Positions 1 to 41,307 of a DNA stretch of 41,307 bases are shown one piece after another (within the stretch, counting starts at the first letter, position 1; each line of letters starts with the position of its first letter). A model generated the notes under the pieces. It ran no database searches and was not told the DNA's origin. It saw only the letters and a program-made list of their open reading frames with translations. This DNA is from Minisyncoccota bacterium (GTDB lineage: Bacteria; Patescibacteriota; Microgenomatia; UBA1400; PJMF01), in assembly GCA_018646985.1 (NCBI GenBank), contig JABGTR010000023.1, forward strand, positions 1-41,307, in the 5' to 3' direction. Position numbers and translations under genes: made by a program.

Positions 1-1
1 G

Positions 2-64
2 GAATCTAATTATGAAGAGTTAACGAAAGATAACTACTTTTACAAACCCAGTGGAGCCGTTTAA
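2..64 (+). CDS. 3' end of a CDS cut by the window edge (…ESNYEELTKDNYFYKPSGAV*); product unknown
   Basis: Frame 2 is open from the edge to TAA at 62-64; the adjacent direct repeats suggest a mobile element. Confidence 0.3.
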   Translation, partial: ESNYEELTKDNYFYKPSGAV

Positions 65-85
65 CAAACAAGTATTAATTACCCG

Positions 86-131
86 AAAGGGGACATTTCT
101 ACTTAATTTAAAAGGGGACGTTTCTACTTAA
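86..131. repeat. Tandem 21-bp direct repeat AAAGGGGACATTTCTACTTAA / AAAGGGGACGTTTCTACTTAA (86-106, 111-131)
   Basis: Read directly: one mismatch, 25-bp period; resembles sub-terminal transposase-binding repeats. Confidence 0.85.
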
Positions 132-182
132 CGTTAACACTCCAAGTAAATTACTGTCTAATTAGTAATTTAACCAATAAAT

Positions 183-204
183 CCTACTACAAGTGTAATA
201 AAAG
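183..204 (-). repeat. Family-2 repeat, copy A
   Basis: cctactacaagtgtaataaaag; 3 mismatches to copy B; just past the stop of the 214-519 gene. Confidence 0.65.
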
Positions 205-213
205 CAAAACTGC

Positions 214-519
214 TCAAACTCGATAACCTTTTTCTTTTAATGCTTGCTTGATCTCCCCCAATTCTTTCTCGATGTTTTTAATCTTAACTGCAAAATCAAT
301 CTCTTCTGCCCCTTCATCATCAATAAAATAAGTTACTGGCCTGCCAGTAGCCTGACCAATATCTCGCAGCACCTCGATTCCTGGCTGCGCTCGGCCGACT
401 TCATAAGCGCTGACTGCTTTATCAGATAGTTGGAGTTTAGTGGCTAAATCCTTCTGACTTAAACCAGCTTCTGTCCTGGCGTAGCGAATTTTTTGACTAA
501 TATTTAATCTTTTCTTCAT
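214..519 (-). CDS. XRE-family HTH transcriptional regulator
   Basis: HTH_3 signature IRYARTEAGLSQKDLATKLQLSDKAVSAYEVGRAQP. Confidence 0.9.
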   Translation of the reverse strand: MKKRLNISQKIRYARTEAGLSQKDLATKLQLSDKAVSAYEVGRAQPGIEVLRDIGQATGRPVTYFIDDEGAEEIDFAVKIKNIEKELGEIKQALKEKGYRV

Positions 520-588
520 ACTTGGGTCCTTGACTCCTCCTGTGCTGAATCGTATTCTAATTAGAGTAGAATTAACTCTAATTAATAC

Positions 589-993
589 ATGTCAGCTCTA
601 GAACCTAATACTATCTTGATTGTCGAGCCAAAACCAGACCTAGCTGAGGTTTACCGATTTTTGCCTCAAGACAGCCATCCTCTTCATATTACGTCAACCC
701 AGCGAGCGACTCAATACCTACAAGATAAAACCCCTAGTCTAGTCGTCATTAGTGCCAGTTATTCTCCAGTCCAAATATTTCATCTCTTAGAAACACTTAA
801 AAATCTCTCTAGCTCCAGTAAGCACCTAATTCCCATTATTTTCTCCATTGACCTAGAACACAAAACTAGCTTTATCCCTGGGACACGTTGGGGTGAAAAA
901 CTAGGAATCATCAATAGTCTCAGCTCAAAAAAAGAAGTAGAGTTGATTTTAGCTCGAGTTAGTAAAGAGCAAAAGAGTTTCGGCTATAACTAA
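589..993 (+). CDS. Degenerate response-regulator receiver-like protein
   Basis: Receiver-like beta strands (ILIVEPKPD, SLVVISASYSP, LIPIIFSID) without the phospho-acceptor Asp. Confidence 0.55.
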   Translation: MSALEPNTILIVEPKPDLAEVYRFLPQDSHPLHITSTQRATQYLQDKTPSLVVISASYSPVQIFHLLETLKNLSSSSKHLIPIIFSIDLEHKTSFIPGTRWGEKLGIINSLSSKKEVELILARVSKEQKSFGYN

Positions 994-1042
994 TTTTAGT
1001 TTTGTTACACCTTTGGTAGGATAGGCTTGTTTTAATAGGGTC

Positions 1043-1708
1043 ATGATTCAACCCATCCAAAACCTCCCCAAATCTAAAAGGCCTCGAGAGAGGCTCATCT
1101 CAACTGGCCCCCAAAACTTGACTCAGCCTGAGCTGCTGGCAGTTGTGCTGGGATCTGGGACTAACAAAAGAAACGTCCTGGCTCTAGCCAAACAGATTCT
1201 AAATAAATTTGGCTCCAGTCTGTCTACTATCACTCTCAAACAACTCACCACTGTTCATGGAATTGGCCAAATTCAGGCTGCTAAAATAATCGCCACCCTT
1301 GAGCTGGGGAAACGCCTCCATAATCTAAAACCCAAACCTAGATTGCTTAAGCCAACCGATGCTCTACGAGAAGTAAGCGAGATTCGTCCCAGTCATCGCG
1401 AACAACTGATTGGCTTATATCTCAATGCTCGCTATGAGCTAATGGCTAAAGAAGTGCTGGCGGTCGGGAGTGTTAACGCTCATAGTATTGAGCCTAGAGA
1501 TGTGTTTGCACCCGCTATCAAACTCCCCTGCCGGAGCTTAATCCTAGTTCACAATCATCCTTCAGGTGATCCTCAACCTAGCCAAGACGATATTTCTACC
1601 TCACTAAAGCTAAAAAAAGCAGGACGATTGCTGGGGATAAGTCTACTTGATCATTTGATTGTCACTAAGGATAGTCACTTGTCGATGCAGCAGCAAAAAC
1701 TAATCTAG
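1043..1708 (+). CDS. radC: RadC family protein (JAB/MPN domain)
   Basis: HhH-like N-terminus; LILVHNHPSGDPQPSQDD motif. Confidence 0.93.
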   Translation: MIQPIQNLPKSKRPRERLISTGPQNLTQPELLAVVLGSGTNKRNVLALAKQILNKFGSSLSTITLKQLTTVHGIGQIQAAKIIATLELGKRLHNLKPKPRLLKPTDALREVSEIRPSHREQLIGLYLNARYELMAKEVLAVGSVNAHSIEPRDVFAPAIKLPCRSLILVHNHPSGDPQPSQDDISTSLKLKKAGRLLGISLLDHLIVTKDSHLSMQQQKLI

Positions 1709-3094
1709 TTTATTAATTTTTTGACCTTGGGGGGTGTCTTTAACTGAGTAGCCTAGGGACTTAAGTTGCTGTCGGAGCTCATCGGCCTGGGTAAAATCTT
1801 GCTCATCTCTGGCTTGCTGTCTCTTAGTCAGTAAGTCTTCAACCGCTGGTGGTAAATCACCTGCTTTTACTTCAGCTAACCCCAATCCTAACACTTGATC
1901 GAAATCAAGTAATATTTTTAGTCTAGTTGCTTTCGATAACTCAGCTTTTGTCACTTCCCATAAGACTGCCAATGCCTCTGAAGTTTTAAGATCATCCTCC
2001 ATTAGCCCAAAAAATTGCTGCTCATATTTTTTAACCTGATCTTCATCAACTGTCCCCACTTCTCCTTGATGGAGATCCAAGACTAAGTTAATTAATTTTT
2101 GATAACTTTTTTGAGAACCAGCTAAATTCTCCCAAGTAAAGTTCATCTCACTTCTGTAATGAGCGGTTAAAAATAGTAGTCGCAATGCTAAGGGGTGGAA
2201 ACCACGCTCAATAATATCTTCAATCGTAAATAGATTTCCCAGAGACTTGCTCATTTTTTGGCCATTAATCTGTAGAAAATTATGATGCACCCAATACTTC
2301 ACAAACGGTTTCTTACCAGAGACTGTCTCTGACTGAGCAATTTCATTAGTGTGATGGACTGGAATGTGATCAATCCCACCGGAATGGATATCTACCTGGT
2401 CACCCAATTGATCCTTACTAATAGTACTACACTCGATGTGCCAACCAGGAAACCCTCGCTCTGACCAAGGACTTGGCCAAACCATAGCTCTATTCTCACC
2501 TTCACGCTCGAACTTCCACAATGCAAAATCAGTTGGATTACGCCGGCCAACTACTTTCTCTACTCGAGCCCCTTCGCGCAGGCTTTTAATATCTAATCTA
2601 GCTAACTTGCCATAATCATCTAGTTTACTGGTATCGAAATAGACTCCATCATCATCAATTACATAAGTATATCCTTTTTGCTCCAGATCCTTAATCATCT
2701 CGATCTGCTCATCGATATACTCAGTCACTCGACAAACATTGTCTGGTCTAAGATTATTGAGTTTTTCTAGAGAATTATAGAAATGATCCTCAAATTTCTT
2801 GGCTACATCCCACACAGTAGCTTTATATTTCTTGGCCCCTTTTTCCATCTTGTCCTCACCAGTGTCGGCATCAGAAGCCAAGTGGCCCACGTCAGTCACA
2901 TTCTGGACAAACTTAACTTTAAAACCAGCGTGTCTTAAGGTTCTGATTAAAAAATCATCCATCGTATAGCGGCGCAGATGCCCAATGTGAGTATAGTCAT
3001 AAACAGTTGGTCCACATGAGTAAAAACCCAGTTTCGGCGGATCAATCGGCTCAATCTGGTCGATTTTCCTAGTGAGAGTATTGTAGAGTTTCAT
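1700..3094 (-). CDS. cysS: Cysteinyl-tRNA synthetase
   Basis: CGPTVYDYTHIGHLR, GWHIECS, KMSKSLGN motifs; full length. Confidence 0.97.
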   Translation of the reverse strand: MKLYNTLTRKIDQIEPIDPPKLGFYSCGPTVYDYTHIGHLRRYTMDDFLIRTLRHAGFKVKFVQNVTDVGHLASDADTGEDKMEKGAKKYKATVWDVAKKFEDHFYNSLEKLNNLRPDNVCRVTEYIDEQIEMIKDLEQKGYTYVIDDDGVYFDTSKLDDYGKLARLDIKSLREGARVEKVVGRRNPTDFALWKFEREGENRAMVWPSPWSERGFPGWHIECSTISKDQLGDQVDIHSGGIDHIPVHHTNEIAQSETVSGKKPFVKYWVHHNFLQINGQKMSKSLGNLFTIEDIIERGFHPLALRLLFLTAHYRSEMNFTWENLAGSQKSYQKLINLVLDLHQGEVGTVDEDQVKKYEQQFFGLMEDDLKTSEALAVLWEVTKAELSKATRLKILLDFDQVLGLGLAEVKAGDLPPAVEDLLTKRQQARDEQDFTQADELRQQLKSLGYSVKDTPQGQKINKLD

Positions 3095-3268
3095 TTTGTT
3101 TATTTATTATAACCCACCGCCAAAACCAATTCCCCTCAGCTCATCTCAAACCCCTATGGTCATAATGCCTACTTTTTGGGTAATTTTTGAGCATCTTTTG
3201 ACTACTTTTTAACCTCTTTTTGACACCCACATCTCAAAACAACAATAGCGAAAAAGTCAATTTCAATC

Positions 3269-3937
3269 TCAATGCTTTTGCCCAGACTTACTTAGTCCTG
3301 TTCGAGACTGCTCTAGCATGTTTTGAGACTTCTGTTTTTTAGACTGACCAGAAGCCGGTCCAACCGGCCCTTTTTTAGTACTCGTTGGAGCCGCAATAGC
3401 TTGCTTTTTATTAGCCTCTTCTTCCTGTTTTTTCCGCTCTTCTTCCTCTTGTTCGAGCTTCTTTTTTTGCATTTCTTCCTGATATTTTTTTTGCGCCACC
3501 TGCTGCTGCTCTTCGGTCAATTTCTGAAAACGCTGATGTATACTCTTCTTCTTAGCTTCTTCTTCTGGAGTATCTCCAGGATTAACACCAAACAAAGCAT
3601 TAATATCAAAAATACTCGCTAAACCTTTCTTAATATCGGCCAACGGTCTCTTAAATAATTCTTCTCTCAAACCACTCACCTCTCGAGGTTTTTCTGGTTG
3701 AGAAGCACCTTTCCCCTCACCCTGAGGAGCTTGAGTTGTATCTGTAGGAGAAACTAAGGGATTGGTGCCACTTTTACCTGAAGCGGACTGAGTGCTACTT
3801 TGCTGTTGAGAAAGTTGTTTTTGCTGACCAGCAGCCTGCATCGCTGCTTCATCCATATGCTCAGCCGGAGCTCCCATTCCGGGATTAAAACCACCCATAG
3901 GTCTGGGCGTAGCTCCTCCTGGCTTTGGTCCTGGCAT
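3269..3937 (-). CDS. Low-complexity, charged hypothetical protein
   Basis: Long ORF with Gly/Pro-rich N-terminus and K/E/Q-rich C-terminal half. Confidence 0.7.
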   Translation of the reverse strand: MPGPKPGGATPRPMGGFNPGMGAPAEHMDEAAMQAAGQQKQLSQQQSSTQSASGKSGTNPLVSPTDTTQAPQGEGKGASQPEKPREVSGLREELFKRPLADIKKGLASIFDINALFGVNPGDTPEEEAKKKSIHQRFQKLTEEQQQVAQKKYQEEMQKKKLEQEEEERKKQEEEANKKQAIAAPTSTKKGPVGPASGQSKKQKSQNMLEQSRTGLSKSGQKH

Positions 3938-3940
3938 AAG

Positions 3941-4267
3941 TTAAACCTTTTTATGTCCTAGTTGGTGGATTTCATAGCCATCTTGAGATGACTCTTTGTT
4001 TTGAGATTTATTGACTTCAGCCTGATCTTGAGATCGACGAGCTTGCACCGCTGGATCTTGACTTATCTCCTTCATTTTATCAAGTTGCTCCTGGATCAGG
4101 ATCGCCTCTTCAGCCTTTTTCTGCTCTCCCATTGCTGCCAGATCTTCTTTTTTCTTTTTTGATTCTTCAGCCTGCTGAGTCGCCTTTTTAGCTTGAGAAG
4201 CACCTTTAGCATCTTCAAGCACATCTTCTAGAATATCTAAGGGACTTTTCTTTTTATCATCAGCCAT
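3941..4267 (-). CDS. Charged hypothetical protein (MADDKKKSPLDILEDVLEDAKG…)
   Basis: ORF tightly linked to 3269-3937 and to the hpf-like gene. Confidence 0.7.
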   Translation of the reverse strand: MADDKKKSPLDILEDVLEDAKGASQAKKATQQAEESKKKKEDLAAMGEQKKAEEAILIQEQLDKMKEISQDPAVQARRSQDQAEVNKSQNKESSQDGYEIHQLGHKKV

Positions 4268-4285
4268 GAGTCTACAATACTAGAT

Positions 4286-4597
4286 CTAGCGCTGTTTGGT
4301 AAGACGCTTTTCTTTAAATTTACGAGTTTGACGGAATACTTTATCGGTCGCATCAACAATAGCGTCATACATATCAGCTGCTTTGGTTTTAATAACTATT
4401 GTTTTTCCAGGCAAGTTGACCACATACTTGACCAGTGCATTCCTATCTCGTTTAGATTTAGCCACTCGTTGGTCTAAAAATACTTGGACTTTGGAAATCC
4501 GCTGACCCAATTTATCTAGCTTGAGAGCTTGTTCGTGAGCGAACTCTCTCATGGCAGTGGTGATTTCTAGGGTTTTAGATGCGATTAAAATACGCAT
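4286..4597 (-). CDS. hpf: Ribosome hibernation-promoting factor / RaiA-like
   Basis: S30AE-domain pattern: ITTAMREFAHEQALKLDKLGQRISKVQVFLD…KAADMYDAIVDATDKVFRQTRKFKEK. Confidence 0.85.
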   Translation of the reverse strand: MRILIASKTLEITTAMREFAHEQALKLDKLGQRISKVQVFLDQRVAKSKRDRNALVKYVVNLPGKTIVIKTKAADMYDAIVDATDKVFRQTRKFKEKRLTKQR

Positions 4598-4688
4598 ATG
4601 GCCTCCTTATAGTTTTACCTAATATCGGAACACCATTTGAAGTGATCGAAGAGATCATTAAGTTTAGTTTAGTGGAGATAATATGGCT

Positions 4689-5288
4689 TTACAAGGAGCG
4701 TCTGCCCTCGAGTGCTCGAGCAATGGTAACGCCATCGGCATACTCAATGTCAGCCCCAATTGGCAGCCCATGACCGATGCGGGTGATCTTAATTTCTAGC
4801 TCTAAATTTTCGACTATCTCGCGGATATAGAGGGCTGTGGACTCACCTTCCATGGTGGGGTTGGTGGCTAAAATTAGCTCTTCCACTCCATCCAATCTAT
4901 CTAAAATATCTTTTAAATAGAGCTGGTCTGGACCAACATTATTAAGAGGATCAATTGCACCATGTAAAACGTGATAAAAACCTTGGTATTTATCTGATTG
5001 CTCAATGGCTAATTGATCTAAGGGTGACTCAACCACCATCAATATGTGGCGATCTCGACCTGAATCGTCACAAATCATACAAGGATCGGTCTCACTGACG
5101 TTATGACAGTGCTGGCACAAGACGGTATCAGTTTTTAAGGCCACTAGCTTTTCTGCAAAGTCTTCGAGCTCTTCTTTGGGGTGACGCAGTAAATAAAAGG
5201 CTAACCTCTGGGCAGACTTAGGTCCTATTCCAGGCAGTCTTTCAAACTTTTCAATCAAACGAACCACTGGACGGGGAAGCTTTGCCAT
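4689..5288 (-). CDS. recR: Recombination protein RecR
   Basis: LPGIGPKSAQRLAFYLL, Cys4 zinc motif, Toprim region NPTMEGESTALYI. Confidence 0.96.
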   Translation of the reverse strand: MAKLPRPVVRLIEKFERLPGIGPKSAQRLAFYLLRHPKEELEDFAEKLVALKTDTVLCQHCHNVSETDPCMICDDSGRDRHILMVVESPLDQLAIEQSDKYQGFYHVLHGAIDPLNNVGPDQLYLKDILDRLDGVEELILATNPTMEGESTALYIREIVENLELEIKITRIGHGLPIGADIEYADGVTIARALEGRRSL

Positions 5289-5342
5289 AGAAACTAATAC
5301 TACCCTCAGTAGTGGTACTTATACAAGCAGAACTTTTAACTA

Positions 5343-5492
5343 TTACTTACTAGGGTTCTCTTTCTCATCTTCTTCTCCCTGTTCTTCGAGAGCTTTCCTC
5401 TCTTCAGCAGACATTTCTCCTCACTTTGCTTTAGCAGCTGCAACCCACTTAGCCAATTCTTCTTGTTGTTCTTCAGTTAATTCTTTTGCCAT
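5343..5492 (-). other. Small ORF with one in-frame TGA (MAKELTEEQQEELAKWVAAAKAK[TGA]GEMSAEERKALEEQGEEDEKENPSK)
   Basis: Codon-by-codon reverse-strand reading: TGA at 5423-5421, TAA at 5345-5343; purine-rich GAGAAG upstream of ATG. Confidence 0.5.
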
Positions 5493-5504
5493 ACTTCTCT
5501 TTCG

Positions 5505-6620
5505 TTAATTAATAATTTCTTTTTTCTTCAACACTTCTATGATCTTATGATGAATTTTGGTTTTACTCAGTAGCTTGCCATCTTCAACACACTCCACCAC
5601 CACCCAATGTTTATATTTATTAGCAAAACGCTTATACATCGCGATTGCCTCTTGTTGGTGACTAATATCCTTCTCCGCCTCATCCTTCTTGCCACCATTA
5701 TTCTTCTTCTTCGACTTATGATTAAGCAACTTTTGAGAAATCTCTACCGACACATGTAGAAATAACACAATATCCTCTTTGGGGAGCTTGTGCTCTTTAT
5801 ACTCCATATCATAAAGCCACTTAATAAAATCTACTTGCTGATCTTTGGGCATCTTACTGGCTTGGTGAGCATTGGCAGAAGTGTAACGATCAGAAACAAC
5901 CAAATTTCCTTCCTCCAGCCACTCCACAATATCATCCCGCGCCGTCAATCTATCTAAGGCAAAAGCCAAAGAAGCCAAATATGGACTAACATCTCGATTA
6001 CCACCAAACTCACCTTTCAAGAAACGAGCTACCAGAGCCCCATGAAAAGAAGTTTTGTAACGAGGAAAAGAGATATACTTATTCTTAATTTTATTTTTCT
6101 TCAGATACTTAAGCAGCATCTCCGTCTGAGTAGCTTTTCCAGCTCCATCTGCGCCATCAATCACTAATAACTTGCCAGTCTGTTGTTGCTTATGCTTGAA
6201 GTGAGACAAATTCTTCTTGAGTACAGATTTAATATTGCTTTTAGTGTAATGAGTCACATACAGCTCATCGTGACCGGCAATCATCGTTGGCAACTCATGA
6301 CTATTGTCTTTATAAAAAAGAGCAATTACTGGAATATTCTTATCTAAAGCTTTCTCGATCAGTAAGGCTGTTCCCCATGAAGGAGCAGTTACCTCTGCTA
6401 CCATCACATCCACCTGCTGGACACTCTCTACTTCACGCTCAAAAATCTGATTAGGTTTGAGTCCACCTGAAGGATCAATTGAAGGATCAATCACATGCTT
6501 GGAGACCACCTCATGACCTAGCTTCTCCAGCTCTTTAACAATTTTCTTATACAACGGTAGATAACTATCCCGTTCCAAGCTAACTGCTGCTCCAAAATAT
6601 ATCTTCATAAAATTGATCAC
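5505..6620 (-). CDS. tmk: Fusion of an N-terminal DNPH1/nucleoside-2-deoxyribosyltransferase-like domain and a C-terminal thymidylate kinase
   Basis: N-term IYFGAAVSLER…EREVESVQQVDVMVAEVTAPSWG; C-term IDGADGAGKATQTEML…DRYTSANAHQ. Confidence 0.88.
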   Translation of the reverse strand: MINFMKIYFGAAVSLERDSYLPLYKKIVKELEKLGHEVVSKHVIDPSIDPSGGLKPNQIFEREVESVQQVDVMVAEVTAPSWGTALLIEKALDKNIPVIALFYKDNSHELPTMIAGHDELYVTHYTKSNIKSVLKKNLSHFKHKQQQTGKLLVIDGADGAGKATQTEMLLKYLKKNKIKNKYISFPRYKTSFHGALVARFLKGEFGGNRDVSPYLASLAFALDRLTARDDIVEWLEEGNLVVSDRYTSANAHQASKMPKDQQVDFIKWLYDMEYKEHKLPKEDIVLFLHVSVEISQKLLNHKSKKKNNGGKKDEAEKDISHQQEAIAMYKRFANKYKHWVVVECVEDGKLLSKTKIHHKIIEVLKKKEIIN

Positions 6621-6659
6621 CCATTCAAAAGGCGAACTGCCTTATTTTTTGATAATAGC

Positions 6660-7223
6660 CTAATTATCCTCAGTTGCCAATTGGCTAGCCACCACATAAG
6701 ATAACTCTATTGGAAACTGATCTAAAAACTTTTTAAAAAACTCTGTGTCACCGCCATTCCAGAGACGGACCATGATCTTAGTAATTTGACCATAATTAAG
6801 CCCGATAGAACTTAAAACATTCATGATCCATGGCCGATACTTCTGCCTATTTCTCAAATTTTTCATCAAAACTGCGTAAATAGGATTGATGTCTAAAGCT
6901 GTCGCCACTGCAAAAATATGAGAGGCCATCACCCCAATGAGCTCGGCATCAATTTGATCATCTTCTCCCAATCTTAAAACAGCTTTTAACTCGTAAAGTA
7001 AATCTCTAGCCACTAACTCCTCAGCATGATCAACAGCAGCAGCAGCTTCTTTTATTCTAGCGATGGTTAATTCATTTGCCGGAGCATCTATTTCAAAGAA
7101 ACTCATTAGGCTTGTTATTGATGCATCGCCCAACCGAAACATATCATTCCAATAATGAAGTAAGTCTCCAAACTCAGCTACGACATTGACTCTATCTTCT
7201 ACTTCCTTGTCCAAAAATTCCAA
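6660..7223 (-). CDS. Hypothetical protein
   Basis: 187-aa ORF in the same direction as its neighbours. Confidence 0.65.
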   Translation of the reverse strand: MEFLDKEVEDRVNVVAEFGDLLHYWNDMFRLGDASITSLMSFFEIDAPANELTIARIKEAAAAVDHAEELVARDLLYELKAVLRLGEDDQIDAELIGVMASHIFAVATALDINPIYAVLMKNLRNRQKYRPWIMNVLSSIGLNYGQITKIMVRLWNGGDTEFFKKFLDQFPIELSYVVASQLATEDN

Positions 7224-7286
7224 TAACTCATTAATAGGTTGTGGTTTGAAAATCTTTAAAACACTACAAACTGTGGTGTATACTAT

Positions 7287-7805
7287 TTAGCTACTCACCG
7301 AATACTCTAATAAAATAGTCTGTTTTGAGAGTTGTTTAGTCGATTCTAACTTCAGTTTAACATCCAAATCCTGATTTAATAATCTAACCCCATCACCAAA
7401 CAATATTGGCTCAACCGTTAAGTATAGTTTATCCACTACTCCAGCCTGCATAAACATGGTGTAGATGCTGGATCCACCAGCAATGACAACATTTCGTGCA
7501 CCTTCTTTTTCTAATCGATCAAGTAACTCCTGAGGATTTTCATCAGTTCCACTAGCTCGAATAATATCTGGCTTATGATTTACAAATTCTTGAGGAGATC
7601 TAGTGTATATTTCCCATCTAGAATCACGCGGGTGTTTTCTAAATGTTTGAAAAGTCTTAGAACCCATCACGATCACATCAGCGCTCTTTATTTTTTCCAC
7701 ATAGAACTTTTTATCCTCTTCTGAAGTCCAGTCAAAAGATCTATCGTCAATATCTCTAGCAATGAATCCATCTGCTGTGAATGCTGCAATTAGAAAACAA
7801 TGCAT
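7287..7805 (-). CDS. Dihydrofolate reductase family protein (RibD-C/DHFR fold)
   Basis: FTADGFIAR, VIVMGSKTFQTF, NVVIAGGSSIYTMFM motifs. Confidence 0.88.
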   Translation of the reverse strand: MHCFLIAAFTADGFIARDIDDRSFDWTSEEDKKFYVEKIKSADVIVMGSKTFQTFRKHPRDSRWEIYTRSPQEFVNHKPDIIRASGTDENPQELLDRLEKEGARNVVIAGGSSIYTMFMQAGVVDKLYLTVEPILFGDGVRLLNQDLDVKLKLESTKQLSKQTILLEYSVSS

Positions 7806-7823
7806 AAGTTTATTCCTTTAAAA

Positions 7824-8252
7824 CTAAATCCCAGTTGACCCAAATCCACCTCGGTCATTATTATTTAATTCTATCACTCCTTCAACTTCTACTTTTTCTC
7901 TAGAGAGAATAATCAACTGAACAATTCGCTCACCTTTTTTAACTGTTACTTCTTGATCTGTAAAATTAAATAAGACTGCTCGATACTCGTCATTATCTCC
8001 ACAGTAATCCTCATCACCCACTCCAATTCCATTAGCCATCATCAAGCCTCTTTTATGCAAAGAACTACGAGCTGCAAGTAAAGCCCAATAATTTTCTGGC
8101 AATTCTAAAGCAATGTTGAGCGGCACATAACCAATTTTCCCAGGTGAAATAGCCACATCTACTCGTGCATAAAGATCTAGCGCTGCCGCTTTATCAGTTT
8201 TGTATTCTGGCAGAGGTAATGTTTCATCAAAACGCTTAATCTTAAGTTTCAT
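7824..8252 (-). CDS. dut: dUTP diphosphatase
   Basis: DKAAALDLYA, ARSSLHKRGL, GERIVQLII, RGGFGSTGI motifs. Confidence 0.92.
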   Translation of the reverse strand: MKLKIKRFDETLPLPEYKTDKAAALDLYARVDVAISPGKIGYVPLNIALELPENYWALLAARSSLHKRGLMMANGIGVGDEDYCGDNDEYRAVLFNFTDQEVTVKKGERIVQLIILSREKVEVEGVIELNNNDRGGFGSTGI

Positions 8253-8314
8253 CTTGAGATGAGTATAGCATTTATCAGCTCAACTTTTATTGGTCGATAT
8301 GGTACAACTTTCAT

Positions 8315-9235
8315 ATGCTAACTGTTCCTTCAGACCCTCAAATTAAGAAGACTCCTCATTACGATTATCACAATACACTTAAGTTAATTTTAGAAGAGGG
8401 CACTCGAGTTAAATCTCAAACTGGGACTGATACTCTGACCTACATTGCGCCACCCGCAATGCGCTTTGATCTGGAAAATGGTTTTCCCCTAATTACTGAG
8501 CGTAATATGGCTCCAGACTTTAAAAAAGTACCGACTGTCTGGAAGCAAGCTCTGGGAGAAATTATTGGTTTTATTAATGGGGCTCGCACTCAAGAAGAAC
8601 TCCAATCTTATGGTTGCCATTGGTGGCGACACTGGGTAACTGAGAAAAAATGCCACAAGCGAGGCTTGGAAACTGGTGATCTTGGCCCTGGTTCTTATGG
8701 GGCAGCTTTTCATGACTTTCCCACTGCCGAAGGCACCAACTACAACCAAATCCAAAACATCGTCGAGCAAATCATCGAGCTGCCCCATCTCAAAACCCAC
8801 TTTATTTCACCTTGGATTCCTCAGTACATCGTCCGCGGTGAAGGTAAGCAACAAAAAGTGGTCGTCTGTCCTTGTCATGGTTGGATGCATATCCTCATCC
8901 AAAACGGAAAACTCCACCTCCACATGTTCCAACGCTCAGGAGATGTGCCAATTGGTGTCCCCTCCAACATGGTCCAGTATGCTGCTTTGACGATGATGTT
9001 GGCTCAGGTAACTGGCTATAAACCCGGTACTTATATCCATACCATCTCCGATGCTCATATCTATGTCGACCAAGTAGAAACAGTTAAAAAAGTTCTTGAA
9101 CGAAAGCCAAGACCTTTCCCGACTATGAAACTTAGCACCGATAATAAAGATATTTTTAAATTTAGAATCGAAGACTTTGAGCTAAGTGATTATGACCCCT
9201 ATCCAGGTATTAAAAATATTCCCGTAGCGATCTAG
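8315..9235 (+). CDS. thyA: Thymidylate synthase (ThyA family, divergent)
   Basis: Catalytic CPCHGWMH, QRSGDVPIGVPSNMVQYA, HTISDAHIYVDQ; C-terminus IPVAI. Confidence 0.92.
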   Translation: MLTVPSDPQIKKTPHYDYHNTLKLILEEGTRVKSQTGTDTLTYIAPPAMRFDLENGFPLITERNMAPDFKKVPTVWKQALGEIIGFINGARTQEELQSYGCHWWRHWVTEKKCHKRGLETGDLGPGSYGAAFHDFPTAEGTNYNQIQNIVEQIIELPHLKTHFISPWIPQYIVRGEGKQQKVVVCPCHGWMHILIQNGKLHLHMFQRSGDVPIGVPSNMVQYAALTMMLAQVTGYKPGTYIHTISDAHIYVDQVETVKKVLERKPRPFPTMKLSTDNKDIFKFRIEDFELSDYDPYPGIKNIPVAI

Positions 9236-9261
9236 AGTTTTAGTAAAAACCTTGAGCCTTG

Positions 9262-9332
9262 AAAATGGTACCATTTTGGTACCAATATAAAGGATATGTA
9301 ACTGACCATTGGTAATCATACAATTTTTGTAT
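9262..9332. promoter_or_regulatory. Cluster of palindromes upstream of the HIT-family gene
   Basis: Perfect 16-bp AAAATGGTACCATTTT (9262-9277), TTGGTACCAA (9276-9285), ATACAA-ttt-TTGTAT (9318-9332); TATAAT at 9330-9335. Confidence 0.6.
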
Positions 9333-9368
9333 AATTCTAAAGGATAAAAAATAAATAAAGATCAAATT

Positions 9369-9833
9369 ATGAAAAATAAACACGTTGATCTAGATAATGC
9401 TCGAAATGATGAGCAACGAGTAATAATGCAAGAAATAATTGACGCTGATCACTGTCCCTTTTGCTTAGAAAATTTTGTTAAATACAACAACCAATCTTTT
9501 CTCAAAGAAACTGAGCACTGGTTTATCACTACTAACAAATGGCCTTATAAAAACACCAAGTATCATCTCCTCATCGTGCTTAAAAAGCATAAGGAAATGC
9601 TGAGTGAATTGACTGCTGTAGAGGGTGCTGAACTAATGGAAATTCTAGCCTTTGCGGAGGAATACACCCAAGCTCCTGGTGGTGGCTTTGCGATGCGCTT
9701 TGGCGACACAGATTACTCAGCTGGGACTGTCTCCCACCTCCATGCCCAATTCATCGTCCCCGATATAAATGCCCCAGGTTTCAAGCCCACTAGATTTAAG
9801 ATTGGGAAGGACAAGGTGAAACGCGAAGCGTAA
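9369..9833 (+). CDS. HIT-superfamily protein with HxHxQ active site
   Basis: DHCPFC N-terminus; SHLHAQFIVPD (third His replaced by Gln, as in GalT-branch enzymes). Confidence 0.85.
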   Translation: MKNKHVDLDNARNDEQRVIMQEIIDADHCPFCLENFVKYNNQSFLKETEHWFITTNKWPYKNTKYHLLIVLKKHKEMLSELTAVEGAELMEILAFAEEYTQAPGGGFAMRFGDTDYSAGTVSHLHAQFIVPDINAPGFKPTRFKIGKDKVKREA

Positions 9834-9835
9834 TT

Positions 9836-10687
9836 CTAGAGCTTAACCTTCACCAGCTCCACACCCTGGCTCTTCATCAACTCCGCTCCATCCAAGACTG
9901 AATAACCATCTTTGTAGAAGACTCTTTTGATGCCTGAGTAAGCCACTAGTCGTGCACAAAATGGACATGGGAAAGTCGTCGCATACAAATCTGCCCCTTT
10001 GAGTGAAATTCCTTCAGCAGCTGCTTTGGCAATTACCGCTTCCTCCGCATGCAGAGAACTGGAAACCTCCATCGCTTCACCCCTACTAAAATTTACCCTA
10101 GGGTCACCATTGATATACTGAATCTGATCTGAAGGAGCGTGTTTATTATGAGCAATTGAGATCAACTCACCATCTTTAGCCACCGCAGCGGCTGTTTGGC
10201 GCCACCAGTCAGCACTTTTTCCAGCTTCTTTAACTGCCCCTCCCATTAGTCTTTGATGTAATTCATCCACTGTCACTTCTTCATCTGGAGATACATCCTG
10301 TTTCTGCTTAGTTTTAGATCCACTCCAGCGCAAGAAAATTGAATCATACTTTATATCTTGCCCAGGAAAAAATTCTGCTTGCAACCAGTCGCTAATCTCA
10401 TCTTCTGGCATGATGATCTGCTGATACTCATCTAAGTCTTTTTTAAACTGCAGATGAATAATCTGGCGCTCTGGAAAGAGAGTTTGTAATGAATCTATAA
10501 TCTGCTTAGTTTCTAAAGCCCGAATATCTTTTTGGATAGATCTAAACTGCTCATCTAAAATTTCTTTATCAACAATTACTAAATCTGCCTCTGGGTATTT
10601 TTCAAAAAGATTAATGTAACCAGCATGAATCACCGGCACATAAGTCACAATTGCAGTTTTATTTGTCGCCATTTTTAAGCTCCTCAA
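9836..10687 (-). CDS. dCMP/cytidine deaminase-family protein with N-terminal nucleotidyltransferase-like extension; true start probably Met at 10672
   Basis: HAEEAVIAKAAAEG…TTFPCPFCARLVAYSGIKRVFY zinc motifs; N-terminal TYVPVIHAGYINLFEKY. Confidence 0.85.
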   Translation of the reverse strand: MRSLKMATNKTAIVTYVPVIHAGYINLFEKYPEADLVIVDKEILDEQFRSIQKDIRALETKQIIDSLQTLFPERQIIHLQFKKDLDEYQQIIMPEDEISDWLQAEFFPGQDIKYDSIFLRWSGSKTKQKQDVSPDEEVTVDELHQRLMGGAVKEAGKSADWWRQTAAAVAKDGELISIAHNKHAPSDQIQYINGDPRVNFSRGEAMEVSSSLHAEEAVIAKAAAEGISLKGADLYATTFPCPFCARLVAYSGIKRVFYKDGYSVLDGAELMKSQGVELVKVKL

Positions 10688-11225
10688 TCATCTCTTCCAT
10701 AACTTTTACAAATTTTTTACTGAGTGTCTTGGTGATCTCTTTGGCGGCTCCAATCTGTAAACGACGCAACTTAGCACTAGTAGAAGTCGTTGCCATTGGC
10801 TCCAGCACCACCACCTCTCCACAGATAGTCTGCAAATGATCAATTTGATCTTGAGTATATGTCTTGTCAGTAGCTATCAACACATCGGGTCTAATCAGCT
10901 CAATTAAATTATATTTAGGAACTTTTAATTTCTTTAAAACCACATAATCAACTGAGGATAAGAACATCATCATCTCCAGACGCTCTTCTTCTGGAACTAC
11001 TGGCCGATTGGGTCCCTTGCGTTTCTGAACCTTCTTATCACTATCTACCCCTACAATCAGCACGTCACCAAACTTTTTTGCTTCCTGACAGTAACGCCCA
11101 TGACCAATGTGAACCATGTCAAAACTACCCTGAGTTAAAACAATAGTCTTACCTTGTTTGCGCAATTTTTTAATAATTGGAATAATTTTTTGAGATTGAA
11201 GAATGACTTTATCTGATTTGATCAC
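10659..11225 (-). CDS. Cytidylyltransferase-like (RfaE2/TagD-type) nucleotidyltransferase
   Basis: GSFDMVHIGHGRYCQEAKKFGDVLIVGVDSD. Confidence 0.88.
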   Translation of the reverse strand: MIKSDKVILQSQKIIPIIKKLRKQGKTIVLTQGSFDMVHIGHGRYCQEAKKFGDVLIVGVDSDKKVQKRKGPNRPVVPEEERLEMMMFLSSVDYVVLKKLKVPKYNLIELIRPDVLIATDKTYTQDQIDHLQTICGEVVVLEPMATTSTSAKLRRLQIGAAKEITKTLSKKFVKVMEEMIEELKNGDK

Positions 11226-11243
11226 GAGTCTAATTGTACATAA

Positions 11244-11984
11244 TTAAATACTGTACGGCACCTGCTGCTTAAACTTCATCTGCTCGACTCGTTGAATCAC
11301 TTTTTGGATTAACTCTGGCTCGACCCCCTCGATTCCAATCGCTGCGACTGGTTTCTTCTCATCTATCAGCTGCGCCAATACTTGATCAGCCACTTCATAA
11401 GAAAAACCCAGCTCTTGCTCATCAGTTTGACCTGCCCATAGATCTGCTGAGGGTGACTTAGCTATTACTGATGCTGGCAAATTAAAAGTCTCAGCCAGTT
11501 GCCTAACCTGAGTTTTATATAAATGCGCAATTGGCTCTAAGTCACTAGCTTCATCTCCAAAACGAGTAAAATAACCCAAGTATTTCTCTGACTTATTCTC
11601 TGTTCCACAAACTAGAGCGTTATTTTTTTTGGCCAAATCATAAAGCATCATCATTCTAGTCCGAGCCATTAAGTTACCAAATCTAACTTTATCACTCATC
11701 TCCACTCCAGCTGTCTGAGCTGCTGCATCTACAACAGATTTAATATTAATAACTTGCCAATTCTCTTGAGGTATTTGGTTAAAATCCAAAATAAGTTTGC
11801 CATCACTTAAATCTTGATCACTATAAGGCAACATGACTGGAATAATATTATCTGCCCCCAGAGCTTGAGTTGCTAGAGTTAAGGATACAGCCGAGTCAAT
11901 CCCGCCAGAAACACCAATGACCGCCTTTTGTTTACTGGCATTTTTAAAAGTTTGAGCAAGAAACTGAGTGATCTCTTTTTTCAT
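11244..11984 (-). CDS. nadE: NAD+ synthetase (ammonia-dependent type)
   Basis: GVSGGIDSAVSLTLA P-loop; CGTENKSEKYLGYFTRFGDEASDLEPIAHLYKTQVRQLA. Confidence 0.95.
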   Translation of the reverse strand: MKKEITQFLAQTFKNASKQKAVIGVSGGIDSAVSLTLATQALGADNIIPVMLPYSDQDLSDGKLILDFNQIPQENWQVINIKSVVDAAAQTAGVEMSDKVRFGNLMARTRMMMLYDLAKKNNALVCGTENKSEKYLGYFTRFGDEASDLEPIAHLYKTQVRQLAETFNLPASVIAKSPSADLWAGQTDEQELGFSYEVADQVLAQLIDEKKPVAAIGIEGVEPELIQKVIQRVEQMKFKQQVPYSI

Positions 11985-12280
11985 GAATTCTTTACTCCCA
12001 CACTATAAATTAACGGAAATATTTTCTTGGCTTCGCCCCAAAATTTCTCTGACAGCTTTTCTGAGTATTTGCTGAAAGCACCTCTACCCATTGCCGAACA
12101 CAAACGCCGATCCCAATCCCGGATTACATCAACTACCTTCTGCCCCACCTGGTGAAACTCTACCCCATGTTTTTTTTGGTCAGCCTCATAATCTTGGTGA
12201 ACCTGCAAAAACTCTGCAAATAACTCTTTGTTTTGCTCCTGCATTTTAGAAAAATATTCTTTGTATTTGGTGGCAGCCAT
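11981..12280 (-). CDS. Hypothetical protein
   Basis: ORF overlapping the nadE start by 4 bp, lying between nadD and nadE. Confidence 0.7.
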   Translation of the reverse strand: MAATKYKEYFSKMQEQNKELFAEFLQVHQDYEADQKKHGVEFHQVGQKVVDVIRDWDRRLCSAMGRGAFSKYSEKLSEKFWGEAKKIFPLIYSVGVKNS

Positions 12281-12291
12281 GGTGAGATCCC

Positions 12292-12852
12292 TTACTGATA
12301 AAGTTTATTCTCTTTAATATACTCAGCTATTTTTAGATCTACTAGCCCAGAAATACCTTCTCCCTTATCTAAAGCCCGACGAACTTTTGTCGATGAAGCT
12401 ACTACCTCTGGAAAACCGATCAATAAATTTATTCCCGCGAATGATTGCTCCAAAACAAATCCTTGTCTAGGATAAACATGAACTCCAAACTCACTGATGA
12501 TCTGCTGATAAAAATCCCAATCACCAAAAGTAGGTAAATTATCAGCTCCAATCACCCATGAAAAATCATGTTCTGGATAATTTTTGGCAAATTCAACTAA
12601 AGTTGGATAAGTAAAACTAACATCTTGATACTCCATCAACTTGGTTCCTGGTGTCAAAATCAACTCGACCATTTTTTTACGGTGCTCGTAAGCAGCCATC
12701 TGCCATTTTCCCAATCTGTCTGCCCAAGGGTGAGTGTAGACAGGGATATACCAAACTTCATCCACAATGGAGTGCTCGATCATTTTCTGCGCAATTTGCT
12801 GATGTCCAAGATGGGGTGGATCAAATGCTCCACCAAAGAGTGCGACTTTCAT
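12292..12852 (-). CDS. nadD: Nicotinate-nucleotide adenylyltransferase
   Basis: GGAFDPPHLGHQQIA; WVIGADNLPTFGDW; SSTKVR. Confidence 0.93.
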   Translation of the reverse strand: MKVALFGGAFDPPHLGHQQIAQKMIEHSIVDEVWYIPVYTHPWADRLGKWQMAAYEHRKKMVELILTPGTKLMEYQDVSFTYPTLVEFAKNYPEHDFSWVIGADNLPTFGDWDFYQQIISEFGVHVYPRQGFVLEQSFAGINLLIGFPEVVASSTKVRRALDKGEGISGLVDLKIAEYIKENKLYQ

Positions 12853-12861
12853 AGCTGGTGC

Positions 12862-15066
12862 TTATTTCTTTTTGCTCTTTTTAGTTTTTTTAGCAGGAGC
12901 TTTCTTAGTCGTTTTTTTAACCTTACCCTTAGTGCTTTTTTTCTTACTTGCTGCTCGAGCTTTTTTGCGTTCTTCTCTGGCTTTTTGCTGAATGGCCCAT
13001 TCTTCTTTAGTAACTCTCAAGTCAGGATCTGGTTTTCCCCAACTGGCCCAGTCACATTTTGGATAGTTGCCGCAGCCATAGAAAGATTTTCCCCAACGGC
13101 TAGGCTTAACCACCACGTCTCCTTTTTGACACAATGGGCACAACTGACCCTCCAACTTCTCAACAATGTTCTCAGTAAACTTACAGTCTGGGAAACGACT
13201 ACAGCTAATGAACTTGCCAAAGCGACCAGTTCTAATTACTAACTCACCGCGTTCATCTTTGTTCTCTGCCTTGCCGCAGTCAGGACATGGTTTGTCTAGC
13301 TTCTCAACTGGAATTTTAGTTCTTTCAGCATTTTCTGAGACCTCACCAATCTTCTTCTCAAAAGGCTTGTAGAATGCCCCCATCACTTTGCGCCACTCTT
13401 TTTCTCCACGGGCAATTCTGTCCAAATCTTCTTCCATCTCGGCAGTAAAATCATAATCTACAATATCAGCAAAATTTTTGACTAAGAAATCACTGACCGT
13501 AGTTCCAATCGAGGTAGGCTTAAACTTCTTATCCTCTCGCTCGACATAACCACGATCTTGAATAACTGAAATAATACTGGCATAAGTACTTGGTCTACCA
13601 ATGCCTAGTTTTTCAAGTTCTTTAACCAAACTAGCATCGTTGAAACGAGCTGGTGGCTGAGTAAATTTCTGAGCTGTATTTAGATCCTGATAAAAAAGAT
13701 CTTGCTCCTCTTTCACATCAGGTAAAATCTTGTCGGTTCCACTGGGGAACAACTTCATCCAACCATCAAATTTTAAAATAGAACCAGAGGTTTTGAGAGT
13801 TGCTTCTTTAAACACTTGGCTATCTTGAGCGGTGGCAGTAATTAAAATCTTAGTCTGATCATAAATTGCTCGGCTCATTTGGCTGGATACAAATCTACGC
13901 CAGATTAAATCATAAAGACGAGCGTGACGATCAGTAAATTTCGAGCTCCGACCTAAAATATCATCACCTGACAACTTCACATCTGTGACTCTGACTGCCT
14001 CATGAGCTTCTTGGGCATTTTTAGCCTTACTCTTAAAAACTGGTGCCTTCTCCGGTAAATACTCGTCACCATAAGTAGCTTTAATATGATCCTTAGCCAT
14101 CGCTAGAGCTTGGTTAGACAAGGTAACTGAGTCAGTTCGGTGATAGGTAATCAAACCTTCTTCGTAGAGATGCTGAGCCATCATCATGGTTTGCTTACTA
14201 GTCATGCCTAATCTAGTAGCTGCTTGCTGCTGCAGGGTTGAAGTTGTAAAAGGAGCTAAACTCCAACGACGACGTTCTTTTCTATCGACATCACTGATCT
14301 GGTATTGAGCTGTTTTCAGCGCTTCAGCTACACCAGTCACGTCTGCTTCACTAATCGGCTCGTACTTACCCTGGTCAAGCTTCATCACTCTAGAAATCAA
14401 AATATTTGAAGATAACTCTTCTGGGGCCTTGCCTTCCACAAAAACTTGAGCTGCTGGCTGGTCTTCGACATTAACTGCCACATCTACTTCCCAATACTCA
14501 TCTGGCTTAAAGGCTTCAATTTCCTTTTCTCGCTCGACAATCAAACGCAAAGCTGGCGACTGAACTCTTCCAGCCGATAAACCTCGTCTAATTTTTTTCC
14601 ATAAAACTGGAGAGATTTTATAACCCACTAGCCTATCCAAAATTCTTCTGGCTTGTTGAGCATCAACTAAATTTAAAGCAATCTTGCCTGGTTTTTTCAT
14701 GGCCGCTAAAACTGCGGTCTTGGTTATTTCGTTAAAAGTAACTCTAATAAATTCTGGTTTGTTCTTATCTTTACTACTCTCAATAATATATTTAACATGC
14801 CAAGCGATTGCCTCCCCCTCACGGTCAGGGTCCATCGCTAGGTAAACTTTATCAGCAGATTTGGCGATTCTTTTTAAATTGTTAGCTATTTTTTTCTTAC
14901 CATCAACTACTTCATAAGTTGGCTCAAAGTTATTCTCAACATCAACACCCAACTTCTTTGGTAAATCACGAATATGACCTACTGAAGCCTCCACCTGAAA
15001 ACCTGCGCCTAAAAAAGATTTCAATTTTTTAGTTTTAGCAGGAGATTCGACGATAACTAGATTCAT
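12862..15066 (-). CDS. topA: DNA topoisomerase I (type IA) with two Cys4 zinc fingers and Lys-rich tail
   Basis: LVIVESPAKTKKL; MDPDREGEAIAWH; active-site GLITYHRTDS; CPDC…C, CPLC…C. Confidence 0.97.
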   Translation of the reverse strand: MNLVIVESPAKTKKLKSFLGAGFQVEASVGHIRDLPKKLGVDVENNFEPTYEVVDGKKKIANNLKRIAKSADKVYLAMDPDREGEAIAWHVKYIIESSKDKNKPEFIRVTFNEITKTAVLAAMKKPGKIALNLVDAQQARRILDRLVGYKISPVLWKKIRRGLSAGRVQSPALRLIVEREKEIEAFKPDEYWEVDVAVNVEDQPAAQVFVEGKAPEELSSNILISRVMKLDQGKYEPISEADVTGVAEALKTAQYQISDVDRKERRRWSLAPFTTSTLQQQAATRLGMTSKQTMMMAQHLYEEGLITYHRTDSVTLSNQALAMAKDHIKATYGDEYLPEKAPVFKSKAKNAQEAHEAVRVTDVKLSGDDILGRSSKFTDRHARLYDLIWRRFVSSQMSRAIYDQTKILITATAQDSQVFKEATLKTSGSILKFDGWMKLFPSGTDKILPDVKEEQDLFYQDLNTAQKFTQPPARFNDASLVKELEKLGIGRPSTYASIISVIQDRGYVEREDKKFKPTSIGTTVSDFLVKNFADIVDYDFTAEMEEDLDRIARGEKEWRKVMGAFYKPFEKKIGEVSENAERTKIPVEKLDKPCPDCGKAENKDERGELVIRTGRFGKFISCSRFPDCKFTENIVEKLEGQLCPLCQKGDVVVKPSRWGKSFYGCGNYPKCDWASWGKPDPDLRVTKEEWAIQQKAREERKKARAASKKKSTKGKVKKTTKKAPAKKTKKSKKK

Positions 15067-15146
15067 ATTACGGGCCCTGTTTTTTCAAGTGATAACGAAG
15101 AAAAAATAGCTGGCACGCAAAATGAGTTGTATTTATTCATAGTGAT

Positions 15147-16277
15147 TTATTGTACACCATTGGCATTTTTGACAAACCAAGTGTTGTGTTGTTTTTGTAA
15201 GTACCCTTCTAACTCTAACAAAGAAAGGGCTGTGTTTAAATCTGAAATTTTTAATTCAAGTTGCTTGGCTAAATCATCGGTTGAAAGCGGCTGGTTTAAT
15301 AAATGCCTATATATTTTTTGTTGAAACTCATCTCTGAAACTAGGTTGGCCAATGATTGCATCAACCGGAACAACCTTGCTCCAACCCATCCCGTAAACAC
15401 CCGCTTCCTCCAAAACTTCTCGAGCAGAAGTCACTAGTCTTGCTCCCTGGTTTATCAACCATTTGGTGCCCTCACTATAACGATTGGTGATTGGACCAGG
15501 CACAGCACAAATACCTCGGCCATACTCACCTGCAAACCCAGCGGTAATATGGCTACCACTTTTTTGAGCTGCCTCAATCACTAGTGTAGCCAGTGACATC
15601 CCAGCCACAATTCTATTTCTCTCGGGGAAGTTTCCTTTATGACCACTCACCCAAGGTGGGTACTCAGTCACAAAACAATTGCCTTTAGCCAACATTTTAT
15701 CGAAGAATTTTTTGTTTCCAGCTGGATAAAGATGATTAAATCCATAACCAAGTACCCCAACTGTATAGCCATCATGGGCCACTGCTTGCTGATGAGCGCA
15801 GGTGTCTACTCCATACATGAAACCTGACACAATCGTAGCTTGTGAGGCTACTAATTCTGGAACTAATTGCTTACAAACAGTACGACCATAACCCGAAATC
15901 TTTCTGGTGCCTACTACCGCTATAGGCCTCTTATTTACCCCCTGAAGACTTCCTTTTACATACAATATTAGTGGCTTATCATCAATGTTTTTTAGTAATT
16001 TAGGGTACCTTTTATCTTCACTAGTGATGACACTAATATTTTTCTGATCTAACCACCCGATATAACTTTCGGGTGTAAAGCGTTTTTTGAAATTTCTTAA
16101 TCCTTGCTGCTGCTTACTATTTAACTTACATAACTGCCAAATTTGAGCTGGCTGCTGTTGCCAAAAGTCTTCTAGTGAAACATCTAACTCTCCTAGTTTT
16201 TTAAAAACATTCCTTAAAGTCTTTCGCCCAATCCCATCCACTGCCAAAATAGCTGCAAAAAACTGTTTATCTTCCAT
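15147..16277 (-). CDS. dprA: DNA processing protein DprA/Smf
   Basis: VVGTRKISGYG, VSGFMYGVDTCAHQQA, FPERNRIVAG Rossmann-like motifs. Confidence 0.95.
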   Translation of the reverse strand: MEDKQFFAAILAVDGIGRKTLRNVFKKLGELDVSLEDFWQQQPAQIWQLCKLNSKQQQGLRNFKKRFTPESYIGWLDQKNISVITSEDKRYPKLLKNIDDKPLILYVKGSLQGVNKRPIAVVGTRKISGYGRTVCKQLVPELVASQATIVSGFMYGVDTCAHQQAVAHDGYTVGVLGYGFNHLYPAGNKKFFDKMLAKGNCFVTEYPPWVSGHKGNFPERNRIVAGMSLATLVIEAAQKSGSHITAGFAGEYGRGICAVPGPITNRYSEGTKWLINQGARLVTSAREVLEEAGVYGMGWSKVVPVDAIIGQPSFRDEFQQKIYRHLLNQPLSTDDLAKQLELKISDLNTALSLLELEGYLQKQHNTWFVKNANGVQ

Positions 16278-16299
16278 TAGTTTAAATTAACCCACCAAG

Positions 16300-16321
16300 C
16301 CTACCGCAAGTGTAGTAAAAG
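16300..16321 (-). repeat. Family-2 repeat, copy B
   Basis: cctaccgcaagtgtagtaaaag; immediately past the HigA stop; 731 bp from copy C. Confidence 0.75.
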
Positions 16322-16331
16322 TCCAATTAGT

Positions 16332-16631
16332 CTAAATACCAGAGAACTTCAAACTCACCCTACCACCAAATACACTAGCAAATCTTTTTAGAAAAGATAA
16401 ACTAGGGGTTGTCTGCATGTTTTCTACCCTAGAGATCACCGATTGTTTGGTATCCATTTTTAGCGCCAACTCTTTTTGAGTTAGATTATGCTTTATTCTG
16501 GCCTCTATCATCGCTTTTGCAGCCTCATACTCTGGACGAAACTCTTTTAAGAGCCTCCTATGTTCAGGATCTTTTCTCAATTCTTTTTTATGATCTTCCC
16601 AAGGATAGAGTTTTTTTAGATTTATTTTCAT
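16332..16631 (-). CDS. HigA-like antitoxin (XRE HTH)
   Basis: NLTQKELALKMDTKQSVISRVENMQTTPSLSFLKRFA. Confidence 0.88.
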   Translation of the reverse strand: MKINLKKLYPWEDHKKELRKDPEHRRLLKEFRPEYEAAKAMIEARIKHNLTQKELALKMDTKQSVISRVENMQTTPSLSFLKRFASVFGGRVSLKFSGI

Positions 16632-16666
16632 AATTAGAAAATATCACAATTTTGCGATAAAAACAA

Positions 16667-17029
16667 CTAGTTTTCTACCTCTCTGAGTCTCTGTAGTGCT
16701 ACTCCAATTTCTTTCTCTGGAGTTCTTTGCGTTTTCTTTATAAATCCATGTAAGATTACAAAATATCCTTGTAAATATGCTGTGTAGAATATTCTAATTG
16801 TTCTTTTTGATCTAACTCTTAATTCCCACAATGATGTATTTCTAATTTTTTTAGTATGAGGCATGCCTATTTGAGAGCCATATTCTTCTAGCAATTTGAG
16901 CAAGTAATCTACTTTTATTTTTTCTCTTGGCTCCAGAGAGTTAATGAAATCAACAGTTGGCCTCTTTCCTGATTTTGATAAGTAATAATAAATTTTAAAA
17001 ACAGACACAAAAAGAGTATCTAAAACCAA
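16667..17029 (-). CDS. HigB/RelE-type toxin (phage Gp49-like); start probably downstream of the called TTG
   Basis: KIYYYLSKSGKRPTVDFINSL…MPHTKKIRNTSLWELRVRSKRTIRIFYTAYLQGYFVILHGFIKKTQRTP. Confidence 0.88.
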   Translation of the reverse strand: MVLDTLFVSVFKIYYYLSKSGKRPTVDFINSLEPREKIKVDYLLKLLEEYGSQIGMPHTKKIRNTSLWELRVRSKRTIRIFYTAYLQGYFVILHGFIKKTQRTPEKEIGVALQRLREVEN

Positions 17030-17030
17030 G

Positions 17031-17052
17031 CCTAACTCAAGCGTAGTAAAAG
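17031..17052 (-). repeat. Family-2 repeat, copy C
   Basis: cctaactcaagcgtagtaaaag; 3 mismatches to copy B; just past the stop of the 17063 gene. Confidence 0.75.
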
Positions 17053-17062
17053 TGAAAATAGT

Positions 17063-18202
17063 TTAAACAGATTCTGTTTCAGAGGTAATTTTTGCAAATG
17101 ATTTCTCAAGACTAATAAGATTCTGTAGAACCAGAGCATCTGTCATCGCTTTATTTGGTCCATGCCCTGGCCCATAAATGACAAACTCTGCTGCTGTTAA
17201 TAATGAAAGAACTTTCACATCAACTGCCTCTAGCATTGAAAGCAAATAAGCAGCGTGGTAAATCTTGCCTACCTGATTAATTAAAGATGTATCAGCCCAA
17301 AAATTATGCTCCTGCCCTGATATTTTTAAAATGCCAGAAAAGATACCTGCAACTCTACTAAAAATACCTCGATGAGGACTGACTTTTTCTGAAAGATCTT
17401 GATAGCCTTGATATGGAGAAAACTCATCTAACATATTAGTTTGCATCCATTTTCCAGCTTGTTTAACCCGCTCTTCTTCTCTGGTTATATATTTGCAAAA
17501 ATTAGCTAACATATTCCATGTTTGATTAAGATCACCTTGATACTTACCTATAAGGTGAGTAATGGCTAATGAAAGGGACTGAGGCTCACCAGCTTCAGCT
17601 GCAGTCTGCTCATACAAATCAGCAAGCTCTAAATAAATTGGCTCATTCTGGTCATCAATACTCTCTAAACCCATTTTTCTAAAACCAGCACTGTTAACAT
17701 AGCCATAAGCATCGCCAATTTTAAGCTTGACTTGAGGTTCAACTTTAGAAAAAACTAAAGACCTTAAAACTGTAATTAGTACTCCCTTAGCATCTAATTT
17801 TCCTTTTAAGTTTAGTTTAGTAACATAACCAATTGCTTCACGAAGTGTTTTTCCCAATAACTGTGGACCTAATTTTTCTGCATATGGAATTGAGTCTAGT
17901 TCTTCTTTAGTTAACTCCTCATTTAGCATTTCTTTAAACTTTTCTAAGGTCAAAAACCCTTCTAAGCGCTGGTATTGGAGTGGAGTCTCTGGGTTCTCTG
18001 CTTGAAACTGAGCAATTCCTTCACCAATAACATCAGAAAAACTACGGAATTTTGGATTTTCTTTAAAAGAAGGCTTCTCTTCTCGTCTTATGGCATGATC
18101 AGTGCGAGCTATCCATAAATTAACGCGAGCAATTAACCCTAATAGGTCGTGAGCAAACTTGTCACTCCCCTCATGTTCATGATTGCTGTTTATTTCATTC
18201 AT
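17063..18202 (-). CDS. Hypothetical protein
   Basis: 379-aa ORF downstream of mrdA. Confidence 0.75.
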   Translation of the reverse strand: MNEINSNHEHEGSDKFAHDLLGLIARVNLWIARTDHAIRREEKPSFKENPKFRSFSDVIGEGIAQFQAENPETPLQYQRLEGFLTLEKFKEMLNEELTKEELDSIPYAEKLGPQLLGKTLREAIGYVTKLNLKGKLDAKGVLITVLRSLVFSKVEPQVKLKIGDAYGYVNSAGFRKMGLESIDDQNEPIYLELADLYEQTAAEAGEPQSLSLAITHLIGKYQGDLNQTWNMLANFCKYITREEERVKQAGKWMQTNMLDEFSPYQGYQDLSEKVSPHRGIFSRVAGIFSGILKISGQEHNFWADTSLINQVGKIYHAAYLLSMLEAVDVKVLSLLTAAEFVIYGPGHGPNKAMTDALVLQNLISLEKSFAKITSETESV

Positions 18203-18213
18203 ATTAAAGTCGC

Positions 18214-20037
18214 CTACTTCCCATACATCCAGTCTACAATCTCTTTTGCCACCTCACCAGCATCGCGAGAACCTTCTTTAAAAGGATTATCTTCGTCACT
18301 CTCTACCAGGACTGTAATGACGATCTTCTCTGGAAAACCAGCTTCCTTAACCTGTTTTATCCAAGCCCGGTGGTGCTCATCATCATCTCTGCCGACCACA
18401 TCCTTCAGTCCAGCTGTACCCATCGTCATCGTTAGCCAAGCATGCGTCTTTCTATAACCTTTCTCATCTGCTCCACCAAACTCAGAAGTGCCAGTTTTAC
18501 AAGCCACCGCTCCATTCTTAATCTGCTGCTGAGCGTTCATCTCCTCATCTCGATAAATTTCATTGTGAGGGAAAAATGGGTAGGCTGTCCCACCACTAGA
18601 ACAAGCATCTAACATCCCCAGGAGCACCAACTCCAGGTTTTCATCAGCTATCCCCAACTCACTACAGTCAGCATGATCTTTCTTGAGCAACGTCGGCTGA
18701 CAAAGGGTGCCATGGTTGGCAATCGCCTGAGTCATCTGACCCACTTGAAGTGGAGTAACTAAAATGTCACCCTGACCAATCCCCATATGAAAAGTGTTCC
18801 CCAAATACCAAGGCTCGCCAATGACTCTTTCTTTCCAAGATGGGTCAGGAACTACCCCAGCAGTTTCACCCAACAACTCAATTTTAGTAACCTGACCAAA
18901 ACCAAATAGACGTGCAAACTCAGCTAATTTATTTGGCCCCAGCCACTCAGCTACCTTATAAAAATAAATATCATTACTCCTAGATAGAGATCTTTGCAAA
19001 CTAATTTCACCCTCTGTTCTACCATATTGAGTGTAATACCAGTTAGCATATTCGTATTCACCCACCCTCAACACACCCTCATCTAAAACTACTGTTTGCG
19101 CATCAATTACCGCCTCTTCCAACCCGCCTAGAGCTGTGACTAACTTGAAAACTGATCCAGGCGGATAAGCACCACTTAGACTTCTATTAAAAAATATTTG
19201 CAAAGGATTACTCAATAAATCTTGAAGCTGTTGCTGGCGTTGCCTCTCTAAAATCACATCAGTCAACCGAGTGCTAAGCACATTGGCGTCAAAACTTGGA
19301 CTGCTTAACAAAGTTAAGACTTCACTATTACTAGCATCCATAATGACTACCGCTCCCGCTTGCCCTCCCAATGACTCCAAAGATGCTTTAGACAAATATG
19401 GATCAAGTGAGGTGGCAATATTCTGACCAATTTGGCCAGCATTTTTAGATATTAATCGCTGACGTTTTCCCAAAGCATTTATTTCATAAACTTCAGATGC
19501 AGCCTGTCCCCGGAGCCGCTGATCAAAAATCTTTTCTAATCCCATCTTGCCAATCACGTCACTCACCTTCAAAGAATTGTCTTCAATTAAATTATCTTTG
19601 GTGACAGGACCAACATATCCCAAAACATGAGCTACCGACTCTGGAAAACGATAATCTCTCTCTAAACCATATCGGACTTGAGCACTATCAGTTGCCAATA
19701 ACTGCAAAGCTTCTTCCCTAGAAATCGAGGTAGTTTTAGGATGCAGCGTCGTTGGATCATCAGTTTTCAAATAAACCCGCTTATTCCAGACCAATGACTG
19801 CTGGTATCGATCAAAAAAAACTCCTCTTTGAGCAGGAAGCTGAATGGTAAAGTAACGATTGTCATTTGCCAAATCTAAAAAATAATGACCTCTAAACAAC
19901 TGGATATCTACTAATCTGGCAAAAATTAACAAGAAAAAAAATAATATTCCCAATATAAACCAGCCCACACGAGTTGAAAAATGATAGTGTTGAACTAAAT
20001 TTCTCATCTTAAGTAAAATCGATGTCTCTTTAACCAA
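18214..20037 (-). CDS. mrdA: Penicillin-binding protein 2 (peptidoglycan transpeptidase)
   Basis: GAYPPGSVFKLVTA (SxxK), SRSN, CKTGTSEFGG (KTG); N-terminal TM. Confidence 0.95.
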   Translation of the reverse strand: MVKETSILLKMRNLVQHYHFSTRVGWFILGILFFFLLIFARLVDIQLFRGHYFLDLANDNRYFTIQLPAQRGVFFDRYQQSLVWNKRVYLKTDDPTTLHPKTTSISREEALQLLATDSAQVRYGLERDYRFPESVAHVLGYVGPVTKDNLIEDNSLKVSDVIGKMGLEKIFDQRLRGQAASEVYEINALGKRQRLISKNAGQIGQNIATSLDPYLSKASLESLGGQAGAVVIMDASNSEVLTLLSSPSFDANVLSTRLTDVILERQRQQQLQDLLSNPLQIFFNRSLSGAYPPGSVFKLVTALGGLEEAVIDAQTVVLDEGVLRVGEYEYANWYYTQYGRTEGEISLQRSLSRSNDIYFYKVAEWLGPNKLAEFARLFGFGQVTKIELLGETAGVVPDPSWKERVIGEPWYLGNTFHMGIGQGDILVTPLQVGQMTQAIANHGTLCQPTLLKKDHADCSELGIADENLELVLLGMLDACSSGGTAYPFFPHNEIYRDEEMNAQQQIKNGAVACKTGTSEFGGADEKGYRKTHAWLTMTMGTAGLKDVVGRDDDEHHRAWIKQVKEAGFPEKIVITVLVESDEDNPFKEGSRDAGEVAKEIVDWMYGK

Positions 20038-20423
20038 ATAATAGCCACAAAAACTGCCGCCAGCCCATAAATTAATTGCTGCATAGATATCTGTCCAAAG
20101 CTTAAAATTACTATCGCCACTGAACCAATCATGCTGCCAATAGTTAACCTGATAATATAGCTGGGAAATAATTTTTTAGCATAATTTAACCAAATATAGC
20201 TGAAACTTATTACTAGCCATGAAAAAGAAAATGGTAGCATAAATAAAACAGCCATCATCATCCCCACTATCACCAACAATCCCCACCGCCAACCCTGATC
20301 TAAACGACTCGCATAAAGACTGGTCAATATAATAGTTATCACTGGCAAACCTATCACCCTTTCAAACAACCCAACTAATATAATTAAGAGTAATCTGATC
20401 AACCATCTCCCCCAATAAATCAT
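20004..20423 (-). CDS. mreD: MreD-like membrane protein
   Basis: Small multi-TM ORF between mreC and mrdA. Confidence 0.7.
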   Translation of the reverse strand: MIYWGRWLIRLLLIILVGLFERVIGLPVITIILTSLYASRLDQGWRWGLLVIVGMMMAVLFMLPFSFSWLVISFSYIWLNYAKKLFPSYIIRLTIGSMIGSVAIVILSFGQISMQQLIYGLAAVFVAIIWLKRHRFYLR

Positions 20424-21193
20424 TGAATGACCTCCACTATCGATGCTTCATAAAAAGATACTTTTTGAGTTAAAATTGCCTCTTTGACTGGAGCTGATGG
20501 CTGATCAATAATCTGCTGTACTTGGCCAAGTATTAGCTGAGGGTGGATCTGTTCCTGACCAACTGTCACTACCAGCTCGCCAATTGAAAGTTGAGCCTCT
20601 TTAGGAATTTCAGTTAATAAAATATTTTTCCCATTTCCCACCACTAGACCACTAACACCACTCTCTGTCTTGGCTAAAATTGATGTCTTATTATCTTGAG
20701 CTAGCAAACCAACTACTGACTGGTGGTCAGAAATAGACCTAATTACACCCACTAACATCTCGGCAACTAAAACTGGTTGGCCCACCCTAACATTATCAGC
20801 TTTGCCAATACTGATACTAGGCTGCCCTCGAGAAATTATCGGAACTGCAATTTTCATTGGAGTTTCTTTTTCTTGAACTTGAAGAAGTTGACGCAATTCA
20901 TTGTTCTCTGATTCTAAATATTCCAATTCTAAAATTCTAGCTAGAGATAAACTGTAAGCTTGCTCTAATTCTTTTACTTGTTGCGAGGCATTAAGACTAC
21001 TTTTCAATAAAACTAAAGGCTGATTGGCAGCTGCTACGATTTGGTCGACTCTAATTAAAGCTGGCTGAGACCCACGCTCAAAAAATGATATTACTGGCTG
21101 CACCAAACCCAACCATTCACCAAAAAATATAATTATAAATACCGCAATTACCAAACCTAGCTCAAGCCAAATCTTTTGGTAACTATTCACCAT
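20420..21193 (-). CDS. mreC: Rod shape-determining protein MreC
   Basis: N-terminal TM, coiled coil, ENNELRQLLQV…PIISRG…VGQPVLVAEMLVGVI. Confidence 0.9.
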   Translation of the reverse strand: MVNSYQKIWLELGLVIAVFIIIFFGEWLGLVQPVISFFERGSQPALIRVDQIVAAANQPLVLLKSSLNASQQVKELEQAYSLSLARILELEYLESENNELRQLLQVQEKETPMKIAVPIISRGQPSISIGKADNVRVGQPVLVAEMLVGVIRSISDHQSVVGLLAQDNKTSILAKTESGVSGLVVGNGKNILLTEIPKEAQLSIGELVVTVGQEQIHPQLILGQVQQIIDQPSAPVKEAILTQKVSFYEASIVEVIQ

Positions 21194-22232
21194 AATCTAA
21201 TCCCTTCACTACATCTAGCGCTGGAGAGGTGGAGATAATTACTGGCATTTGCAAATTTTTCTTAATCAGATCTTGCCATCCCAATAGCTGACTTCCATTG
21301 CCTGTTAAGTAAAACCCTTGCTCCTGGAGCTGAGTCATCACCTCTGGTGGTAACTCATTAATGACAATATTTAGTTCTGATAAAAGTGATTCCATTAGAC
21401 TAATAAAGTGCTGTTCAAATATCTTAGCCTCCACTCTAGTCACCTTCACCAATCCAAGCTGAGCATCTTTCCCCCTGACAGTCATCATTGAAGAAGTTGA
21501 GAGTTGATGTTTGATCTGTTGTGCCACTCCCCAGCTAATTTGAAGCTCATACTCGGTCAAAACCTGATCGATTATAGTTTGTGTAAAAGTATTCCCCACC
21601 ACACCATTAATATTAAACCCTTTAAGTAATTGCTGGCCAATAAATATACCCACATCTACAGTCTCTGCTCCAAAATCAATTACACCGTGACTCTGAGTAA
21701 TTTTTTTAAAAGAAGGTAGCGAGGCAACTACTTCTGTCTTACTAACTATTTTTTTTACTTTAAACCCCACCCTCTCTAAAACCTGACGCATTTGTTCTTT
21801 TTCTAAAGGAGAGGCATTGACGGGTAAGGCCGTACCACAATACGCCAACAACCAAGGAGAAATTTTTTTCTGTTGCTGCAACTCATCTAAGACTGCTCTC
21901 AGGTAATAAACCGCATAATCTAGCTCAGCAACAACACCTCTTTGAATAGGATTAATTAACTTGATGTAAGCTGGAGTTTTTCCCCGTAATGCGGCTGCTT
22001 TATTGCCTACCGCCACTACCACCTGTAAGCCGGTGTGCCAGGCTATGACTGTAGGCTGATCCCAAACTAATTTATGATTAACCATTAGCCGAGTTTGGCT
22101 TGAGCCAAAATCCAGACTCAAGTTTATCTTCAGTTTTCTAAACAAGAAATTAGTATTAGGTATTAATCCCGCAAACCAGCTCATATTAGTCACCAGTTTA
22201 ACATAAAGAGAATGTAAAAAATCACTAGTCAA
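21183..22232 (-). CDS. mreB: MreB-like actin homologue
   Basis: INLSLDFGSSQTRLMV; HGVIDFGAETVDVGIF; synteny with mreC/mreD/mrdA. Confidence 0.85.
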   Translation of the reverse strand: MTSDFLHSLYVKLVTNMSWFAGLIPNTNFLFRKLKINLSLDFGSSQTRLMVNHKLVWDQPTVIAWHTGLQVVVAVGNKAAALRGKTPAYIKLINPIQRGVVAELDYAVYYLRAVLDELQQQKKISPWLLAYCGTALPVNASPLEKEQMRQVLERVGFKVKKIVSKTEVVASLPSFKKITQSHGVIDFGAETVDVGIFIGQQLLKGFNINGVVGNTFTQTIIDQVLTEYELQISWGVAQQIKHQLSTSSMMTVRGKDAQLGLVKVTRVEAKIFEQHFISLMESLLSELNIVINELPPEVMTQLQEQGFYLTGNGSQLLGWQDLIKKNLQMPVIISTSPALDVVKGLDYGE

Positions 22233-22890
22233 TATTCATTGAATTGAGCAGCTCAGCGGCTTGATGCCACTTATCTTCCTTAGCCAATCGATCAGCTTCA
22301 TCAATCTTCGTCAAAAACTCTGATTTACCAATATGGTATTCGCGCATCCCAGACACGCGTTCCCAGAACATATCTTCTTTGAGCTCTAAAGCTTTTTCAA
22401 GCATAATCTCTTCTAAATCAGGAATTAATTTCTCTAGATAAACCACCATCTCTTCCTGAACATCTTGATTATCGCCCTTGGACATCATCTGTCGCAGTTT
22501 AGTCATCTCCTCATCAGAAACAAGCATTTTGACATCAGTCTCAATAAAATCTTCCCAAATTACTTGCTGCAGTTCATCTAAAAATGCCTCTTTCTCATTA
22601 TCATCACTATTATCAACTCCTAAAAGATAAAAGATATTTTGATCTTGAAGAGATTCAACTCCTTCAACTTCTTCAGCTTTGGGAGAAATTGGGGGTACTG
22701 ATACCGGATTTGGTGTTGAGATAACTGGGGCTGGAACGACTGGTGCTGAAGTAGGTGTTGGAGGCGTGGAAGTTGGCATCGCTGGGGGCTGATAATCGTC
22801 TACGTAAGAATTATCAGTTGGAGAAGTTACTTGAGGCTCTGCTGGCTTGAGATCAGAAACATGGGGCTGGGCTGGCTGTTGAGTGATCAT
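22225..22890 (-). CDS. Hypothetical Pro-rich N-terminus plus acidic helical C-terminus
   Basis: ORF overlaps the mreB start by 8 bp. Confidence 0.75.
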   Translation of the reverse strand: MITQQPAQPHVSDLKPAEPQVTSPTDNSYVDDYQPPAMPTSTPPTPTSAPVVPAPVISTPNPVSVPPISPKAEEVEGVESLQDQNIFYLLGVDNSDDNEKEAFLDELQQVIWEDFIETDVKMLVSDEEMTKLRQMMSKGDNQDVQEEMVVYLEKLIPDLEEIMLEKALELKEDMFWERVSGMREYHIGKSEFLTKIDEADRLAKEDKWHQAAELLNSMNID

Positions 22891-22983
22891 AAATTCCTTT
22901 AACTATATAAATTCTCTACTAATAGAGTTAACTGTAATATATCAAGCACCACCACTATTAGTGAACACCAATATTTACCGAAG

Positions 22984-25122
22984 ATGCGATCTGGTTTAAA
23001 GGTATGTATACTATTTATTGTGAGTAGCCAACGCCTTCAAAAAACCATCATCGTTCTCTTCCACCTACTCTTCATGACCGTGCCATTTTTTTTCACTTGG
23101 GTTAATGAAGAGTTGTTTGAATTTCCCAAGATGCTACTCACCTATGGTTTTGCTGTACTTATTGCTGGTTTTTGGGCTGGGAGAATGATTTTAGAGAGAA
23201 AACCACTGGTGCGTCGGACTGTTTTTGATTGGCCAATTCTATTTTTTGTAATTTCTCAGCTACTATCAACTATTTTTTCAATTCACCCCGCCACCTCAAT
23301 CATGGGCTACTATACTAGATTTCACGGCGGCTTACTTTCTACTTTTACCTACACACTTCTCTTTTATGCTTTAGTCAGTAACTTTTCCAAACCAGCTCTT
23401 AAAAGACTGTGGCTCACTATCTTTATCGCTGCTCTAGGAGTAACTATTTATGCTATTCCAGAACACTTTGGTCACTCCCCCAGCTGTTTACTAATTACCA
23501 AAGAATTCAGCGTCAGTTGTTGGGTGCAGGATGTTAAAAGCAGAGTCTTTGCTACTTTTGGCCAGCCTAACTGGCTAGCAGCTTACACTATTACTCTTAT
23601 TCCTTTGGGAATTTCTCTTTTTGCTCAAACAAAAAAAAGGTGGCAACAGATCATCTTTAGCCTCACCACCATCACTCTATTTATTACCCTCCTCTTTACC
23701 CAATCTAGATCTGGACTGATAGGCTTTGGAGCTAGCATGATTGTCTTTGGAGCAGGACTAGTTTGGCTTCAGCGTCAGCATAAAAAAAAGAAATCTTTTT
23801 TTACTAAAAGCTTGGGTTTGATCGGCGCCATCGGAGTCACTTTAATACTAGTTGGGAGTAACTTTACTCCCTCTATCTCCAAAATTGTAAAATCTAATCA
23901 ACCCTCACCCGCTCCGTCTCAGCCAGCTCCCGTAGCGGTGGTCAACAGACTCGAGACTGGCGGAACTGATTCTGGAGAGATCAGGAAAATTGTTTGGCAA
24001 GGAGCAATTAATATTTGGAAACGCTACCCCTTATTAGGATCTGGAGTAGAAACTTTTGCCTATAGTTATTACCAAGACCGAACCCTAGCACATAACTTAG
24101 TTTCGGAGTGGGACTTCCTTTATAACAAAGCTCATAACGAACTTCTTAACTTCTTAGCTACCACTGGCATCGTTGGTCTAGGTAGTTATCTACTCCTCCT
24201 AGGTTGGTTTGGAGTAATTTCATTACGAGCTATCTTAAATTTAAAAAATAAAATAAATCTCAAAGATAGGGCCATCTTGCTTTCACTTCTATCTGGAATC
24301 ATTGCCCTAAGTCTCTCTAGTTTTCTCGGGTTTTCAACAGTGGTGGTCAGCATCTTACTTTTTACTAGCCTAGGATCGACTGCTATTTTAACTGCCTCTG
24401 AAAGAGTCTCTCCAGAAGCGAAAACTTCTTCACCTTCAACCGCTCAAATTATTCAGCTAACTATCTTAACCATATTGGTCTTATTCATGACTAGTAAAAT
24501 TTTTAATGTTTGGAAAGCCGATCGAGAGTTTGCCGCTGGCAAATCTTACATTAATGCTGGCTATGCTAATGAGGGTCTAGAAAAACTCCAAGCCGCTATC
24601 AAACTCAGACCTAAGGAAGCTCTCTTTCATGATCAGCTGGCTAATGCCTATAGTAAAGTTGCAGTTGCTCTTGAGCAGCAGGGCCAGAGTGATTCTTCAA
24701 CACAGTTTGAAAAAGCTGCTCTAGAAGAGTCAGCGTTGACTCTTCAACTTAATCCTCGCCATCTCAACTTTTATAAATCCAGAACTAGAATCTTAATTAC
24801 ACTAGCCGCAATTGATCCAAGCCTACTGATCCAAGCTAGAGAAACTTTGGTGGAAGCGATAAAATTAGCCCCTACAGACGCCAAATTGATGTATAATCTA
24901 GGCTTGATTGAAATCAGCAGTGATCAAGTAGAGACTGGAATCAAAACTCTAGAAAAAACAGTTGAGATGAAGCCTAATTATGAGGCAGCGCGAGTGGCTC
25001 TAGGCAAACAATATGAGAGTCAACAACAAGCATCGCTAGCTCTAGAGCAATATCAATATATCTATGATCACATTACTCAAGACAATCAAGAAATAAACCA
25101 AAAAATAACTAAACTTAAATGA
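22984..25122 (+). CDS. O-antigen ligase-like (Wzy_C) membrane protein with C-terminal TPR repeats
   Basis: Multi-TM, LLFTQSRSGLIGFGAS, LGSGVETFAYSYYQ…KAHNELLNFLATTGIVGL; TPR-like tail. Confidence 0.88.
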   Translation: MRSGLKVCILFIVSSQRLQKTIIVLFHLLFMTVPFFFTWVNEELFEFPKMLLTYGFAVLIAGFWAGRMILERKPLVRRTVFDWPILFFVISQLLSTIFSIHPATSIMGYYTRFHGGLLSTFTYTLLFYALVSNFSKPALKRLWLTIFIAALGVTIYAIPEHFGHSPSCLLITKEFSVSCWVQDVKSRVFATFGQPNWLAAYTITLIPLGISLFAQTKKRWQQIIFSLTTITLFITLLFTQSRSGLIGFGASMIVFGAGLVWLQRQHKKKKSFFTKSLGLIGAIGVTLILVGSNFTPSISKIVKSNQPSPAPSQPAPVAVVNRLETGGTDSGEIRKIVWQGAINIWKRYPLLGSGVETFAYSYYQDRTLAHNLVSEWDFLYNKAHNELLNFLATTGIVGLGSYLLLLGWFGVISLRAILNLKNKINLKDRAILLSLLSGIIALSLSSFLGFSTVVVSILLFTSLGSTAILTASERVSPEAKTSSPSTAQIIQLTILTILVLFMTSKIFNVWKADREFAAGKSYINAGYANEGLEKLQAAIKLRPKEALFHDQLANAYSKVAVALEQQGQSDSSTQFEKAALEESALTLQLNPRHLNFYKSRTRILITLAAIDPSLLIQARETLVEAIKLAPTDAKLMYNLGLIEISSDQVETGIKTLEKTVEMKPNYEAARVALGKQYESQQQASLALEQYQYIYDHITQDNQEINQKITKLK

Positions 25123-25673
25123 AAATTATCACTATTCCCCACCCCACCCTCAGAGAAACTGCTGTTGCAGTAAATCAAGTAGACAGCCAACTAATCAGGT
25201 TTGTAACTGATCTAGAAAGTACTCTTGAAAACTCTAGAAATCCTCGTGGAGTCGGTTTGGCAGCCCCACAAGTAGATAGATTATTGCGAGCATTTGTCAC
25301 TAATTTTTCTGATGAGCTCCTTCACTTCATTAATCCCGTGATTGTGAAAGCTTGCAAAAGAAAAAAAGTGCTAGGAGTTGATAAAAATGATCCAGATCTA
25401 GAGGGCTGTTTATCAATGCCTGGTCTTTATGGACCAGTCCCCAGACATCGCTGGGTAGAAATCGAGTTCCAAACTCTAGAGAATGAACAGTTAAAAAATC
25501 ATAAGAAGAGATTTGATGGTTTTCTAGCTAGGATTATTCAACATGAACTTGACCACCTTGATGGGATCCTGTTCACTGATTACTCCCTAGAAAGTGGCTT
25601 GCCTGTTTATCGTCAGAGTGATGATGGAAAAAGACTTGAAGAAATAGACCGAGAATTAATCGAAATAATTTAA
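25119..25673 (+). CDS. def: Peptide deformylase
   Basis: GVGLAAPQV, EGCLSMPGL, QHELDHLDGILF. Confidence 0.95.
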   Translation: MKIITIPHPTLRETAVAVNQVDSQLIRFVTDLESTLENSRNPRGVGLAAPQVDRLLRAFVTNFSDELLHFINPVIVKACKRKKVLGVDKNDPDLEGCLSMPGLYGPVPRHRWVEIEFQTLENEQLKNHKKRFDGFLARIIQHELDHLDGILFTDYSLESGLPVYRQSDDGKRLEEIDRELIEII

Positions 25674-26569
25674 TGACTTACTCTATCGCCATTGCTGGGA
25701 CTACCGACCGCACCAAACTTTGCACTGAAGCACTTTTTAATCATCCTCAATTTGAAATTTCTTTAATCATCACCCCCGATGCAAAACCGATTGGTCGGAA
25801 AAAGATTTTAACTTCTAGCCCCCTTAAAGAATTCGCTGATAGCAATCAAGTTCAGACAGTGCTAGTAAAAAATAAGATTGATGAATCAACTAGAAAGCAA
25901 ATTTTAGCTCACAAAAAACCTGACTTTTTATTGGTGGTAGATTTTGGCTATTTAGTCCCTAATTGGCTCTTAGATTTACCACAAATCATGCCACTCAACA
26001 TTCATCCTTCTGCTCTCCCCAAATGGAGAGGTAGCTCTCCAGGTCAGTTTGTATTGCTGAGTGGAGCTGAAAAATCTGCGGTCAGTATCATTGAGATGAC
26101 AGCTAAGTTTGACCAAGGTCCAGTCGTCTGGCAGGAAGAGTTTGCGGTTAATCCTAACTGGACACAGACTGAGTACTACCAGCACAGCTTCCAATTAGTG
26201 ACTGAACACTTGGCTGAGGTGATCCTCCAGCTGGCAGAAAAGAAAATTACCCCCACCCCCCAGCCTTTAACCTCTCCAACTCCACTAGCCAGAAAAATAA
26301 AGAAAGCAGATACTTTTGTGAAATGGGAGGAGATTGAAGCTGCGATGGCTACTGATAAAAATAGTGCTGTACATCTCGAGCGAGCTAGTCGAGCTTACTC
26401 ACCTTGGCCACTACTCTGGACTGAGATCGAGACTAATAAAGGTCAAAAAAGAATGCAGATCATTAGCACTAGAGTTGAAAAAAGCGGCTTATTAAATTTA
26501 GAAAAAGTCAAAATTGAGGGAATGGATATCAAGCCTTGGGTTGAAGTGAAAAACGTAATTAGAGATTAG
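25673..26569 (+). CDS. fmt: Methionyl-tRNA formyltransferase
   Basis: NIHPSALPKWRGSSPGQFVLLSG; start overlaps the def stop. Confidence 0.93.
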   Translation: MTYSIAIAGTTDRTKLCTEALFNHPQFEISLIITPDAKPIGRKKILTSSPLKEFADSNQVQTVLVKNKIDESTRKQILAHKKPDFLLVVDFGYLVPNWLLDLPQIMPLNIHPSALPKWRGSSPGQFVLLSGAEKSAVSIIEMTAKFDQGPVVWQEEFAVNPNWTQTEYYQHSFQLVTEHLAEVILQLAEKKITPTPQPLTSPTPLARKIKKADTFVKWEEIEAAMATDKNSAVHLERASRAYSPWPLLWTEIETNKGQKRMQIISTRVEKSGLLNLEKVKIEGMDIKPWVEVKNVIRD

Positions 26570-26787
26570 TCTTTAGACTCTGGCTTTTTCCAGTGAGTGG
26601 TGACGCCGGATTTCTTCATCATTCGTAAAACTTTAGTAGGAACACGCATTCTTTTCTTAACCCCGTCAGTCATAATAGTCACTGTATGAAGATTACGTCT
26701 AAAGGTACGTGGAGTTCGATTCTTAGCGTGAGAAACGTTTCTGCCGATGTGGGCCTTAGATGGATATTTAAAATCAAAGCTTGCCAT
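26566..26787 (-). CDS. rpmB: 50S ribosomal protein L28
   Basis: GRNVSHAKNRTPRTFRRNLHTV. Confidence 0.92.
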   Translation of the reverse strand: MASFDFKYPSKAHIGRNVSHAKNRTPRTFRRNLHTVTIMTDGVKKRMRVPTKVLRMMKKSGVTTHWKKPESKD

Positions 26788-26821
26788 ATAGATTTAATAT
26801 TCTATCATAGAACATAGGTTC

Positions 26822-27439
26822 ATGCTCAGTATTTTATTTTCTAACCCAATTGTCTTTTTAATCCTCTTTCCAGGACTACTCTTGGCGATCACTGTTCATG
26901 AGTTTGCACACGCTTGGGCAGCTGATCATTTGGGAGATCCTACCCCGAGAGCACAAGGAAGATTAACATTAGATCCTCGAGCTCATCTCGACCCCTTGGG
27001 AACCCTGGCTATCTTAATCACCAGGTTTGGTTGGGGCAAGCCAGTTCAATTTGATCCCTACAACCTCAAGGAACCAGTCCGAGACGCAGCCCTGATTGCC
27101 CTAGCTGGACCAGTCTCCAACCTCATCCTAGCAGTCATCCTCTCTTTAATAATTAATTTCAACATCCTTCCCTGGGAATGGGTTCATTTTTCTCTGATTC
27201 AGCTCTTAATTATTAACGTCATGTTAACAATCTTTAATATGTTGCCAGTCCACCCTCTTGATGGAGGAAAAGTAATGATGGCTCTCTTACCTCAAGAAGC
27301 AGCCTACAACTATGAGATGGCCATGGAACGTTACGGGACTTTTATCTTAATTTTCTTGATCATGCCTTGGGGAGGAGTATCTCCAGCTAGCCAACTAATC
27401 TCACCCGTCATTGATATTATTGTGCGAATCTTAATTTAG
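26822..27439 (+). CDS. Site-2 protease family (M50) membrane metalloprotease
   Basis: AITVHEFAHAWAADHLGDPTPRAQGRLTLDP; NMLPVHPLDGGKV. Confidence 0.93.
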   Translation: MLSILFSNPIVFLILFPGLLLAITVHEFAHAWAADHLGDPTPRAQGRLTLDPRAHLDPLGTLAILITRFGWGKPVQFDPYNLKEPVRDAALIALAGPVSNLILAVILSLIINFNILPWEWVHFSLIQLLIINVMLTIFNMLPVHPLDGGKVMMALLPQEAAYNYEMAMERYGTFILIFLIMPWGGVSPASQLISPVIDIIVRILI

Positions 27440-27445
27440 TCACTC

Positions 27446-28033
27446 ATGCAGATTGAAACTCTCAAACTCGGTCAACTAGATACCAACTGCTACTTAGCTT
27501 GGTGTGAAATAACAGATGAAGCAATTATCATTGATCCTGCAGATGAGGGTGGATTTATTAGTGAAAAAATTCTTGAGTTAGGTCTAAAGCCAGTCGCCAT
27601 TATCCTCACCCATGGTCACTTCGACCATATTTTGGGCTTACTAGAGCTGAAGCTTAACTTTCCCCAGGTATCAATTATGATGCATGAAGCAGATCTGTTT
27701 CTGACTGAAAGCGTTCAAAAGCGAGCTCAACACTGGCTAAAAATGCAAGTCGCTCCTGCTCCCAAGATAGATAAGTTTTTAGTTGAAGGTGATCTGGTTG
27801 AGTTTGGACAAGAAGTTTTAACTATCATTCATACCCCCGGACATACCCCAGGCAGTATTTGTTTGCACGATGATCAGATGATGTTCACTGGAGATACGCT
27901 CTTCAGAGATGGGGTTATTGGCCGAACTGACCTCAGCTACTCTAGCCCCAAGAAAATGTATAAGTCGCTGGAAAAAATTAGAGAGTTGTCAGGATCACGA
28001 CAGATGTACGCCGGACATGGAGCTAGTTTTTAG
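27446..28033 (+). CDS. MBL-fold hydrolase (glyoxalase II/YcbL-like), apparently short C-terminus
   Basis: LTHGHFDHI, HTPGHTPGSICL, FTGDTLFRDGVIGRTDL; ends MYAGHGASF. Confidence 0.92.
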   Translation: MQIETLKLGQLDTNCYLAWCEITDEAIIIDPADEGGFISEKILELGLKPVAIILTHGHFDHILGLLELKLNFPQVSIMMHEADLFLTESVQKRAQHWLKMQVAPAPKIDKFLVEGDLVEFGQEVLTIIHTPGHTPGSICLHDDQMMFTGDTLFRDGVIGRTDLSYSSPKKMYKSLEKIRELSGSRQMYAGHGASF

Positions 28034-28302
28034 TCAAAGCTGAAGCTTAATTTCATCTCTAAACCTTGAGCAATTTTATATAAGAATGATAGTGATGGGT
28101 TGTAAGTACCAGACTCTAGTCTGGAAATTGCGGATTGCTTGGTACCTATTTTAGACGCCAGCTCTGTTTGAGTTAAACCTTTTTCTAATCTTTTTTCAAT
28201 TAATAAGTTTATTAAGTCATACTCTGGTCTTAGATCATCGTAAGACTTCTTGATCTCTTTATTTTTTAGAAGCTGAAATTTGAGTCGGTTGTAGCTTTTC
28301 AT
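28030..28302 (-). CDS. HigA-like antitoxin (XRE HTH), second copy
   Basis: GLTQTELASKIGTKQSAISRLESGTYNPSLSFLYKIAQGL; similar to the 16332 gene. Confidence 0.9.
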   Translation of the reverse strand: MKSYNRLKFQLLKNKEIKKSYDDLRPEYDLINLLIEKRLEKGLTQTELASKIGTKQSAISRLESGTYNPSLSFLYKIAQGLEMKLSFSFD

Positions 28303-28324
28303 AATAACTAGTATAACATATATG

Positions 28325-28627
28325 TTATGTATGGCACAATACTTTTAATGCTTTTCTGATTTCTCTATTAGAAATTTTTTGTTTCTTCTTGATAAAACCA
28401 TGTATTAAAATTATTTTTCCACTACTAAAACAATAAAATATTCTCACCTCTTGTTTTCCTCTAACCCGAAGCTCAAATAAATTGTCTTTTATTTTTCTAG
28501 AATGAGGCATCGAGAGTTGATATCCAAACTTCTCAAGCAAATCAGTTGTTCGTAATACCTTAGCAATTGTTTTTGGCTGAAGCTTGTCGATAAAATCCTC
28601 GACACTTAAACTAACAATGATTTCCAT
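28325..28627 (-). CDS. HigB/RelE-type toxin, second copy
   Basis: MPHSRKIKDNLFELRVRGKQEVRIFYCFSSGKIILIHGFIKKKQK; similar to the 16667 gene. Confidence 0.9.
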   Translation of the reverse strand: MEIIVSLSVEDFIDKLQPKTIAKVLRTTDLLEKFGYQLSMPHSRKIKDNLFELRVRGKQEVRIFYCFSSGKIILIHGFIKKKQKISNREIRKALKVLCHT

Positions 28628-28649
28628 AAGCTAACACTACAACTCAATT

Positions 28650-28671
28650 CCCACCACAACCGTACTAAAAA
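28650..28671 (-). repeat. Family-2 repeat, divergent copy D
   Basis: cccaccacaaccgtactaaaaa; 6 mismatches to copy B; directly upstream of the second HigB. Confidence 0.4.
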
Positions 28672-28711
28672 CAAAATTGAACCCTTTAAGAATGGAGATG
28701 TCTGTAGTTTT

Positions 28712-30226
28712 TTAATTAGCTACAAACATTTCTGGCGGTAGCTCAAATTTTTCAATCACACTCTGGTTCTGCTGATTATCCTTCACTAAAATCAACACAT
28801 AATCATCAACGTAAACTGACACCCAAGCTTTATCTTTGATTTTACTAATTAAAAATGGCTGTGCCCAAGGGGTAAAATCATGACGATAAAAGAAAATGGT
28901 CTCAAAACCATACTCTTCGTCTAGCTGTTGCCAAACTACTTCATCTTCCTGAGCAGCCACATACTGGTTAAAAAACTCTACTGAATATGCCTCAGGTCTG
29001 TTATCAACAAAAACTCTTTGTCCTGGAAAAAGCTGATGGATTAAGTAGCCGCCAATATCGTAGTTATTAAAAATAGGTCCAGCTAAATTTTGTTGTTTGA
29101 AGAACTGAGCTGATTTTTCTACATCAGGCAATAAACCTATCCCAAAGCTTGATTGAAATGGTGAGAGATAAGATTTAGTCACAATAAAAATTAATGATAG
29201 AAATACTGTCAAAAAAGGAATCAAGCTTTTTTCTAGAACCTTATTTTTACCAAGCAAATCCCCCACCGCCCAGGAACCAAAGGCAATGAGCATTAACCCC
29301 AACATTGGCACAAAACGATTCATCACCAGTGCAAAAACAGAGAAAGAGATTAATAATAAAACTGCAAATAAATGTTGCCAACGATGACGCCAAACCAAGT
29401 AGCCACCTGCTCCCAGCCCAACCACAGCCACCATTAGCCCATGCCAATAGCTAAGGGCCCCAAAGCGTTTAACCATAAAAAATAGAGTTTGATTCTCTGC
29501 TAGCTGATAACCAAATCCTTGAAGTATTAAAAATGGCTCGATGACGCTTAAATAACCAAAGGGGTTGATGAAGCTGGCTCCGACTACTATCACCAACAGA
29601 ATGCTTAAAAAATTAATGGCCGCCTTGTTTCTTAAAAGTAATTGTTGGATCAGCATTGCCCCCACTATTCCCCAGCTTAAGAAAAAGAAAAGGTGTAAAT
29701 TAACCCACAGAATTTGAACAATCGCAAAAACTAGCCACAGCCACCACTTGAGCTGCTTTTTTTTCATCATCCTCAACAATAGCCAAGTCTCTAGGCCAAA
29801 AAAAACTAAACTGAATGCTTCGGGCCTAATTTCTGTCCGTAAACCGATGAGTGGCAAAGATAAAACGGTGGTAAAGACCAATGGCCACCAGCCAGCACGA
29901 CTCTGTCCAATTAAAAAGAAGAAAATGAAAGCAATGGTGAGCAAAGCAGCATAGAAAACTGACAAGCCACTCCAGCCCGCCAGCTGCCAGACATAATAAA
30001 AAATCACTCCTGACAACCAATGGTGATTCGTCACTAACTTACTGGTCATGGTGTAAGAGTAATGATTGGTGGCAACGAGAGTGTTCTGCTCCACCAGGAT
30101 TCTGCCGTTGGTCAGATGACGACCAATATCAGTGGTGATGAGATTGATTTTATTGAGACCAAAAAGAAAAACTAAACAGCTTAAAAGAAGAGTGATGGCA
30201 ATGTTAATCCAGAGATGATTCTTCAT
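28712..30226 (-). CDS. Multi-pass membrane protein, GT-C glycosyltransferase-like
   Basis: TTDIGRHLTNGRILVE early acidic motif, about 10 TM segments, soluble C-terminus. Confidence 0.65.
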   Translation of the reverse strand: MKNHLWINIAITLLLSCLVFLFGLNKINLITTDIGRHLTNGRILVEQNTLVATNHYSYTMTSKLVTNHHWLSGVIFYYVWQLAGWSGLSVFYAALLTIAFIFFFLIGQSRAGWWPLVFTTVLSLPLIGLRTEIRPEAFSLVFFGLETWLLLRMMKKKQLKWWLWLVFAIVQILWVNLHLFFFLSWGIVGAMLIQQLLLRNKAAINFLSILLVIVVGASFINPFGYLSVIEPFLILQGFGYQLAENQTLFFMVKRFGALSYWHGLMVAVVGLGAGGYLVWRHRWQHLFAVLLLISFSVFALVMNRFVPMLGLMLIAFGSWAVGDLLGKNKVLEKSLIPFLTVFLSLIFIVTKSYLSPFQSSFGIGLLPDVEKSAQFFKQQNLAGPIFNNYDIGGYLIHQLFPGQRVFVDNRPEAYSVEFFNQYVAAQEDEVVWQQLDEEYGFETIFFYRHDFTPWAQPFLISKIKDKAWVSVYVDDYVLILVKDNQQNQSVIEKFELPPEMFVAN

Positions 30227-30305
30227 TGTTTCTATTATGACAGCTTACTGAGAAATAAGGCAATTCTCATATGATACAATTTGAGATGTTAAAAAAGGAG
30301 AAAAT

Positions 30306-30554
30306 ATGTCAGAAAAAAAAGATCAATATTATCCAAAAGAATCAATAACCAATGAAGGGGAATACCCCTGGGTTGAAGGTCAATTTATTAAAGAACTGGG
30401 GGATGGAACTAGAGTTCATTTTGCTCCAGAATCTGGAACTACAATGCAAATTAGAACTCCAGAAAAAACTTTTAATTTTGTGCCAGTGTTTTTACATCCT
30501 CCTGAGAATAAAAAAGAAGAAAGAAGAACTGTTAGGGTATGGTCAGGCAACTAA
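30306..30554 (+). CDS. Small hypothetical protein (82 aa)
   Basis: Strong SD (AAAAAAGGAGAAAAT) before ATG. Confidence 0.6.
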   Translation: MSEKKDQYYPKESITNEGEYPWVEGQFIKELGDGTRVHFAPESGTTMQIRTPEKTFNFVPVFLHPPENKKEERRTVRVWSGN

Positions 30555-31936
30555 ATCTTGAAGTTTTGCATTGTCACCACCACGAAGACGGCGAAAAAGA
30601 CAAATGCGAGGAGCATGATCAGCTTGCGAATGAAGTTGGGCTGATAAATTTTGGGCAATTTCTTTTTATTGAGCCAAAATAAAAGTGGGAATGAAACCAT
30701 CATCGCTGCCGCATTCAAAACTGCACCCAAAGTTAACAAGAACCTCGGCTCTGTGAAACCCGAAAGATAGATGAAGATGCCGAGTAAAATTTGTGCCCAA
30801 AGAGCCACATAAAACCCCAGACTCAAGTTAAATCTCCTGCCCTTTTTATAGAATAAAAGGACCACATTTTCTGAAATAATCCGTGATGAGGACTCCAAGA
30901 TTCCCATTTGTGTCGAAAACAGCATCAGCGCTGCGACTAGTAAAAAGAAGGTGCCAATGAGTGGTGTGGTTCGGCTGGCAATCATGGCTGCCTCGGCATT
31001 GAGGAAGCTGAGGCCTGCTCCGACATCACTCCCAAAAACGAGTGATTTAGCCAAGACAGACATCACCACAATAGTGATAAAACCAAGTAAATAGAAGATC
31101 ATCCCGTGTTCAAAATTAATCATCCGCCACCAGCCCTGCCATTTTTTGCGATTAGCTGGAGTGTCTTTGAAGAGCTGACCCTCGATCTTGGTAGGCTTAG
31201 CATCTTTAGAAAAAAGTGAGCTAATTTTACTAGCAAACTTACCCATCCCCCAACCCTTTTCCTTGATGTAATAAGACTGAGCTAGGTTAAGATTTCCACC
31301 GGCACCAGAGTAAGCAAATGCTCCAAGAAAACTAGCGATGGCAATCCCCTGAGGGAAAAACCACCACCCATCTCCCCTGCCTATCAAACCCCAGGCTGCT
31401 TCGATCCAGTCAGTTCGGTTGGTGAGGACTGCAGCTAAGATAATGGTGAATGGCAAGCCGATCATGATCACCCCGCGCTGCAAAAACTCCATGGTGTTGT
31501 AGAGAAACTTGCCGGTGGACAGGATCAGGCCGGTCAGCAACAGCATGCCGACGGCAATAATGGCTTCGGCGTGGGGGAAGTGAAGATAGTTGGATAAAAT
31601 CTGAGATGAAGCGGAGGAAAAACCAGGTAATGACCAAGGGATGAAGGTGGAGATGATGTACCAGAGTGGAATAATGACGCTCAACTTGCGGAAGCCGACA
31701 AAGACGCTCTCTCCCCAAGCTAGGGTGTAGCGCATGGTTTCGGTGTTAAGGACGTATTGGAAGGTAATCCCGAGCAATCCACCCCATAAAATACCAAGGC
31801 CGTAGTTGGCCGCTAGGTAGGGCCACATGATGAGCTCACCACTGCCGAGAGCTAAACCGAGAAGAATAAAGGATGGGCCGAGGGTACTAAACATGCCAGG
31901 AGGCGTGGGAAGATTCTTACGAGAAGGCTTGGGCAT
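30551..31936 (-). CDS. NRAMP-like transporter lacking the canonical DPGN motif
   Basis: About 11 TM; GPSFILLGLALGSGELIMWPYLAANYG in the TM1 region. Confidence 0.75.
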   Translation of the reverse strand: MPKPSRKNLPTPPGMFSTLGPSFILLGLALGSGELIMWPYLAANYGLGILWGGLLGITFQYVLNTETMRYTLAWGESVFVGFRKLSVIIPLWYIISTFIPWSLPGFSSASSQILSNYLHFPHAEAIIAVGMLLLTGLILSTGKFLYNTMEFLQRGVIMIGLPFTIILAAVLTNRTDWIEAAWGLIGRGDGWWFFPQGIAIASFLGAFAYSGAGGNLNLAQSYYIKEKGWGMGKFASKISSLFSKDAKPTKIEGQLFKDTPANRKKWQGWWRMINFEHGMIFYLLGFITIVVMSVLAKSLVFGSDVGAGLSFLNAEAAMIASRTTPLIGTFFLLVAALMLFSTQMGILESSSRIISENVVLLFYKKGRRFNLSLGFYVALWAQILLGIFIYLSGFTEPRFLLTLGAVLNAAAMMVSFPLLFWLNKKKLPKIYQPNFIRKLIMLLAFVFFAVFVVVTMQNFKI

Positions 31937-32013
31937 TGGGAGTAGTATAGCGGAAAAAAGAAGCGGCGAAAACGTGGGGATGGGGTGGGAAAAAAGTAGG
32001 AAGAGGGTAAAAA

Positions 32014-32046
32014 CTTAATAATTTCTTAATGTTTGTTTGGTATAGT
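32014..32046 (+). promoter_or_regulatory. Period-11 direct repeats CTTAATA-atta-CTTAATG-type followed by TATAGT -10
   Basis: CTTAATA 32014-32020, CTTAATG 32025-32031, TATAGT 32041-32046; upstream of the OmpR-type gene. Confidence 0.5.
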
Positions 32047-32061
32047 TAAAATAAATTAATA

Positions 32062-32766
32062 ATGAAATTTTTAATTATTGAAGACAATCGCTCTTTAGCA
32101 AAATCATTAAAAGATATCTTGAGCAAAGATTACCTTATTGATATTGAGCATAGTGGTCGTAGCGGCGTCTTTTCTGCCCTCACAAGTGAATATGATCTCA
32201 TCATTCTTGATTTACAACTACCAGACATGGATGGATTAGAAATATGCCAAAACTTACGTCAGGAAAAGCTAACTCTTCCAATCTTAATCCTAACTGGTAA
32301 AAATACTGTAGAAAGTAAAATAGTTCTACTTAACTCTGGAGCTGATGACTATTTAACAAAACCTTTTAGTATGGCTGAATTAAAAGCTAGAATTAAATCA
32401 CTTCTCAGGAGAAGTGTTAATCATACCTATCAAAATCAACTCGAGATTGGTTCCTTGCTACTTAACACAGATACTAAAACTGTAGTGCTTAATAACAAGA
32501 TGCTCAAATTATCTAAAAAAGAGTTTATGCTGTTGCGCTACTTAATGAAAAAACCAGATATTTCAATTTCTAGATTAAGTCTTTTTGAGCATGTTTGGGA
32601 AGGAAACCTTGGTTTTAATAGTAATAAAATTGACGTTCACATCTATAATCTTAGACAAAAACTACATTCATCTTGTGAAAATCAAATTATTAAAACTGTT
32701 CATGGTGATGGCTATATGCTTGAAAGTAGCTCACTACTGCCACAAGTAACCTACAAAAACATATGA
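32062..32766 (+). CDS. OmpR/PhoB-family response regulator
   Basis: Receiver DLIILDLQLPDMDG, DDYLTKPFS; winged-helix C-terminus. Confidence 0.95.
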   Translation: MKFLIIEDNRSLAKSLKDILSKDYLIDIEHSGRSGVFSALTSEYDLIILDLQLPDMDGLEICQNLRQEKLTLPILILTGKNTVESKIVLLNSGADDYLTKPFSMAELKARIKSLLRRSVNHTYQNQLEIGSLLLNTDTKTVVLNNKMLKLSKKEFMLLRYLMKKPDISISRLSLFEHVWEGNLGFNSNKIDVHIYNLRQKLHSSCENQIIKTVHGDGYMLESSSLLPQVTYKNI

Positions 32767-34181
32767 GTTATTATATATGGAATAAAGCAACTAGTTTTCA
32801 CCGCAATCTTATTACTTCACGAGCATCATTAAATAAAAAATATACTCGCAAGTCAAAAGTGTTTCATGTTTTGTTAATAGGAAGCATATATTTAGTTAGT
32901 GTCGCGACTATTATCAGCATAATTAATTATTCTCTAATTACTATTGTGTTTGATCGAATTTTTACAGGAGTTCCCCCAATAATGCCAATTAGTATTTTGA
33001 TAGGCATAATAAGCTTGCTATACCTATCAAAAAAAGGATATCAATCACTTACCTCATATATTTTTATAGCTCTACTATGGTTGCCAGCCGCCTATACATC
33101 CTTCAGATGGGGAGCTTTGATGTATCAGTCAATAGCTATCTATGCATTGGTCATTATTTTGTCTGGAATTTTAATCAATAGTTATGCCTCACTAAGCACA
33201 ACTATTTTTACAGGAATTTTTTTAATTACCCTGACTGTCTTGCAGCATAATCAACTAATCAGCGTTGATTTAAGCTGGAGACAACATTCTGAAGACATAT
33301 ATAACGCAATTATGGTCTTTGCCACTTTAGGTGCGATATCTTTGGTTAGCTGGCTCTACAATCGTGAACTACGGCATGCAATTAAACATACACTTAAATC
33401 TAAAATAGCTCTAAAAAAAGAACGTGATTCCTTGGAAGAGCAAGTGATGATTCGCACTCAACAACTTGAGACTGCCCAAGCAGAAAAAATGATGCAATGG
33501 CAGCAGTTTGTTGAGATCGGCCGTTCCACAGCTGAAATTTTTCATGATATTAAAAATCCACTTACCAGTGTCTCCCTAAACCTTGAGCAGCTGTATAAAT
33601 TACATCAAGGTAAAAATACTTTCTCTAATAAAAAAATTCAGGATGCTTTGAGAAGTATTAATTATATTGGCCAGTTTATTACCGCCACCAACCATCAAAT
33701 CAAACCCCAGCAAGTGAGAAAATGGTTTAGTCACAACAAGCAAATCGGTCAGGCCATAAAATTTTTATCTCCAAAAGCAACTGCCAATAAAGTTAAATTT
33801 AATAATATTTGCTCAACTAATATAAAAATATGTGGTTGTTCAAGCAAATTCTATCAAGTCATAATTAATCTAATATCTAATTCTATAGATTCTTATCACG
33901 ACCATATGCTTAACTCACCTAGAATAATATTGATTAAAACAGAACAAGATGGAAATTATTTAAGAATCTTTGTTAAGGACAGTGGTTGCGGCATAACACT
34001 TGCAAATCAATCTCGTATATTTAATCCACTATTTACCACCAAAACAATAGATCAGGGAACTGGACTAGGATTAAGTATTGTTAAATCTGTAATAGTAAAT
34101 GACTTTGGCGGCTCGATCTTTTTTTGCAGCCAGCCAAACAAAGGCTCTACTTTTGCAGTCACAATTCCTATCAAAAAATAG
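32763..34181 (+). CDS. Sensor histidine kinase, integral-membrane N-terminus
   Basis: H-box IFHDIKNPLTSVSLNL; N/G boxes NLISNSIDSY, DSGCGI, GTGLGLSIVKS. Confidence 0.95.
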   Translation: MSYYIWNKATSFHRNLITSRASLNKKYTRKSKVFHVLLIGSIYLVSVATIISIINYSLITIVFDRIFTGVPPIMPISILIGIISLLYLSKKGYQSLTSYIFIALLWLPAAYTSFRWGALMYQSIAIYALVIILSGILINSYASLSTTIFTGIFLITLTVLQHNQLISVDLSWRQHSEDIYNAIMVFATLGAISLVSWLYNRELRHAIKHTLKSKIALKKERDSLEEQVMIRTQQLETAQAEKMMQWQQFVEIGRSTAEIFHDIKNPLTSVSLNLEQLYKLHQGKNTFSNKKIQDALRSINYIGQFITATNHQIKPQQVRKWFSHNKQIGQAIKFLSPKATANKVKFNNICSTNIKICGCSSKFYQVIINLISNSIDSYHDHMLNSPRIILIKTEQDGNYLRIFVKDSGCGITLANQSRIFNPLFTTKTIDQGTGLGLSIVKSVIVNDFGGSIFFCSQPNKGSTFAVTIPIKK

Positions 34182-34187
34182 TTGCTC

Positions 34188-35426
34188 CTACTTCGCCCCC
34201 TTGCACTTCTCCACCAAGTACTCGACGTCTTCGGTTGTATGCGCGGCGCTGATCTGCACTCGGATCTCGTCTCTACCAGCCGGCACGACTGGATAGCTGA
34301 TCGTCGTCACCAGGATCCCTGCTTCATACAACACCTTGCTTAAAGCCTTAGCTGCCTTCGCATCCCCAATCAAAATCGGCTGAATCGGATGCACCGAATC
34401 CGCTGCAAACTCATAGCCCACCTTCACCAACCCCTCCTTAAACAACTTCGTATTGGCGCGTGATCTTTCCAATAAACCCTTACCCTCTGCCCCACTCAAT
34501 AACTCCACCGCCGCCAACGCTGCCCCAGCTGTACCAGGTGCAATATTATTTGAGTAAATATATGTGGCTGCTGCTTCACGCAGGTAATCAATCACAATCT
34601 TATCCGCCACCACATAGCCACCATCAGCCCCAAAGGCCTTGCCCATCGTCCCGATCAAGACATCAGCCTGACCGCCACTAACTTCCTCCGTCCCCCGGCC
34701 AGTTTCACCAAAAGCTCCGACTCCGTGCGCATCATCTACCACCAACAACACCCCCTGCTCATACTGAGCGTCATACTCATCAATCACTTTCCTCATCTCT
34801 CCTAAGTCTTGATACTCACCCAGCATACTAAACACTCCATCAGTCACTACTAGAGCCCGTTTATTGGTTGTTTTACCAGCCTCCAGCACCTCAGCCAAGC
34901 TAGTCATATCTAGATGTTTAAAGATCTTTCGCTTCTCTTTAGGATGGTTAGCGACCCGGATCCCATCGATAATACTCCGATGATTTAACTCATCTGAAAC
35001 TACCAAGGTATCATTATTCACTACTGAGTCTCGGCTCTGACCAGTGATCAAAGAAAATAAAACTGCTAGGTTGGCTGCAAAGGCTGAAGAAAAGATGATC
35101 CCCTCTTCACGACCATGAAACTTAGCTAAAGCTTGTTCTAGATCTCGATGAACCTTCAAAGAGCCAGAAATAAATCTGACTGCGCCCGGACCAGTGCCAT
35201 ATTTTTCACTGGCTTCATGCTCTGCTTTCTTTAAGCTGGGGTGATGACGAAAACCCATGTAATCATTGGAGTTAAAAATTCGATATTCCTGCTCCCCAAT
35301 CACCGCTCTGGGAGATGGGTGATCAGTAAAACCCTCGATCACCGTCTCGTGACGCTTATTCACCTGCGCCTCATCTAAACGATCCAATTCCTGCTGAATA
35401 GAACTATAAAAAACCTGCTTAGACAT
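34188..35426 (-). CDS. Alpha-oxoamine synthase family PLP enzyme (glycine C-acetyltransferase / AONS-like)
   Basis: NSNDYMGFRHHP; VVDDAHGVGAFGETGRGT; GTMGKAFGADGGYV. Confidence 0.92.
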   Translation of the reverse strand: MSKQVFYSSIQQELDRLDEAQVNKRHETVIEGFTDHPSPRAVIGEQEYRIFNSNDYMGFRHHPSLKKAEHEASEKYGTGPGAVRFISGSLKVHRDLEQALAKFHGREEGIIFSSAFAANLAVLFSLITGQSRDSVVNNDTLVVSDELNHRSIIDGIRVANHPKEKRKIFKHLDMTSLAEVLEAGKTTNKRALVVTDGVFSMLGEYQDLGEMRKVIDEYDAQYEQGVLLVVDDAHGVGAFGETGRGTEEVSGGQADVLIGTMGKAFGADGGYVVADKIVIDYLREAAATYIYSNNIAPGTAGAALAAVELLSGAEGKGLLERSRANTKLFKEGLVKVGYEFAADSVHPIQPILIGDAKAAKALSKVLYEAGILVTTISYPVVPAGRDEIRVQISAAHTTEDVEYLVEKCKGAK

Positions 35427-35497
35427 GGGTAACCTTTCGTAAATTTAAGATGTCTTCACTATACAACAATGCCCTGGGTCAAACTATTCTCAAGTAC

Positions 35498-35526
35498 TTG
35501 ATTAATATTATAGGCTGGTTTATAAT
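35498..35526 (+). promoter_or_regulatory. Sigma70-like promoter TTGATT-N17-TATAAT
   Basis: Near-consensus -35 (35498-35503) and -10 (35521-35526), 17-bp spacer. Confidence 0.7.
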
Positions 35527-35554
35527 ACACCCTTTGCTCTTTAAAATTTGATTG

Positions 35555-35594
35555 CGGGCTAGTAATTATTAATCATCTAGTAATTACCAGCCCG
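35555..35594 (+). promoter_or_regulatory. Large hairpin in the leader of the 35690 micro-protein gene
   Basis: CGGGCT-A-GTAATTA / TAATTAC-C-AGCCCG; 12-nt loop, one internal mismatch. Confidence 0.65.
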
Positions 35595-35689
35595 TAATTT
35601 TAACCTAACCCTCTACCTCCAGATCAATACGATCGAAACGGTGAAGACGCCTGTGCCAGGCAAGTTAGGATTTATCAAAGGAGAAAAAA

Positions 35690-35878
35690 ATGGCATACGT
35701 GAACCAAAAGAAAGAGGTCCAGCTTGAAAATGATGAAGAGGTTGCTGTAGCTGAAGATGATTTCGGCATGACAGTTGAACCTGGCAACATCATAACTGAG
35801 GAAGAATGTCTCCCAGAGACACCTCAGGAGGTTGCTGATAGCATCGAAGAAGCTTGTATTAATGACCTCGGCACATAG
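35690..35878 (+). CDS. Acidic small protein (62 aa), unknown function
   Basis: Strong SD AAAGGAG, consensus promoter upstream, terminator-like sequence downstream. Confidence 0.7.
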   Translation: MAYVNQKKEVQLENDEEVAVAEDDFGMTVEPGNIITEEECLPETPQEVADSIEEACINDLGT

Positions 35879-35931
35879 CTTTCTTCTCACCCCCCTTTTC
35901 CCTCTGTGGGGTAATACAAAGGGAAGCTTTT
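35879..35931 (+). terminator. Probable rho-independent terminator after the 62-aa gene
   Basis: TTTTCCC … GGGAAGC stem followed by TTTTT. Confidence 0.5.
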
Positions 35932-35934
35932 TAT

Positions 35935-36840
35935 CTAAGCTGCTTTCATTTCTTCTAAAAGCTCCGCCACATTTTTTTCTGTAAAACTAGCCTGGAGCAA
36001 TCTCCTACCAATCCTTTTCCCAAACAGCCTATCAATTTCTTTGGTTAATTCTCTTCTTAGACTAGGATCTAGCCTAGCTGAAACCAATAACTTTAATATC
36101 TCAACCTGCCTCTCAGGATTTTCCTCTGCAGCTTTAGCTGAGATTAACTCTATAATTTTTCTAGAGTTATTATATTGAGGTGATGCAACAAGCTCTAAAT
36201 CTAATTCGGTTTCTTCGTGATATGTTTCTCGAGCTGCTGCTACTAAAGGAGCTCTAGAGTTGAGAGCAAAGCTAGTCGCCAAAAACTCAGACAATCCCTC
36301 TTCAATCACCTTACCTCGATAATTACTTGGGCCTTTATCTTTAATTTTATGCTTCACCTCTGTTACATACCCAGATCTTTCCAATCTAAAACGAGGATAT
36401 TTAGCGTTTCCACTATTTACCGCAATCGCTTTTCTCCCAACCGCATGATGTAGCTCATGATAAATATTTCTAATATCCTCCAAAAACCGAGGTCCTCTTT
36501 TAACAAAAAATCGCACTGCTCCACTCAAGCTACCATGATCTCCAACTGTAGTCTCATCACCATCATCACTGGGTAATAGGTTAGCATCTATCAACTGGAA
36601 CTCTGGGAAATCATCGGCTGCTATGGTGACCCCATAAAATTCATATAAGTCTACTAAGTCTTGCTTAATTATCTCAATTGCCTCCAGATATTTTTCTTTT
36701 TCAGCACCTTCTTCAACCTCAAAATCCTGATACTGCTCAAAAGATTTCTTTTTCATTTCCTCCAGCTCAGCCATTACTTGCTGATGAACAGTATCTTTTT
36801 TTCTAGAATAACCTGATTGAACTATCTCTACTTCTGGCAT
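35935..36840 (-). CDS. Putative zinc metalloprotease-like protein
   Basis: IYHELHHAVGRKA plus downstream KVIEEGLSEFLATSFA. Confidence 0.6.
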   Translation of the reverse strand: MPEVEIVQSGYSRKKDTVHQQVMAELEEMKKKSFEQYQDFEVEEGAEKEKYLEAIEIIKQDLVDLYEFYGVTIAADDFPEFQLIDANLLPSDDGDETTVGDHGSLSGAVRFFVKRGPRFLEDIRNIYHELHHAVGRKAIAVNSGNAKYPRFRLERSGYVTEVKHKIKDKGPSNYRGKVIEEGLSEFLATSFALNSRAPLVAAARETYHEETELDLELVASPQYNNSRKIIELISAKAAEENPERQVEILKLLVSARLDPSLRRELTKEIDRLFGKRIGRRLLQASFTEKNVAELLEEMKAA

Positions 36841-36897
36841 AGATATAAGAATAACACGTTACCAACTTCAAGACACCTTGCTTACCACTGCATCAAA

Positions 36898-37242
36898 CTA
36901 TATGGTGATTTTTCTACAATAAACCACTGACCAGCCAATACCCGGTCTAGTGGACTCACGCTCAAATGAATCAATGATCTCTAACCCACTTTTATTAACT
37001 AACTCCTCAATTTCAATCAACTTTTGAGAAAGATCCACCCCCACTACTTCAAGCCCAAACTCTTTCAAAATCTGACTATCCCTACCTGCAGCACAGCCAG
37101 CATCTAAAACTCTATCTTTAGGTGATAAATACTCCTGAAATTGTTGCAGCTCAGCCAGCTGAGCCTTATTTTCAACCTTAGCTGCATACTCAGCAGCATG
37201 ATCGTCATACCAGCTGATAGTAGCTTGAAGATTATTGATCAT
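36898..37242 (-). pseudogene. SAM-dependent methyltransferase with apparent internal deletion
   Basis: Motif I VLDAGCAAGRDSQILKEFGLEVVGVDLSQKLIEI joins directly to a C-terminal-like EELVNKSGLEIIDSFERE. Confidence 0.6.
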
Positions 37243-37294
37243 CTAGTTGCCATCATATCAGAAACAGACACTGCTAAAGCTTTGTCCCTTCTTC

Positions 37295-38026
37295 TTAACT
37301 AAACCTACCTAACATCTCATCTAATTGCTGACGTCTCAAAACCAAACGCTCATCATTCTCAATTATTTCTTGAGCTTGCTGCAGATATTCATGAGCTAAG
37401 TTAAAATTTTTACCTTTAAAGTGTTCGGCCAAACGCAAATATCCTCCAGAAATCCAAACTTTACAATTATAGTCCGCATCAACTCCTGTATCCGCCGCTA
37501 ACTCTGCTAAAAGACTTTCAATAGCTGTCATTGCTGTTTGATCACCCAAAGCTAACTCGCAAAGTGCCAGGCGCAACTTCATCAATGCTAGAACCGCTGG
37601 TCGGTTATGCTCTGGACTGGGATAGTTTGTCATTGAGTGTACAGCTTTCTGATACATCTCTTTTGCCGGCTCTAATTCCCCTGATTCTTCTAAGAATTCG
37701 GCTAAGTTCAGCTGAGGTAAAGCTAGTGCTTGTTTATCTCCTGAATCTTCAGCAATCTCCACGCTGGACTTAACAATTGCACCCGCTAGTATCCAGTAAG
37801 GTTTAAATTTTTGTTGGCGATGGAGGTGTTTGAAAGTAATAAAAATAGAGTCTAATGCTTCAGCAAAACCCAGCTGGTCGTTTTCTTGGGCATAAGCCAA
37901 TAAAGACTGCATTCCCAACTCCAACGCTGATGATAGATTGTCACTTTCACGAGCTGCCTCTATTTGATGATGAAGCTCTCGTCCGGATAAATTTTTATCT
38001 TTTGTCATATTCATATAGTTTACCAT
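37295..38026 (-). CDS. TPR-like helical hypothetical protein
   Basis: 243-aa helical-repeat ORF. Confidence 0.65.
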   Translation of the reverse strand: MVNYMNMTKDKNLSGRELHHQIEAARESDNLSSALELGMQSLLAYAQENDQLGFAEALDSIFITFKHLHRQQKFKPYWILAGAIVKSSVEIAEDSGDKQALALPQLNLAEFLEESGELEPAKEMYQKAVHSMTNYPSPEHNRPAVLALMKLRLALCELALGDQTAMTAIESLLAELAADTGVDADYNCKVWISGGYLRLAEHFKGKNFNLAHEYLQQAQEIIENDERLVLRRQQLDEMLGRFS

Positions 38027-38030
38027 TGCC

Positions 38031-38056
38031 GGAACTAGTGGGCAGTGTTGGAACCT
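38031..38056 (-). repeat. Family-1 repeat R1
   Basis: ggaactagtgggcagtgttggaacct. Confidence 0.9.
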
Positions 38057-38059
38057 GGG

Positions 38060-38320
38060 TTAATACTGATCATGGGTCACTAAATCAAAAAAAATAAATA
38101 TTTCGTTGTTTTTAATACTCAAAACTCTTAAATCTCCTTTAATCCGGATGGCGTACTGTTCTGATCTTTTACCTTTAAGCTTATGTATCTTTAATGAGGG
38201 ATGCTGATGATTCTCTTGAAAGAGGCTAAATTGTTTAGCTAGTGCAATCTTAAGCTGAGGATCTTTTTTACAAAGTTTTTTTGCTTTTTTCTGAAATGAA
38301 TCTGTAAGATGAAACTTCAT
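38060..38320 (-). CDS. RelE/YafQ-like toxin
   Basis: FHLTDSFQKKAKKLCKKDPQL…HKLKGKRSEQYAIRIKGDLRVLSI. Confidence 0.82.
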   Translation of the reverse strand: MKFHLTDSFQKKAKKLCKKDPQLKIALAKQFSLFQENHQHPSLKIHKLKGKRSEQYAIRIKGDLRVLSIKNNEIFIFFDLVTHDQY

Positions 38321-38577
38321 AGCTTGCTAAAAAATTCCTCAGCATCTTTGACTTCTACGGTTTTGCCAGCCCCATATTCCTTAAGAGCCTCCAGGCCTTT
38401 TTCTTCAGTTTTTTTGCTCATCTCATAGATAGGAGTTGTCCCTTCTTTAAGAAAGTCTTCAGAAGCCTTGCTAATTACAAAACGGATGGTTTTGGGTAAG
38501 TTATAGCCAAATTGAGATCCATAACTGCTTAAAATGGCTGCTTCTTGATCTGTTAGAGAGAGTTGAACTTTAGTCAT
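38317..38577 (-). CDS. Antitoxin partner of the 38060 toxin
   Basis: 4-bp overlap with the toxin; small N-terminal DNA-binding-like region. Confidence 0.75.
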   Translation of the reverse strand: MTKVQLSLTDQEAAILSSYGSQFGYNLPKTIRFVISKASEDFLKEGTTPIYEMSKKTEEKGLEALKEYGAGKTVEVKDAEEFFSKL

Positions 38578-38641
38578 AATATTGACAATATAATACTAAA
38601 GCAATGTTTTGTCAATGATTATCAAATAATTCTTGACAAAA

Positions 38642-38667
38642 AGAACTAGTGAGCGGTGTTGGAACCT
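38642..38667 (-). repeat. Family-1 repeat R2
   Basis: agaactagtgagcggtgttggaacct; overlaps the stop of the 38666 gene. Confidence 0.9.
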
Positions 38668-39181
38668 ATTTTTTAACAAAAGAAATATACTTGATCCCAT
38701 CTACATATCCCCAGTAATCTAATGCCAAGAAAACTGGCGTAGTAAGCACTACATGGGTAATGAACATCAGTGGATAAAGTTGGTATGGAATCTGTACTAA
38801 AAGAGCACAAGCTGATAGCAGTAACCAACCCAATATAACTAAGAAGGTGGGAAAGAAATCTGGTTTTTTGTCTATTAAACGTTTGATTGTATCTCTTTTT
38901 TTATTCTCCTCCACCGCTTTTACAACTTCGTTCCAAGCATCTTGACCAGAGCTAAAAACTGCTGAAACAGAGAACCCATATAATAATATTCCGACTAAAA
39001 CTGGAAAGAAAAGAACGTAGTTTTCACCTTCCTTAACCCATTCATAATCTGCAGTGAAGAAATTTAATCCTGTCAGAAGAATGCTAATCATCACAACTAA
39101 GGATATTGTTTTGAAAAATTCTTTTTTGTTAAATTCTATAATTTGGTACATATCAACTTTCTCGTAGTTTAGCTTGCTCAA
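38666..39181 (-). CDS. Small membrane protein (~4 TM), unknown
   Basis: Hydrophobic segments in a 171-aa ORF. Confidence 0.7.
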   Translation of the reverse strand: MSKLNYEKVDMYQIIEFNKKEFFKTISLVVMISILLTGLNFFTADYEWVKEGENYVLFFPVLVGILLYGFSVSAVFSSGQDAWNEVVKAVEENKKRDTIKRLIDKKPDFFPTFLVILGWLLLSACALLVQIPYQLYPLMFITHVVLTTPVFLALDYWGYVDGIKYISFVKK

Positions 39182-39458
39182 TATATAAATCCAACAACTC
39201 CACCTGATCCCGATAAGTACTTAGTCTACTAAGCAGTTGAAAAACATTTTGTTCACCTGTTGGCAGGTTGCCAATGAACTCATCAGCCTCAACTTTTTTC
39301 CAAATCTCTGGATGCTGATCTTTTAGTGGTTCTATTTCAGCTATACTTTCAACAGATTCTTCCCGCAATGCCTCCAATTCTCCTACATCCATGGTATCGA
39401 GGTTTCTTTTGGGCTTAGTTTCTATAAATAACACACTAATAGATAGTATCTCATACAT
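39153..39458 (-). CDS. Hypothetical acidic protein; start uncertain (internal Met MDVGELEALREE is plausible)
   Basis: ORF overlaps the 38666 gene; called ATG directly abuts a terminator hairpin. Confidence 0.55.
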   Translation of the reverse strand: MYEILSISVLFIETKPKRNLDTMDVGELEALREESVESIAEIEPLKDQHPEIWKKVEADEFIGNLPTGEQNVFQLLSRLSTYRDQVELLDLYIEQAKLRES

Positions 39459-39460
39459 TA

Positions 39461-39486
39461 AAAAAGACCTATTTAAAGGTCTTTTA
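39461..39486. terminator. Bidirectional-type terminator hairpin
   Basis: aaaaaagacctatttaaaggtctttta: stem AAAGACCT/AGGTCTTT with flanking A/T tracts. Confidence 0.75.
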
Positions 39487-39497
39487 TTGCTTTTGCA

Positions 39498-39523
39498 GGG
39501 ACTAGTGGACGATGTTCGAACCT
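39498..39523 (-). repeat. Family-1 repeat R3
   Basis: gggactagtggacgatgttcgaacct. Confidence 0.9.
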
Positions 39524-39527
39524 ATTT

Positions 39528-39839
39528 TTACAAACTCAATCTAGTTTTACCTTGAGCATATTGGTTGATTAGGGTACTTAACAAAGTTTGATAAGGGATG
39601 TTGTTGCGCTTTGCTTTGGCTTTGACTTTAATCAAGTCAAGCTGATTAACTCTAATAGTAATAGGCTTAGAAAGTTTAAGCTCCAAGTATTTGGTTGCAG
39701 CTTCTGCAAGCATTTTTTTTGTTTGTTTTAGATCTGTGGCTTCTTCATACTCATCTCTCTCAAAGGCTTCTTCTAGCAACTGCTCTTCTTTATCTAAAAT
39801 TAAATTATTAAACGGATTTTTCTTTTGTTTATTTTTCAT
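39528..39839 (-). CDS. CopG/BrnA-type antitoxin-like
   Basis: ITIRVNQLDLIKVKAKAKRNNIPYQTLLSTLINQYAQGK ribbon-helix-helix-like C-terminus. Confidence 0.8.
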   Translation of the reverse strand: MKNKQKKNPFNNLILDKEEQLLEEAFERDEYEEATDLKQTKKMLAEAATKYLELKLSKPITIRVNQLDLIKVKAKAKRNNIPYQTLLSTLINQYAQGKTRLSL

Positions 39840-40123
39840 CGCCGACCTCCTTTTAGGTATTTCTTGGTAAATACTCTGCTTGGATATACTGTTTTTAAAA
39901 ATATTTCTTTTTTCTTCTTATTAATTACATATGGAACTGCATAAGCATAGTTATCAATTTCAATAATGTAAATCTTTTGATTGGTTCTTTGACTATTGGG
40001 GTGACTAATATCTGCTAAGATTTTTTCTTTAGCAATTGCTTTAATCACATCGTCAAAACAAACCTCTCTAGTAGCTCTTAATAATTCATTCTTTTCTAAG
40101 TTGAAATTAATATCAAAAGCCAT
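39836..40123 (-). CDS. BrnT/DUF4258-like toxin
   Basis: CFDDVIKAIAKEKILADISHPN…IYIIEIDNYAYAVPYV…IFLKTVYPSRVFTKKYL; overlaps antitoxin by 4 bp. Confidence 0.78.
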   Translation of the reverse strand: MAFDINFNLEKNELLRATREVCFDDVIKAIAKEKILADISHPNSQRTNQKIYIIEIDNYAYAVPYVINKKKKEIFLKTVYPSRVFTKKYLKGGRR

Positions 40124-40205
40124 AGCTAAATATTAGCACTACGTACATCTTTTGTCAATACAAAGCAAACAATTGTTTCAGTGGTAATTGCAGCCATAGC
40201 TTGCA

Positions 40206-40231
40206 GGGACTAGTGGACGGTGGTGGAACCT
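40206..40231 (-). repeat. Family-1 repeat R4
   Basis: gggactagtggacggtggtggaacct. Confidence 0.9.
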
Positions 40232-40235
40232 ATTT

Positions 40236-41123
40236 TTATTCTTGCTCTAACATCTTTTTTTCTGCATTCAAAAAAGAATCTACCTCAACATCAAGCAACA
40301 ATGCTCTCCATTCCCATACCCATTGAGGGACTTCCTCTTCAGGTATGTCTGCGGGGAAAACATCATCGATTGCCTTAATTAAATAACCCACTTCTGATGT
40401 GCCTGGTAAATCTTCTTTCATTGAAGCCACTATCTCCGCTTTTACATCTTCAAAATCAGCATAGGGGTATGAATACTTTGCAGCTAATTGATATATCTCT
40501 TCTTTTTTTGCCAGTTTCTCATAAAGAGGTTCAAAAAATACTTTATTGGGAATAAAAGTAACTCCAATAGCGGGAAGTAATCCATAACTCAAATATCTTC
40601 GCATAGCTCTTTGTGATAATTCTAATGCGCCAATCGACGCCCTAAGTATTTCTTCTTTAGTAACAATCTTAAATACGGGATGGTCATCTTCCCAAAGAAA
40701 AACTTTTTCTGGTTCAAGATCTGCATAAATCTTAATATCACCCAATCCAAGGCTTTCTAATAAAAAGGGCCTGACTCTACTCAATAGCCAAGAAACACCC
40801 ATAATATCCAGATCATCAATTTCTTTGTATAAACCAGCACTCTCCCGACCTTCTTGTAAATCATTAATCATTCTTCTGACACTATACCTTCCTTTAAAAT
40901 CTCTTCCATAAAAATGAATTTTTCTTACTTTCACTCTTGAGTTTGGTAGCGACTCTGGGTCGTCAACAATTAATGACGATTCACTTAGATCTGTCACCTC
41001 AGGCATATTAAAAGAGAAAATCAAATCAATTTCAAATTTCAGTCTCAATTTAGTAGATATCTCATAATCAAATAAATTAAAGTAAGCAAACATCATTTTA
41101 TTAAAATCTGGATTGGGGCTCAA
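40236..41123 (-). CDS. Hypothetical protein, probably missing its N-terminus
   Basis: Frame stays open upstream of the TTG (…RGKFIKAAENLSELIIGDLL-SPNPDFNK…) until an in-frame TAA inside the IS end hairpin. Confidence 0.6.
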   Translation of the reverse strand: MSPNPDFNKMMFAYFNLFDYEISTKLRLKFEIDLIFSFNMPEVTDLSESSLIVDDPESLPNSRVKVRKIHFYGRDFKGRYSVRRMINDLQEGRESAGLYKEIDDLDIMGVSWLLSRVRPFLLESLGLGDIKIYADLEPEKVFLWEDDHPVFKIVTKEEILRASIGALELSQRAMRRYLSYGLLPAIGVTFIPNKVFFEPLYEKLAKKEEIYQLAAKYSYPYADFEDVKAEIVASMKEDLPGTSEVGYLIKAIDDVFPADIPEEEVPQWVWEWRALLLDVEVDSFLNAEKKMLEQE

Positions 41124-41174
41124 TAAATCCCCAATAATTAACTCTGATAAATTTTCGGCGGCTTTGATAAACTT

Positions 41175-41195
41175 CCCACGACCTTACGGTCGGGG
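41175..41195. repeat. Imperfect hairpin at IS200/IS605-like element end
   Basis: CCCACGACC-TTAC-GGTCGGGG, immediately past the transposase stop. Confidence 0.6.
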
Positions 41196-41197
41196 TA

Positions 41198-41307
41198 TTA
41201 GTTTATTTCAAACAAAGTTTGCCCAGAATCTTTTTTACCCTGTTCCTTAATGTATTTTTTAATAATACTTTCATTGATACCCACAGTACTTACAAAATAT
41301 CCTTCAC
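41198..41307 (-). mobile_element. 3' end of an IS200/IS605-family (Y1) transposase gene, cut by the window edge
   Basis: Reverse-strand translation EGYFVSTVGINESIIKKYIKEQGKKDSGQTLFEIN*. Confidence 0.65.

Follow-up and report, generated by a model that had tools for sequence, protein, structure and literature searches.

A HigBA-like toxin-antitoxin (TA) pair in the genome of a member of the Patescibacteria lies between two direct repeats, just upstream of dprA. The first-pass annotation took this to be an inserted cassette with the repeats as its boundaries. The question raised by the locus is whether the repeats mark the limits of a mobile unit or belong to the genes that follow them. The stretch of DNA analysed, referred to here as the window, is 41,307 nucleotides long.

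Repeats and genes at the mrdA-dprA junction

A pattern search of the whole 41.3-kb window for the 29-nt repeat identified two copies without mismatches, at 16294-16322 and 17025-17053, exactly where they had been reported, with a chance expectation of 0 based on 100 dinucleotide shuffles of the window. Ungapped extension of the two copies gives 43 nt at 84% identity and a spacing of 731, in agreement with the 731-bp unit of the first-pass annotation. The description of the surroundings was also accurate. Copy 1 starts just past the stop of the antitoxin gene, and copy 2 lies between the stop of a 379-aa gene and the toxin.

The toxin gene (16667..17008, minus strand) encodes a 113 aa HigB-like protein of the Gp49/RelE superfamily (Pfam Gp49, E 1e-22; PDB 6af3_A HigB, E 4e-16). 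The antitoxin gene (16332..16631, minus) encodes a HigA-like XRE protein of 99 aa (HTH_3, E 5e-13), with a weak match to HigA 6af3_B. These matches bear out the naming of the pair as HigBA-like, and two features of a type II HigBA system are present, an XRE antitoxin gene being directly downstream of a RelE/HigB-family toxin gene. The closest solved relatives of the pair are the pneumococcal HigB and HigA; the first protein is predicted to act as a toxin. Between the two genes, a near-palindrome, ATCGCAAAATTGTGAT on the minus strand, can be read directly at 16643..16658, with no strand assigned, and is likely to be the operator of a putative internal promoter, bound by the antitoxin. Downstream of the pair is dprA (15147..16277, minus; DNA_processg_A, E 4e-74, and DprA_WH). 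Upstream is the 379-aa gene (17063..18202, minus), a hypothetical gene without a match in Pfam, NCBIfam, or PADLOC; no such gene was seen at the mrdA-dprA junction of three relatives (G001, G002, and G005).

Several known kinds of repeat were considered and rejected. Neither copy forms a hairpin, the minimum free energies of 0 to -1.8 kcal/mol being no better than those of shuffles, which discounts both an integron attC site and an intrinsic terminator. The 7-nt centres differ between the copies (CGCAAGT vs CTCAAGC), and a pdif/Xer module is discounted by these non-identical central regions.

The window also contains a main array (38026-40238), in which a repeat of about 25 nt (GGACTAGTGGACGGTGKTGGAACCTA) is present four times, at gene 3' ends and 6-84 nt before the next gene. 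As the first-pass annotation noted, this repeat differs in sequence from that at the HigBA site. Single copies of it are found in three relatives (G001, G021, and G023) and two in G002, and there are none in the other sampled families of the order. It belongs to another class of repeat and is possibly a true cassette site.

The motif across the genome and its relatives

The whole of the genome to which the window belongs (G000; 881,232 bases in 45 contigs) was scanned with an iterated position-weight matrix (PWM) of the repeat. This converged on 28 hits, or 26 unique sites once two contig-overlap duplicates were dropped, with scores of 26.7-53.8; the maximum score in a control genome of the same size, generated by a first-order Markov model, was 15.8. 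The motif is about 50 nt long and, on the strand opposite to that of the first-pass annotation, reads roughly AACCAATTTnnnTTTTRYTACACTTnTGGTAGGCATnnnnTGTTTTA. The motifs are mostly intergenic and point into genes, with a start codon 8-9 nt past the end of the motif in about half of cases. Open reading frames of at least 100 aa make up 89% of this genome, and 21 of the 26 boxes are outside them.

The genes behind the motif fall into several groups. Those for DNA processing are dprA, radC, recA, ssb, comM (ChlI-domain), and recQ. The TA group has two HigBA pairs, a Phd gene and a MazE/AbrB gene that each have a PIN-like gene after them, a HEPN gene with a nucleotidyltransferase-like gene, an ORF6N gene with a Fic-like gene as the second of the pair, and the small ORFs that separate rpsO from pnp. 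The remaining genes encode an exported lamin-tail-domain (LTD) protein, two exported LamG-like proteins that are paralogues, small proteins without known function, and four tRNA-like RNAs. In these lists Pfam confirms the first genes of TA pairs, ChlI, LTD, and RadC; the names given to the TA partner genes and to recA, ssb, recQ, pnp, and rpsO come from inspection of their sequences by eye. The rpsO-pnp region (L053, C30:22525-23147) is a second site at which two motif copies, 573 nt apart, bracket small ORFs; the motifs are paired here because the downstream gene, pnp, has one too.

At the HigBA locus, each repeat is part of a longer motif that reads into a gene. Copy 2 corresponds to the motif of the toxin gene (17017..17066, minus; PWM 37.3; sequence-model E 8e-7 in its own genome), with the core box CTACGCTTGAGTTAG at 17032-17046. 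It covers the TTG at 17029 that had been assigned mechanically as the start of the toxin ORF. The GTG at 17008, 8 nt past the motif, is the likely start instead, since start codons are often found 8-9 nt past the motif. Copy 1 corresponds to the motif of dprA (16286..16335, minus; PWM 47.0), with the core box CTACACTTGCGGTAG at 16301-16315 and the dprA ATG 8 nt past the motif. The dprA transcript is probably leaderless, as many of the mRNAs behind the motif are likely to be, because the start codon is about where transcription should begin.

Three copies that the first-pass annotation missed lie elsewhere in the window. The whole-window repeat search found one at 177-219, within a motif (169..218, minus; PWM 45.4) that points off the edge of the window; on another contig (C32) this stretch is followed by a MazE/AbrB-like gene and then a PIN-like gene. 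A second (985..1034, plus; PWM 46.1) is 8 nt before radC (1043-1708, plus; RadC, E 3e-34). The third (28636..28685, minus; PWM 33.7) precedes by 8 nt the toxin gene of the second HigBA pair (28325-28627, minus; HigB-like; Gp49, E 2e-21), which is followed by its antitoxin gene (28030-28302, minus; HTH_3, E 4e-16).

These copies bear directly on the mobile-cassette reading, in which the repeats are recombination sites of an integron-like, pdif/Xer-like, or direct-repeat transposon system. It has in its favour that one TA is flanked by two direct copies, that each repeat can be divided into a 7-nt centre and two flanking arms of 11 nt, that some relatives have a single copy and no TA, and that toxin homologues are patchy, being found in 20 of 52 relatives. 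However, the repeats are not restricted to boundaries. About 23 other copies, mostly single, are before unrelated genes and bracket nothing, the orientation of the motif and its distance to start codons are nearly fixed, orthologous genes of other genera have the box without a TA, the 7-nt centres vary between copies, and no attC-like hairpin is formed. A mobile cassette is therefore very improbable here, and with most of the 26 unique copies before other genes, a cassette bounded by these repeats was rejected.

The motif is conserved beyond this genome, with and without the TA. In a relative of the same genus (G001), GTTACTACACTTGGTGTAATCAATCCATGTTTTACTAGTGAGATG is present before dprA and there is no TA. 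In a relative of another genus (G005, of which 796 kb were read), the box and dprA come directly after mrdA, again with no TA. A matrix trained on promoters of G005 only places TCACACTTCTTGTAA, with an ATAAT-type -10 after it, ahead of dprA, ssb, comM, recA, recQ, comF, and radC. It is also found there before LamG-like and LTD proteins, three tRNA-like RNAs, and two RelB-like antitoxin genes with toxin-like partners. The top 14 boxes in G005 score 27.0-38.0, and no control score exceeds 16.5; the radC box has a score of 21.6, and the hit list merges with noise below about 22 bits. The dprA box is found in G001, G005, G011, G014, G015, G021, and G028.

Regions upstream of dprA, comM, and ssb were surveyed in 38-52 relatives. 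The core box is present in 27 of 63 regions from the same family and in none of 21 from other families, with 0.0088 expected per region by background; the count of 27 is descriptive, as the regular expression for the core box was tuned after these sequences had been viewed, and 8 of the 27 come from G000, G001, and G005. The box is exactly 38 nt from the comM start in 6 of the 7 genomes that have a comM box. It has diverged between genera, ending GGTAGG in the genome of the window and TGTAA or TGTCA in others, and several genera of the family have no match to the strict box pattern. The DNA-uptake pore is encoded by comEC, which has no box in three relatives and was not found in the genome of the window. 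The term 'competence regulon' is thus only partly apt and 'DNA-processing regulon' is the safer name.

The mrdA-dprA junction itself (16286-18202; L071, L099, and L081) is variable. The genome of the window has HigBA and the 379-aa gene here, G001 has an opposite-strand gene, and G005 has nothing. In G002, of the same genus (GenBank JAHJBU010000086.1), the end of mrdA is followed by an orphan antitoxin gene, the box, an 81-aa ORF, and dprA. Identity between G002 and the window is 79% from ATCGCAAAATTGTGAT through the antitoxin and the toxin is absent; ATCGCAAAATTGTGAT itself is identical letter for letter upstream of the orphan homologue (locus L099). A decayed first motif upstream of this orphan antitoxin was suspected by eye and rejected, the best PWM score being negative. 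At toxin-homologue loci the box was found only in G000 (twice) and G002, with the ORF not located at many of the loci.

The first-pass annotation expected an empty site to carry one repeat copy and no TA. G001 and G005 do have one copy and no TA at this junction, but the copy is dprA's own conserved, predicted promoter element and probably not an excision scar. The repeats as cassette boundaries were not supported: they are transcription-signal-like elements that are kept independently of the TA, which is the situation that the first-pass annotation itself had named as refuting its reading. They are before dprA in other genomes without the TA, and in the genome of the window they also precede recA, ssb, comM, radC, and recQ.

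It is likely that the TA has been gained and lost at this variable junction; nothing shows that the repeats were responsible. They could act passively, as a homologous-deletion site at which the TA is removed between the tandem motif copies and one dprA promoter is left. The 84% identity over 43 nt, the variable content of the junction, and the TA-less state of G001 and G005, which such a deletion would leave, are consistent with this. However, what is missing in G002 does not run from motif to motif, since only the toxin is absent and the antitoxin and box are retained; short imperfect repeats rarely recombine, and the TA-less state may simply be ancestral. Such a hinge is unlikely.

The reading that accounts best for the locus, and in which we have high confidence, is that the direct repeats are two copies of the promoter element of one multi-gene regulon, one for the toxin and the other for dprA. 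On this reading, the repeats are present because two adjacent transcription units belong to the same regulon. The regulon joins DNA-processing genes, with comF in one genus, to TA modules, exported proteins, and tRNA-like RNAs. The HigBA pair would in this way be wired into a DNA-processing regulon, and this regulon does not appear to have been described.

Possible regulators and comparison with known systems

The element is a 15-bp imperfect dyad, with a family form close to YTACASTTnnTGTMA and, in the other genus, TCACACTTCTTGTAA. A constant spacing of about 17 bp separates its CACTTC part from a -10-like hexamer. In G005 the spacing is CACTTC-17-GATAAT, so that the 15-bp dyad would span about -38 to -24; the -10 is good there and the -35 poor. 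This layout suggests a promoter of the activator-dependent type; the box may also serve a repressor or a sigma factor. In the proposed mechanism, a DNA-binding factor that recognizes the box, probably an activator that replaces the -35 contact, would switch on all members together. The motif copy of the toxin gene would drive the HigB-like toxin, and the antitoxin by read-through, and the other copy would drive dprA. The internal operator of HigBA would let the antitoxin be made and autoregulated while the regulon is off.

Were the box a LexA operator and the set an SOS regulon, LexA would repress these genes and DNA damage would free dprA, recA, ssb, and the toxins. A standard-looking LexA is encoded in all of G000, G001, G002, G005, G011, and G015, genes such as recA, ssb, recQ, and radC suit a damage response, and a dyad overlapping the -35 region is as expected of a LexA operator. 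The resemblance thus extends to the targets recA, ssb, and TA genes and to the dyad near -35. It breaks down at lexA itself, which is normally autoregulated but has no box upstream in any of these six genomes, and the poor presumed -35 hexamer, CACTTC, suits an activator better than a repressor. This makes LexA a rather unlikely regulator. The upstream regions of lexA (L246, L245, L247, L248, and L249) share a conserved sequence around TTCGGGAAATYTACGCCCGAAG, which is unrelated to the regulon box.

About equally doubtful is recognition of the box by an alternative sigma factor of the ECF type, comparable to ComX of the streptococci. The motif is long and asymmetric with fixed spacing, which suits a sigma-factor promoter, and one or two small sigma factors are present besides the housekeeping one in each tested genome. 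The gene content also overlaps the pneumococcal ComX (sigma-X) late competence regulon, which includes dprA, radC, ssb, and the recA operon behind an MCGAATA core (PMC6560143). However, neither small sigma factor tracks the motif or occurs in all of the genomes with the box: type A is in G000 and G005 and absent from G001 and G002; type B is in G001, G002, G005, G010, and G016 and absent from G000, where the sequence after its first codons is another. In addition, the -10 in G005 is TATAAT-like, as for a housekeeping sigma factor. The place of the missing type in G000 (L050, C11:48184-48870) retains only the initial codons of an ECF sigma gene, after which comes a NUDIX/IPP-isomerase-like ORF; the sigma gene is intact in G001 and G002 and has apparently been lost here, next to a pilin-like gene cluster. 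Activators of the PafBC type with a WYL domain were also considered and rejected, PF13280 being found in one of six genomes and in neither G000 nor G005.

The ComX system is among the closest known ones. In both cases one long promoter motif is before dprA, radC, ssb, and recA (as the recA operon in the pneumococcus), but here the motif is another one, comEC is outside the regulon, and no sigma factor tracks the box. The S. pneumoniae HigBA (PDB 6af3) is similar in sequence in both toxin and antitoxin, and differs in that here an external regulon promoter would control the pair.

A striking parallel is toxTA of Haemophilus influenzae (HI0660/HI0659), shown by RNA-seq and mutants to be competence-regulated as part of the CRP-S/Sxy regulon. 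It is HigBA-like by structure prediction, with an internal promoter that is repressed by the antitoxin, and deletions of the toxin are frequent (PMC6957337). Both are HigBA-like pairs with the toxin gene first and the XRE antitoxin gene second. In both the toxin is under a promoter common to DNA-uptake or DNA-processing genes, represented here by the putative promoter motif before dprA, recA, ssb, comM, and radC. The second promoter, which in Haemophilus has been shown to lie inside the pair and to be under antitoxin control, has a predicted counterpart here at the near-palindrome. Toxin deletions that spare the antitoxin are common in Haemophilus and are seen once here, in G002. The systems differ in that the box described here is unrelated to CRP-S and that several TA families are under one promoter.

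tRNA-like RNAs and the meaning of the proposed regulon

Directly past the motif there are tRNA-like RNAs, four in G000, three in G005, and at least one each in G001 and G002. Those of G000 are at L048:2192-2390 (C45), L019 (about 6690-6870), L039 (about 7910-8095), and L009 (about 1090-1275); those of G005 are at L131 (about 18480-18690) and at G005:C1:508021 and 587108; further loci are L101 (from 1550) and L102 (from 1549). They have an acceptor-like stem, which is extended in G000, a D-arm-like hairpin, an anticodon-like arm, a T-arm and, in two of the G005 copies, a CCA end. They were not called by ARAGORN or Rfam, where sub-threshold matches include tmRNA and tRNA-Sec, and an alignment made for a covariance model retained the T-arm only.

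In the four G000 copies and the G001 copy, 12-14 nt perfectly complementary to the anticodon-like arm are found 60-100 nt further on, a longer stretch than in any of 300 shuffles of each. The perfect stretch in G005 is only 9 nt, which is not beyond shuffles, and the predicted folds there pair a longer imperfect stretch; complementarity in the G002 copy is at chance level. A terminator comes after the complementary stretch and, in several copies, a TTGaca/TATAAT-like promoter can be seen by eye just before it. Judged by these sequence features, the RNAs are candidates for an RNA-RNA toxin-antitoxin system, a tRNA decoy, or a new class of sRNA.

The regulon box is, to our knowledge, unlike any known, and searches of an open-access library gave no description of such a box in the Patescibacteria. 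We know of almost no information on gene regulation in the Patescibacteria beyond a few cultured Saccharibacteria. In the Patescibacteria com genes are widely conserved, and the Saccharibacteria have been shown to be naturally competent (PMC10633639). Recurring across many genera of a single family before dprA, recA, ssb, comM, radC, and recQ, the box offers a regulon that can be tested. With Haemophilus toxTA, this is a second and apparently independent link between HigBA and DNA processing, so that the reasons for which toxins enter regulons of this kind can be sought by comparison. The locus also calls for caution with similar arrangements, as direct repeats flanking a TA can be two promoters of one regulon.

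Tentatively, this family of Patescibacteria may have its own recombination or competence-like regulon, which would co-induce strand-processing genes and growth-arresting modules. These modules would comprise at least six protein TA systems and a new class of tRNA-mimicking RNAs, each with an apparent, separately transcribed antisense RNA after it against the anticodon arm. If this is true, the cells would stop translating while repairing or integrating DNA.

Follow-up and report, generated by a model that had tools for sequence, protein, structure and literature searches.

A probable array of mobile gene cassettes behind a tRNA gene in Microgenomates genomes

The 41,307-nt stretch of DNA analysed here (the window; contig C6 of an 881-kb, 45-contig MAG, G000) contains a series of minus-strand genes interspersed with copies of a short repeat, which raises the question of whether these repeats bound mobile gene cassettes and into what such cassettes might be inserted. 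An earlier note on this DNA had described four near-identical repeats. They were recovered at 38032, 38643, 39499 and 40207 with one or two mismatches to the 25-mer given there, while 100 dinucleotide shuffles yielded a chance expectation of zero; the repeat is real and not a product of chance. The reported spacing of 611, 856 and 708 bp was reproduced with a 38-nt register. All four copies have the same orientation, reading with the minus-strand genes, and, as had also been stated, these genes end (38060, 38666, 39528 and 40236) about 4-5 bp from a site or inside it. Searching the 881-kb MAG, no other copies with up to three mismatches were detected. A profile search added a fifth copy of the same genome at C32:62548 (C32:62548-62605, L066:10549-10606), the centre of which is interrupted by a GC-rich hairpin of about 20 nt. 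Upstream of this fifth site lies a tRNA-Leu gene, to which the junction sequence has no match.

All features of the array are located on the minus strand. Site 1 (40201..40238), nearest the tRNA side, possesses an intact CCCTGCA junction and closes a cassette with a gene for 295 aa (40236..41123) that has no Pfam or NCBIfam match. The CCCTGCA junction of site 2 (39493..39530) is intact too, and the site closes a toxin-antitoxin-like cassette. Here, the earlier label of a BrnT-type module did not stand, as the putative toxin (95 aa, 39836..40123; phrog_38250) has no significant BrnT match and is a BrnT/RelE-like nuclease by arrangement only; its partner (103 aa, 39528..39839) is a CopG/BrnA-like antitoxin by a weak match. 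Directly after site 2 follows a terminator-like hairpin (AAAAGACCTTTAAATAGGTCTTTTTT, 39460..39486), and a near-identical hairpin is present after tRNA-Trp in G000 and G002. Site 3 (38637..38674) has a conserved core and a degenerate junction end and closes a cassette of two hypothetical genes, one for 101 aa (39153..39458), the other for a membrane protein of 171 aa (38666..39181) whose stop codon is the TAG of the site itself. Site 4 (38026..38063), again with a conserved core but with the junction end CCGGCAA, closes a toxin-antitoxin cassette. It comprises an antitoxin (38317..38577) of the MTKVQLSLTDQEAAIL.. family, which also occurs in arrays of G002, G017, G022, G024 and G032, and a YafQ/RelE-like toxin (38060..38320), for which the earlier RelE-type label holds weakly (PF15738, E=4.5e-5, below the Pfam gathering score). 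The four-site span proposed for the array was confirmed, but the array reaches further. Its last cassette contains a TPR-like gene (37295..38026) that two relatives likewise carry as cassette cargo, with homology to cassettes of G002 (71% over 685 nt) and G022 (70% over 681 nt); downstream of this gene no recognisable site of its own was seen. Since the junctions of two of the four sites are worn, leaving it intact only at 39493 and 40201, the copy in the window may be partly fossil. Two more toxin-antitoxin pairs at 16332-17029 and 28030-28627, judged by eye to combine an HTH with a RelE/HigB-like protein, lie outside the array and are not accompanied by sites.

In gene sense, the consensus of the site is AAATAGGTTCCAACATCnTCCACTAGTCCCTGCAA. 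Information content is high across about 36 columns and at background level on both sides, i.e. the site of about 36 bp is sharply bounded. With up to three mismatches, 13 of 190 genomes matched (own genome counted), compared to 2 of 190 for a reversed-pattern control, and where exact matches fell in named records, these were MAGs of Candidatus Pacebacteria or Microgenomates. A sequence-only profile detected sites in 24 of the 49 genomes of the family, while a profile made from 63 sites was positive for 30 of the 95 genomes of the order. At the class level, sites were found at E<=1e-5 in 26 of 385 genomes, 12 of them outside the order, a prevalence that is a lower bound because this sample was thresholded and strictly filtered. 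Some of the weakest matches outside the order may be due to chance, a number of them (for example G164, G195 and G279) having no tRNA close by. All genomes compared are MAGs or draft assemblies. The exact site pattern gave no match in the IMG/VR viruses.

The search in relatives revealed that the site recurs at gene 3' ends in arrays of a single orientation. Arrays hold one to seven sites, clustered usually at one locus per genome that is sometimes split over contigs, and none of 41 array contigs contains a site in opposite orientation. The 83 cassettes that were delimited measure 240-2113 bp with a median of 805 bp. For about 21 of 70 last genes, the internal TAG of the site is the stop codon, and most of the others end within about 30 bp. 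As cargo, YafQ/RelE, BrnT-CopG, PIN, Fic/SoFic, GNAT and AbiEii proteins were identified, besides many without an assigned family, and the families listed, which cover 97 cassette proteins, include no integrase.

With regard to the insertion point, wherever a tRNA gene was mapped upstream of an array, the array is located directly behind it on the same strand, the 3' end of the tRNA pointing towards the array. The anchor is tRNA-Trp(CCA) at 29 of 33 loci and tRNA-Asp or tRNA-Ser at the others (32 array contigs with 29 Trp, two Asp and one Ser, plus a secondary single site of G017 behind tRNA-Ser). Moreover, the final six to seven nucleotides of the site are identical to the end of the cognate tRNA, namely CCCTGCA for Trp and CCTCGCA in one Asp array. 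The three sites of the latter (G063) read as their tRNA-Asp does in 7/7 positions, compared to a mean of 4.5/7 to Trp tRNAs; comparing the last seven positions of the sites with their own tRNAs gives a mean identity of 5.6/7. In G368, a second array lies behind tRNA-Asp and its nearest site has CCCGCA, and the sites behind tRNA-Ser (G167 and the single G017 site) have the ends CCGCA/TCGCA. A check for att-type restoration of the tRNA demonstrated that the shared stretch comprises the terminal 6-7 nt only and that it follows the tRNA identity. Neither the tRNA anchor nor its match to the junction was visible to the earlier reader.

Within the family, tRNA-Trp(CCA) is situated between the array and a conserved core gene. 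Genus g16 (G017, G031) has the inverse arrangement with respect to the core gene, the tRNA still facing the array. In other families the neighbours can differ while the tRNA is kept, the array of G089, for example, adjoining secE/nusG; tRNA-Trp anchors were found elsewhere in G056, G071, G076 and G083, and also in G141, G137, G149, G250, G366 and G368. A gene next to tRNA-Trp encodes a conserved protein of about 440 aa (L057:5491-6807 and homologues, in 42 of 49 family genomes) without a Pfam or NCBIfam match. A conserved neighbour gene (MPELFD.. protein) was dismissed as a candidate recombinase, as it has no family match, occurs with and without arrays and gives way to other neighbours in G089.

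No tRNA or Rfam RNA was found within the window. The tRNA-Trp gene of G000 is located on a separate contig (C19:580-652), and the window ends at a contig break with the C-terminal end of an IS200-like (Y1) transposase and a REP-like hairpin (41170..41307, minus strand; 141-nt overlap with contig C44). Because this end is a repeated transposase, it allows no join between the two contigs, and the end of the window was rejected as a tRNA junction. The REP-like hairpin CCCRCGRCCTNACGGYCGGGG just after the transposase C-terminus (41175-41195) recurs near arrays or tRNA-Trp in G000, G034 and G013 (L143:99-119; L196:113-133; L064:8706-8726; L160:5548-5568).

The position of the sites might also suggest a regulatory or transcript 3'-end element which has spread along genes and is not a recombination site. 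It always lies at gene 3' ends, often gives the stop codon and is sometimes followed by terminator-like hairpins. However, the sites are confined to arrays behind one tRNA, their junction follows the tRNA, breakpoints lie at the junction, and neither an Rfam match nor a conserved RNA fold was found for the site, which makes this possibility extremely improbable.

The breakpoints emerged from an all-against-all comparison. Site-to-site homology extends over 663 nt between G017 and G035 (85%), 671 nt between G017 and G031 (79%) and 673 nt between G031 and G035 (72%). Cassette homologies mostly stop within one or two bases of the junction, and whole single cassettes are common to different genera, junction to junction. 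The order of cassettes varies as well, since in G000 the toxin-antitoxin cassette precedes the TPR cassette, while G002 and G022 have the reverse order. In G040, 119 identical nucleotides start from CCCTGC after tRNA-Trp on one contig and after an internal site on another. Two contigs of G001 share an overlap of exactly 141 nt that starts in the CCTGC of the tRNA; this fits an assembly fork located at the junction, or possibly one at the opposite end of the shared stretch. In G000, G001 and G002, a similar terminator-like hairpin is present both after the tRNA and after internal sites. The comparison of modules between genomes, which the earlier note had proposed, thus revealed variable content and order and a homology that breaks at the repeat junction.

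Because homologous cassettes start and stop at the junction, their order varies and the G040 segment begins both after the tRNA and after an internal site, it is quite likely that the array is made up of mobile gene cassettes for which the 3' end of a tRNA gene, as a rule that of tRNA-Trp(CCA), serves as the insertion platform, each cassette consisting of a gene module and a 3' site of about 36 bp. The previous reading as an undescribed cassette or recombination system is supported by these data, and the tests named for its refutation turned out in its favour. The recombination partner of a cassette site would be either the 3' end of the tRNA or a further site, strand exchange taking place in or beside the shared CCCTGC(A). 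The cassette would enter behind the tRNA, leaving the tRNA sequence intact, and repeated insertions would build the array.

Alternatively, ordinary islands that target tRNA genes might have accumulated in tandem and decayed, the units of the array being shrunken remnants of integrase elements with a leftover att repeat. A tRNA 3' end as target together with tandem direct repeats is typical of such islands, and published additive islands carry repeated tRNA-Lys 3' ends (PMC10872708). But the units are compact, intact genes abut the site and in some cases use its TAG as stop, tRNA identity covers only 6-7 nt of a 36-bp site whose core is not a tRNA copy, the families listed for the 97 cassette proteins include no integrase, and genera share whole single cassettes. 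This origin is therefore unlikely. Among the published structures found, additive islands that are anchored at a tRNA and contain repeated tRNA ends come nearest (PMC10872708). Additive fGI at tRNA genes and tycheposons have in common with the arrays a tRNA anchor, recurring direct repeats, a variable content and many unknown genes. In additive fGI, which extend up to 42 kb, the repeats are pieces of tRNA (PMC10872708), while tycheposons of 4-200 kb carry xerD. By contrast, the arrays are composed mostly of single-module cassettes of about 0.4-2 kb, each with its 36-bp non-tRNA site, and contain no recombinase. What they share with tRNA-targeting islands is integration at a tRNA 3' end, not an element-encoded integrase.

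A cassette array at a tRNA gene also invites comparison with integrons and CALIN (PMC9668308, PMC11551772). The systems are alike in their small gene-plus-site cassettes, often with a single gene, which are arranged head-to-tail in one orientation, in their cargo rich in toxin-antitoxin genes, in the exchange at the 3' site, in the fixed platform at one end and in the usual occurrence of one array per genome. On the other hand, the GTTRRRY/RYYYAAC pair is absent from the consensus, in agreement with the earlier statement that the repeat lacks the classical attC arms. The site has an imperfect dyad which is not supported by covariation, its DNA folds are no better than those of shuffles, and an attC-like hairpin was thus rejected. 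TIGR02249 (IntI) yielded no protein over the NCBIfam cut-off in 95 genomes, a strict search at E<=1e-42 that is informative only for the cut-off result and in which the control genomes were likewise negative; the nearest protein scored 207-224 against a cut-off of 265. The platform, too, is a tRNA 3' end rather than attI. With neither attC fold nor boxes, and with no IntI above the cut-off, the array is not an integron, and a divergent form of integron or CALIN whose attC sites are atypical is very unlikely.

It is conceivable, with a chance that we put slightly below even, that the arrays represent a separate kind of gene-capture system, widespread in one Patescibacteria class (Microgenomates), in which the tRNA would play the role of attI and the double-stranded 36-bp site that of attC, the heptamer would pick the tRNA and a tyrosine recombinase, chromosomal or from a helper, would act in trans. 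In open-licence papers, no description of such a system in Patescibacteria was found. Gene gain and exchange in the reduced, mostly epibiotic CPR/Patescibacteria are poorly known, and the array provides a concrete, searchable locus for it: the 36-bp motif behind tRNA-Trp flags acquired genes module by module, and toxin-antitoxin, Fic, GNAT or defence-like genes are numerous among them. If this is confirmed, an integron-like platform for gene capture would have arisen at a tRNA gene with no integrase residing there. The match between site and tRNA heptamer makes the recombination rule directly testable. Whether the system should count as a separate class hinges on identifying the recombinase.

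A linked tyrosine recombinase, as suggested in the earlier note, was not found at the arrays; in 49 genomes no PF00589 gene is located near a mapped array. As cassettes and flanks encode none, we infer that a Xer-type tyrosine recombinase works in trans. This Xer/IntI-type enzyme could be one of the genomes' XerC/XerD-like proteins or the XerA/integron-integrase-like protein of a minority. There is no conserved arm on the far side of the crossover, which is unusual for a simple tyrosine-recombinase site.

If the site was a Xer site and chromosomal XerC/XerD moved the toxin-antitoxin modules, the array would correspond to XerCD dif-type modules like those of Acinetobacter (pdif). At least one Xer-like recombinase is indeed encoded by all 49 family genomes and two by most, none of them near an array; a XerC-like gene is missing in G017 and a XerD-like gene in G035, possibly reflecting assembly gaps. 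Furthermore, ATGTT in the site weakly resembles the XerD arm, and the arrays have in common with pdif modules (PMC13141974) a similar cargo, small toxin-antitoxin-bearing modules bounded by recombination sites and the lack of a recombinase of their own. However, sequence and layout of the site differ from the 11-6-11 arrangement of the pdif sites tabulated in that paper, all sites have one orientation while pdif sites alternate, and the anchor is a chromosomal tRNA rather than plasmids. The site scores far below the dif consensus (dif matrix), and a location of the array at the chromosome terminus or dif was rejected, as the G043 locus lies about 120 kb from the skew origin. A chromosomal dif sought for comparison was not located. 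Taken together, dif-type modules are an improbable explanation.

The XerA/integron-integrase-like protein, which exceeded the NF040815 cut-off in two of three cases tested, was detected in nine genomes of the order. Eight of these nine have sites (Fisher p=3e-4, relatedness ignored). It is missing from most array genomes including G000, however, and none of the 12 genomes of other orders that have sites carries it. Hence, this protein was rejected as the dedicated enzyme. In several of the nine genomes its gene adjoins prmC, tsaD, dus or trmD (named by eye); such a position, seen for the XerA-like genes at L217:261-1073, L206:4627-5445 and L218:1224-2150 and on L277, L278 and L280, is unusual for a mobile integrase.
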